A stretch of DNA of 64,000 nucleotides. Origin: Morinoia aosen. Taxonomy: Eukaryota; Arthropoda; Malacostraca; Amphipoda; Talitridae. The position numbers and the translations under genes are program-made. The stretch is from assembly GCA_030386875.1 (NCBI GenBank), contig CM059571.1, positions 25,166,355 to 25,230,354 on the forward strand, read 5' to 3'. Position 1 is the stretch's first letter. Each line of letters begins with the position of its first letter. Below the pieces are notes generated by a model. It was not told the origin of the DNA and did not search any database. It saw only the letters and a list, made by a program, of their open reading frames with translations. This document shows positions 1-64,000 of the stretch, in pieces.

Positions 1-832
1 CGTGCTCAGAGTCAGACTGGGTCGTGTGCTCACGCGCGGATTTGTTCCACTGCACATTGTGCTGAACACCTGTGCGGAATTTCACCGGCAGATCGAAGTC
101 TGTTGGCTCAAATTGTAATGGCTTGCCATATGTTTCTGCTAATATTCCTTATTAAGTTGGCTGTGACGCCGAATCAGACGCAAATCGACCTACCGAATTA
201 AATGGAACAGAAATTGGCGAGGTTTGCATTTTAGCGCGAAGCTGCGTTACGCACTTGCCTCGAAAAACGGAATTGCTCAATCGGACAGAAATCGACTGAA
301 TTTTTAAATCCGCGCTGGAGCCGGGCGTGCGTTAAAAGTTTTAAACATCGTGGCTGTTGGAGTAGTCGAACATTTTCTCGTCGTTTTAGCTTCTGCGGTA
401 GAGGCATTTTTGCGTTCTTTAGGTAGCTGTGTTCCACAATTTTGTGGCTGACAAAGAGACACTAAAATTTGAATTTGTTTTTGTTCTCTTTTGACCTGAG
501 ACACGACCATCCGTTTCTTTGAAGTTTCATTACTGATCGGTGTGATTAACTGGCCAGTTTTCAGTGCTCCGTTGTAAGAATCCTTGCTTTTAGCGCGGAA
601 TTCTCCTAGATGTCATGTATTTGAGGGTGTTTGCAGCCTGCTCATCGTAAAATGTGGATTATTTTGGCCTTCACGGACTGGCCAGTGATGTACGTGGCAC
701 AGATTTATCGTATACAGTCTACCGTTGGGTTAACTTTATTCACATCATTTTTTTTTGCTGAAATGAAAACCGCTTTTAATAAATTATCAATACGTAGGTT
801 TAGCCTATAGTATTGTATTACTGTTAGAAAAA
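1..832. other. Unique DNA, no gene recognised
   Basis: AT-rich single-copy-looking sequence. Open frames here are under 70 codons and show no recognisable protein family. I see no RNA gene or transposon end before the foldback that starts near 833. Confidence 0.5.
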
Positions 833-1383
833 TCGGTAAATCTGAAGGAGATGACAGTTGTCGATTTTCCACTTTTTGGTGCCTGAACCTAATTAATTGA
901 ATCAAAATAAACAAGTTTTCTTCTATTCTTTTTTCGTCTCAAATGAGTATTTTACGATTTATAGCGGTAAGCTTAGTTTCGTCATTGATGACGAATGCGC
1001 TCGAATAAACAGCTACTCATCGATTTTCGAATTTTTGTTGCTTGAAACATGGTAATAACATCGAAATAAACAACTTTTATTCCATACACTTTTTTCGTCA
1101 AATGAGTATTTAACGAGGTATAGCGGTAGGTTTGGTTTCGTCATTCAAGACAGAGCGCTGGAAGCGAGACGCCATTGCAGTATTGCCATACAACTCGATC
1201 AAAGAATTTCTTTCCGCTTCAAAGACTGGAGTTGCGGTAAGTCATTTACCGCTATAACTAATAAAATACTCATTTGAGACAAAAAGTGCATAGAAGAAAA
1301 CTTGTTTATTTCGATCTAATTAACTATGCTAAGGCATCGAAATTTACAAAATCGACAACTGTCATCTCCTTCAGATTTACCGA
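833..1383. mobile_element. Foldback element with long inverted arms
   Basis: The left arm (about 833-972) and right arm (about 1236-1383) are inverted copies of each other: TCGGTAAATCTGAAGGAG at the left outer end matches the reverse complement of the right outer end, and similarity continues through a TCTCAAATGAGTATTTTA motif to the inner ends. Between the arms (about 1012-1146) is another, more diverged copy of arm sequence in the same orientation as the left arm, so the left half is an imperfect tandem duplication. No coding sequence is present. The size, long arms and lack of a transposase fit a non-autonomous foldback DNA transposon. The flanks are short A-runs, so a target-site duplication cannot be called. 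Confidence 0.7.
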
Positions 1384-1925
1384 AAAATCATCCCTGAATT
1401 CTCGTGAAAATCCTTCACGGAGCACTTATGGTATACCACTACGTGCATGAACTCGTGGTGGTTGAAAAATTCCGTTGGTCAGTTGTCCTCATGACATCTT
1501 CAGTCTTTAACTCTGTTCATTTAATAGAGGGCATCAAGGGTTGTGCTGCCGTGCGCTTCTTGAGGGATGCGTTGTGTATTCCTATAGACGACTTTCAAAT
1601 TTTCATCTAATGGTCAGTGTACCTTAGGGAATTTCCCCTACACTCATAATAGTGGTGATCCGATAGCTATGCACTGAAGAACTAGTAGTACTACTTGCAG
1701 AACCTACTACCAGCTGAAATTTGTTGTTAATCATTTTACTCTTGTTTGTGAGGGAGGCTGGTGCTTCGCGCAACCGACATCCTGCGGAATGTCTTCAATA
1801 CAATATTTATCTCATTCTTCCATTTTTTCATTTTCATGACATCCTTGCTGCCGCTTTAAATACCTAAGAACTAGAAATGGCGACAATTCTACTCGATATT
1901 ACCAAATTCTGTGATTCATTGCATT
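1384..1925. other. Unique DNA, no gene recognised
   Basis: AT-rich sequence between the foldback and the first family A repeat. A 68-codon open frame at 1404-1610 has no recognisable motif and is treated as chance. Confidence 0.45.
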
Positions 1926-2255
1926 CCCTCAGGGGAATGCAGCTATTGTCTCATATTCATGAGAATCTCCCGTGGGGAATATGTGAGGTCCCGAGCTAAA
2001 AGTTAGGTAGGCCATCCTTTTGTTGAAATAGAATTGGTGCTTTGTTTTGTTAAGGACAACCTTTTTTCAGTTCACTTTCGTCCTTTTTTCAGCACCTACT
2101 ACTTTCTTCTTCGAAGTTCTTTCTCAATTTACTGTTTCCATGTTCCTTGTGCATGGCTTCCACGTTCCCTTAAGTCCGTACTAAATGGTGTTTTCCTCCT
2201 TTTTCGGAACGCCTTTGTTGCTGTTAGGGATGCTTAAACTGACGTTTAACCTGAT
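1926..2255 (+). repeat. Family A SINE-like repeat, copy 1 (short form)
   Basis: This copy follows the family A order seen across the window: a CCCTCAGGGG head, TGTGAGGTCCCGAGCT, GTTAGGTAGGCC, GTTAAGGAC, TTTTTTCAGCACCTACTAC, a T/C-rich stretch, GTACTAAATGGTG, GTTAGGGA and GCTTAAACT. It lacks the extra hairpin near the centre that marks the long form. The palindromic head is mutated. The open frame at 2034-2237 lies inside the repeat and is not a gene. Confidence 0.8.
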
Positions 2256-4033
2256 TTTTTAAATCAAGCCAAAATTCAACGGATCATGAAAAATAGTTCT
2301 CTAAATCCGTGCTGGCATTTCAGATGAAAGGAAAACCATTTTGCAATTTCCTATCAATGTCATTTGTGTTGGAACATTCAGGTGCTGGTGCTCTGTAAAT
2401 AGAACTCGTTAAATGATTCTATAGTATTGAATGCGAGTACTTGGCGTTTGCATCTACTCATAAAATGTTTTTTAATTAACCTTGATTTCTCTGAGAACAA
2501 CGGAGATCTACGACAAGTTTTCTTTCAAATCCTAGCTAAAGGCATATTTGAATCTCACTACCAGCGTCGTTCACTTTGTGGAGGCGAATGTTTCTACGAG
2601 AAAATTTTCCCAGTGCATAATTCTACACTTTCTATAACACGGAGCAAGATGGCGGGTTCGTACATCTGTATAAGTCTGCATTCTTTTGACGATTCCCGAG
2701 ACCTGCTGCCTCGAACTCCTGCTATTTTCGCACATTTTCTTATGCAAACTGAGGCTCGCCTCAAAAATTGCTCATGGTCGGATCAAGAGAGCGTCGGCGA
2801 ACGTTAAACTGAAAAGAATCCGCACAAAGCGGATGAAATGGATTCGCACCTCGTTCTCTCAGCTCGGAAATAACGCAAACTCCACAATCCGCACTTCCGC
2901 AGGACGGGGGTTTCTTGCTCCCGTAAAAAGCCTTTCTTTCAATTATTGATTTTTTTTGCCGGGCTAGATTGCGTTAGCTCGAGAGAATGGGAGATATATT
3001 TCCTCGTGCGTTACATCGCAGTGTTTTAAAAAGCTTAATTGCTGATGTAATGCAATTTACGGCGTCACAAGATTCTTCTGGCGTCTGGGAGGGCTGCGCT
3101 GAAAGAGTTCCTATGTTCTCAAATCAATCAGACTTTCCTCCGAAATGCGTTGCAAAAACTAATGGTCGATTTTATGTAACACGCAACCTAAGTTTTTCGT
3201 ACCGCTGTCGTAAATTTCTAAGTCAGGAATGTGTTTATTTGATATATTTTGGAAGAGAGATGTGAGCAAAGTAACTCGATTTCCTCTTAAATTTTACGAG
3301 AAAGAGTGACAATGTGCTAAAAAAGCTACTTAAACTTTTAATAAATTTTGAACGAGCTTAGTGACTATCATGGAAGTGAAATATCGTTGCCAAGCTTTGA
3401 GTTCTTTATGTTCTGCCTTACTTCTGCTGCACGCAACTGAGTTTCACTTATTACAGCAGCCAATCTCCTCAGGTTGAGAGACCTGGGGACTTTCATGTAA
3501 ATTTTTCGGGTAAATTTCAGGCAGGTAGCACTCCGCTGTGAAAACAGCGCAGATTTGCTGAGATTTTACACTTTAGGCGTAATCTTTTCGCCTTGTTTTT
3601 CGAAAGGAAGACAAAATATTTCTTCCTTGAGAGCAGGCTGGTGCAGCGTACAGGGAACATATTGCACGATTGAGTGCGGACTCGTCGCTCTATTCTTCAA
3701 TTCAGCGCTTCTTTGTGCGGCTCACAGCTACTGTTGAAGCTATTTTGAGCGGCGCGACGTTAATTAAAATGTTTCATATGTTTTCGCAGAAATTGTTCGT
3801 CCCATTCTGTGTAAATATCTTGATAGGATTGAAGCCTTTAAATTTCATTTTGAGTCGTTGTCCGTACATTTGTTTATGTTGTGCGGTGCGTTGAAATACA
3901 ACCTTATGCTCTGAAATAAATTCTTGCGTCGATTAGTACGCGCCAGAGCAATTTTACTACGATAATGCGCATGTTTACGAGTCAAATTTAAAGCTTATCT
4001 TTGAAAAATAGCATTAAATTTGAGTGCTAGTTC
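2256..4033. other. Unique DNA, no gene recognised
   Basis: About 1.8 kb with no repeat or gene that I recognise. The longest open frame (2427-2807, + strand, 126 codons) has no domain, signal peptide or membrane pattern. Overlapping short frames at 2686-2949 and 2987-3265 are equally anonymous. Confidence 0.4.
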
Positions 4034-4405
4034 TTTTCCAAGGGATACAAATATTCTATCCATGGAAATTAACGCTTCCAGGGGGAGGGTGTGAGATCCT
4101 GAGCTGAAGGTTAGATAAAGCTTCCTTTGGTTGAAATGGAATAGCTTTTCTTGTTCGGGACTATCTTTTTTTCGGCTTTTTGCGCTCTATTTTTTCAACA
4201 CCTAATAAGTTCTTATTTTACTTTCATCTTGTTTCATGAACTATTTTCATTCTTAATCTTGCTGTTTCTATGTGCAAGACGTGGGGACGCGTCTTGAACA
4301 TAGATTCTCCGTTCTTTCTGTTTCATATGTACTGAATGGTGCCTTCTTCTCTTTGGAAGACATTTGTCGCTGTTTGGGAGGCTTCAATTAACTTATATTC
4401 TAATA
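4034..4405 (+). repeat. Family A SINE-like repeat, copy 2 (long form)
   Basis: A diverged but near full-length copy: GATACAAATATTCTATC head, CCAGGGGGA, GATCCTGAGCTGAAGGTTAG, TTTTTCGGC, TTCAACACCTA and a final GGAGGCTTCAATTAACTTA. It carries the long-form central insert, here GTGGGGACGCGTCTTG. Likely target-site duplications flank it: TTGAGTGCTAGTTC (4020-4033) and TTGAAGTGCTAGAAC (4406-4420), alike apart from a few changes. This supports insertion by retroposition. Confidence 0.8.
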
Positions 4406-5039
4406 TTGAAGTGCTAGAACGATGCATAAAGTCATGTTCTGTTTACCCTGAATAGGTTTTAAAATTTGTCTACAACGGATACGTACAAACAGTCTTAATT
4501 TACAAGAATTTCATTTAACTTACGTTGTGTTTATTTTCGCTCGTCACAGTCATAACTTGTCTCCTCTATAGTTGCTTTGACTCGCACATCGTGGCTAACA
4601 TTTCCAAGCATCCCAAGTATTTGATTGTACTCCTGCTCGTATCGTCGAGTCCAGGCTACGGTGGGCGCGTGCGGCGCGAGGGTGCGCTGCTACGGAGCTT
4701 GTCTGTCCGTCCTCTTATCGGTCGGCACCACTTCCCTCAGGCCGGCTTAGCGGAGCCCTATATAGTACGGCCTGCCGTCATGATTGCTGCTCTCGTGAAA
4801 TGGAGTATTTTTCTCAAGTGAAGTTGTTAATTGGCTGCCATTTACCTCCATTTCACTTGTGTAACTCTCATGTAAGAGGAGTTTCGATACTAACGATCGT
4901 TAAAATTTTGATCACACAGTTTCCTATGATTGCGATTGCTTGTAGCTAAGGTCGTAGATTTTACAATCATTCCCAAAGGGATATATCACACTTGAAATGA
5001 AACCATCATGGGGTATAGGAGGACAGCAGTCATAGGTTA
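4406..5039. other. Spacer, no gene recognised
   Basis: Apart from the GC-rich patch at about 4640-4790, nothing identifiable. The 98-codon frame at 4525-4821 runs across that patch and matches no family that I know. Confidence 0.4.
4640..4790 (+). promoter_or_regulatory. GC-rich patch with TATA-like box (possible promoter)
   Basis: A GC-rich, CpG-containing island in AT-rich DNA. It ends with CCCTATATAGTACGG, which contains a TATATA core near 4759-4764. GC-rich DNA upstream of a TATA-like box resembles a core promoter on the + strand, but no recognisable coding start follows. It may equally be a chance GC-rich segment. Confidence 0.2.
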
Positions 5040-5375
5040 GTTAGGTTCTCCTATTTCATGCTATGGGGGCTGACGTCCCAAAGGTGAAACTTAGGTTGCC
5101 TCCAGCTGTGGATAGATCTTCTGGGCTTCTATCTTTCACGCTTACTTTGTTTCTCTGTGTCTACTACTTCTTCCTATCGCTTCTTTCGCTTCTCTACCTC
5201 TGCACTTGTAATTTATTGTTTCATTTTCCATTGTATGCATCCAGTTTGGGAACACTTCTTGAGCAAAATTCCTGGCGTTCTTCTGTCCATCCAAAATGGT
5301 CTCTTCTTTTCACTCCGTCGAGACTGCCGCTGATGTTCCTATGGAGTCTTGAACTAAGTAATAATCAGTAAAACG
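5040..5375 (+). repeat. Old, diverged family A-like copy (copy 3)
   Basis: The order of landmarks resembles family A: a GTTAGTTAGG-like segment, a T/C-rich block with TCTACTACTTCTTCC, TATGCATCC, a CCAAAATGG segment in place of CTAAATGG, and GGAGTCTTGAACTAA at the end. It is much more diverged than most copies. Boundaries are approximate. The open frame at 5063-5371 lies inside it and is not credible as a gene. Confidence 0.5.
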
Positions 5376-5499
5376 AATTAATTACCCATTATCTAATGGC
5401 AAGTGAAAGAGTATTTTAATGGAAAAGACATTCTAAACATGATTTTCACAGATTAGTAGATACCTCATTTGCTAGATTTAATCTGCCTCAAGAATCGAA

Positions 5500-5852
5500 T
5501 TGGATGGGCCGAAGGTTTTAGTGAGGTTTGTCCTTCCTAAGCCACGGGAACTGACGCCCTCAGAGGAGATGCTGTTCTGCTATTTCAGTCATTGATAGCC
5601 TCTCGGAACATCTATCTTTTGTACCCGCTAAGCCTCTTCAAGTTTTTATATCTTCTTCGCTATCGCTTCTTTGCATTTTTTTCATTTTTCCGAACTTGCT
5701 CTTCCTATGCTCAGGGTATGTGTGGAAACACACCTGCGTGGTGCATAGCTTCTTCATTTTCTTCTGTGTGTGTCAGATGGTTGCTTCTTTTCGTGCTCGA
5801 GAGATCGCCTTTGTTGTGGCTAAGGCGTTTTAACTCATTGACCGTGATGGGT
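5500..5852 (+). repeat. Old, diverged family A-like copy (copy 4, long form)
   Basis: A second diverged copy just downstream. It retains TCTTCTTCGCTATCGCTTC, TATGCTCAGGGT, the long-form hairpin as GTGTGGAAACACACC, GTGCATAGCTTC and GCCTTTGTTGTGGCTAAGG before a GTTTTAACTCATTG end. Its detailed resemblance to copy 3 suggests that both derive from an older subfamily. Confidence 0.5.
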
Positions 5853-8140
5853 TGAACTGAAGTTCAATATTCAGCAAAAATTTAAAAATCAATTGCAGAA
5901 TGCAATTTTGAAAATAACGAACATTAACTGGATCGTCCTCAATATGGCTTTAAGTACTTGTGAAAATTGAGTTTGTGACTACATGGTCGGTCAGTAGCAT
6001 GGTAAAAATTCCCTCCGCGTACATTGGGGCTCACATGGCAACCAACGTCGGTTGTCTTAATTCAGTCAGTTTCATTGTGGTCATTAAAAAGTATTAGGTT
6101 TTCCTATGCGAACAATCAACTGAATTTATTTCTCGAAGTATTATAGGCTCAGATAAAAGCCCCGGTGATTGAGCGCTGTTTGTTAGGTGAATTTTTTCCC
6201 CTTCATTCAGGAGCACTTGACGCATGCATGGCAACCTCGACGGAGAACAATTACTCTCCAGGGCCTTTTATTGCCATCTGGTCGTAAAAAGTGTGCGGCA
6301 ATTAAACTTGCTCTGAATTGTTACCTGCGCTAGGAATCCTTTGGCTAGTTCCTTGACTGCAACGTGAAGTGCTGCCTCACGTTATTTTCCAGCGTTTGTG
6401 ATGTGACAAGCTCGGGAATGGTTGCACAGAATTTATCACAGTTCAGCGTCCAATTTGTTGCAATGTAATTCATTTTGTTGAGGTGAACTTGAGGGGATTG
6501 TCCTTCAGTGTACCTTGTGTTGCTTTCATCGTACTTTTAGGGCACTTGGTAAGATTTCTGACTTTCGGTCACGCGAGGATGTAAGCTACCGTCGACTTTC
6601 AACGTTGGTGTACACTTCAGGTAGTTATTGCGTTTCACGCAGGGTCATTGATATAGCTGCTCGCCCAAAAATTTCCAATGCTTTTGCATAAGTTTTATGA
6701 GTGCGGTTCTTATCAATTTTTAACGCGTTGCAGTGAAACTGTCATGCTGGCGAAGACTGTTGATCGAGAGGTCAGTTATTCTTATAACTGAGCTGTCCTG
6801 GTTTCGAGGAAATTCAATTTGAAGATTGTGACGGTTTTTAGACTAGAAATGCTGCTGAAAGTGGTCTGCATGAGAGTTTGTGATCACTTGTATCGCTCAC
6901 ATTGTGGTATTGTAAACGACTCTAAAATCAGTATTGAATTTTTTGGACGAATCACATACAAGAAGACAGCGCCTGGTTTAATTTTTCCTACTCTGCTATG
7001 TTCTTGAATGTACAAAAACATCCTCCATAATGATTGTTTAAGTGCATAGTCCTCGTTTTTACTCCTACTCTTCATTACCTAAATTCTTGAATCGACCGAC
7101 CTTCTTAACTTTTTTAGTTTTGACTTCTTTCTCTGAGACGCTTTCGTTTGTTTGTGAATTTGATTGATCGAGACGGTAACATTTCATCCCAAGTTGGCGT
7201 CACCTTGTACTGTTTAGTGGTCTTTACTATAATTGACTAAGTTATGCAGAACAATATGTTGAATGGCTAAGTTCAACTATTGTTACCTAGCAAATGTAAC
7301 TGTGGTAATGAACGTATATGAGCACCAACAGTAAATGGAATAAATATATTTGCAGCCATCAGTTTCATGATAATTTTAATATTTTCGAATGCGGGTGATA
7401 AAAGTGAATGAACACTCGTAGGTATTTTTTGCAACATGTTAAAATTCTCTTGCTTGGTTAACAATTTTTTATGTTCCACCGTGTTCGGAATTTTATTCGC
7501 AAATTGCTATGGTTTTTCAATTGAAATGTCTATTAACGTAACGAGTACAGGTACCGGGGGGTGAAACGTCTCTTATCTCAAAGGAATTTCATCCGGAACT
7601 ATACCGAGGAATTGCGATTCCGCCTCAGAGATCTCGCGTGTCTAATGATTAGGGAACTCATTTTCTTTCAGCCATGCAGCCTCAGCTGAGACTGACTTCA
7701 TTTGTGGCTGCCATGCCTGTCTCGAGACCGCCTCGCGTTCTCTGTTCAGCCTTATGCATATGTTTCTGCTTGCTCATCGCACCTTCATATTCTTCTGTGG
7801 TGTCTTGCTTGACAGCATCATTTTTGTGCAGTGACGTTACGTCTTGAGACTATATTTTTGGGCACCTCCTTATATCTCCATGAAGTATCATATTTTCATT
7901 TATGCTTGTTCTTTCGTGTATTTCATCTTTTCGGTCATCTGCCCCATCTTATTGAAACAAGTCCATTGCGTCCATTTGCGCGCCTCAGTCCTGCTCTCCA
8001 TAACGAGGCCATTACGGTCCATAACGGCACGTGTGCTCACCGGCCTGCGCCGCTCCACACAGCAGTTACGCAAGGAATGTTATTGGTGCACAGATCAAAG
8101 CTGTACGAATTGTGTTATTGTTGATGTGCTGCTAATAACA
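5853..8140. other. Unique DNA, no gene recognised
   Basis: About 2.3 kb of AT-rich sequence with only short anonymous open frames. The last 200 bases before the 20-bp array (about 7970-8060) are more GC-rich. Nothing supports an exon. Confidence 0.4.
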
Positions 8141-10960
8141 GCCACACGGAGAACTGAATGGTGATACGGAACGTAGGATGGCCACACGGAACACGGGATG
8201 GTCACACGGAACACGGGATGGCCACACGGAACACGGGATGGCCACACGGAACACAGGATGGCCACACGGAACACGGGATGGCCACACGGAACACGGGATG
8301 GCCACACGGAACACGGGATGGCCACACGGAACACGAGATGGCCACACGGAACACGAGATGGCCACACGGAACACGAGATGGCCACACGGAACACGAGATG
8401 GCCACACGGAACACGAGATGGCCACACGGAACACGAGATGGCCACACGGAACACGAGATGGCCACACGGAACATGGGATGGCCACACGGAACACGGGATG
8501 GCCACACGGAACACGGGATGGCCACACGGAACACGGGATGGCCACACGGAACACATGATGGCCACACGGAACACGGGACGGCCACACGGAACACGGGATG
8601 GCCACACGGAACACGGGATGGCCACACGGAACACGGGATGGCCACACGGAAAACGGGATGGCCACACGGAACACGGGATGGCCACACGGAACACGGGATG
8701 GCCACACGGAACACAGGATGGTCACACGGAACACGGGATGGTCACACGGAACACGGGATGGCCACACGGAACACGGGATGGCCACACGGAACACAGAATG
8801 GCCACACGGAACACGAGATGGCCACACGGAACACGGGATGGCCACACGGAACACGGGATGGCCACACGGAACACGGGATGGCCACACGGAACACGGGGTG
8901 GCCACACGGAACACGGGATGGCCACACGGAACACGGGATGGCCACACGGAACACGGGATGGCCACACGGAACACGGGATGGCCACACTGAACACGGGATG
9001 GCCACACGGAACACGGGATGGCCACACGGAACACGGGATGGCCACACGGAACACGGGATGGCCACACGGAACACGGGATGGCCACACGGAACACGGGATG
9101 GCCACACGGAACACGGGATGGCCACACGGAACACGGGATGGCCACACGGAACACGGGATGGCCACACGGAACACGGGATGGCCACACGGAACACGGGATG
9201 GCCACACGGAACACGGGATGGCCACACGGAACACGGGATGGCCACACGGAACACGGGATGGCCACACGGAACACGGGATGGCCACACGGAACACGGGATG
9301 GCCACACGGAACACGGGATGGCCACACGGAACACGGGATGGCCACACGGAACACGGGATGGCCACACGGAACACGGGATGGCCACACGGAACACGGGATG
9401 GCCACACGGAACACGGGATGGCCACACGGAACACGGGATGGCCACACGGAACACGGGATGGCCACACGGAACACGGGATGGCCACACGGAACACGGGATG
9501 GCCACACGGAACACGGGATGGCCACACGGAACACGGGATGGCCACACGGAACACGGGATGGCCACACGGAACACGGGATGGCCACACGGAACACGGGATG
9601 GCCACACGGAACACGGGATGGCCACACGGAACACGGGATGGCCACACGGAACACGGGATGGCCACACGGAACACGGGATGGCCACACGGAACACGGGATG
9701 GCCACACGGAACACGGGATGGCCACACGGAACACGGGATGGCCACACGGAACACGGGATGGCCACACGGAACACGGGATGGCCACACGGAACACGGGATG
9801 GCCACACGGAACACGGGATGGCCACACGGAACACGGGATGGCCACACGGAACACGGGATGGCCACACGGAACACGGGATGGCCACACGGAACACGGGATG
9901 GCCACACGGAACACGGGATGGCCACACGGAACACGGGATGGCCACACGGAACACGGGATGGCCACACGGAACACGGGATGGCCACACGGAACACGGGATG
10001 GCCACACGGAACACGGGATGGCCACACGGAACACGGGATGGCCACACGGAACACGGGATGGCCACACGGAACACGGGATGGCCACACGGAACACGGGATG
10101 GCCACACGGAACACGGGATGGCCACACGGAACACGGGATGGCCACACGGAACACGGGATGGCCACACGGAACACGGGATGGCCACACGGAACACGGGATG
10201 GCCACACGGAACACGGGATGGCCACACGGAACACGGGATGGCCACACGGAACACGGGATGGCCACACGGAACACGGGATGGCCACACGGAACACGGGATG
10301 GCCACACGGAACACGGGATGGCCACACGGAACACGGGATGGCCACACGGAACACGGGATGGCCACACGGAACACGGGATGGCCACACGGAACACGGGATG
10401 GCCACACGGAACACGGGATGGCCACACGGAACACGGGATGGCCACACGGAACACGGGATGGCCACACGGAACACGGGATGGCCACACGGAACACGGGATG
10501 GCCACACGGAACACGGGATGGCCACACGGAACACGGGATGGCCACACGGAACACGGGATGGCCACACGGAACACGGGATGGCCACACGGAACACGGGATG
10601 GCCACACGGAACACGGGATGGCCACACGGAACACGGGATGGCCACACGGAACACGGGATGGCCACACGGAACACGGGATGGCCACACGGAACACGGGATG
10701 GCCACACGGAACACGGGATGGCCACACGGAACACGGGATGGCCACACGGAACACGGGATGGCCACACGGAACACGGGATGGCCACACGGAACACGGGATG
10801 GCCACACGGAACACGGGATGGCCACACGGAACACGGGATGGCCACACGGAACACGGGATGGCCACACGGAACACGGGATGGCCACACGGAACACGGGATG
10901 GCCACACGGAACACGGGATGGCCACACGGAACACGGGATGGCCACACAGAGCACACAATT
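8141..10960. repeat. 2.82-kb minisatellite, 20-bp unit x 141
   Basis: Tandem array of GCCACACGGAACACGGGATG. Every unit keeps the same 20-bp register from 8141 to 10960 with no insertion or deletion that I can see, giving 141 units including decayed edge units at 8141-8180 and 10941-10960. Variants are confined to the left side (8161-9000): for example GAGATG endings in seven consecutive units (8321-8460), single-unit changes at 8521-8580, 8641, 8701-8740 and 8981. From 9001 to 10940 the 97 units appear identical. The unit is 65% GC, has two CpGs, and has six A to one T on the + strand. It contains no stop codon in any register of either strand, so all six frames are open for hundreds of codons. 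These frames are an artefact of the repeat. Confidence 0.98.
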
Positions 10961-12348
10961 GGCACTCGATGTAAGGATGCATTGCCGATGCTCGCTAGCC
11001 CCGGGATCAGTCCATGAATATTGCAATGACCCGCGAGAGTTGGCGGCTCACTCTCAGCTGTCGACTGCCCCCGCCTCTCATCTTAGCCACATTCTGCAGG
11101 TCAAATGTCAAAGCAGATGTGTTTCGTTTCTGCTTGTCCTCTTTTTATAGTCCCCCCCTCCAAACTCGAGAAATTTAATTTGAATCCAAGGGGCAAATTT
11201 TATGTTGCGTTCACTGGTTGAAATAGTAACTAACTTGGTAGCTAATAGGCTCTCTTTTATTAGGAAATCTTTGTTTTGTTACACTGTAACGTTGCGTCAG
11301 CGAAAGGCTTATAACTGTAATGCTTGAATGCGTCAAATATTATTTTAATCATGGTGACACGGGTATAAATAATTTCAAGTGCTTGTAATTTCCCTAATTC
11401 TTATAGTTAGGAGCAAAAATTCTATGGTCATGCGGTGTTACACAGTTACACCTGTTTTTTCCGGACTTCTCTGCCCACACTTTTGTAAAGGGCATCTGTC
11501 GAATTGATGGGTTGTCATTTTTTCATTCAACCATCAGTCAATCTTTCTTTCGCATCATTGAACAAGCAAGCGTTTAGTTCTGTATCTTGCTCGATACTGT
11601 GAATGGGTATTTAGTAAATTGAAGGTTTTTACATCCATCACAACTTCGAGCGATGGAACGCCTTGGCCGTAGTGATGGGCAGCAGCCACATCAAGGGGGT
11701 AAGATCCATGGGCCTCGCCGGGCCTGACCCTCAAGAAAAGTTAGTCCCTGCTCTCCAAAGCTTCTCATAAATCTTCTTGTATCGTTCACTCTGAGTTCCT
11801 TCTCAGCCGCAGCATAACTTTATCCGCGTAGATGCGAGCGCTGTTGTCTTCGTTGAACTCCAGCCCTGCCGTCTAATATTGCCTTTTTGACAGAACTGAG
11901 AAATTTTCCACTCGATGGCTAAAGAGCCATTATCGTCCGATAGAGAAGCCATAACATCCTCCTCCCTGCTGGTTGTTCAGCTAATGAACAGGCTCTTACG
12001 GAGGCAATCACAATATTGACTTGGTTAATTACTAACTGGAGCAGCGAGGCGGACTGGGGCTGCGCAAATTCTGAGTGCCACGTTAATGTTACGATTGCTT
12101 ATCGCGTAGCTACATCGTTGTTAACTCACTGACTCGGCGAGCGTGACAGGCTGTGCGGTGTTTTTGCTGTCTAAATGCTGGCGTAATTAATGATACCAGA
12201 TTCTTTTCGTTGTAGCTAGAATACGAAGATTGACAGCTCGGAAGCTCTGATGCGCAGGTTGACATTTGCACTGATGTGTTCTCGTCTTTTTTCATTTTAT
12301 CTACCCCACCACGGAATGCAACAAGTGTGTGTGTACGAGCAGTTATAG
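10961..12348. other. Unique DNA, no gene recognised
   Basis: Single-copy-looking DNA following the array. The first 200 bases continue one long repeat-derived frame to a stop at 11150. No gene, RNA or transposon is recognised. Confidence 0.4.
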
Positions 12349-12645
12349 CCCTCACGGGAAAAAATGAAATGTCACGGAATTGAAGGTTAGGAAGGTCTTC
12401 TCGCGGAAATAAAATAAGTTTTTCTTTCGTTACGAATTATGCTTTTTTGGTTCACGTCTGTTTTTTCTTACGTCTTCAAATTTATTTTGTTTCAAAATCT
12501 TTTTTAAATTTTTCTATTTCTATGCGCAAAGAGTGGGGACACAGTTTGTGCATTGATTCCCCTAACCCCAAATTTTATGCTCATGGAATTTTCTTGTTGG
12601 AAACGCCTTTTTGAGTTAGAAAGGCTTAAAATAACTCGCAATCAC
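12349..12645 (+). repeat. Family A SINE-like repeat, copy 5 (5' truncated, long form)
   Basis: Starts near the CTCCCAGGGGGAAAATG equivalent (here CCCTCACGGGAAAAAATG) and lacks the palindromic head. It retains GAAGGTTAGGAAGGTC, TTTTTTGGTTCACG, TATGCGCAAAGAGTGGGGA with ACACAGTTTGTGCAT (long-form insert), and AGAAAGGCTTAAAATAACT. It is moderately diverged. Confidence 0.7.
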
Positions 12646-13398
12646 TTCTGTGTGTGAGCCATCTTCAATTAGGCATTCTCTTGTGTCAGTACCCGTAAAA
12701 TTTCATTTTCCAACACAAGAGAGCTAATAAATCAACCAAATCTTTTTCACATCCGTGGTTGTTTGTAGTTTCGTATATTGTCTGCTTAACTCTTCACTTC
12801 GCAGCATATCACGCATTATTAAGTTCCCTCAGATGTTTCAATGCTCTTCATTTAGTCACTTAGCCACAAAGCGTTTTGTTCGGCTACGAGTGTAATTTGT
12901 TTCAGGTTGTAATTAGAAATCTATTTCGGTTGGGCGTATAAACAGGGGCTTTAAGAAAGGAGTTGAAAACGCAATGATGCAGCAGTTGCTATCTTCTGGT
13001 TGTGGCCATGCAACTGCTGGAAGGTCGGTTGAAATATTCTCTGCTCACCGGGAAATACGTGTCCATGTTTTATGACATCGAAGAAAACCTTTCATTGTTC
13101 GGTGGAGGGATAAAGTGGGAAAAAATAGTCACATTTTTAAAGCTTATGTTATTGAGTAAATATTTTAATATTGCGTTAAATTTATGAACACTTACACTCA
13201 TGAAATATCCCTCACGCTAATATTCACTGTGTAACTGCATAGTTTGAGTCCGGCGATCAGATAATTTCAGCATTCATTATGGAACCAAAACGCCTCATAG
13301 GGACTAAACGATTATTATTCGCGTCTTAGGTTGAGTATTGAAAACTCACGTGAAAACGTTAAGCTGGCTAGCTGCAGGTTGTGATGTTGCATTGAGGT
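12646..13398. other. Unique DNA, no gene recognised
   Basis: AT-rich spacer. The 61-codon frame at 13002-13187 shows no recognisable motif. Confidence 0.4.
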
Positions 13399-13411
13399 TG
13401 TGTGCGCGAGT

Positions 13412-13770
13412 CCCCTCAGGGGATACAACTATTGTATCTATGGGAATTAGCGCTCCCAGGGGGAAAATGTGTGAGGGCCCGAGCTGAGAGTTGGGTAGGC
13501 CTGCTTTTTGTTGTAGTAAAATCTTCTTTGCTATGTTAAGGGCCACCTTTTTCGGTTCACTGCCATCCTGTTTTTCAGCACCTACTATTTTATTCTTAAA
13601 CTTTTATCTTGTTTCATAAACTTCTTTCCCAATTTACTGTTTCTATGCTCCTTCTGCATAGATTCCGCATTCCCTAATATCCATATTAAATAGTGTCTTC
13701 CACCTTCCTCTCTTCGAGACGCTCGTTTTTGTAGCGGTTAGGGGGGCTTAAACTAATCTATAATTTAATC
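13412..13770 (+). repeat. Family A SINE-like repeat, copy 6 (reference short form)
   Basis: A well-preserved full-length copy of 359 bp. The head has CCCCTCAGGGG then GATACAACTATTGTATC (7-bp stem, CTA loop). It continues with GGGAATTAGCGCTCCCAG, GTGAGGGCCCGAGCTGAG, TTTTCGGTTCACTG, TTTTTCAGCACCTACTA, TTGTTTCATAAACTTC and GGGGGGCTTAAACTAA, ending in a TAATTTAATC tail. It is bracketed by a 13-bp duplication with one mismatch, TGTGTGCGCGAGT (13399-13411) and TGTGTGCGTGAGT (13771-13783). Variable-length duplications and a simple-sequence 3' tail are the hallmarks of target-primed retroposition. Confidence 0.88.
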
Positions 13771-13783
13771 TGTGTGCGTGAGT

Positions 13784-14336
13784 GATCTCATGATCTCCTC
13801 ATTGCCAGTCAATTCTCGTGACTCGTTGCCGTCATTGCCTTGTTCACGAATTAGAATTGAATTCCGTAATTTAGAATCATTGCATCTCCATTATGACTTC
13901 GAGGATATTTTCTTGATCGAACAGTACTACTGTAATGATTTGTACCGTGTAAAGAGAGAAAAGTTGTCCTTGAAGCTCCTACAGATTTTTTACGTGGGCT
14001 GAGGCATCATTAAATGTATGACTTCCCAATCTTTTCTATAATGCGCCTCTCATAACAGGGCTCTAAACTATTTTCAATAGATTTCAATGGATCCAAGTGA
14101 ATTTATGTCGAGAGGAGTTTTGATAGCTAAGTTGAACAAAGTTTTCCATTAAGACAGCCTGCAACTTCGGAATAGATGCTCAGCAGAAGGAGTGTCATTG
14201 TCTTGGAAATACGAGGCGTCAAAAGTTTATCGCGGACTCGCGTTTTAATTTTAGGTGTAGAATTTTTTGGCACTGATGCCTTATGATGATCGTAATTTTC
14301 TGTGTGTATGATGGCTTGGATAAAGTAAGAGAAGGT
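13784..14336. other. Unique DNA between two family A copies
   Basis: No gene recognised. The 117-codon minus-strand frame (14127-14480) runs into family A copy 7 and has no family resemblance. Confidence 0.4.
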
Positions 14337-14730
14337 CCGTCTCAGGGGGATGAAAGTATTGTATTTTACGGGAATAAGGAAAACTAGGGAGAAAATGTGA
14401 GATTCTGAGCTCAAATTTAGGTAGGCCTTCCATTGGGTGAAATAGAATGTATTTGTTTGTATCGTATCATTACAGACCATCTTTTTTTTCAGCTCACTGC
14501 TGCCCTGTTTTCAGCACCTACTACCGCATCAACTTTTATTTATTTTTTTTCACGAACTTCTTTCTCAACTTACTGTTACTATGCGTAGGAGGGGTCATGT
14601 GTGGGAACACACCTTGTGCATGGATTCCTTGTTCCAGAAACTTTATACTAAATGGGGCGTTCGTCCTTTCTCTCTTTTGAACACCTTTTCTGCAGTCAGA
14701 GCGCCTTTAACTTACTCATCTAATCTAATC
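14337..14730 (+). repeat. Family A SINE-like repeat, copy 7 (long form)
   Basis: Near full-length. It has TCTCAGGGGGATGAAAG at the head, GATTCTGAGCTCAAATTTAG, CTTTTTTTTCAGCTCACTGC, TTTTCAGCACCTACTAC, TATGCGTAGGAGG, the long-form hairpin GTGTGGGAACACACC, GTGCATGGATTCC, ACTAAATGGGG, and a CATCTAATCTAATC tail. The tail is a clean (TAATC) repeat. No convincing target-site duplication was found. Confidence 0.82.
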
Positions 14731-17700
14731 AGAGTGAAAGTGTTGAGTTTAAGACTGCGTTATTAGCGGTCCATGCACATCAGACTTCATAGAAGTTCCA
14801 AAAGCCAAAGACTTGAAACACTTAATGAAAATATTTCCATTCAGTTTAGGTTGCATTGAATATCAGTTGAAGTGGGTTTTAAAATTACCCTTGTTTTGTT
14901 TTCTGTTCCACAGCATATGGATTATTGTTTTTAACTCGTTGCTCGTGCGTTGAGCTCATTGTTGCGTATTCACACTTAGTTCATTTTATTCAATCAAATG
15001 TAAAACAGCATTGCATTTGGCAACTTCACTCGCAGTTTGCGTTTCTTCTGATTGCATAAATATGCCTGTTTTTATATTGTATTTGAGTGTTAAATTTATT
15101 AAAATACATATCGTTTTGCCTGACGTACGCATTTTATATCACGTCATTTTTTATTTGATTTCAGGATTTTGATGTATACAACTCCGAAGTGTTGTACCTG
15201 CTTCATCGCTTTTACTGCCGTGCAACGTTTCGTCCTTTACCCTCCAAGTGGATTTCAAGCTTCATTTCTGTACAGCTGTAATCTAATTAATATATTTTCT
15301 GTCCAATTTAGACCCTATTGTGCTCACTGAAGATCACTGCTGAGCGGCAGCTCTTTCCTCATACTAAATAGTGTTAGTGACACACTATTGCCAGTGCTGG
15401 TCTTATAATTATGGTTGCAATAACGCTACAATGAACATAACAATCGACACGTTATAGGGATTAGAGAATACTTTTATACTTGAGCTTTAGAGAATGCTTT
15501 CTCTTGAGTTTCTTCACATGCCGTGGACATTTTTTTACAAAGTATAATTCCACCTAATGTTTGTTGAATTGAATTGCAAAATTTGTGTACAAAAAGCTTC
15601 TCTTTGCATCAGAATTTTGTTACTTCAATAGCATTTTGCCTTTGTGCATTACTGTTCCATACGATACTGAACCCTAACCCCTTTAGGCTAGTGCTTCGAC
15701 AGGTTGCTATAGTGAAGGGTGTATGGTTAACGCACAGGTTCCACAATCCACCTCACAGATTGTTCAGATCACCATAGAGCCATTACACATAGCGAGAGAG
15801 GATATATTCAAAGTATCATGAAGGGTACTCACAAGTGGTTCTTTAGATCGCTATTGAGGTTCAATGTGTCTCATTAGAGGGTCTAAATCGAACACAATGC
15901 TGTAATTTTGGATGCCACCACTCCAGGTGGTGACATAAAAAGCTCCATCAGAACTCGACTAACTGCTCGTCGGAATTTGCTAGAAACTTGAAAATATTGG
16001 CTGCAACAATAAATGATTCAGATATTCTGCCATGGCGTGATGTGAAAATCCAAACAGGCGAGCGCTGTTAGTTGTGTTTACGTTTTTTGTGAGCATTTCA
16101 TCGGAGCATAAATTGTTGAAAATTTTCACGGACATAATTCATGTACGTCTGTGATTGTGGCTATGTCGTAATTCAGTTGTGCTCAGAGGTCACCAGCTGT
16201 GCAAACATTTGCTGGTTGCTGGTAAGTTAAAGATTGTGTAAGCACGACAATCTGTGTTTAAATTTTAATATTTTATTTGAGAGGTGTCAACGGATTCTAC
16301 TGCGCATCTCCATTCACATAACCATCGATTTTTTCCTGATCTTCTGTTACTGAATCCATCAGCGTCGTGGCGCCGCGCGAAGCGCGGGGCCGTCCCTCAA
16401 CGAAGCCGTTGGTCTCCATGCACATGCACCAAGAACGAGGACGTTGCTCTCTCCATGGAGTCTGATGGACTCCCCAATAGGCTATCAAAACCATGGACGT
16501 CGTTGGGAGCCGGATATTGTCGGTGGTTTTTGCTCGCCGATGCCGCGATCTGCGGAAATAACGTACGCTCGACGCTTGTCGTGCGTACGCCCGCTGCTGC
16601 ACCTTATTTTCATAGCCCTGCTGCGGCAGGCGCGCTGCCGCCCTGTGATTCTCCTGGCCTGCAATTAATTGTAAGATTTATTGCACGTTTCATCGCAAAT
16701 GTCACCTACGTCCATTTGACTGACATATGAGCCGTGGGTTGTGATGCCATTGCGACTCAGTATCTTATGTGACCGGAGACGTCTAAATCATTACTGAGAT
16801 TGATATAGTCTCGTTGCTGTCTGCATTGACAATCAAAATAGTAAGTTATCACAAATAGATCATAAAATTCAACTCGTTTGAAATAAAAGTTACTGCCAAA
16901 CTGCTACGGACACTGACACTAAGCAGCAACAGCTGATAGATATGTAGTTGAAAGTTGTGTGCTAGTTCTCAAACTCATTTTTTATTTAAAATCCTGATTT
17001 TGAATGCGATAGGGTTCCTTACTCGGCTGTTCAAGAATTTAAAAAAATGGCACTCCCGCATTCACTTGAGGAGCGAAGAAGCGTCGCCTCGACTCGCTTC
17101 CTGAGAAGCACTTGAAGGGCTGTCAACTTTCCTCCTTGTCGTCCTCTCCAGTCCCTCAACTGAGTTTCCTTTGCACCTCATGCCAATACTCGCCGTCCCA
17201 GATGATATTAGAGGTAAAAATCCGTGCACTGCAATTTATGCCGCGGCGCAGATGAAAATTCGCTCACGTTCTGTTTGCCGAGTGTCCAGGGGTGCGAAAC
17301 ATAAAAAGATTCTGGGATTTTGACGGAGCTTCTGTCTATGACGCAGGCCCAAAATGCCTGCTGCTGGATCTGAATTCTCTTCTAAAAATGCTGAGTTGTC
17401 TTATCTTATCTTTTGACGGTAATAGTTCGTAGAACTGGTGTTTTTTCGGAGTCTTTCAAGTAGTCGAAGTTTTGTATTTTAAAACTTAATTGAATTTGCT
17501 TTTGATATCCTAGTGTGGGCTTACCCTCTGTAAAGGTTGTGACTAATTCTCAATTTTCCGGAATGAATCCCTAAAAACCGCAAGGAAGAAATTCCCTCGT
17601 AAGGGTGATTCAATGTCAGTTGGTAAATGCCATAAAATTTTATCTCTCCATTATTGCCTCGAATTTGTGGAACCGTTGTCTTCCATTCATTCAGGAGAAA

Positions 17701-18676
17701 TAAAGAAGCAAGAGTTTTGTATCTAAGACGAGATTTATTGTAATGCCCAGCACTTATTGCCGGAAAATGTTGGTGTTTGGACCATGCAGTTTTTCTTTGG
17801 CGGTCGAAGTATTTGGCCGTAGTTTGTCGAGTCCGGAGCAATCATGCAGAACTCTGCCGCTACGGACGCAAATTCTCCCGAAATTCTGGTGCGATTTTTT
17901 TGCACTGGTCTGAACTTACTGGCGATTGCCGAGAAGTTAGGAGCATTTTAACTCAACGATGAGTCGCAAAGTACACTTAACTGGTTGAAAATACCGTCAT
18001 CTCGAGTGGTGAGCTATGAGGGACTGGATCCTGATGTTAGTTCAAAATCAGTTAGTGACGAACACGGATTCGGGTTTGATAAAATTGCCGCTTCTGGTGA
18101 ACTCGGGCGCTTTTTGCTAGCACCCGGAAAAATCTTGACAAAGTGCGGCGCGGGAATGATTTAACATTTATACGGATATTGGAACTTTCGAAAGTGGGCT
18201 TGTTTACTTTTATACTTGAAGTTAAAGTTAACTCTGGGAATTATGAAGTAAACATTTAGCGAATTTATTTTTCGTAGTGGGAGGTTGTTTTATGTATCGT
18301 TCTTTTTTCCGGTAGCAACTGTCTTTTCATCGGCCATTCATTGAAATTAAAAGTTTCACAATTTTTTTAAACATTGAAAATGCTTTTTATTTGTTACAAA
18401 TTGTGTAGGAAATTTCAGCATGTAATAGCTATTTTTCATGCTGAAAGTTTATGCAAAATGCTATGAACCTATTTGACTCGTGAGGAACGCTGCGCTACGC
18501 ATACGCTTAAACGATATAGACAAGGAGGGAAAAAGTCCCCGACCCTGTTTTGAATTTGAAATAAACGCTGCTGATATTTGTATTGATGAGAAAATTCACG
18601 CGAAATTTAAATCTATTTCTCGCTTTCACGTTTCAGACAGTATTAGTAGCTAAAACCTTCTGTAGTATTCTGAAAA
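14731..18676. other. 4-kb stretch without recognisable genes
   Basis: Mostly unique DNA. A GC-rich patch at about 16350-16650 supports a 148-codon + strand frame (16284-16730) and an overlapping minus-strand frame, neither with a recognisable domain. A second moderately GC-rich patch lies at about 17040-17200. No transposon ends or RNA genes are seen. Confidence 0.4.
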
Positions 18677-18997
18677 ATGAGCGAACGCCAAGCTATTATT
18701 GGTCTTCATCGCGTGAAAGTATCAAATTCAACAATCCTTAAGCAGCGAAAAAAGGTCGCTCAATCTACTGTTTATGATACCGTGGCCAGATTTGAGGAAG
18801 TTGGCAATGCTAAGGATCGTCCCAGGAGCGAGTGGCCTACTACAGCTCGTCCCTGCAGCAGGCACGGGACAAAATACCGCATGAGAAACTTCGTGTCTCT
18901 GGTGGAAGTTTCAGAGAAACACTTCAGAGGGGAATCAAAGCAAAAGGAGGGACGTGGAAAAACGATATGCATCGCTCACTCGTTTCATGGAAATTAG
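18677..18997 (+). pseudogene. Tc1/mariner-like transposase N-terminal fragment
   Basis: The first ~60 residues resemble the N-terminal DNA-binding domain of mariner/maT-type transposases: MSERQAIIGLHR, a helix-turn-helix ending in STVYDTVARFEEVG, then the linker motif KDRPRSEWP, where the family usually has RPRSGRP. In a live element this domain binds the terminal repeat, and a DDD/DDE catalytic domain of about 250 residues follows. Here similarity stops soon after the linker, where the frame becomes basic and unrelated (probable frameshift), and the catalytic domain is not seen. I could not identify terminal repeats. It is a dead relic. Confidence 0.65.
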
Positions 18998-20291
18998 TAA
19001 AATAATATGAAGACGATTTTTATTTCCTTATACTATCCTACTGTAGATATATTACCAATTAACTTTGTCCGGGTAGTTTTTCTCTACTCTTTACAAAATG
19101 TGACTTAATTTTCGAAGAATTCTCGTAACCAAAATTACATCTCTGATCACCATCTTCTAGTAATAAGAACTTAGCGATTAAATCAATAATGAAGTAAATG
19201 TAAATATGCTGATGGGTCTCTAACATCGGTCTCTGGCGCACCTCTATTAATAATGCGCCATTTTATGTAGGCTTTTTCCCGTGGGATCACGGGAGTGACG
19301 TGAACTATTCTCCCTTCGCGGGTGTGCGCCATCATCGTTCTTCATTTGCATGGTTAATGTTAGCAGTTCATATTTCAGGTCTTCCCGGTGAGCACTGCAG
19401 ACATGCGGCAGCCTCCTCTGCTATTCATAAAGAAATCCAGAAAGAAAATGTCTGTTTTAGACACAGATGGATTTCGCAGTGGGACTGGCTCTCGCGTATA
19501 TTTCTGCATTATTTAGGGACAGTTTCGCTTATTTCTTGGCAGCTTAGCATCCATTAATTTTCCTGAACTTTCAAATGGGACGCACATGATGAGGAATCGT
19601 GAAAGCAATTTCTCGTGTTTACCATTCTGAGGTGCGTATTACGCAACGAACTGAGCTACGCGTGCTTCTCGCATCGTTGCATCGCTGAAACTTGCTGAGA
19701 AAACCTTTATTTCAGTGAACACTCTCTTTTTCTTGCATTTATGAGTTATATACTAAGTATAGTAGGCTGCTGTAGTGCGGTTAAATAAGAGTGCTTTGCC
19801 TGAGATGAAATTCTCATGTACGAGTATTTTGCTGTGTGTAGCGCAGCACAATTAGCACAGCTAGCTGTGTGAATGGTTGGCGTGTATGCTATATGGCGTG
19901 TATGCATGGATTATGTATATGAGTTAGCGTGCATGGCGCGCCAAAAATGTCGGTATTCGATAATGTTAAACAAAATACGAACGTAAATCATTCAATTAGG
20001 CAAGCGAGTATGTATATCTTTCACACGCTCATCGCTTTGACTGAAAGTGTTTGATGAGCGCACAGGGGCATCAGTGCGTCTTAAATTTTCCCAATATTAA
20101 TCTGTCAGACGCGGACACCGAACAGCGACAACATTCTGTGGAACACAAAATCAATGCGGTTGAGGGTGCTGTAACGGAATCAGGATATCTGTGGTGGTGG
20201 AGACAACCTTCTCATCGCTTTTGTGCTTAGTGGCAGTTGTATGCCTACTGCGACGTCGCCTGCTGCTGCGGCTGTTAGGTGTTCTCTGTCG
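18998..20291. other. Unique DNA, no gene recognised
   Basis: Contains a small local repeat (GGCGTGTATGC twice near 19878-19904) and otherwise nothing that I can identify. The left edge of the 25-bp array begins at about 20292. Confidence 0.4.
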
Positions 20292-21196
20292 CACCGCCTG
20301 CCGTGGTGGCACATTACAACGCCTGCCGTCGTGGCAGAGAACACCGCCTGCCGTCGTGGCAGAGAACACCGCCTGCCATGGTGGCAGACTACACCGCCTG
20401 CCGTGGTGGCAGACTACACCGCCTGCCGTGGTGGCAGAGAACACCGACTGCCATGGTGGCAGACTACACCGCCTGCTGTGTGGCAGACTACACCGCCTGC
20501 CGTGGTGGCAGACTACACCGCCTGCCGTGCGGCAGACTACACCGCCTGCCGTGCGGCAGACTACACCGCCTGCCGTGCGGCAGACTACATCGCCTGCCGT
20601 ATGGCAGACTACACCGCCTGCCGTGCGGCAGACTACACCGCCTGCCGTGGTGGCAGACTACACCGCCTGCCGTGGTGGCAGACTACACCACCTGCCATGG
20701 TGGCAGACTACACCGCCTGCCGTGGTGGCAGACTACACCGCCTGCCGTGGTGGCAGACTACACCGCCTGCCGTGGTGGCAGACTACACCGCCTGCCGTGG
20801 TGTCAGACTACACCGCCTGCCGTGGTGGCAGACTACACCGCCTGCCGTGGTGGCAGACTACACCGCCTGCCGTGGTGGCAGACTACACCGCCTGCCGTGG
20901 TGTCAGACTACACCGCCTGCCGTGGTGGCAGACTACACCGCCTGCCGTGGTGGCAGACTACACCGCCTGCCGTGGTGGCAGACTACACCGCCTGCCGTGG
21001 TGGCAGACTACACCGCCTGCCGTGGTGGCAGACTACGCCGCCTGCCGTGGTGGCAGACTACACCGCCTGCCGTGGTGGCAGACTACGCCGCCTGCCGTGG
21101 TGGCAGACTACACCGCCTGCCGTGGTGGCAGACTACGCCGCCTGCCGTGGTGGCAGACTACGCCGCCTGCCGTGGTGGCAGACTACGCCGCCTGCA
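20292..21196. repeat. Minisatellite, 25-bp (24-bp variant) unit, about 36 copies
   Basis: Tandem array whose unit contains CTGCCGTGGTGGCAG followed by ACTACACCGC. Each unit can form a hairpin (CTGCC pairs with GGCAG around a 5-base loop). Most units are 25 bp. A run at about 20520-20640 is 24 bp because GTGGTGG is replaced by GTGCGG or GTATGG. Left-end units differ (CGTCGTGG, AGAGAACACCG) and right-end units carry ACTACGCCG, so variants are grouped by position. The unit is 68% GC. Long open frames over the array (for example 20191-21234 and 20223-21614) come from its lack of stop codons and change register at the 24-bp units; I do not regard them as genes. Confidence 0.96.
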
Positions 21197-21436
21197 GCTG
21201 CGGACGCGAGCCGTGCCGCCTGAGGCGAGCGTAGGGCTTCTCCCTGCCTCTCCAGCGATCGATAATCTTGAGTTTTTCACCCGCTCTCGTGCTCAGACTC
21301 GCGGTGGTTGTGCGGCTGCTAATGGCGAGGTCATCTCGGTTGTGGGCGTCGTGTTGTGCCGGCGCTGGGGTAGGAGAGGCGTCTGTCACTCGTGGTCGGC
21401 TTGTCCAGGGTTCGTTTCCGGCTTGACAGTGACAGG

Positions 21437-21660
21437 CTCGTCAATTATTCATGTTCTGGTTGTCGATTATCATTATTCTGGTTGCCGATTATTATTATTC
21501 TGCTTATCGATTATTATTCAACTTGTCGATTATTGTTATTCTGCTTGTCGGTTATCATTTGGCTTGTCGATTATTATTATTCTGCCTGCCGATTATTATT
21601 ATTATGCTTGTTGATTATTATTATTCTGCTTGTCGATTGTTAGTGCTCTGCTCGTCGATT
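21437..21660. repeat. AT-rich minisatellite, ~22-bp unit, about 10 degenerate copies
   Basis: Imperfect tandem repeat built on TTGTCGATTATTATTATTC plus TGC. Copies differ by small indels of the ATT triplet and by substitutions (TTGCCG, TTATCG, TTGTTG). It begins about 240 bp after the 25-bp array ends, and its base composition is opposite. A looser extension continues to about 21750 (ATCATTCATGTTCAGC, TCGGTCATTTTTCAG). Confidence 0.85.
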
Positions 21661-22250
21661 GTCCGAATCCAGTTTTCGGTTATTTGAATTTAATTTATCG
21701 ATCATTCATGTTCAGCTGACCATTTATCCGTGCTCAACATGTCGGTCATTTTTCAGCGCTACAGATAGGTGCGGCGTTGCTTTTTTTACAAGAAGGTTTC
21801 CCGTTCAGTTCCCCGCAGCCGCGCAGTACGTTCATAGGAGCAAGCTGCTTTTCTGGCACGCAGAAAACAGAGAAGGCGAGTGTGTGAGAGTAAAGAGGAA
21901 AGCTCATTCTACTCAATGAGATCGCTTTTCAAATCCCCCGGGAGTTGAGTCATGCCTTCTTATCGTATCAAATTTGATACACTTCGAATGAAAGCGTATA
22001 AGTGAATTCCAACTCATTGAAATGTTTTTCTTCTGATGCTATTCATTCCCTGCATATATATAACAAATTTTTAATTGCAATTTCGGGGGTAAATTTTTTT
22101 TCCTGACAATTGGTTTTTCCAACCAGTGTTCCAGTGCAGCAAAATTAGCATGAAAGAGAAGGGGTTAAAAGCTTGAAACCGTCGCAATTGCTTATAAATG
22201 GAATTTTAAAGTGAAGCTAAAAATAGTTATTTTCGAGTACTGCTTGCGGT
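21661..22250. other. Spacer between minisatellites
   Basis: No gene recognised. It separates the AT-rich 22-bp array from the 27-bp array. Confidence 0.4.
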
Positions 22251-22762
22251 TCAGTTGTGTTCAGTTTGTTGATCTGCTCATCTCTGCTCATCATCTCTGC
22301 TCATCTCCATGGTGGCAGACTACACCGCCTGCCGTGGTGGCAGACTACACCGCCTGCCGTGGTGGCAGAGAACACCGACTGCCATGGTGGCAGACTACAC
22401 CGCCTGCTGTGTGGGATGGAGCCATTCCTGTTCATCTCGTTGAAGGAGCCATTCCTGTTCAGCTCGTTGATGGAGCCATTCCTGCTCATCTCGTTCATGG
22501 AACCATTCCTGTTCAGCTCTTTGGTGGTGCCATTCCTGTTCAGCTCTTTGGTGGAGCCATTCCTGTTCAGCTCTTTGATGGAGCCATTCCTGTTCAGTTC
22601 GTTGATGGAACCAATCCTGTTCATCTCGTTGATGGAGCCATTCCTGTTCAGCTCTTTGATGGAGCCATTCTTGTTCATCTCGTTGATGGAACTATTTCTG
22701 TTCATCGCATTGGTAGAATCATACTTTTTTACGTTGTTGATTTAATCATTCCTTTTCAGCTT
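22251..22762. repeat. Minisatellite, 27-bp unit (~13 copies), split by a 108-bp foreign block
   Basis: Tandem repeat built on GGAGCCATTCCTGTTC then AGCTCGTTGAT (27 bp). The main run is 22415-22762, with degenerate copies at the right end. A single degenerate unit (GTGTTCAGTTTGTTGAT) lies at about 22255-22275, left of the foreign block at 22307-22414. Because 27 is a multiple of three, the array reads as a 9-residue repeat (for example GAIPVQLFD on the + strand) and stays open in more than one frame. There is no start context, splice signal or homologue to support coding. Confidence 0.92.
22307..22414. repeat. 108-bp exact copy of part of the 25-bp minisatellite
   Basis: By eye this block is identical, base for base, to 20376-20483 in the 25-bp array, including its private variants (AGAGAACACCGACTG, CCATGG units, and the CTGCTGTGTGG end). 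It sits inside the 27-bp minisatellite, 1.9 kb from its source. Identity starts and ends sharply at CCATGG and GTGTGG. Confidence 0.95.
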
Positions 22763-24477
22763 GTTAATTTGAGAGAAACTTTTGGGTTTCAGCGTTCGTT
22801 GTCAGCATGTAGGTTTGGGTTTCCAGTTCAGAGCATTGGCTTCTTATGTTTATATATTTTAGGAAAAGAGTATTTGATATGAAATTATTCAATTTTTATC
22901 CAAAAGTGTAAATTAATTTTTCACAATGACAAATATCCTGGCAGGGTTAGTCCATTTAATGAAAAAGCTCCTACGATGTGAATATATAATTCACATCGCA
23001 AAATTTTGTATCATAATATTATTAAATATATATTACGCAAGTACGCCCATAAATACATGTATTCGTAACTGAATTTAAATTTTTTCTAAGCTCTGACTAC
23101 TTGAGTTAGCGATTTCCCTTCGCTGTACGTGAACTTACTGAATCTTGTGATACACTCTTGTAACGTATTTTCCCGTAGTGAACTTGCTTTGTTTTTTAAA
23201 CTAAGTTAATTTACGTTCTGCTCCGGTTCACTTGCATCTCTGCGTGTGTCCGTCTTTTTAGCCGCAAGATCAAGTCTCGTCTTCCATCTCGTTCTAGCGC
23301 TTTGACGTGACGTAGTTTTTTCTTTCATTGCACTCGCAATTAAGTAGGCTCATGCTGCAGTTTTTAGTGTGTGCGTCTCCCTGTACATAAATTCATTTCT
23401 ATCGTTCCTTTTATGTTTTAAGCACTCCTTTGCTCTGGTCTGAAGCTCCTGCCATGTAGCTGCTGCATGCCAACATTTTTTTGCTACTCCCCTCGCACAG
23501 GGACATTTTGAGTCACGGGATTACCGTGTGTGTGTGTGTAGGGTAGCTGGAGCCACTCTGAACTGCAGTATTGGCCAGTCTGCAGTCACTGCCGGTCCAG
23601 CAGTCCGAGGTCCCAGCAACGCAAGCCTGTCCACTAACGGCCGGCGCAAGTGCCGCTGTAAACATGTTTTGATCGCTTCTAAATTATTCATGACGACGTC
23701 ACGCTCGTCCCAAGTGTCCCCGAGACTCGCTATATTTGTCGTCGCTGCAGAAAAAGCTTGCTTTTATTGAGATTGAGGTAATGCGCTTTCTTTTTAACAT
23801 ACGTTATGCTTACTTTTAGGCTATCTTGCCTCTGTAGATCCACTCGAACGTATAAATTGTACTCTATGCCGCTTCTTATTTGAGATCAGTGCAGTCATTT
23901 ACTAATATTGAATGGAACCAAATGAAGAGAAAGAGAGCGGATGCTACAGAAGTTGTGTTCATTAGTTCTATAGCTTCAAGTGCTTAGAGCTATATTCTCG
24001 TCAAGTACGATTTTACCACACCGTAATTCTGAGGGAATGCTGGACCCGCCGGTACTGAGTCTCGTCTGAATCTTGAAGTTCTGCTGCGAGCGTATGATGA
24101 CATTACGGTAAGCGACGAAGTTCAGCGCAGAGGTGCGCCCTAAAATGTGCTGCTCGACACAACTTCGTTGACTTGCGGCCAGGTTTCGGCTGTTGCGTGC
24201 TGCACCAGGAAGCCAAGTTCAGGGGTTCCATTACGCAGTACGGTTAAACTTCCCGCTTTTGAAGTACCGAAGCATGCACTGGCTTATCCATCGGATGCAC
24301 ACCCTGTCCAGTTATTCTCTCCGTCTCTACAGTTCTGTAAAACGTAACATTCATTACTTTATTCTGGAAGATGATCAAGAGAATTGATGATCTTGCTGAA
24401 GGAGTGGGATCACGTTTTCAGTAATCTTTGTATTGTATTATAGGAAGAATGTTCAGCTGGTGAGATGAAATTATGAT
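22763..24477. other. Unique DNA, no gene recognised
   Basis: AT-rich to about 23400, then a moderately GC-rich patch at about 23560-23720 with an 80-codon anonymous frame (23528-23770). No repeat family or gene is identified. Confidence 0.4.
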
Positions 24478-24491
24478 TGTTTCAAACTCAG

Positions 24492-24691
24492 CGCGTCAGG
24501 GAGATACAACTATTGTATCTATGAGAGTTAGCGCTTCCAAGGGGGATATGTGAGGCCCTATGGCCCACCAGACACTTTGTGTATGGATTCCGCGCTCTTT
24601 GAACTCCATACTAAATGGTGCCTTCCCCTTTCTCTCTTTGGAATGCCTCGGTTGCGATAAGGGAAGCTCAAACTGAAAATCTAATCTAATA
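24492..24691 (+). repeat. Family A SINE-like repeat, copy 8 (internally deleted, with target-site duplication)
   Basis: Carries both family ends: head GTCAGGGAGATACAACTATT and GCGCTTCCAAGGGGGATATG, then a jump from GTGAGGCCCTA directly into CACTTTGTGTATGGATTCC, CATACTAAATGGTGCC and a TCTAATCTAAT tail. Roughly 160 bp of the middle is missing. An exact 14-bp duplication, TGTTTCAAACTCAG, flanks it at 24478-24491 and 24692-24705. The clean duplication shows where the unit begins and ends. The deletion could predate insertion (template jumping) or follow it. Confidence 0.9.
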
Positions 24692-24705
24692 TGTTTCAAA
24701 CTCAG

Positions 24706-25211
24706 TAATATCAAATCTAATTAGAAAAAATTCAATTTTCATATATTGATAGTTAGAGAAACGGAAAGTCTAATTCTGATCAGCTGTTTTGTGCTTACGT
24801 TTTTGAATAAGGAAGGCATAATTTCTTTCTCTGTATTCCCTTCTTTAGGGAGGACGACTTGTCATTTCGATGAACTTCTCCTCGAGTTCAGCTGTCACTG
24901 TTTTTGTTGCCGCTCTTTTTCTTATTTTATGAGCTTTGGGTTCCTCTTCATTTGTGTGACTGGTGCTCATGTATGGGTGGTTTTTTGTCTCTTCTTCATC
25001 AGTCCAACAATTGTAATGATATAATTATGATAATAATGAAAATGATTTTAATACTATTACAGTTGAGTCAGTTTACTCCAATATTACGTTTCTTAAGGGT
25101 ATTTTAACATAAAAAAAAACATTACCAGCATTTGCACTTGAAGTGCATCCATTGGTTTTTAAAAATAAATCCCTTTCGTGATTTGCTATGTGCTCCCAAT
25201 TCCTACAGCGT
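24706..25211. other. Spacer between family A copies
   Basis: Short anonymous frames only (24746-25024, 92 codons; 24904-25107). An A-run lies near 25110-25120. Confidence 0.4.
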
Positions 25212-25224
25212 TGTGACGAGCGCA

Positions 25225-25597
25225 CCCCTCAGGGGACACGTCCATTGTGTCTATGGGAATTAGCGCTTCTGCGGGGAAAGCGGGGAAAGTGTGAGGTCCT
25301 GTACTAAAGGTTAAGTAGGCTATATTTTTGTTAAAATAGAATGGCTTTTTTTTTCGTTTTGTCACGGACCGAATTTTCTAGGTTCTTTGCTGTCCTGGTT
25401 TTCAGTGCCTTTTAATTTCGCCTTCAACTTTTATCTTGTTTCATAAACTTCTTTCTCAACTTACTCTTTCAATGAACCTTGTGCATAGATTCCGCGTTCC
25501 CTTAAGTTCATACTATAAAGAGCTTTCTTTCTTCCTCTCCTTGGAACGCCTTAATTACGGTTAGGAAGGTTAGCTCAAAATACCTTATCTAATATAA
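25225..25597 (+). repeat. Family A SINE-like repeat, copy 9 (short form)
   Basis: Full length, with CCCCTCAGGGGACACG at the head, TCTATGGGAATTAGCGC, a small local duplication (GCGGGGAAA twice), GTGAGGTCCTG, TTTTCAGTGCC, TTGTTTCATAAACTTC, CATAGATTCCGCGTTCCC and a GTTAGCTCAAAATACC end. Imperfect 13-bp duplications flank it, TGTGACGAGCGCA (25212-25224) and TGTCACGAGTGCA (25598-25610), two mismatches apart. Confidence 0.87.
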
Positions 25598-25610
25598 TGT
25601 CACGAGTGCA

Positions 25611-26555
25611 AAACCTCCCTTTTAATTTGCCACAGAAAATTTTCTACGAAATTTCATATCTCATGATACTCGTTTATTGATGAATAAATTGACAAAGAGA
25701 GTTCCGTATTCTGTAATTGCATTAAGAACTTTTCATTGGTGTCAGTGTTGCACTAGTATTGTTATTAAGAAAACCTCCAATTAGTTTTCACTGGCGAACC
25801 CTTTCTTCCCTTCCTCTTCGACTGCCCAAAAACAGCTGTTATAGTGTGACAGCGTAATATGCAGCGCGTCTTCTCTTTGCTATAGGAGTATAAGAGAAAT
25901 GACGAAGTACAGCTTGTATACAACTGTTTATTGCCTTTGTAAATGTAGAAGTTTTACGAGCAATTCTCTCATCCGAAATTGGAAAATTCTTGTCCCATTT
26001 TGCCTGCCCGATCGTGTTCCATAAAGCTTTTTGCTTCAAGCGACGGCTCGTCACGCCTTTGAAAATTTCCTTTCGAATTTATCAAAGGGCTTCGTTTGAT
26101 AATTACGCAGTGCAGCGATCGCTGGAAGCTTCAGGTGACGTTTGCGGAAATCACCGAATAAAAGAAAATCGATCTTTACTCAATTTGGCTGCGTGACAGC
26201 AAGGAAAAATGTTTTGGCTCATACGAGGTTGAAATCTAAGTCGATTCTTCCTTGTTGTGTACTTGAAAACTGATATAAGCTAGAAGATATACTTACATGA
26301 AGGTTAATTACTGCAGAGTTACCTCGTATGAAGGCCTTATTAGATGCCATGTCAAATAGCGGACCGAATTCCTTCTTTATTAAATCAGAAGTACGTTACC
26401 TGTTCCGAAAAATGTCTCAAGTAATTTTCCTGGTTAGAGGACGGTTGCAGCACTTAATAGGAGAGAAGTATTATATCCTGCTGAAAATGAGGCTCAGCAG
26501 AAGGCTCGTTTCCAAACCTGGATGGTGATCTGCTACGAGTGTTTGACCTGGATGC
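25611..26555. other. Unique DNA, no gene recognised
   Basis: No gene or repeat recognised. Short frames on both strands (25839-26054, 25990-26196, 26328-26528) show no known motif. Confidence 0.4.
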
Positions 26556-26571
26556 ATCTTTAATCTTTAGA

Positions 26572-26935
26572 CCCCATCAGGGGGATACAACTATTGTATC
26601 TATGGGAATTAGCGCTCCCAGGGGAAAAATGTGAGGGCCCGAGCTGAGAGTTAGGTAGGCCTTCTTTTTGTTGAAATAAAATGTTTTTGTTATGTTAAGG
26701 ACCAACTTTTTTCGGTTCACTACTGTCCTGTTTTTTCAGTACCTCTGACTTTTTTCTTCAACTTTTATCTTATTTCATGAACTTCTTTCCCATCTTACTG
26801 TTTCTATGCCCTTTCTGCATAGATTCCTCATTTTCTTATCTCCATACTAAATGGTGCCTTCCTCCTTCCTCTCTTCGATACGCTCTGTTTTTGCAGCGGT
26901 TAGGGAGGCTTAAACTAACTTATAATCTACAATCT
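26572..26935 (+). repeat. Family A SINE-like repeat, copy 10 (short form, exact target-site duplication)
   Basis: A young-looking 364-bp copy, best for defining the unit. The head has CCCCATCAGGGGG and the intact palindrome GATACAACTATTGTATC, followed by TATGGGAATTAGCGCTCCCA, GTGAGGGCCCGAGCTGAGAG, TTAGGTAGGCCTTC, TTTCGGTTCACTAC, TTTTTTCAGTACCTC, GCATAGATTCC, CATACTAAATGGTGCC and GTTAGGGAGGCTTAAACTAA, with a TATAATCTACAATCT tail. A perfect 16-bp duplication, ATCTTTAATCTTTAGA, lies at 26556-26571 and 26936-26951. No pol III A/B box pair is obvious, so the type of 5' head is unresolved. Confidence 0.92.
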
Positions 26936-26951
26936 ATCTTTAATCTTTAGA

Positions 26952-27372
26952 CATATTTTTATGCCAAGCTGATGCGTTCCTTCGTGGGCTCGCAGCTGAT
27001 AAGAGTTGCGGGGCCCCAAAACACACTACTTTGCCACTAAATCTAAACGGTAAAATGATGGATAAGATGAAGTGGAGTAAATGATTAGCGTACTGTGTTT
27101 GGCTACTTTATGCTCAGTGGCCAATTCATAATTAAAATATTGGTTGAATTTTTTAGGTTACTTAATTATTGCTTTTCGAGAGATACCTAATGTCGGAAAA
27201 TTGTTTTCGAACAAGCTTTTTGAGAACGAAATGGTGTCACTGATTCTAGAAAGGCCTCATGATGTCGGCATGGGAGTTTTATATTTGACATCTTTCTAGA
27301 GAAACCAACTTGCTTCTCTGATTTGCTCGCTCTGATTTGTTTGTTGTTCTCTGTTCTCTGATTTATTTGTTG
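26952..27372. other. Spacer, no gene recognised
   Basis: Unique DNA. The last ~75 bp before the tRNA-SINE contain local repeats of CTCTGATTTGTTTGTTG, which may reflect target-site or tail-like sequence. Confidence 0.4.
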
Positions 27373-27667
27373 CTCGCGGTGGCACAGCGGTTAAGAGATT
27401 GGACTTGTATGTTGGAGTCGCGGGTTCGTATCCCGGCGCTGGCGCTGCGATTTTCCCCGTTGGGTATAAGGGAAAGCTCAAGCACAATACCCCACTCGAC
27501 CCAGGTGTCGGAAATGGGTACCTGCTTTACGGGGGAACCGTCATGGTGTCCAATATATAGTGTTAGTTATAAGACATTTGAAAAACCAATGCTTAAGATC
27601 ATTTGTATCAGGCTTGATTGGAAATAAAGCATCCCAAAGATGCCGATGTTTGTTGTTTGTTTGTTGA
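27373..27667 (+). repeat. tRNA-derived SINE
   Basis: The first ~70 bases fold like a tRNA and hold both internal pol III promoter boxes: A box TGGCACAGCGG at 27380-27390 and B box GGTTCGTATCC at 27423-27433, with 32 bp between them. The T-arm stem CGGG/CCCG flanks the B box. A tRNA-unrelated body follows (ACCGTCATGGTGTCC near 27540) and the 3' end is TTTG-rich (about 27643-27666). Head, body and simple tail in that order define a tRNA-SINE, not a tRNA gene. Only one copy is visible in this window. It is unrelated to family A. Confidence 0.85.
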
Positions 27668-27930
27668 TAGTTATAGTACGTGTCAATTTAGTGTTTCTCT
27701 TCATACAAGTTTTCCCTGTATTAGGGAAATACTAGGGGTTTCTTTCTCAGCGATGTGAGATTTACACGTGGGCACTTTTTCTGGTGTTGAATTCAAGTGT
27801 TCGTATTTAAATAAACATTTATTCATCTACAGTAAATACAGAAATGTTATTCACAGGAGACTCGCCATGTTCTACTTTGGGTCGCTAATTCATGTTACGA
27901 AGTTGGATTCAGTGAGTGTTTAGAGGCATT
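27668..27930. other. Spacer between two SINEs
   Basis: AT-rich, with nothing recognised. Confidence 0.4.
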
Positions 27931-28300
27931 CCTCTCATGGAATACAACTTATTTATCAATGGGAATTAGCGCTCACAGGGGAATATGTGAGGTCCCGATC
28001 TAAAGGTTAGGTACATTTTCATTTTGTTGGAATAGAATACGTTTTTGGTTTTTATCACGAACCATCTTTTTTCGGTTCACTGCTGCCCTGTTTTCAGCAC
28101 CTACTACTTTCTTCTGCAACTTTTATCTTATCTCATGAACTTCTTTTACATCGTACTGTTTCTATGCACCACGTGCATAGATTCCGCTTCCCCTAACTCC
28201 ATACTAAATGGTTCCTTCCCCTTTCCTCTTTTTGGAACGCTTTTGTTGCGGTTAGGGAGGCTTAAACTAACATCTTATCTAATGTAATGTAATCTAATCT
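27931..28300 (+). repeat. Family A SINE-like repeat, copy 11 (short form)
   Basis: Full length: CCTCTCATGGAATACAAC head, CAATGGGAATTAGCGCTCAC, GTGAGGTCCCGATCTAAAGG, TTTTTTCGGTTCACTGC, TTTTCAGCACCTACTACTTT, GCATAGATTCCGC, CATACTAAATGGTTCC and GTTAGGGAGGCTTAAACTAA, with the long tail ATCTAATGTAATGTAATCT. No clear target-site duplication was found. The 80-codon frame at 28045-28287 lies within it. Confidence 0.87.
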
Positions 28301-28363
28301 TGAAACTCATTCCATGGAATATAACCGGCTCTTCAAGAGACTAAAAAATGTTGATTAAAAGGG

Positions 28364-28381
28364 AAAGAGAGAGAGAGAGAG
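28364..28381. repeat. (GA)n microsatellite
   Basis: A short pure GA run just upstream of the TTAA foldback. Confidence 0.8.
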
Positions 28382-28440
28382 GTTCAAGTTTACATTTCCT
28401 TCAACTTTTGCTCGCGGGTCTCAGTAAGTTACCATTTTAA

Positions 28441-29587
28441 GGAGATCGTCCCAGGCCCCTGCCAGGCCCTTGTCGCTCCGCTGGTCATTTTTCGTGTTTT
28501 TGTTGGAAAAGGACCCTCAGGTGTTGGACTATTCGGTCTTTAAATTTTATGGCCCTACGGACAATAAATCCCCCCCAAGGGGGAGGGGGGGTGAGGGGGC
28601 CAAAATCTTTAATTTTCGACCCATTTCAACCCCATATAAAAAAACAACAAAACGGGAAATGGAAAATTTTGCTTCATTTTCTTGTTAGAAATGTTTCATG
28701 GATTCTAAAACTGTCTTTGTTTTTGTTCTAGCATAAAACTGAATGAGGAGATACGCCTTGAAATATCAATATCAGTGAAATATCAATACCTAAAAACAAT
28801 TATGTCAAATTTTTTCAAAAACCAATGCCTAAATAAAAAAAATGAATAGATGAAATTGTGTTTCTTTTCAAAAGTTACATATTATAGTTCAATTTCATAA
28901 GAAACAGACTGAATATAAAAAATTTCACATTTTTGAAAAAGAAATTTTTTTTTGTTTGCAGATCAAAATTCACAGTGTGAATATGAAGTTATGTATGGAA
29001 ATTATCGAGATAAAAATTAAAACTGCATTCAATTACATACATTGTCCATTATATTACACATCAACAAAAAATTTTGTTATGGCTTAGGCCTATACTAAAA
29101 AAAATACTTTACAACATTCAAACCGGATCTCCTCGTTGAGTTTTGATGCTAGAACAAAACCAAAGACAGTTTTAGAATCCTTAAAACATTTCTAACAAAC
29201 TCAAATGGGCTTATTTTCAAATTCAAATTTTTCGAAAAAATTTATAGCTCTAAACCCAAGAAATTGCTGTTGATTTTAGAAATTTTAAAAAATTTGAAAA
29301 AATAGAAAAAAATTTGAATTTGAAAAAAAGCCCATTTGAGTTTGTTAGAAATGTTTCAAGGATTCTAAAACTGTCTTTGGTTTTGTTCTAGCATCAAAAT
29401 TAAATGAGGAGATACATCTTGAAATATGCATAAAATATAAAAAAAAAACTAATTTTTCGTAATAAAAAAACTGAGGCCTAAATCGAAAAGTGACACGAGT
29501 AAAAAAAGTTTACTTTCATAAAATACATATACTGGCCAATTTTCAAACGAATCGGACGGAAAAAGTTGAAAAAATTGGACGATCTCC
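28441..29587. mobile_element. TTAA-flanked foldback transposon (1.15 kb, non-autonomous)
   Basis: Both ends carry the 11-bp inverted terminal repeat GGAGATCGTCC (28441-28451; reverse complement at 29577-29587), and each end is immediately flanked by TTAA (28437-28440 and 29588-29591). TTAA duplication is the signature of piggyBac-type and some other DNA transposons. Inside, a near-perfect inverted repeat (29125-29212 against 29328-29415, extending inwards to about 29234/29306) forms a long hairpin around an AT-rich loop. A third, direct copy of the arm lies at about 28683-28770, with the core GATTCTAAAACTGTCTTTG. A C- and G-rich patch is at 28450-28600. No transposase is present. The right-hand terminal region also holds a short anonymous minus-strand frame. 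Confidence 0.75.
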
Positions 29588-29591
29588 TTAA

Positions 29592-32500
29592 ACCCTGAAA
29601 AATACAGGGTTTTCTTGTTTCGTCTCTTTCGTTTCATTTCGTTAACATTTGGAAGTATGCCGAACCAAGAATCGCGTCAGAATTTTTCTCTTTCCGGCGA
29701 TATTTTTCTTTGCTGTGTGTCGTTCATTTTGCTACCGATGTTATGCATCGTTTAACCCACGCAAACTGCCCCAGCCCATGAGCGTTGATTCAAGTTGACT
29801 CGTTTTTTGAACTTCCTGGCTTCAAATATAGTGGGCTTGGGCTTCTTTTTCAATCATCCCAGGGTCAGCTTAAGTTGGATTTTGAAACAATTTACATAGT
29901 TGCTGCGGTAAAGGTGGCAGCACAAGTTCTTTTAGGTCAACAACAAGTCGACTTAGATGCGCTTACGTTACAGGACCTACTGCTACAACGACATAAAATT
30001 TCTTACAATCCTGCAACAGAGCAACGTTTGCTCAACGCGGTGTGACCACAACGGCAGCGGGCACACTCGCGCTGCTTTTGGCTCACGGTCATCAGCGTTG
30101 GCCGTCACCGCCAGCAGCTCTGGCCGCGCTATCAGCAAGTCGCCGACGGTTCCCATATGGTCGGCCTGGGACACCCCTCAACTTCGCCAGGGGCGGATTT
30201 AGGGGCGGCACATGGTTGAACGCTTCCCCTACTTGCCCTCAGAAATTAAACATCAGCAAAGGGCTATTCGTCGCATACTGTTATGAAACGAGAGTAAATA
30301 TATGTCAGGGTATTTTGTTTCTTAAAGAATCATATTTGGATGTAATTCGCCTGCTGTATCCTTTTAAACTTGAATACAAAATTTAGTGTACTGGCAATGA
30401 AAAATTTCCCGCTACTAGCAGGCAATGTTATGGCAAATACGCGCTTATTTATGCGCGTCACTTTATAGTAGCGAAGGCTTTTTTTGAAATTGGCGTTGCA
30501 ACTTAACACAAGCACATTATAGAGATAAACGAAGCTTTTTTTATCAAGAGTAAAACCATCATTAGAATTTTGGCAATGGATCAAATTTCTTCAATTGTAG
30601 AAGTCAGGCTATGAAATACACACTTATTCTATTTACCGAAGTCCTTAGATTGCGCCTACATTACATGTATAGTACTATTTGAATGATTTTCAGGAAGTGT
30701 CACTCGCAGGATAAAAAGAAATAGCGTCATGATGAAATATTCACTGAGGAACATTTTGGAATTCATAGATTCCATCATCAGGCCTGGAAAAACAAAAAAG
30801 AATATACGTAGGTCATTACCTGAGACAATGAAGTCAGAATTAAAAATTCCAATAAAATTGCTTTTGAAAAACCTAAACTATCTAAATTAAAGAAACTCGT
30901 ACACAGAATCCGTTAAAACTTTTGGCGAATGTAGAATAAACGAAATGGTTAAATGGCTTTTGTAGATGTCTTAGTATGGAAGTCGAACTCTAATCTCATT
31001 TTTTTCCAGTGTCCAGGGAACCCCCTTTTACCAGCCTTAGTTCCTATTATTTCAGTTGTATCTACAAAGGTTATGTCAAATCATGCATTCCAGCATTACT
31101 ACGTTGGACAAAGTGAATTTATAATGAGAATGATATTTTCAAGAAGAAATACACTAACAGAATGGCTTCATACGCAATGATTACCAAAAATTTTTAGTTT
31201 ATCAAATAGTTATAAATTTCTTGACCACAAATTATTCACTCCTTCAGAAACTCAGACCGTACCGAAGCAGACAACATTCATTGACCTCAAGTTCCTTGAT
31301 TTACTTGGGCGGTGACTTTAAACGAGAGGATAGATGCTAGTGTGAACCATTTTAACTTCGATTGAGGAACAGGTTTACGTTAAAAATCTTTGTAGATTTT
31401 TTTAATATATATTAGGATTTAGAATTTGTATTAGGATTTATAGTGAACAAGATCTTCGATTTTAGCATCCTTACAAATATTCAGGAAGACCTAACTTGAA
31501 TAGTGATTCAAGCGAAATCAGCTGTTCGTTGGCCCTATTGCTTTACTTTCGATACGCTGGTCTGAGCCTGTGTTAAAAGGTATTAGTGAATGAGTGCGTG
31601 TTTGTGTTCGATCAGATGGTCGAGTATCTGTGGGATTAGACGTTGCTGTTAATTTGTTCAGAAATTACTTCCGTACATTTTTTATTTTTGACTACATTTT
31701 CGTATGTATTCTTCAGGTACATTTTTTCTTGTTTTTCCTGCGCATATGGTGGAATCCATGATTACGAAACGCTTCCCAGTAAATACGACGTTGGTTCTAT
31801 AGAACATGTGCATGAATTGACAGTGAGAGTTTTGTCGCCAAGCCCGAAAGAAAATCCTGCCCGCTGTTGCCCTCTGTAAACACTTCATGTTGATACGGCC
31901 TTCAGTGAAACGGAAAAATCGATATATCGGTGCTTCCTGGCTCTCCAATTGAAAGCCTCCAAAAATCGATTATACGATGCACACGCGCGAGCACACACAC
32001 TCACACACCATGTGTAGCCCGGCCCCTCCAGCTGATCAATAGACCTAATGTAAATCAGAGGAACTCTCGCACGCTCGATCGCATCGTCGCTGCATGCGAC
32101 ACATATGCTGGCACGCTCGTCGTTCTCCTCTTATTTAGGATGCTGTCAGTTCCGGCCAAAATGCTAAGTTTTGTGCCCCTCTCATTCAGCTGGGCTTGCG
32201 ATTCTCAATCAGGAGAGCTTGCTTTTGATGCATGGGGCAACTGAAAGCAGCGCAGGGTCAAACGTTGTCCATGAATCCAAAAAGATTCTGAAAAATTGTA
32301 CCGGTGATTTTACGGGTTCCTTTTCCTGTGAACCTGATGAGGTTTTTGGTAAGGTTAAATTGAATGAGAATTAAATTTAGTGACGAGAGGCTGAATTCTG
32401 TGACCAGAGGTTGAATTTCACGGAAATCAGAATTGAAGAAAGTGAGACCATATAACTCAGTAGGGTATTGCGTTAATCTGGAGAGGGTGATTTGTTTCAA

Positions 32501-35500
32501 TTTAATAAGTTAACAATTAAATAGCAGACGGCTTAATTAAATGATGGAAGGATCAACGGGTTAGCCGAAGGTTTAGTTAATTGACAAACGATTCATATAA
32601 TTAGAAGGTGGTTTAGTTGAAGGGTGAAAAGTTTAATTGATAGACAAATATTTTATTAAATTAGAAAAGGTTTGTCTAATTAGGAGAAAACGTTAAACTT
32701 TTGTAAGCTTAATTACGTAACAAAGCTATATTGGAATTTTCCGTTAAGACTGATGAGGCCAATGATAAAAAAACAGGTCTTAACTCAGAGTAATTAATTA
32801 TTCCTAAATTGAACTTAAAGAATGTGAGTGATGGTTCGGCTGTTGCCAATAATTTAACAGCGCTACAGTGGCAGCATCATCTGCCGCCATCACCATGCCA
32901 GATGAGATCGATACCGCCATTGGACGCGATGGAAGTGCATAGTGACTCGTCGTTATAGCTTACTTCTTGGTAGGTAGGGATGATACTTAACTTCTCACGG
33001 ATATTGTAACTACTAATAGAAAATAGATATGGGTGATAAAAATGATTTAGCATATATTCAGCAGCACAAAAGTAGTTGATGAAAGTTTTATTGTTACGAG
33101 GCAACATCTTTAACTCACGGGCAGAAACAAAGAAATACCTGTAGTCGATAGTATCGAGTGCTGCTCTACGGCTCCTTTTGATGGCGGTTTGGAGAATCTA
33201 GAGTTTTACGTCATTTTCAAGGTAGTGTGATGGAGTTTCCGGCATTGGTGTGCTGGAAAGGGGCTGCATTAAAGTGATTTTGAGTATCAGAGTACAATGT
33301 GCATTGCAACTACTGTGCCACTACGAGTAACTTGTTTGGCCGTGTCGAGGGTTTTACTACGATTACTGCGGTTAAACTTCGCTCTTTAGCTCTTCTTTTT
33401 CCCATGATGTGCTGCGTTAGGATGTGCAATTACCTCTCTTTTTGATATGATGTACACAAGCCTCGATAATATCAACTGATAACACTTTTCAATCCAAAAT
33501 CGATATTTGCGGTGGTATCTTGGAACCAACTTTTAGTTAAGCTTGGCTCTCTTGAGGACGGCCAAACTGCGGGGTTACGTATAAGCTGTAGAGTTACAGT
33601 CTGCGCATGCGCGCGCCCTTTCAAAAGTTGTGAGCCTCACATAGCTCTTTCGCGTGGACAGCTGCTGCGGCGCACGTTCTGGTGAGCCGAGTTTACTGCC
33701 CGCCGCGCCTTTGAACGCTACTGCACCTGAAAAGCTGCGAATTTCGCTATGGTCCTACCCACTCTCCTTTCTTCCAACTCCTCCGCCGGCCAACTTATGG
33801 CTCACTCGCGCATTCTCTGAAAGGGATTTAGTGTGGGTTGCCTGTGAAGGAGACTGATGAGGGGTTCCAAATAAAGTGTGCTTGAGTTGCCAGGCTGCCT
33901 GGTGGGCACACCAACCCTTATCAAGTTTTTCGAGAAATTTTCAAACCAGCGCTCGACCAGTGAAATATTTGTGGCATCATTTTGTTCGCTTGTCTTAAAG
34001 ATATCTTGTTGTGCGTCAAAATCTACTTAAATATTGATGATATTTAGGTTCTTTCGCTGTTTGCTTTTGTTTTGCTATTGCTTAATAACTGTTTAATTAT
34101 TTTCCAAAGTATGTGGGTTTTATATCTGTGTGAACTGAGTTTTCGAACAATATTGCTATGATTACAGCAGTTTATGTGCTAGGACAAAGTATTTTTGGAC
34201 TACCTATTCATTTCACAGTATGAAAAACATAATTTTGTTTGCGTATGAAGTACTGAAGAATTTAAAAACACTTTCAATGGTAATTTTTGCCCAAATATTT
34301 TTCTTGTAATCTAGGCGGAGAGTTTGTTCTTTTTCATTGTTCATCCTTTGTAAAGGCTTTTTCAGTTATGCTTCACTTTGCACTGAACATTCCATTTTGA
34401 TCAAAGCTGTTTAAGAACGGCTGCAATAACATTAAAAGCCTTCGTTAGAAAGCTAAGATGACGAATGGTTTTTTGTTACGCGTCTCTCCGTCAAAACTAA
34501 GATAAATTGACCTTCTTTAATAAAGCTCCTCGAACGCAGAGAATTTTTTGATGTTGAAGATCTCCAAGTTTCTTTCATTTGCTTGACAGATGAAGTAGTT
34601 GACTTGCAGGTAATCTACCCTCGTATCCTCTCGCATTAAATCCTTTGAAGAATTTACTGGAACTTTAAATGGAAATTTCTAGTTTTAATCCCTTAAAAGA
34701 GTTCTTTCTTTAGAAGTTTCCTAGGTACTCGGCTTCTTCATATCAGTCTTCGAGGCCTCGCTCCGTGCCGGGTTTTCTTGGCAAACAAATCCGTTTGAGT
34801 GCGCACTACTCTTTGATATTTGTGGGTGCGAGCAACCAAATTATACTTCAAATATGTGTTTTGGCCTCTCGCTTATGGAAATCTGCAATCAATCGAGATA
34901 TATCGCTTATTAGAACTTCCAATTCGCAGAAATATTTCTTTTCCAGTTTATTGAACTATTTCTTTCATTTCGTGGTGATATACTACCCTTGATAAATCCT
35001 GCGATAAACGGTGATGTTACTTTTATTAAAATTTCCGATCCACGGCGCTGTGTCTCATGTGCATACATCTAAATGGCGGGTGTCTCTGCCGTATGAAAAC
35101 CAATAAATTGAACATCTATTGTAGGCATTTAAATTTCAGTTCACTGCAATATTTTATTGGCAGAAGCCTTCAATTTGCAGCGATTGCTTTCCTATGGAAA
35201 CCTTTTCACAGCACATTTTTTTTGAACGGAAAACATTTGAGTGACATGGAAGGGTTTAAAGGTTTCTAGTTAAGCAATCTAATTTAGAAAATATCATTTT
35301 CTTAGTATGTATGAAATATGAACGGCAATTTATTTCGCGACCTAATTTTTCTACTTCAGCTTTCCCCGTATGGAAACTTTCTTGGGGCGTGCTCTTGTTT
35401 TCATACGGGTGATAATTTTCTCCTTCTTTTGCTTTTCTGATTCTCGTTATGCTATTGAATAAAAATGGACAATATCACTCTCGTTTTAAAGTAAGTTTGG

Positions 35501-35826
35501 CAGCCAACAAACAAAGTTGCATCACTCTTTGCATTTTGCAGACATGAATTGACAATATTTTTCTACATGCGCGGCATCCTCATCTGATTGAATCATAGTA
35601 TCAATTTCCATAATGCTATTCTCGGATGTTTGTCGACGTATGTTGCTGCTGGCGTTCGAATTTTGCCTCTCGTATCTCCTCGAGAGTAGCTTCAAGTGTC
35701 GGCTCGGCCGTCGCTAGGGCCAAATTCTAGAGTTTATGAACTGATATGGCAGATCGATTGCCGTCCAGCGCTCCGGGGACGTCCGAATGACTCGCAGATT
35801 GTGCGAGGGGAACTCAGATACACTCT
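29592..35826. other. 6.2-kb stretch without recognisable genes
   Basis: Largely unique DNA. The 86-codon frame at 29785-30045 has a Gln/Leu-rich composition (QVLLGQQQVDLDALTLQDLL) that is more protein-like than its neighbours, but I cannot assign it. A CA-rich run lies at about 31978-32009. Between about 32390 and 32710 a loose theme (TTTAGTTAATTGACAAAC, TTTAATTGATAGACAAAT and similar) recurs, suggesting a very decayed tandem repeat. A GC-rich patch at about 33600-33720 is listed separately. Confidence 0.4.
33602..33613. promoter_or_regulatory. NRF-1/Ewg-like palindromic motif
   Basis: TGCGCATGCGCG matches the palindromic NRF-1 (insect Ewg) recognition core GCGCATGCGC. It sits at the start of a locally GC-rich, CpG-containing patch (about 33600-33730). 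Such motifs are common in CpG-type promoters. No recognisable coding start follows, so promoter activity is only a suggestion. Confidence 0.3.
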
Positions 35827-35955
35827 CCGTGTTGCATGCGCCGTGTTGCACGCGCCGTGCTGCACGTATCGTGTTGCATGCGCCGTGCTGCACGCGCCGT
35901 GTTGCGTGCTCCGTGTTGTTGCGCCGTGCGCCTTGCCGTGCGCTACGCCGTGCGT
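35827..35955. repeat. GC-rich minisatellite, 14-bp unit, ~9 copies
   Basis: Tandem units of CGTGTTGCATGCGC and close variants (CGTGCTGCACGCGC, CGTGCTGCACGTAT), becoming 12-13 bp at the right end (CGTGCGCCTTGC, CGTGCGCTACGC). Several frames across it are open on both strands (for example 35696-36316 and 35714-36067), which is expected from the repeat and its high GC, and is not evidence of coding. Confidence 0.85.
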
Positions 35956-38350
35956 CATGGCACAGGGCCTCACCTCCTCCCCCGTGTCGGAGCAGCCCAC
36001 CACCCACGGCAGCGCGGCGGCTGGAGAAACCCTCCGCCCTCCGAGGCAAATTATAATGTTCAAACATTCCCAGTCACTGCAATCTTCCCATAAATTCTTC
36101 GGAAGAACTCACTCGGAAAGCGGCCGCGCGACTCTCCCTCTCCTCATTTTTCTCCTCATTGAATCCCCTCGCATCGAATTATTGTCCTTATCTCTCTTCT
36201 TGTTTGCCCTCAAGCGTTGCCCTCTGCAGGGCTCGAGACGCAAATATTCGATCTTCTGCTATCCTAATGACGTCAGTTACTTTAGCACATTGTGCATGTG
36301 CGCTACCTATACATGAAAATATGATTTGCGTTCATTTCTTTGGTTGGAATAGTTAGGCTTTGGCTACCTCTCTCAAGGAAAAAATATCTCATCTTATTAG
36401 TGCTACTTCAAAGTTTTTAGTCCATAATATTAACGCACTATATGAGTAAAAATACTGTTTACCTTATTCTGGATATTGCCGAAAAAGCAATCGGTCAGTC
36501 GTATGCCTCTGCTCCAGTTTGCGCGATGTTTGTGAGCGCCAACTTATTATTTTCAAGCAGTGTCATTCGTGTTCTACGAAATTAATGCTATCATGGAGAA
36601 CTATTTTTTTGTTTTCTGTAATGTAATCCTGCAAATTGCTTCCACGATTGCAATTGAAACTTGTTTAAGCACAAGTAATCTGAGCCGTTGGTGCTCTTCA
36701 ATTGGTAAGCGAAGTATATAGGACATGTCCTAAGCTTGTCGCTCTCCTTCTCATAATGAGTTAGGTCAGACAATGGCCTCAAGGTTGTTGTCGCGGTGTT
36801 TCATCGACTGTAGGTGGAGCACTTTAGTTCTTTTGAATTTCATTTCTTGCTCTTTACTGCAGTGATGAGCATAGATCTAGATAGTTCATTTCTGCCTCCG
36901 ATTCGCTTGTTTCCCTCCTCTTGCACCCACGCTTTGTAATCAAGAGAGTAACATCGAGGCCATAGCCAAAGCGAGGATACTTAGAGTATTTCTTCCCCCG
37001 CTGGTATTTTGTTTTCTGCTGCCTCGCGCTATTTGCATCCTTCATTGACATTTCTCGAGCTCCATTCATCCATTATTCTTCGCATGCTCTAAGCTCACTT
37101 TTTATACATGTTTGACTATCTTTTTCTAGACCCGGCACTGATAAACGCATTTTTCAAGTTCTGTGAAAATTCACATTTTTCAATATTTTCACTCCTTAGG
37201 ACAATCTGTCTTAACATGAAATTGTGGTCTTCGTTGTACTACAATTCTCTCACTGAACCATGTCACTTCTGCATTTTAACGTGTAGAACGATTCCAAGGT
37301 ACGCATTACACCTCCCAATTTTATCGTGCTGCTACCTTCAATTTCCAAGTTTCAGCACGTGTCAAACGGCGAGTCCTTGTCGATAATTTCAAGATGACGA
37401 AAAAAGAACACAATTTGTTCCAGTACGTGCAGTGTTTCACAATACAACGAAAGGTTTTCGGACACAAAAGTGTTTGAACTATCATAAATTCAGCCAGATA
37501 TTTTCGGTGAAAATATTCATTCCGTTTCTTATCTCGTGAATTTCGGTCACTTTATTTTTATGCTGTAGTTTGTGTAACGATGTGCTAGAAAACAGTGCCT
37601 ACTCTTCGTTAGGGGCAGGTTTCATTTGGATGGGAAATAATCTATCCTTCAGTTTTTTCTAATGATGTGTATACCTCATTAAGAACTGGCATTTTCCATA
37701 GAATTTATCGTTAAAAAAGGAATGCTGCTCATTAGAAGCCCTGTCAAATGGGACTGTTTGCTGTGTGATTCTTAAACCACACCCCCTCCCTCGAGAGTAA
37801 ACGTTGCGCCCAACCATGCCGCCAGCGCAGCCTGGATTAGAGAGTCACACGAAAGAGTAATTAGTGCATTTTCGTAGGAGTACGAAACTATTTTCTTTGA
37901 ATAAACTTGACCCTTAAAGAGAACTCAAAATTTATGTTCTCACTCGAAATGTAAACAACCCTCACGATGTTTTCCGATATTTTTAGTACTTAGTCTTAAC
38001 GAAGAGTTCTGCCGCGTTCATGTAAAATTATTTCTTTCCGTTGCTTTATATATTTTTTTTCAGGTTTATTTTGATGAGCGAGCTTTGCCGTCCGCGGGAA
38101 ACTGCCAGTCCTGTGGGCCCCCAAAAAAGATTAGCTCTCTTATTTACCTGTATTAATTGCGCTTTCTAATTTTTTTCTGCAATCGTGCTCGTATATTGAA
38201 AGAAACAAAGACTCGGTTGTTTACGAGAGGCTTACAATCATTGCGCTAATAATCGGGGTTAATGAAAGAATAAAATATTTGTGTCCGGAGATTTATTTTG
38301 TAGGCATTTGGCGGCGCTGTAAGATATTTAGTGGTGTGCAATGAATCGGA
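35956..38350. other. Unique DNA, no gene recognised
   Basis: The first 200 bp are GC-rich. The rest is AT-rich with short anonymous frames (for example 37108-37386, 92 codons). Confidence 0.4.
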
Positions 38351-38725
38351 CTCTGAGGAGGACAAAACTATTGTATCCATGGGAATTAGCACTTTCAGGG
38401 GAAAAAGTGAGGTCCAGAGCTGTACGTTAGGTAGGCCTGCCTTTCTTTTGTTGACATAGAATACGTTTTATGTTTCGTTATGGATCATTTCTTTGGTTCA
38501 ATGCTGTCATTTTTTAGCATTTATTACTTTCTTCTTCAATTTTTATTATGCTTCATGAACTTCTTTCGTGACTTGCTTTTTCCATGAGCTGGTGTGGGGA
38601 CACATCTTGTGCTCAAATTCCTTTTTTTAACTCCTTATTTACTGATCCCTTCTCTTCGCAATCTTGAGATCGCCTTTGTTGTGGCTGGCTGGCTCGAACT
38701 AACTTGTATACTAGTATGATAATAA
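38351..38725 (+). repeat. Family A SINE-like repeat, copy 12 (long form)
   Basis: Full length but diverged: CTCTGAGGAGGACAAAAC head, TATTGTATCCATGGGAATTA, GTGAGGTCCAGAGCTG, TTAGGTAGGCCTGCC, TTTTTTAGCATTTATTAC, the long-form hairpin GGTGTGGGGACACATC, GCCTTTGTTGTGGCTGG and CGAACTAACTTG. No target-site duplication was found. Confidence 0.8.
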
Positions 38726-38909
38726 TAAAATGTAGGACTCACGCCATGAGGACGTTTGTTCAATGCGGAGGAGTAAACATTTGCTGATCTCTGCAGGGCT
38801 AAAAGGGTTAAGCACTTGTGATTTAGCGTAGGAATGCAGCAATTACCATGAAATTCCTTTGGTTTCTCTAAAGGATTTTGATCTGGTCGGTCAACATAGT
38901 AGTTTTTGT

Positions 38910-38983
38910 TACACCATCCAAGTTTGCATCGCAAACCATCCAAGTTTGTATCACATCCAATTTGGATGTTTGTAACACATCCA
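38910..38983. repeat. Short tandem repeat on CATCCAAGTTTG
   Basis: About four imperfect copies of an ACCATCCAAGTTTGTATC-like segment, with one copy in inverted form (AATTTGGATGTTTG), just upstream of a truncated family A copy. Confidence 0.5.
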
Positions 38984-39510
38984 AGTTGTTTAGTTATGGA
39001 CTAACTTTTCTAGGTTCACTGCTGTCCTTTTTTGCAGCTCATATTATCTCCTTCCCCCACTTTTGCCTGGTTTCATGAACTTTCAAGTTTTGCTGTTTTT
39101 TATGTAGAGGATATGGGGACACGCCTTATGCGTAGATTTCTCGATCCCTTAACACGTTCACTGCGAATCTGCTATTGTAATCAGTTGGTTTAGTTAAGTT
39201 GTAAATAACAGAATAGGGAAATCGATCTTCCAGCATGAATAAATTTTAATTCTTCCTAATGAATATGAAGAATACAATTGTATGATAACATTTCCCCTCG
39301 TATGATAACAATTTTTTTGCAAAAACATCGCGAAACAAATAAATTGTCGTGGATTTAAACCGGCACTTTTAAATGGGCAATATACCTGTTGGTACACATG
39401 TGGCCCAATACGCAGTGAACGTGTTAATTCAAAATTGTATGGTACTTTCTTCTTTCCTCTCTGCGGAACACCTTGTTGAGGTTACGTCGAGGTTACTAAT
39501 AATTAAATCT
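38984..39510 (+). repeat. Family A SINE-like repeat, copy 13 (5' truncated, split by a MITE)
   Basis: Two parts of one copy. The left part, 38984-39148, runs from TTGTTTAGTTATGGACTAAC through TTTCTAGGTTCACTGC, TTTTTTGCAGC, ATGGGGACACGCC and GCGTAGATTTC to CGATCCC. The right part, 39428-39510, resumes with TTCAAAATTGTATGGTACTT, TTCCTCTCTGCGGAACACC and GAGGTTACG. Removing the intervening 271-bp MITE plus one TTAA restores the family order, including the CCCTTAACTCC-type junction seen in other copies. Confidence 0.85.
39153..39423. mobile_element. 271-bp MITE with TTAA target duplication
   Basis: Inverted terminal repeats CACGTTCACTGCG (39153-39165) and CGCAGTGAACGTG (39411-39423) are perfect over 13 bp. 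TTAA directly flanks both ends (39149-39152, 39424-39427). There is no coding capacity. TTAA duplications point to a piggyBac-like source. It is inserted in family A copy 13, so it is younger than that copy. Confidence 0.9.
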
Positions 39511-39549
39511 CCGTTCATGGTGACAAATTAATGGGAATATTTTATTCCA

Positions 39550-40830
39550 TCAGGTCATACCATAAGTCCTGTTTGTTTTTATGTTGTAAAAAGTTTGAAC
39601 TTGTATTAAAGAGGAAGGTATAAAGTTGTGATCTATTTTGCAAGACAATCACTATTGTGGTCTTTCATACACATTGCTGTGAAATTCATTTAGAGACTTA
39701 GCCATTCTTATCTTCAACTCTTGAATGAACATGGAACCTCCAACAGAACACATAAGACACACAATGCTGTTTCAGTTTCACAAAGGATGTAATGCGTCAA
39801 CAGCCGCCAAAAATATTCAAGAAGTATGGTCCAGAGGCACTTAATGTACGGACATACAGAAGATGGTTCGAAAAATTTCGAAGTGGGAATTACAGCCTCG
39901 AAGATAGCCCTCGAGAAGGTCGTCCTGTTGAGTTTGCTGCAGCTTTATTGGAGGCAACCCTTGAAGGTAATCCTGCAGTAACCTTAAGGCAATTGAGCTC
40001 TAAACTTCATGTGAGTGCAATGACAATTCAACGTCACTCAAAGAAGCTGGGAAAGAAACCCAAACTTGGGAAGTGGGTTCCTTATGACCTCTCCGCTGTT
40101 AATCGTCAGCAGCGCGTGAATGTCTGTGCATCTTTGCATTCTTGCCAACTGCGAGAATTTTTTCTGGATCAAGTTGTTACCGGAGATGAAAAGTGAATTA
40201 TGTACAGCAATCTTAAACGTCAAATCAATGGCTAGATCGACATGTAAAACCGTAATCACAACCAAAACCAGGACTCCATCCGAAAAAAGATTTGTTGTGT
40301 TTGGTAGGATATGAGAGGAATTATTCACTACGAGCTTCTTGAAAACAACCAAAGCAATCGATGCAGAACTGTACTGTCAGCAGCTGCAAAGACTAAATAC
40401 CGCTTTAAAGAATAAGCGGCCAGCTTTGGTCAATCGAAATTGCGTCATCCTTCAGCACGACATAGCGCGTCCGCTTACAGCACGAATGATTTTGGACACA
40501 ATTGAAACGCTGAAATAGGAAACATTTATGCATCCGCCCTATTCTCCTGGTATTGCTCCTTCAGACTCCCATCTCTTTAAGAGTCTAGAAAATCATTTAA
40601 GGGGAAAAACTTTGAAAGACGAAAACAACATTGAAATGAATTGCAGGTGTTTTTCGATCCAAAAATCAAAGATTTCTATGAGTGAGGCATTAAAAAATTG
40701 GGTAGTAGGTGGTCAGAAGTTGTTACTAACGATGGGGAATATGTTGTTGAACAAATGAATGTTACTTGATATGTTTTTACTCTCTGTATCATACTAATAA
40801 AAAATGAACAGAACTTATGGTACGACTTGA
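39550..40830 (+). mobile_element. Full-length but dead mariner element
   Basis: A 1.28-kb element, the usual mariner size. Inverted terminal repeats of about 24 bp: TCAGGTCATACCATAAGTCC at the left and, in reverse complement, TCAAGTCGTACCATAAGTTC at the right. A TA follows the right end (40831-40832), while the left flank has CA in its place, probably a mutated duplication. It encloses a broken transposase gene on the + strand. It lies between two family A copies, and its right flank reads directly into family A sequence (TATCAATGGGAAT), so it may have inserted into that repeat. Confidence 0.88.
39729..40759 (+). pseudogene. mariner transposase pseudogene
   Basis: In a live element this protein cuts and pastes the transposon by a DD34D mechanism in the nucleus. 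The reading frame starts near MNMEPPTEHIRHTMLFQFHK (39729) and is broken by a frameshift near 39830. It resumes with RTYRRWFEKFRSGNYSLED and PREGRP, the two-helix-turn-helix region and linker, then KLGKWVPYDL and VTGDEK (first catalytic Asp). The following Trp codon is a stop (TGA at about 40195). Further stops and frameshifts follow. The second Asp survives in LQHDIARPLTA, and the third in HPPYSPGIAPSD, where the usual SPDLAPSD has become SPGIAPSD. The last open part, 40528-40758, gives the C terminus. With several stops and frame changes it cannot make an active enzyme, though all three catalytic Asp are still readable. Confidence 0.9.
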
Positions 40831-40832
40831 TA

Positions 40833-41185
40833 TCAATGGGAATAAGTTCTCCCACGGGGCTAACTATTGACTGAGGTTCCTGACTGAGAGTCAGGTAGGC
40901 CTTATTTTCGTAGAAATGAAAAGATTTTTGTTTCGTTAAGGGACGTTTTTTTCGTTCACCTCTTTTCCGTTTTTCACCACCTACTGTACTCTTCTTGAAC
41001 TTCTATCTCGTCTCATAACCTTCTCTCTCAACTTACCATTTCCATACGCAGAGGTTCTAGTATGGGAAACACCTTGTGCATAAATTCCGCCTTCCCTGGA
41101 GTCCATAATAAATGGTGCTTTCATCCTTCCTCTTTTTGGAATGCCTTCGATGCGGTTTAAGGGGCTTACAATTACGTACTTCTTC
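40833..41185 (+). repeat. Family A SINE-like repeat, copy 14 (lacks 5' head)
   Basis: Begins abruptly at TCAATGGGAATAAGTTCTCC, right after the mariner end. Continues with CTGAGAGTCAGGTAGGCC, TTTTTTTCGTTCACC, TTTTTCACCACCTACTG, a degraded long-form insert (GTATGGGAAACACC), GTGCATAAATTCCGCC, CATAATAAATGGTGC and GGGGCTTACAATTACG. The missing first ~25 bp coincide with the mariner junction. The mariner's left flank does not carry them, so a deletion is likely if the mariner inserted here. Confidence 0.8.
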
Positions 41186-43861
41186 TTTCTTATTATTTCT
41201 CATCCCAACAAGAATATGAGTGTAATGTGTACGGGGAATGTAAAAAAGTTTTCGCAGCGCGAGTTACATTCGACGTTCATGCACCGCCACCATGTCTAGT
41301 ATCATCTGTCTAATTGTAGAATGTCTTTCTGGTATCACTTACGGTTTATAAGTGTTCTACTGTAAAAGTTCATGGTAAGCCGCTGCAGTATGGTTGGTTG
41401 AAGTTGGGACAAATTATACGCGTTCTATGCATGTGACCAGTGTCCGAGCTCACCTCTAAGCCCGCCGTGAAGCCTTTTCTGATCACCAGCATATGGGAGA
41501 ATCAGCTTGATCTGGCACTCGATCTGCTCGGTAACAGACATCCACCTCAGGACAATATTGTGCAGACATTAGGACAATATCCATTGCTTAATTAACAGGA
41601 TCGTGCGAGAGTATCCGTATCGCATGGAAGTGCATGCGTAAAATCTTACGTTAATTAATGTTGCTAGCTTATGTCCGGCTCCTGTTGCTGAGGTTGACTG
41701 GACGATTGAGAATTCCGGTGTCAGCTGATGTCACAGCCTTTCATGTAAATGAAGCAGCGACTCCTCTCGAGTTTGGAAGGAATGTGATAAAACTTAAAGG
41801 CGAGTTTACTTTTTATCATAAAGTTTGCATTATGGTACTTGCGTGAGATGAGTCCTCTGCCTGCCTCAGCTCATCGCTGAATTATGGACCCCAATTTTTA
41901 GCCCAAAATTGATCCATTTTTATGGGACATCTTTAGTACGCTGATAAATCAGGACCTTTCTACTTTTCGCCGCCTTTCTTGGTTCTAGGACGTTTCAATT
42001 TACGATCACCGTAGCTACGGATATGGCATGCAGGTACGGTTTTGAGTCTTACGTGTTTTTCCCCAAGCCCTCTTAATCGCGTTCTTCCTCTCGCAACGTT
42101 TGAACTACTCTTAACTTTGGGATCTCTTTCGTCAAAGTTCGACCTGGTGATCGATAACTCATATTTACTTTCCTTTGAGACCAACGTCTTCAAAACGGCA
42201 GAAAAACGCTCTGCAAATTTTCTTATCCCATCAACAAACATCAGTTTGGATTAATTCAAAAAGGGCTCCTTTCGTTTACCCTCAAGTTCGCGACTGAGTA
42301 CTTTTAACGTTTGTCTTCTGATATGTCCTGTGTGACTGAGTGGCAACATAAATTACTGATGTAAACGGAAGCAGTTCAAAACTCTCTGAACTTCTTTATT
42401 CCCTAGACTTTTTGAACTCGCTAATATCTTCTTCTCGCCTGTTTTTTTTCGACTTTTTCAATCATAGGATATAATGAGCTGCTACAGCTGGATTTCAAGT
42501 TTCGAACTTAATTTTCTTATACTTCTGGCGTGCATCGTTTAGCAAACTTTTGTACAGCGCGGAAAATAGCGTGTAAGTTTTTTTCAGAGTTGTGTCTTGG
42601 TTTAGGATTTTTCCGAAATGGATTCGGCCTGACACAACTTGTCGAGGGTACGAACTAATTACCGTTCAAATTAATCTAATCTAAAGCTTAACACATTTCT
42701 TTGATATGCTGCTTACATGCGTATGCTCATAATGATTCTTGTTTCCATCTCAATGTATTTTTATGCAGTTATGTTCACCCAAGGCTTAAAGATTTAGAAA
42801 GTTATCCGCAATAAATTTTTTTCTGAAAAAATCCTAAAATATAATACATATGGTCTTATGGGTAATTATGGGTTCACCTCTTTATTACTCAAATTTTTAT
42901 TTGTCTATGGCTACCCAAATTTTTGAGTTAAATTGCAAGTTTGAGTCGTTAGTTAGGCTGACAAATGATACATGTGGTAAAGGGTAGAAAGTAGGTTTTT
43001 AGTCTTTATTTTAGTTTCCTGTCTTTTCCTTTTCCTGTCGCTCGTGCAGCGTAGGTGTAAGGTAATTTGGTGTTTGTACATTTGAGTTGGTGTGTCTGTA
43101 TTTTTTTCTGCAAAAGTCTAAATAGCAATTATAGCAAAATGCTCTCACTGATCACTTTCCCAACAACCACTAATATTCGTCCTCGTACTTAAAAACAAAC
43201 TCAATTCAGTTGCATTAGTTCAAATTTATAGACATTCTCAGAGATGTCTTCAGTTTAAAGGTAGTTGCAGTTAACACGAGGATGCGGCATCCATACATGT
43301 GTCACAACGTATGTTTAGGGCTCTATAATGTTTGCCTAGTCTTGTCTCTCCACGCTCCCCTGAGAGTCTCAGCTCAAGTGTGGCTTCATCACAGCGCCAG
43401 CTTCGGAAACGCAACTGCCTCAATATTTCTCTCTTAATTTTTCGTATTGAAATTCGATTAATGATCTTATTGGTTATTGAAATGTCGAGGGAAGGCCATT
43501 TCTGCGTCAGATATATTCGTCGACTAGAAATAAGAAATAGGGTTCTGAGTTCCGTTTAAATTGTACATTATTAAAAATTTGTTGTTTTTCTGGATCTGAG
43601 ATTAGGCTTCTTTTAGAGGAGTGCGCAATTTAAATGATGTTTGAATTCATTTTTAAAACCTAGTTGAAAATTTCGAGTTGCGCTCGTGAGTTGGTAGTCC
43701 ACTCTAGTCGATGTTGGATGCTATAAGTTAAAAAATTGGAGATCTGAAATGCTGAATAATGGCTGTCCGTGTTCATTTGATTCGGTCTCATCCACGGTCC
43801 ATTTTTAAGCAGTACAATAATTTGCAAATCAAAGAATTAATTAAATGCTATCGAACTCAAG
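41186..43861. other. 2.7-kb stretch without recognisable genes
   Basis: Unique DNA. Overlapping frames on both strands at 41960-42254 (93 and 70 codons) have no recognisable motif. No repeats were found. Confidence 0.4.
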
Positions 43862-44010
43862 GTGAGGTAGACTTTCATTTGCTGATTTAGAATAGCTTTT
43901 TGTTGGGTGGCGTACCATTTTTTTATTTGCTGTCATCTTTTTTCGGCATTTATTACTTTCTTTTTCAATTTCATCATGTTGCAAAAATTCCTTTAAGGTT
44001 ACTTATCATT
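43862..44010 (+). repeat. Diverged family A fragment (copy 15)
   Basis: Partial match: GAGGTAGACTTTC, AGAATAGCTTTTTGTTGGG, TTTTTTCGGCATTTATTAC and TTTCTTTTTCAATTTCATCATG correspond to the first half of the unit. Both ends are missing. Confidence 0.45.
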
Positions 44011-45124
44011 GAAATTAGAAGCTGATGATATGAGATTTAATAATTCATATATTTTAACGTTTCCCTAAGTGATTAGAATTAGAAATCGCTGGGCTGAAAA
44101 CGTTTGACTAGACTAAATAGACCTACCAAGAGTTCTCGGTCATTCATATCATAACCCAACCTAACTTATCACAATCTAATCTCTCCTAGCTTATCGTAAC
44201 TCAAATTATTTTGAGTTTAGTATCCTGACTAATTCCAACTTAACCTATCCTAAGCCAACCCAATTTATTTCACCGTATCAGAAGCTAACCATCAGTTTAA
44301 TACAAGTTTTTAAAACGACAGTTGACCTCGCTACATGCTGTGTGAGTATAACGATGCCAAATCGACTTACTAAAACTTCGCAGCCAGCTTCACCGTTATG
44401 ATATAAAATATTTGCAAGTCCGAACACAATTAGCTTCTTGTCGTAAAGTTTTTGTTACTAGTCGATTATAAAAACCAGTGAAGGATGAAGTGCAACTCGC
44501 TGCAACGTATTGCGTTATCTAGCATAAAATTCAGATTTTGTCATCAGTGTTCATTGTTTTTCCCCTGTTCAATTATTGGAAATTAGCTTTTGTACATCTA
44601 ATTATTGAAAGCGTGACACATGTGTACGGTCGGTACACGCATGTGAATCTATCATTGAAATTTTATTTTTGTAACGAGAATAATTAACGTAGATTTCTTG
44701 ATGGGAACAAAAATCTATGCTTTCTAGTGCACACAGCATCCCTCTAAAGGTTGAAATGTAAAAATGCACTGTACTATAATTAATGAGGTTTGTTTGAACT
44801 GAAAAACGACTGAGCGAGAACAACGGAGAAAAAACCTATTTATTTTCGGGATTGAGGTGCGATTGAAATGAAGCAGCAAAAGACCAATGCAGCCGTAGTG
44901 AAGACAATATGTAAAGTATTTTGCATACTTTCTTATATGTCCACCAGTCCCATTGAAATGTGAAAACGCTAGTAAAAAGGACAAAGTTGTAGGGGTCCCG
45001 TAGCCAAAACTACACTGTCATATTGAGATGCAGGAAATTTCATAAAGTGAGGACAACGCTAATGCCCAACTGCAGTAGAAAAGAGATTCGTGAATCGAGA
45101 AGCAGCAAATTCTCTTAATGCTCC
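44011..45124. other. Unique DNA with a CCTAA-like tract
   Basis: From about 44150 to 44270 the sequence is unusually rich in CCAACCTAAC, CTATCCTAAGCC and similar words, a decayed CCTAA-type theme that resembles, but does not repeat like, the arthropod telomere motif. Otherwise nothing is recognised. Confidence 0.35.
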
Positions 45125-45196
45125 CGCAAGATAGGCTGCTGTAAAAATACCATTGAAACTCGCAAGATAGGCTGCTTTAAAAATACCATTGAAACT
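45125..45196. repeat. 36-bp tandem duplication
   Basis: Two adjacent copies of a segment starting CGCAAGATAGGCTGCT and ending ACCATTGAAACT (45125-45160, 45161-45196), differing at one base (GTAAAA against TTAAAA). Confidence 0.9.
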
Positions 45197-45866
45197 GACC
45201 TAACCATCAACTCATTAAATATGCGTAGAGGGTCTAAAACTTGAATGAACTTCGTAGACCGAGTTTACGTTGCATCCAATTAAAAACAAATCTTCCGCAC
45301 ACGTCTAAATGTCCCTTGTCAGTGCAAGAGAACGTAATTCATACACGAATTTACAAGTCAAACAGAAAAGATTTAGTAGGGCTATGGTCTTTATTATAGA
45401 AGCTTAAGCAAGTTTTACGATCTTGAATCTCATCGAGTTCTCATGGTGGTCAACTCAATGCTTTATTGGGAAAGAACAAATTTGAGTTAGTTTAATTTGA
45501 TTCTGCCAACGATGTTTCGGAATTTTTTTCTGAGAAAGAAAGGCTGATATGAGAAACCTAACGAAGTAAGGTCGAAACGTAGCAAAGGTAATTGAAATTC
45601 TTATGTAAAACTTGCAAACCAGAGCAAGGAACTAAAAGACAAGATCAGTAAGAGAATCAAGTTCTAACCTCCGTCAAAATCGTGACGCGTATTCGTGGCT
45701 TGTCTCAACAGCCCACCGTCTTCTGCATCTTGTAGGCAAATAATGAGATCTAAATATGTAATATGAAGACGAGTAGGGGGCGCGCTAGAGGAGACACCGA
45801 TAAGGCAGAAACGGCATCCACTACCCAGGGGTGGATTGGAAGGGGACTCCACTGCTATCGGAAAAC
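45197..45866. other. Unique DNA, no gene recognised
   Basis: Nothing identifiable up to the hAT-like element. Confidence 0.4.
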
Positions 45867-46535
45867 GCCCGAAGTAGAGATGTGACTAAAAAAAACCATG
45901 CCGTTTTTAAAAAAAAACACGTTTTTTACAAAAAAAACCGTGGCCAAAAAAAACGTGGATATATATTTTTTTTATATTTTGTCAGAAAATAACTCAGCAA
46001 GAAAAAGAACCACATTACATTATTGGTTTTCATGTCAAATTACAAAATAAATCAGCATACTTCTTAATTGATGGTTTTCTATGGTTTTATTAAATTTTTT
46101 ATTTCCTGCGGTTTCATGCTTTGATATTTTGTTTATTTTACAATACATGTGAATGACCTTCAACTCCCAAAATGGTGTGTTATAACATATCTTTACTTAT
46201 GGTTGATAGAGATGTGACTAAAAAACCATGCTATTTTTTAAAAAAAATATCATTTATACAAAATTATGAATAAAAACCATGGATATTAATATATTTGTGA
46301 CCTTAAAAATCCAATGCTGTGTTTTTTAAAACATTGTTTTTTTAAAAGAAAAATCTTGACTAAAAAAACATGGCTATTATATTTTGTGGGACCAAAGAAA
46401 TTATCAAAAAAAATATTTAAAAAAAATCATGACTAAAAAACACGGATATAAATATCAGGAAAGTTATTTTCCTTTATTCGAATTGTCTTTAGAAACTTAT
46501 AAACAAAGAATGCTGTTAATATTGAAATCATGTTT

Positions 46536-46786
46536 ATTAGAACTGTACTAGGTCTTAGAATATAATATCTACAAAGAATCTATTCACTCAATAAAACCTT
46601 TCGGAGACCAGCCCCATCCTCAGTCATTCTGTAAAATTTGGTGAAATGGACAATGAGTTTTCACTGTTCCTTTGAAAAACATTTTACTGAATGACTTACT
46701 GAGGATGGAGCTAGTCTCCGAAAGGTTTTATAGACTGGATAGATTCTTTGTGGATATTTTATTCTAAGACCTGGTACGGTTCTAAT
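46536..46786. repeat. Hairpin nested in the hAT-like element
   Basis: The left arm (46536-46637) and right arm (46681-46786) are inverted copies around a 43-bp loop: ATTAGAACTGTACTAGGTC against GACCTGGTACGGTTCTAAT, and AATAAAACCTTTCGGAGAC against GTCTCCGAAAGGTTTTATA. The arms differ from the surrounding AT-rich units, suggesting a separate insertion or captured DNA. Confidence 0.88.
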
Positions 46787-47208
46787 GGATATTAATATAT
46801 CTTATGTGACCAAAAAATCCATGCTGTTTTTTGAATGTTTTTGTTACAAAAAAGTCATGACTAAAAAACACGGATATTAATATACTTTATTTTACCAAAA
46901 ACAACTATGCTGTTTTTTGAAAAACATCTTTTTTACAGAAAAATCATGATTAAAAAATGTGGATATTAATATATTTTATGTGCTAAAAAAAACCATGGTG
47001 AATTTTTTTGAATCATGTTTTCTTCACTAAACAAATCATGACTAAAAAACATGGATATTAATGACTTTGTGAAAAAACATGGTTTTTAAAATGTCATGTT
47101 TTTTGGTCAGATAAAATTTAATAACACTCATGTTTTTTGTAAAAATTCTTTTTTCAAAAAGCATGGTTTTTTGTCACATAAAATAAATTAATATCCATGT
47201 TTTTTTAC

Positions 47209-47488
47209 ATATTAGATTAGTCAGTTTTAGCCTCCCTACCCAGCATCAAACGCAATCCAAAGAGAGGAAGGAAGATTATGAAACAAGATCAAAGTTGAAG
47301 AAGACAGTAGACAGTAGTAGGTGCTGAAAAACAGACAGCAGTAAACCGAAAAAAGGTGGTCCTCAACATAACAAAAATATTTTATTTCAATAAAAGGGAG
47401 GCCTACCTAACTCTCAGCTTGGGCCCTCACATTGTACCCCTGGGAGCGCTAGTTCCCATAGATACAATAATTGTATCCCCATGAGGGG
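47209..47488 (-). repeat. Family A SINE-like repeat, copy 16 (only minus-strand copy)
   Basis: Read on the minus strand it has CCCCTCATGGGG, GATACAATTATTGTATC, TATGGGAACTAGCGCTCCCA, GTGAGGGCCCAAGCTGAGAG, TTAGGTAGGCC, TTTTTTCGGTTTACTGC and TTTTTCAGCACCTACTACTG, then jumps from TTGTTTCATAA to TCTTCCTTCCTCTCTTTGG, with about 80 bp missing, and ends GGTAGGGAGGCTAAAACTGA. It lies near the centre of the hAT-like palindrome and is inserted in it. Flanking A-rich words (TAAAAAAACA-like) may be target-site duplications but are not distinctive in this context. Confidence 0.88.
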
Positions 47489-48093
47489 TGTTTTTTTTTA
47501 AAGAAGTCGTGACCAAAAAATGAATAATAATAACTTTTAAATAAAAAAACATGTTTTAAAAAAAACAATGATTTTTTGGTAACAAAATATGTTAATATGC
47601 ATGATTTTATGACACAATTTTTTATGAAAAATACATAATATAAAACAGCATGGTTTTTTGGTTGCATAAAATATATTCATATCCAGGTTTTCTTATACAT
47701 CATTGTTTGTAAAAAACATTTTTTAAAAAACAGCATGGGATTTTTTAGGTCTCGTAAATATATTCATGTTTTTTTGTCATGATTTTTTAGTAAAAATTTT
47801 TTTGGTCTCATTAATATATTATTCATGTTTTTTCAGTCATGATTTTTTAGTAAAAAACATGTTTTTTTTTAAAAAACTGCATGGGGCTTTTTAGGGCACA
47901 TGAAATTTATTGTTTTTTAGTCATGATTCTTAAAAAAAAAACAGCATGGTATGTTTGGTACCAGAAAATATATTAATATTCATTTTTATTAGTCAGAATT
48001 TTTTGTAAAAAACATGTTTTTTAAAAAAAAGTTTTTTTTTGGTCACCTAAAATATATTAATATCTATGGTTGTTAGTCATTTTTTTGTAATGA

Positions 48094-48415
48094 AAACATA
48101 AAAAAGAAACCATACAGTAAAAGTGATGGCAGATAGCCCACAATTACCTAGAGGAGTCTGAGAGGTACAGCAGGAGCCACAGAACTTACCACAGAACTTA
48201 TATTGATGGAGTCAAAATTCAGAGCTTATTATCTCTGCAAAGTCTGATTTTTTTGGTCACATAAAATAAAATCAGACATAGTAGAGATAGTAAGCTCTGA
48301 TTTTGACTCCATCAATATAAGTTCTATGGCTCCTGCTGTTACTCTTAGACTCCTCTAGGTAATTGTGGGTTATCTGCCACCCCTTTTACTGTATGGTTTC
48401 GTTTTAATGTTTTTA
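48094..48415. repeat. Second hairpin nested in the hAT-like element
   Basis: The left arm (about 48094-48251) and right arm (about 48267-48415) are inverted: AACCATACAGTAAAAGTG against the end of the right arm, ACAATTACCTAGAGGAGTCT against AGACTCCTCTAGGTAATTGT, and TATATTGATGGAGTCAAAAT against ATTTTGACTCCATCAATATA. The left arm has an extra local duplication (CACAGAACTTA twice). The loop is short and contains hAT-like AT-rich sequence (GGTCACATAAAATAAA). Confidence 0.9.
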
Positions 48416-48611
48416 TAACAATAAAATGACTAAAAAACATCGATATTAAGATATTTTAGGTGTCCAAAAAAAAACTAGACATATACTTAACAAAATTTAG
48501 GTGTGCAAAAAAAACAAAAAAACAACAAAAAAACACATGAAAAACACGTTTTTTTTGGCAAAAAAAAACGCAATCAAATAAAACCGATTTTTTTGCATCA
48601 CTAGCCCGAAG

Positions 48612-50749
48612 CATGACACCAAAACTCAATCAATCAGAGGTTAAATCAGTTTTCTTATCTAAATATATTCTAGAGATACATCCATGAAATTTTACATATT
48701 ATTCAGTAATATTGACTCGGCTTGGAAGAAATGGTGACTCGTCACCCACTTTATAGGCTTTTCAAGAATAAGAATAATTAACACCATAACATTTTAAACA
48801 AAAGTAAATAATTCGCGCCTCACACAATTTATTGAAATTCAAGGAGACAAAGTTTCAGCGGACCTTTGTAACTGCATTGATATACAAGTAAATAAATAGC
48901 TACTATGCTTTACATATGATACAATTCGTGTGACAAAAGAAATAACATGTTTTTTCTATTATTGATAATTATTCCACACTTTGGCACGCTATCATCCGTG
49001 GAAACTTATTTCAGCCATGAGAGACTATTTAAAACCCTCGACAATTGGGATTTACAGAAGCAGTTGAATATTTCTTGATCCCAAACAGGTATTGGCAGCA
49101 ACCCTGTTTATTTCATTGAGTGTACATTCTTTTTATGGTGTTCCTATTACGGAATCTGTGTACTCAGGCCTCGTAATTCTGCTCAGTAGTTCTCGTTTTC
49201 TCTGTGTATTGGAGATAGATTGATGCGTCACATACGAAATCATGGCTATTTGCAGCACCAGCTCCATTACGGTGAGACCTACAGCCTGGTCCTGCGCGGT
49301 TGGTCGGTGTTCCGTCGGCACGCATCAGTGGATGGCTCATAACCTTGTGATTGGCGAGCAAATTTTGTAGCTCGCTCGGTGATAGCTTTCGTCGATGCAA
49401 TTTGCCGCTTCTAACGCCCAACTCATGAGTGGAAAAGCGGCCATCACACCAACAGCGGTGGCTTGCCTTCTTGTTAGCGCCTGCGTTTGAGTATCACACG
49501 TTAGAGTAAGATAATCTTTTGACTCTCTCGTAATTGGAGTACGCGGTGTGTAACGTTTTTTTTTATTTTAACAGAATTCGAAAGTATTGATTATTTTACT
49601 TGCCTCAAAGGAAATTTCGAGGACTTCAGTAACGACTTTGCTACGGAACCGATAACTTTGATATATGAGATGCGCAATCATTGATCATCGTACAACCTGT
49701 GGCAAAACGTGAAACTAATGCCTATTCGAAAATTGCGTGAAACAATAGCTGCCGATTGAAATCGAGATCCTCTTCGATTCTAGAGGTCTGTTTTGAGTCT
49801 GATCTATTGTTTGAAACACAAAGAAAGTCTCGTGAGAGAAAGAGGGATTGCTACTCGGCTGTAAATAGCCGCACTGACGCTGCTCGGCCGATACACAATC
49901 TTGGTAGGAAGACAAAGCACGAGCGACGCGGGCTGTCATCGATTTTCCCTCATAAGCTGGGAGTGCGCAGCCGAGGGCTCGGCTGACGCAGCTTCATCGC
50001 AGGGCGGCCGTTGCCTCATCAGTCTCGTATCAAAAACCGAGCCCGTCTAATGAAACTCCTTGTAATCGTCGCAATGCGATGCGAGGCGCAAACAAGAAAA
50101 TACTCAACCCTCGAATAAAATAATTTATTGTTAGACTGACAGTTAGGAGCGTTGGGGCATGACGTAACGCTGAATGAAAAATAACTTTCCTAACAATGTT
50201 ATTAAATCCCCTAAAGTAGATTTGTTTTTCCTCAAAAATATAGGCGGTGTGTAGTTGCGGGCTCATTAATTCCTAGCCAGTGAGCAGATGACCAGAATAC
50301 GTGCTTATTGGCAACGACTTCAATTACGATGCATCTGACGCATGACGGAGGGATGCTATTATTTCAAATTATCTCGCATGTCTGATTGCTGGTGAGCTCT
50401 CAAACATACGTTATTTATATCGTTTATATCATTGGCTGTCGTGTTAGCTGGACGAAACCATCAATATGAGTTACTCGTGAGTTCAGTGAGCGGCGCTGCT
50501 AGTCAAATTAAAAAGTGTAGCCATGTCCAATAATTTTGGAGTAGAGCTTTGGTTTGGAGTTATTAGAAATGCTGTTCAAATGACAATCAGGACTAGAACA
50601 GTAACGAGCGACAACTAGTCTGAGCATAAATCTTGTAAACATTTTAAAATATTCAGCTAGATATTTCTATAGGCTTCTACTTCGAGACATAACATTATCT
50701 CCAGTAATGGCTTGGGCGCGTACTTGACCTTGGAAAACGTGTGATTCAC
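48612..50749. other. 2.1-kb stretch without recognisable genes
   Basis: Unique DNA. Minus-strand frames at 49133-49421 and frames around 49715-49986 on both strands are anonymous. Confidence 0.4.
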
Positions 50750-51130
50750 CCCTCAGGGACATCGACTAAGCAATATGTTTAGGATAGTTGGGGTTTTCTA
50801 TCTTGCGCAATTAATGGGGATAGACACCTCAAGAGAAAATTGTTAGTTTACCTCAGGTATAGATACGCCTTTGGGACTTTTATCTTTCGAGCCCATTTTA
50901 TTTGTTTCAGTTTTCATACCTTATTCGCTATCTCTTGATTATATTTTTATGTATGTATCGTTTTCCTCTTTCTTCTTTAATTGCATTTGAATGCGCAATG
51001 TTTCATAAACGGAAACACACATTGTGGATAGTTTCTCTGTTTTCTTCAGTCCATACCAAATGACCCCTTCTTTTCGCCCTCTTTAAACCGCTGTTGTTGT
51101 GGCTGAGTCTAAAACTAATGTATAACAATA
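50750..51130 (+). repeat. Old, diverged family A-like copy (copy 17)
   Basis: The head CCCCTCAGGGACATCG, then CCTCAGGTATAGATACGCC, ATCTCTTGATTATATTTTTA, GCGCAATGTTTCATAAACGG (long-form region, with GGAAACACACATTGTGG), CCATACCAAATGACCCC and GTTGTTGTGGCTGAG with AAAACTAATGTATAAC at the end. The order is right but divergence is high. Confidence 0.55.
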
Positions 51131-53216
51131 AGTGAGTTCTGTTAAGTAAATTTCATTTCAGTGGAACTACGCGATCTGTGAATATTCAGCCAAGGTACAG
51201 AAATAATGCTATCATTATGTGTTGAGTACAAGGCGGCCAGATTGATTCTTTTCTGTCTAAAGTTCTTATGGTGAGGTTTCTTCCTCAAAAATGTGATCAT
51301 AAATGTCACTAAACATGTGTCAACCTGGCGGGTCTGCCGAATGCTGAGCGGTCTCTACGGTTACATTTTATTTCGAAAAGAACCATCAACACAAAAAGGC
51401 CAACCTGATTACCTTAGTTTACCATTAGTGGTCGACTCATTGCTTCAGTTTTGCATGCTAACACTTACCGATGTGACTGAACAAACTTGTTTCCTTGTTG
51501 CAAAATATGTCCTTTCAATGTTCGTGGTCTTATTGGCGTATTATGGAACATGAAAACTCTAGAAAAAAGTTATGCAGTATGATCATTTTAAATTCACGTT
51601 CGCATATATGAAAGTTGACATATATATAAATTTTAATTCATATTTGAACTTTATATTTTCATTTTATCGATGACGGTTTTTTGTTCACGCATCTGGATAA
51701 TATTTGATACTGAAAAACACGAGGGTAATCTTTTCTTGACCAAGGCGTGTAAAATGAATAATTCAAGATTTGTGTGAAAGTTTTTGCTTTAAAAAAAGTT
51801 CACTTATTCCGTTCACTATGTTTAATTCTTACATTGAAAGAGGCAGTGAATATACAATGGCAATTTGCTCAATTTTTCAGGGATAAAATATCCATCCTTC
51901 GTCTTTATTTCCCTGTCTTAGATTCAAACGCTTGCACAAAAAATACTTCTTTGCTCGAATGACTTACAAAATTTTCTGCCTGCACAATTAAATATGCGTT
52001 TTTTTCCCAGCAGTCGTGTTTCCGACTTGCTATCGTCGTACATACTAAAATTTTGCCAACTGAGTTTTGTAACTGTGAAGGTTGCAGGAGCTTGTTTCAC
52101 CTCTTGTTTGCAAATCGTTAGGAAAAAACACGCATGCCTCGACATGAACACGAGAAATTGTGCTGGAAACCTACGGTTATTACTCCTAAAGTTTCATTTG
52201 CTCTCATTCTTCCATTGTTAACGTGGCAGCTTCCGTGTATGATCAAGCGTTTCACTCGTCGCACTAAACGTTTCTCCCGAAATTTTGACGTTTCTCCCGA
52301 AAATCCAGATGACAAAAAATTTTGTAATTTCATTTTTCCATTTCTTTTTTTTTTTTTTTTTTTCCCGCGTCCTCTGGCACTATTTCGTTCTACTTGTCTC
52401 ATTAAAAAGTAATAACACGACACTTCATTTGGTAATTGATGAATGAATATCACGGTTATGGTTCGCAGATATGGATCTGTGTAAAATGTGTCTATTTTCT
52501 TTTTCGACAAATTCCCAGTTTGGGCGCAGTTTCACAGTTACCAAACATAACAAAGCCTGGCTGTGTTAGCTCGTTATTCACGCTGAGCGACCTGCAAAAG
52601 CTCTCTGGTTGGCTCCCTCGGATTCTTCGCTTCCCAAAAGTCATCTCTGCTTTCATTTCCGTCAGTCACTTCCGAAAAAGCCAGCTTCTTACTCGTTTTT
52701 TTCTTCTGAGAATGAAAGTACTTTTTTGTTTTTCGTTCTTGATATGTTCTCCAGATTAAAGAATTGGCCGCTGGTTTTTTCCTTTTTTGCGAAGACTCCT
52801 TTAAGATGTTCAAAGGGCTTAGTTTTAAATCGAGAGGCTAAGGAGGCTTTGTTTCTACGGATTACTAAATGCTAAACTACACTTTGATTAAAGACTTGCG
52901 ATGCGTATTGAGAAGATGCCTCCTCTAAACAAGAGCTCTGCTGTTGTCACCCGTTGGAATTGCTTGTGTGAAACTAAATCGTAAGCTCTCTTTCCTCATT
53001 GAACGGTTACGTATGCAATGAACCAGCGTGTTATTCTAATTGACCAAACGCTGTACGTTCACTGGTTTTATAAATACACATCTTTTACTGATGCACTGTA
53101 GTGCTACTAACAAACTGGACGTGTTTTAGGGCGCTACACTCCGTTCACTTCCAATATGGTAAGCTTTCTCAAAATATCTTTAAAAATCAGTAATTTGAAA
53201 ATATATGAAGTCTACA
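51131..53216. other. 2.1-kb stretch without recognisable genes
   Basis: Unique DNA with a T-run near 52345-52365. Overlapping frames on both strands at 52118-52875 are low-complexity (Lys/Arg- or Phe-rich) and look like chance. Confidence 0.4.
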
Positions 53217-53785
53217 TGGTACGTGTCTCAAAAAATGTACCCATGCTTTAACTGTCGCTAACATGCTGCTTTTTTAAAATATTTGGTGTATTTAATTCAT
53301 CACTAGTTAGCATGTCAAGAAATCAACGTTACTTGAAAGAGAGAAAGTTTGTCCTGAAATGTTATTGGACGACTGAAAATTCAATTGAAGTGCCAAGACG
53401 ATTCAGAACTGAATTGGCAAAACCGCCACCAACGCACTGGACCATTACTCGCACCATAGATAAATTTGAAGCAAAAGGAACCTCTCGCCCATAGACTTTT
53501 TTCTAGGGTATCTTACCTTATCTTATCAAAGTTTATCGCACCAGACCATGAACAATTGATGCATTGATATTGGAAATCGAAAGACAATGTTGCGATATTC
53601 TTAATGACCTGTTTCGTGACGCTTGCGAATCCCTGTTATAGAATCATCAATTTGAATATTTGACAACATGATTCTTCAATTACATTTGTCTTCTGTACTC
53701 GAAGCCATTCCATTTCACTCCATGCTCATAGATAATGCTTTGCTCGACATTCAAAGTGTTTGTACAATTTTTGAGACACCCGGTA
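53217..53785 (+). mobile_element. Deletion derivative of a DUF4817-type mariner/IS630 element
   Basis: A 569-bp element with inverted ends. GTGTCTCAAAAAATGTAC at 53223-53240 matches the reverse complement of 53762-53779 at 17 of 18 positions. The right end reads TACCGGGTGTCTC inwards, a common IS630/mariner-type end, and TA follows at 53786-53787, with CA at the left. It retains the two ends of a transposase gene but lacks the centre, so it is a MITE caught early in its origin. Confidence 0.78.
53312..53671 (+). pseudogene. Transposase remnant, N-terminal DUF4817-like HTH plus C-terminal tail
   Basis: Residues 1-60 (53312-53494) resemble the DUF4817 helix-turn-helix domain found at the N terminus of many arthropod transposases: LKERKFVLKCYWTTENSIEV, RRFRTELAKPPPT, then TIDKFEAKGT. 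The frame stops just after KGTSRP. Downstream, 53561-53671 in another frame gives ALILEIERQCCDILNDLF, RDACESLL, a stop, and NHQFEYL, which resembles the typical C terminus of these proteins (a Cys-containing helix and a final QFE-Y/H-L motif). The DDE catalytic core between them is absent. Confidence 0.7.
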
Positions 53786-56700
53786 TACGATATGAAATTA
53801 CATCATTGATAACTTACATCATTGATAACAACGTAGTTTTTATCACTGAGCTCAACGAGGTTATGATCAGGACGCGAGTCAGACTTTACGAAAACTTTTC
53901 AAATCTAGCAACTTTCATGCATTCCTAATTTTTTTAGCGAGTTATGAAGGCAAAACGCAAAATACGATGACTTTGCTATTGTTTCAAAAGCACCTAAAGC
54001 TGATTTACAGCAACTGATTTTGAAATAGTTTGTGGAAAATAGCTTCCATATTTTTGGGTAGATTGTGTAAATTTACATGATATTTTGTAAGAACCGCTGT
54101 GTCGTACGACGTCTCACTTATACCACAATTTACAACCATTGACACGATACTCACGTCTCCAAAAATACTTAAAATCGGCAAAGGCCGTTTGTGTTGCGCG
54201 GATGCTGTGAATGGGCTTGATGTGAATAATTTCTGTGAGCTCAAGTGTGTGTACTTTGCCGACTGCGAAATTTGCTACGGAGAAGCGAGTGCAAAGGATA
54301 GCAGACTTTTAATGGTAATTTTTCTAAGCTTATTAGTTTCCGATGATTTATTTTATGTGCGAAGGCTCTTTTTGGCCACTATTTCGAGTTACTTGTGAGT
54401 TGTTGCCTTACTATATGCTAACTGAAGCTACTCGCTTTGATTTGATATGTGTTATTTCTCCTGTGAAGACACTTTGAGCTGCTTACAACTCTCGGCCATT
54501 CACTCGGACTAACGACCTGCGCAAGTTTCAGGACAAGGCTGGAAACTTTGTGCTCATCGTTTGCTTGAATTTTACATTTGTTTGCCGAGTTTAGGAGAAC
54601 CAATAAAGTTGAGCCTCGCTCAGAATTTGTACGGACTCTGCCGTGAAGCGCAAAATCTTCGCGTCGTGACCAAATCGAGTGATTGGCTCGCTTGGAATTG
54701 TTTCAAATCTTTTCAATGGAATTTGAGTAAAGGAAATGGACTTCAAAGGAATCACAATTTGTAAAAAAGAACTCCGTATCAACTATTTTTCTTGTACGTT
54801 TATTATAATAGCAAACGCATCATTATTCCTTATTAGATTTTCGTATTTAATACACATACATCACACCTTTTAAATTTCATTTCATAACGAAGACGACGAA
54901 CATCTTAACGAGATTTCAGATAGCCATTCGAATGATTGGTTCTCTGAAAACTGCAAAATTTTCTGTAGCTCACGAATTGCTATGTATTTGAGCAAAAATG
55001 TAAGGAATTGGAACAGCCCTCGATCGTGAAGCTCCCGCCCATAGAACTTAGCCCTCAAATACGTCAATGATCCACATGACGACCATCGGTCGACAGAAAT
55101 TGTCCCCATATTTTTTATCAGTCCTGCATTAAGGTCTTCACAAAGACATAGAAAATCGTAAAATCCAAGGTCTCTTAAAATCTACGGGACCAGACTTCGT
55201 CGTCGACTGCCTCTGGGCCAGTCTAATACTAATAATTTTTGTCTGGAAATGCCGTACCATCGACGGTAACGACTCGCAGGCTTTCTCTCGATCTGCTTAC
55301 TACGCGCCCGTAAATTCAAATCCTTTCTCTTCAACAGCTGTAGGTGAAGATTAACCCGAATATACGCAGTAATGATGTCTTAATTTGGTTAAATCTTGCC
55401 TGTTTGGTCAATTTCTTGTTAGCAGTTCCTAGTGCTCGGTAGAAATAGCTTAGGTATCAATCGACGATCATCTTTTCTTTTACTCCTATGTAATGTAGTA
55501 CACTTGGCTAATTTACTCATACAATGATAATTTTCTCCTGAAGGGTACTCGTTAGTTTGCAGTGACGTGAATGAGGAAAGTACATTATTTTTGCTAAATT
55601 GTTGAATCTCAATCGTCAATTTTATTTTGCTAGAACAAATGGGGACAGTCCTTAATTCCAGTGTCTTTTGAAAGAAATGAACTGAAGTTCCATGGCGCGA
55701 TTGAAGCGTTTGAAATTTAGGTTTAGGTTTTAAATTGTACCAACTCGACTGAGTTGATTCATATTTTGAGCAGAGGAAGTTTTGTTATAAATTAATTCAA
55801 CTCTGAAATGAACGACGTTTTGAATGAAAATTATTTCGATTTCTAACTTAGTTTCGATTTTCAATGGGCAGATGAATTCGATTTCTTTATTTATTTTTCA
55901 CGCGTTTCATCGGCTAGAAGCTAACAATTTGAAGCTCTTGCAATTATTTTGAGGTTTTGTCATAGAAATAATTTTCTTAACGTATCGAGCCAAAACAATG
56001 AAGGTCTCCCTAACGTAAGTATTAGTCAAAATTTTCTCAGTTGTGATAGCTATAGATCTAACTAAAAGTCTAAGCAAAATTAATTAGTTCATCATTTTCT
56101 ACTTCGTATTCTTACGTTCAGTTTTAAACTTCTCTGAACTGAAATGTCGGAGAAGAAGAGCAATGATCTCTCTTTAGTTGCTGCAATCTTTTAGATGTAA
56201 TGGTCCTCCCATAAAAGAAGTCGTTGAAATCCAATTCTGCCCTCTTTGGATTTGTCTCACGGCTCGTCCAATTTTTTTTGCATGAGATATGAGGTAAACC
56301 TCACGATGTTGGCAGTTTTGATGTGTCACGTGTTCAGCGAAGTATTGCATTGTCTGCGTTGTTGTTTCCTTAATTTGTTTATGTAAGCATTCAACACTTT
56401 TGGAAACTCGATATGAAAGTAGAGTGCAAAAAAAGTTTCTTCAGAATTTCGTATTTACTTATGATTGCATATTTCACTGAACCCGCTATGATTTTTTTTA
56501 CCTAGATGTGGTTGTGATGTATTACAACATCACTGATGGAACTAACTTCTGTAATATTTAATATAGATTTAGCTCCACAGTGTCTTTTCATAAAATTGAA
56601 TTATGTCCATTCTTTTCGAGTATAAAGACTGGTTTGCACCCGTATTTTGAACATCGTTGTTGCTTGCTTAAGCTGGATTCTAGGTTCCAAATTTATGGGC

Positions 56701-57683
56701 ATTTCATCCACGAAATATGTTATGTTGGTTTAGGAAAGGAATTTTTGGCTGATCAAATTCTCACTGCCGCAAGGTTAGGTAGGTGTGGGCAGGGTCACTT
56801 GAGCGGGAAAGCTTCTGGCGTGCAATATTTCCTCTGAATTATAGCATTTAAAGCGGACGCTACAACAACAAACGCTGCAGACGTCGCATTGCCGCACTAC
56901 GGTGAGTGCGCACTAGCATCCAACCTGCCACGATTGCCTCCCTGCTTCCTCTCCATAAAACTAACTTTCTAGAGTGCATGACTTACCACTAGAGTTGCAA
57001 TAAATTCTCAGATACGGTCTCCAGAATTAGTTCCGCTAGTGAGACATAAACTCGCTCATTGTAGCTCATTTCTTTGTTTGCATTTGAGAGCGCGTTGCTC
57101 CAAGTTCTTGCCTCGCCGAGTTAATTTGCTTGCGCCGGATCTTTTGCCGGCCGTTCCCTGAGAGTGTTTCTAGCTCAAGAACTTGCCTCTTCTACCACCT
57201 CGTTCTTAGACTTTCTTCTATCTGCGAATGCTGAAGTCTCGCTGTTGCTTGTTTCTTATTATACGAACGTCTATCTCATTCGTTTAAGTACTTAATGAGG
57301 TATGTTTGATATTGTGCGTGGTTGTATTTTTATTAGCTTGATGGTTTCGGATGGTTTCTATTGTATTTTACACCAGCTTTCCGCTCATAATTGAAGACCT
57401 TTACAAATATTAAATGAGACTAGTAATTCCTTCGAAGCAAGTTAATTTACCGAGGAAAAATCACGTGCTGTTTCAGAATTTAACTGCGACGTTTGCGCAC
57501 ATTGGCGAGAAAATTGTTGTTTGCGTTTTGATCTTTCATAACTTGTTGAAATAAAAGTAGAAGTTACTTCTATTTGCGCCACTCACTGGTTTTATTATTT
57601 ATTTTATATCAGCGCACGCATGCGAACATCTATCTCAGAGTCGGCAAGGTTTTTCTGACTAATTTAAATTCTAGTTTTTAATT
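53786..57683. other. 3.9-kb stretch without recognisable genes
   Basis: Unique AT-rich DNA. Frames at 54005-54398 on both strands, 54561-54782, and 56580-56837 have no recognisable motif. Confidence 0.4.
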
Positions 57684-57800
57684 TGCGTCAGCTAGACCAA
57701 TTAAAAACCTTGGGGAACGAAGTAAAACTTTCTAAAACAAAACGAACGAGAGTTTTTGACGTCAGTTATACTTAATTACAAAAATTCATACGCATTCTTT
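57684..57800 (+). repeat. Dispersed repeat B, copy 1
   Basis: Shares about 110 bp with 59246-59360: GCGTCAGCTAGACCAATTAA, AAACGAACGAGAG and TTGACGTCAGTTATAC recur in the same order and spacing. No terminal repeats are seen, so the class is unknown. Confidence 0.8.
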
Positions 57801-59245
57801 TCTTGATTTTAGTAACACTGTCTTGTTGTTTATCATTAACATTTTCAACACATTCATTAGATTGTTTGATATATATTTTAGAGAAGTAGCTTTAGAGTAC
57901 TTTGTCGATCGTTGCATCATTTACATTTGTGCTCTTTTTGAGAGATAGAGTGATCTATAACTAGGGCGCGGTAAGCAACAATTCATCAACAGGATTTTGT
58001 GCTCAGTTTCATTACCTTTTCATATCATCTGAATTCCCATGAGGCATTTTTCAAGTCACCTTGCTTGAGATTAATTACGTTAATTTCAAATTATGAAAGG
58101 TTTTCCGAAATTAATGAAGGAATTAAATATTCACGTTTTATTGACCAACATACTCTCACTACGATAACCTATTGCTCTTTTCTTTGATCGCGTATGCAAT
58201 TTCAATTGAAAGAAATGCGAAACACATCTGACGTTGTGAGCATTGACTTGGTAAACCTGCTGATAAGCCTGCATTTTGCTGGACTTCAACATGAAATTAT
58301 CTCTACACAGTCATGTATTTTCCTCTGGTTCACACATATTTTGCTGCAGATATCGGACAAAATTTCTCGCATCGTTCCCCACTGAAGACGCTGAGCAGTT
58401 TTACAATGCAGTGGGGCTTCTGCGTAGCAAACGCTGTCCCGGACACGGGGGAGTTGAGGAGAGTTAGTGAGACGTCCATTACTTGCATCAAGTCGAGTTA
58501 CTATAGCGTACGTGGGGCAATTTCCTCGAGTTGTCCCGCATCTTCCCTCGCTCTCATTATTTCTTATGCCCGCGAATAATTCACTTCTGCTTGTGTCCCG
58601 GAGTGGTGTTTATTCTCATGACGGCAGTGGCATGACTGCCCGTGTATATTGTACCCTGTTTTGCCTGACTTATTGCGTTCACTCAGCTCATGAGCTCCCC
58701 TGATGTCCCAAGGAGCTGCGCCAGCTCGGGCACCATCATTTCCGGGATGGCTTTGCGCCGCGTCGATTCTTCACTCACACTCTGAGCTTGACATCCGTTT
58801 GCACCATGAATTTCTGAGCACGATGTCATGAATTATTCATGCTCATCTTGATAACGTTGAGTGGCGCTGTCACCCCAGCTCAGTGACGTGTACAAACCCT
58901 CCAGCGAATTATACATGGAGAGATTAAAGGAGTACGTGTTTAGCATGTTCCATTTACGCTAATGCATGCGTTAGCAGAATTCATTGTTTGCGCTCCTCTG
59001 CATTGCCTCTGTAAATGACGGTGCTGCAATTACGTGGTTAGAGTAACTTCTGTACGTTAAAAACGATACGCTCGGGTTGCAGGATCGGAAATGACATTAT
59101 TCTGTGTCCAGCATATCGTTTATCTCATCTCAATATAGCACAAATTGTATCGCTTGGTTCCCGTTCTGCAGTGCATGTAATGACTTATTTTAATGGTTCT
59201 ACCGATGCAGTGTTTGTCATGTTTTCGATAGAATTTCACCTCAGT
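57801..59245. other. Unique DNA between the two repeat B copies
   Basis: Short overlapping frames at 58194-58703 are anonymous. The region around 58400-58800 is more GC-rich. No gene is recognised. Confidence 0.4.
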
Positions 59246-59360
59246 GCGTCAGCTAAATCAATTAAAAGCCTTGAGGAACGAAATAAAACCAGCTAAAATG
59301 AAACGAACGAGAGTTCTTGACGTCAGTTATACATACTAACAAAAATCGTATTCGTTTCGT
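59246..59360 (+). repeat. Dispersed repeat B, copy 2
   Basis: The second copy of the 110-bp segment: GCGTCAGCTAAATCAATTAA, AAACGAACGAGAG and TTGACGTCAGTTATAC. It is in the same orientation as copy 1, 1.56 kb downstream. A weaker echo (GTGAAACGAACGAAAATTTT) occurs near 61440. Confidence 0.8.
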
Positions 59361-60434
59361 AAAAATTTGTCGTATCGTACGTAGGAATTGATATTTCATT
59401 TCCACCGGTTATTGTTCTTTTAGGAATAATTTCAATATGATATTTAGCACCCTCTGCCACCAGCCTTTAATGGAACAAGGTATATTGATATATTTCGAAA
59501 ATCATTCATCAAATAATATGATTTACTTCTGTCATCATAATCAAATGATTATGTTCAGCGAGCGTGTGTTGATAGCATTTTCAGAGCCGTATTTTAAAGG
59601 CTATTATTCATACCTGTATTTTCAGTATTGCCAGCATCATTTACGGCCCTCCCATTTTTTCCACTCGACGCTCTTATTCTTTCAACTCACAAAGGGAATT
59701 AAAAACATGGAAGATCATTTATTTCACTATTGAAAGCTGGTACCAAGGTATCACAAAGCTGTTGAAAGAGATGCTGGTTAGAAATGGTATTAATGATAGT
59801 AATGATGTAGACTTCATTGAGGAATCCAGTTTCGGGCGTGAGCAAAGTATTTGAGGTTGATCACTTCAGAATTAATTTTAGAAGAATTAATTGGAGCAAG
59901 ATGTATCTCTTGATATATTAAGATGAATTGCATTCAGTGTCACTTTTGTAAGCCCTCTGCAGTGCAGCTGGTCCATCGCCACCTCTCCAAGTCAACCTCT
60001 CGTTGTAGTCTTTCAGAGGAGTCTCACGCACGGCTGTTGGGCACGCTTCTCCGTAGGAGCGCGCTATCCTGAAGGGTTAATTTAATTTTTATCAGTTTAT
60101 TGGTGTAAGACCACACCATCTCAATCAATTATTTAAAAACTAAATTCTACCATTAGTTTATATAAAATGAATAAGATACTAGGTGGTGAAAATTACAGAG
60201 ACGTATAAATATATTTTTGGAGCAGAAAGGGGTAGTTGGTAACTGTTTCCCGGGTCGGAGGTCCTTCAGCGAAGTGATGACGAGGACGTGAAGAGGGTAA
60301 GGTAGTGAGGGTAAAACGAAACATTCACACGATACCTGTTGGTGCTTTAACAGTTTTTGTGATACATGTGGCGAGGATTGTAGAATTATGCAAATGCTGG
60401 ATTTACCTTCGAGAACACATTTCTCTAGCTGGAA
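59361..60434. other. Unique DNA, no gene recognised
   Basis: A 98-codon + strand frame (59437-59733) and a 110-codon minus-strand frame (60153-60485) show no known domain. Confidence 0.4.
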
Positions 60435-61086
60435 CGGTTCTTTTTGAGACATTTGAATGGAAGTCGTTGTCCAGACGCACTTCATCCTCCTAGCGCTGCA
60501 TTTATGAGATCCGATATAGGAAAATTATGTGATATATAACCAGAAATATACTCAGTTTTGCGTGGATAGTGTTAGCATGAATAATTTACAAGTAATGCTA
60601 AAGTTTTGAAACCTTCTGTTGTGCGGTACTGTAGATATTCCTGGTTTTCCATGGATAAATTGTAACCATTATAAATCTAACTTCAAGTTTTAATACTTCG
60701 AAACGCTTGACAAAGAAATTAAAATATCTATCACTCATTGATAAGTAACCAAGTACAATTGCGGTTCTTTTTGAGACATTTGAATGGAAGTCGTTGTCCA
60801 GACGCACTTCATCCTCCTAGCGCTGCATTTATGAGATCCGATATAGGAAAATTATGTGATATATAACCAGAAATATACTTAGTTTTGCGTGGATAGTGTT
60901 AGCATGAATAATTTACAAGTAATGCTAAAGTTTTGAAACCTTCTGTTGTGCGGTACTGTAGATATTCCTGGTTTTCCATGGATAAATTGTAACCATTATA
61001 AATCTAACTTCAAGTTTTAATACTTCGAAACGCTTGACAAAGAAATTAAAATATCTATCACTCATTGATAAGTAACCAAGTACAAT
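60435..61086. repeat. 327-bp near-identical tandem duplication
   Basis: Segment 60435-60761 is repeated at 60762-61086 with a constant offset of 327 bp. I see one difference (ATATACTCAG against ATATACTTAG). Shared landmarks include CGGTTCTTTTTGAGACATTT, GCGCTGCATTTATGAGATCC and TAAGTAACCAAGTACAAT. It is either a very recent duplication or an assembly artefact. Confidence 0.95.
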
Positions 61087-62587
61087 ATTATTGATATTGG
61101 GTACACCTTTTCCTCATTAATGCGCATCATCGTTTTGCCTCAAGGAAGAAAATAGAGTTGATCAACTCGCTTTGTTCACATCGATGCAAAATTCTTTCAC
61201 TGTCGTCGTTCGTTTTTTTGACGACGTGTTGTTTAAAGTTGTTATTTTTTACTCCGTGGGGAGAATTCAGTTGGAAATTTTTTTTTTATTGCTCAAGCAT
61301 TTGAGTTAAAATTGAATCGCGTTGCAATGTCTTCGAAGAATGTCAATTAAATTTACGTAAAGGAGCTTGGCAAAATCAGTATCTGTTACGATTTTTTTAC
61401 AGTTTGTTTGAGGTCGAGGGAAAATCGCTAAAGCGAGAAGTGAAACGAACGAAAATTTTAACCCTAAAAAGAAGTTTGCTAAGAACTCAGATCAGGACAC
61501 TGTGGGAAACTGTTCACTTTTTATTTTTCTGGATTGACACATGTATCTTAAAAAATATTGTGTTGTAAGCCACAGGTGATTTTTTCCAGGTAAACATAAA
61601 AATGTAGTGAACTGTTTAAGACAATTTATTAGCTTAGTTTGCAGCGGTGTGTAATTCTTGCGCGCAAACTTGCTGATAAATGAAGCTTTTTTGGACTGCT
61701 GCTCAACGACCTGTTGAGATGGTTTAGCCGGGCTGGCTGCAGCCTCACTTGTGCTGTACGCGGCAGCACTCAGCGGAGCGTAGCTCTATTGTGTTCCGCA
61801 AATTGTTGTTCCTCAGTCAGCGTTTGTTGAGCGCGAGCTGCGCCCCGGCAGGCAGGGAGCCATGCTACGCTCCGGGCAACGTTTCGTCTTGGTTTTTGTG
61901 GCTTCGACTTGCGCGATTTATTTTAAAACTCCCCCTTTATGTTCTCAGCAGTGATCTCTATTGTTGGGATTCACGTAAAAGTAAATTTAGGTGTCGGGTT
62001 CATGAGCAGCAGCCACTGCTCGTGCTCTCGCAAAGGATGCCTTGTGTCTAACACGCGTCATTCCCAGAGTGCTTCTCGTTTTTGATTCGTATCAGATACT
62101 TTCTCAATTTTATAGAAATATAGTGATACTGTACCACCGTGAGAGTAAAGGACTCTGTATCTCTGTGTATGCAGAAACAAATTGTTACACGCGTAAACGA
62201 ATTCATTCTGTTGATTTAAAGTGGATGAAAGCATTCCATGGAGATTGCTTGGGGCGGGCAATTTATTACAACTCAAAAATAAATCAGTTTGTGAGTGTTT
62301 CTGGCACCTGCATAACATGAACACTTGTATAACATATGTAGACCTCCAACGGGGCCTACATGTAATGTATCTTACTCGTCATGAAACATTTTTCGTCGTT
62401 GTTTTGGAATCGAAAATTCAGCGTTAATTTTTTCGCCAAATGACGAAATGCATCGCCTTTTCATCAAAGAAATTTGTTTAGATTTAAAATTTTTGTAAGA
62501 CATAAAGAGGATCGTAGTTTTTATTGGTGAAACAAAGCTAATAAATGTTTTAGGAAAATTTTTGGCGCATTAGAACTTGAATTTTTT
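61087..62587. other. Unique DNA, no gene recognised
   Basis: A moderately GC-rich patch at about 61700-61900 carries a 100-codon anonymous + strand frame (61749-62051). No gene or repeat family is identified. Confidence 0.4.
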
Positions 62588-62918
62588 TATTAGCTTTCAC
62601 TCTCAGGGGATAAATGTGTGAGGGCCCAAGCTGGGAGTGTGATAGGCCTTCTTTTTGTTAAAATAAAATGCTTCTTGTTATGTTAAGGATAACTTTTTTC
62701 GGTTCACTGCTGTCCTGTTTTTCAGCACCTACTACTTTTTTCTTCAACTGTTATCTAGTTTCATAAACTTGTTTCTCAACTTATTGTTTCTATGCCCGCC
62801 CCTTCTGCATAGATTCCGCGTTCCCATATCTCCATACGAAATGGGGCCTTCCTCCTTCCTCTCGTCGGAACGCTTTTTTAGCTGTTATGGAGGCTTGAAC
62901 TAACATCTAATCTAATCT
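62588..62918 (+). repeat. Family A SINE-like repeat, copy 18 (5' truncated, short form)
   Basis: Begins at TTATTAGCTTTCACTCTCAG (the GGAATTAGCGCTCCCAG position), then GTGAGGGCCCAAGCTGGGAG, TTTTTTCGGTTCACTGC, TTTTTCAGCACCTACTAC, GCATAGATTCCGCGTTCCC, CATACGAAATGGGGCC and a GGAGGCTTGAACTAAC end with the tail ATCTAATCTAATC. Well preserved apart from the missing head. Confidence 0.85.
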
Positions 62919-63096
62919 TCTATAGGCTTTACGAAAGGGGAATTTTCTAATCCTACTATCATGAATTGTTGGAAAGTCATAACTGTGTGTTTTTGACCTT
63001 AGAAATCTTTTTTTTTAACTACCTAGAAATTTGCCCGCCACGAAATTCTAAGAACTTGGGCAGAAGCCTTCTGAAGAAGGAAATATGATTTGCTCA

Positions 63097-63282
63097 CAGA
63101 TACGCAACAGTACGTAAGCCGGTATCTCAGATACGAAACAGTGAATGTTTCGGTATCCGAGATAGGAAACAGTGAATGTCCCGGTATTACAGACACGAAA
63201 CCGTGAATGTTCCGGTATAACAGATACGAAACAGTGAATGTCCCGGTATCACAGATCCGAAAAAGTAAGTTTCCCAAAATCC
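63097..63282. repeat. Minisatellite, 31-bp unit x 6
   Basis: Six units start at 63097, 63128, 63159, 63190, 63221 and 63252, an exact 31-bp spacing. The unit is CAGATACGAAACAGTGAATG followed by TCCCGGTATCA. The outer units are the most diverged. The minus-strand frame 63023-63295 is open through it only because the unit lacks stops there. Confidence 0.93.
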
Positions 63283-63609
63283 AACCGGCAAACAAAAGCT
63301 GTGTTGCTGAAGCAGTGCGAATACCCTGAATTCGACCAAATCTTTAAATTTCAGTTTTTCATTGTTATTGCTACTAGGTTAACGGAAATGCGCACAAATA
63401 TGTAACATTGAACACATTTGCTTCCATATGAAAATTCGATTTTCGCAATAGAAAATGAGTTATTGTGCGAACATAAAAAATATATATATTTCGGCAATTA
63501 TATATATTTCATGCGCCATTGGCAGCTCTCGTGCAAGTTTGCGTGCTCAGGTGTTGAGTTTGTGTTAGACTCGCTCTTTAGGAAGGTCACTCTCTTACAT
63601 CGCTGGGAT

Positions 63610-63945
63610 CTAGCGCAGCAAGGAGGGTGATGTGAGGTCCCCAGCTGAATGTAGGGAGGTTTTCTTCCTGTTGAAATAGAATAGGTTTTTCATTTTGTTA
63701 CAGAACATAGTTTTTCGATTCACTGCTGTTCTTTTTTACAGTATGTATTACTTTCTCCATTTTGTTCTTGTTTCATAAATTTGCTTCAATTTGATTTTTT
63801 CGATGCGTAGGATGATGTGGGAACATACCTCGTGCATAGATTCCCCGTTTCCTTATTCCATTCTAAATGGTCCCATCCTTCTTTCTTTATTGGAAACACT
63901 TCTGATGTGGTTAGGGAGCTTAAACTTATGATCTAATTTAATTCA
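63610..63945 (+). repeat. Family A SINE-like repeat, copy 19 (5' truncated, long form)
   Basis: Starts near GCGCAGCAAGGAGGGTGATG, then GTGAGGTCCCCAGCTGAATG, TTTTTCGATTCACTGC, TTTTTTACAGTATGTATTAC, TCGATGCGTAGGATG with GTGGGAACATACCTCGTGC (long form), GCATAGATTCCCC, CATTCTAAATGGTCCC, GTTAGGGAGCTTAAACTT and a GATCTAATTTAATTC tail. Confidence 0.8.
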
Positions 63946-64000
63946 GACACATCGTATTTCGTACTACGATGACGTATTGTATTTTTTTAGTGTCACATTG

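Follow-up and report, generated by a model that had tools for sequence, protein, structure and literature searches.

Human minisatellites have units of about 9–100 bp, and at one of them, MSY1, length mutants of 1–3 units and boundary shifts are described, which probably involve gene conversion by synthesis-dependent strand annealing (PMC2599865). MSY1 resembles the array reported here in that blocks of one unit type lie beside blocks of another, but differs in being located on the non-recombining Y, in being haploid and in having been measured in sperm and blood (PMC2599865). The present array, by comparison, is one assembled allele from an unrelated animal. Amongst crustaceans, the genome of Daphnia pulex shares with the one studied here the possession of long arrays of short units, including an imperfect repeat of a 17-bp unit that reaches 3,259 bp; however, three very similar 17-bp types account for hundreds of bp per Mb in Daphnia and thus constitute a genome-wide family (PMC3152781), unlike the 20-bp unit described below, which appears to be private to one locus. 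The Atlantic cod is similar to the present genome in its unusually high tandem-repeat density, with 21 % of tandem repeats heterozygous in the sequenced animal and the long ones resolved by PacBio reads; it differs in being a vertebrate, and the abstract of that work describes no 2-kb, perfectly uniform block of a 20-bp unit (PMC5241972).

The array lies within a 64,000-nt stretch of the Morinoia aosen assembly (the window), which corresponds to positions 25,166,355–25,230,354 of contig C16. The assembly comprises 1,990,973,590 bases in 29 contigs, and C16 extends over 62.2 Mb, so that the site of the array is internal to its contig. Read unit by unit, the 20-bp unit GGCCACACGGAACACGGGAT occurs in 141 consecutive copies at 8140–10959, all in one register and with no indels, and 118 of these match the consensus exactly (Table 1). 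TRF finds the same array at 8176–10947 (period 20, 138.6 copies), in agreement with the exact period over 141 units that an earlier note on this DNA had reported; its further claim, made by eye, that 97 units carry no substitution holds for every unit of the uniform block. When periodicity is assessed base by base, the exact 20-bp repeat extends from 8989 to 10947, a length of 1,959 bp. Between the degenerate edges there are 138 units, 20 of which carry one or two substitutions, and all of these are confined to units 4–43. Like variants are found next to each other, in units 10–16 and again in units 30–31. Beyond the last unit the resemblance is lost, with 11 of the 20 bases that follow the array (from 10960) mismatching the unit.

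Table 1. Features of the 20-bp array and its flanks, with other loci mentioned in the text
Feature	Position	Strand	Remarks
Left flank	7540..8139	.	single-copy in the genome at the sensitivity of the search
Degenerate left-edge units (two)	8140..8179	+	5 and 6 of 20 bases mismatched; unit-by-unit reading
Variant-rich left block, units 3–43	8180..8999	+	20 of 41 units with 1–2 substitutions
Seven-unit run with shared G17A change	8320–8459		within left block
Uniform block, units 44–140	9000..10939	+	97 identical units
Degenerate right-edge unit	10940..10959	+	5 of 20 bases mismatched; array stops abruptly
Right flank	10960..11500	.	single-copy in the genome at the sensitivity of the search
Arrays with one-ended mismatches	window 20592–21195; L052 9171–9536		compared by thirds, by eye
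COX1 matches, mitochondrial type	C26, C28, C29		C26, two in opposite directions; C28, two head-to-tail about 18.4 kb apart; C29, one

With regard to the distribution of the unit, a 28-base probe allowed up to three mismatches has 138 matches in the window, compared with none in 100 dinucleotide shuffles. The search of other scaffolds that the earlier note had proposed, performed with this probe over the whole genome, also returned 138; the matches listed all fall in the array, and the equality of the two counts implies that all 138 do. Genome-wide, there were no reverse-strand matches, and none for a backwards control. The left flank (query 7540–8180) found only itself, and the right flank (query 10920–11500) was matched in full by itself alone, the other matches listed covering bases 1–31, 1–35 or 1–49 of the query, which are array units; the search skips very common words, and could thus overlook an element of very high copy number. 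A private unit and single-copy flanks agree with a locally born array; as in minisatellites, the head-to-tail units occupy a single locus and have a period inside the 9–100 bp range. In dispersed or centromeric satellites the unit recurs in numerous arrays or in very long ones, which the genome-wide probe did not find. Nor did these searches show the repeated flanks or terminal inverted repeats of a mobile element, the only inverted pairs in 6500–12500 being four of 14–16 nt at 86–88 %. Four loci recovered by similarity, one on C24, two on C6 and one on C15, were considered as members of a dispersed family and rejected: their main arrays have periods of 16/32, 19, 9 and 7 bp, and by the equal genome-wide and window counts none of them is matched by the probe. 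The sequence GGAACACGG is an example of the short pieces common to these arrays; the loci were selected by similarity, and no claim is attached to it. Outside this genome, a 33-base probe had no exact match in viral and prokaryotic contig collections, and a literature search directed mostly at crustaceans listed no title about this array.

Comparison with other parts of the genome places the locus amongst many tandem arrays. Across 18 random stretches (156 kb), 43 arrays with a period of 6–100, at least three copies and a TRF score of at least 50 cover 10.4 % of bases; 10 of these are at least 500 bp long and 4 at least 1 kb. Their density is patchy, as just four of the 18 stretches (L043, L045, L047 and L056) contain all ten arrays of at least 500 bp. 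Two of these stretches, L047 and L056, each hold four such arrays within 8–10 kb, whereas 14 of the 18 have none. The array displays an A–T strand skew of 0.70 and a GC content of 0.64, with seven G, six C, six A and one T in the unit, and two CpGs. The window without its main arrays has 38.9 % GC and a CpG observed/expected ratio of 0.98. The earlier note had drawn attention to this composition, namely the GC-rich unit with its two CpGs, the excess of A over T and the AT-rich surroundings; it is, however, ordinary amongst other arrays of the genome, for which skew spans −0.84 to 0.96 and GC 0.30 to 0.68 over 19 rows (eight of these represent loci chosen for their similarity, and a single array is counted at three periods). 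The length, period and skew of the array are unremarkable in this genome; it is uniformity that stands out. Amongst the 43 sampled arrays the longest exact run measures 407 bp and the next 350 bp; the sampled stretch ends inside the array that holds the 407-bp run. The locus is an outlier in uniformity because its exact run of 1,959 bp is 4.8 times this maximum.

An outlier of this kind might have been produced during assembly or polishing, had the assembler written a uniform block in place of a true array that is more varied, or of another length, whether shorter or longer. Assemblers can miscount exact periodic runs of 2 kb, and the present assembly is not fully clean, as is seen from the bacterial-looking cox genes on contig C27. 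Against this, the window is free of N and the array of indels over 2.8 kb, a length shorter than a typical long read. Moreover, the variant units of the left third were kept, where blanket consensus smoothing would have erased them. We regard an artefact of this type as very unlikely; it is the chief doubt that attaches to the uniform block.

The clustering of the variants is also far from random. When 20 variants are placed at random among 138 units, the mean length of the longest clean run is 21.7 units, and none of 100,000 draws exceeds 66, compared with the 97 observed. This test is free of the fault of a direct comparison of the two sides (20 of 41 variant units on the left, 0 of 97 on the right; Fisher p = 4.4 × 10−13), for which the p value is too small because the split point came from the data.

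We consider it likely that the array is a single-locus, non-coding minisatellite that turns over by a few units at a time, with a right-hand block that derives from one recent unit. A short local sequence would first have been duplicated in tandem, after which the array would have grown and shrunk by a few units per step, through replication slippage, unequal sister exchange or conversion. The right two thirds would descend as a whole block from one recent unit, and would therefore still be without substitutions. Turnover would have been lower in the left third and at the edges, where older variants persist, and the seven-unit G17A block may represent a smaller duplication burst. The adjacency of like variants, together with the degenerate edges, is as might be expected of nearest-neighbour duplication.

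This process was simulated neutrally in arrays of about 120–160 units, with block gains and losses at random places and with mutation. The full pattern was taken to be a run of identical units that makes up at least 70 % of the array, the rest being at least 40 % variant and containing at least 15 variant units; these thresholds were chosen to match the observed array, and snapshots within one simulation run are non-independent. Turnover was uniform along the array and in steps of 1–3 units, as measured at human MSY1 (PMC2599865). At 0.001, 0.003, 0.006 and 0.01 mutations per event, a run of at least 70 % arose in 277, 149, 64 and 12 of 384 snapshots, and the full pattern in 16, 26, 19 and 8 (2–7 %), whereas at 0.02 neither appeared (0/384). 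An earlier, coarser simulation of 1–3-unit steps gave 15/192 at 0.003, 4/192 at 0.01 and 0/768 at 0.03–1.0 mutations per event. With blocks averaging 8 units, the full pattern was seen in 1 of 1,920 snapshots under uniform turnover and in 4 of 1,920 under polar turnover, and two larger step models in the coarser simulation yielded 1/1,152 and 0/1,152. As modelled, turnover in small steps is sufficient provided that mutations are few in relation to turnover events, but only a minority of snapshots show the full pattern, at best 26/384 for uniform turnover.

The confinement of variants to the left could also be read as the mark of a polarised, hypermutable minisatellite, in which conversion or expansion at the right end is driven by a recombination initiator next to that edge. 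Mutation is biased to one end in some human minisatellites, and turnover simulated at the right end, again in steps of 1–3 units, likewise reproduces the pattern (31, 31, 13, 1 and 0 of 384 at rates from 0.001 to 0.02). These frequencies are, however, about equal to those of uniform turnover; the latter reproduces the pattern by itself, and polarity is therefore not needed. At MSY1, end-biased mutation was a non-significant tendency (PMC2599865). A single allele cannot reveal polarity, and amongst 17 other arrays inspected by thirds, by eye, only two have mismatches mostly at one end (Table 1). We hold polarised turnover to be distinctly unlikely. The same distinct doubt applies to its fuller version, by which the right edge would be a live, one-sided expansion hot spot. 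The array would then be an invertebrate minisatellite of the hypermutable kind, observed no more than a few hundred thousand generations into its activity, or far fewer, and the left third would preserve its fossil record.

Amplification of one unit in a single large step, for example by rolling-circle copying followed by reinsertion, would fit equally well with 97 identical units that come to a sudden stop one unit short of the right flank. Such a saltatory event is unnecessary, however, as stepwise turnover in simulation also yields runs of this kind; we judge it unlikely.

Under the preferred reading, that of a minisatellite turning over in small steps, the absence of substitutions places a bound on age. 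On the premise of a common origin of the 97 units, the 95 % upper limit is 3/(1,959 × μ) generations; with an assumed mutation rate (μ) of 3 × 10−9 per base per generation, the uniform block would be no older than about 5 × 10^5 generations and could be much younger. It would thus be young, but not extreme. The earlier note had called for either very recent expansion or continuing homogenisation. This is the right class of explanation, but 'very recent' goes beyond the data: it is not forced, both because zero changes bound the age only at about 5 × 10^5 generations and because small-step turnover simulates such blocks when mutations per event are few. In our judgement this is an ordinary single-locus minisatellite, one block of which is unusually young or was homogenised recently.

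As to function, the array most likely has none. It contains long open frames on both strands, reaching 946 aa on the forward and 971 aa on the reverse strand in the ORF list, as a repetitive coding exon would. In two of the six frames silent changes are slightly more numerous than expected (9 of 22, where about 6 would be predicted); over all six they number 3–9 of 22 against 6–7 expected, without a clear excess in any one frame, in what is a small sample of non-independent substitutions. In three of the six frames, moreover, a variant unit makes a stop. Another array of the window (20292–21195) similarly has long frames on both strands, and in the 20-bp array the frames are long because the unit happens to have no stop codon. 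A coding exon is scarcely credible on these grounds. No host gene was found around the array by comparison of 30 ORFs of at least 94 aa (out of 88 listed of at least 90 aa, and all outside the array itself) with Pfam, a scan by which short exons would be missed. The only ORF above a curated Pfam cut-off, at 39756–40193, contains a Mos1-type helix-turn-helix (E = 5.4 × 10−7) and is a distant mariner-type fragment; a few weak matches below the cut-off were ignored. A further ORF, at 18674–18994, appears mariner-like by eye and has no Pfam match. The window has no Rfam match at the gathering score and no tRNAs.

Folding was considered as a possible driver of expansion. For 80 nt of the array, z scores against dinucleotide shuffles, which destroy the array periodicity, were −4.7 (forward) and −2.4 (reverse) for RNA, and −5.1 and −3.8 for DNA. 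Hairpin-driven expansion was nevertheless rejected: shuffled units that were tiled anew fold as well in 34 of 200 cases on the forward strand and 99 of 200 on the reverse, and the folding of the array is thus not special.

Taken alone the array matters little, minisatellites being common in this genome. Its private unit, clean block and single-copy flanks would make it a good marker, and a clean site for measurements of how minisatellites turn over in an invertebrate. Of more general bearing is how densely tandem arrays occur in the part of the genome that was sampled.

Several other features of the window and assembly may be recorded. Within an array of a 25-bp unit, 108 bp (20376–20483) recur without any difference, even in their variant units, at 22307–22414, some 1.9 kb downstream. 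The copy adjoins an array of a 27-bp unit at 22415–22704, such that a piece of one minisatellite lies beside another. Further along, 60435–61086 is a tandem duplication of 327 bp with 3 mismatches over the 327 bases compared, and is probably recent. Elsewhere in the assembly, contig C27 contains many COX1-type matches at about 55–72 Mb, most of which have no in-frame stops under the standard code, and a stretch of this contig (L034) harbours a bacterial-looking coxB–coxA pair; this cox region probably represents bacterial DNA that has become part of the assembly. Three further contigs hold five COX1 matches of mitochondrial type, with 8 TGA codons (Table 1), and C22 has another, partial COX1 with 9 TGA and one TAA. 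These matches are either nuclear copies or mitochondrial contigs, and translation of the one on C29 with the invertebrate mitochondrial code meets no stops.
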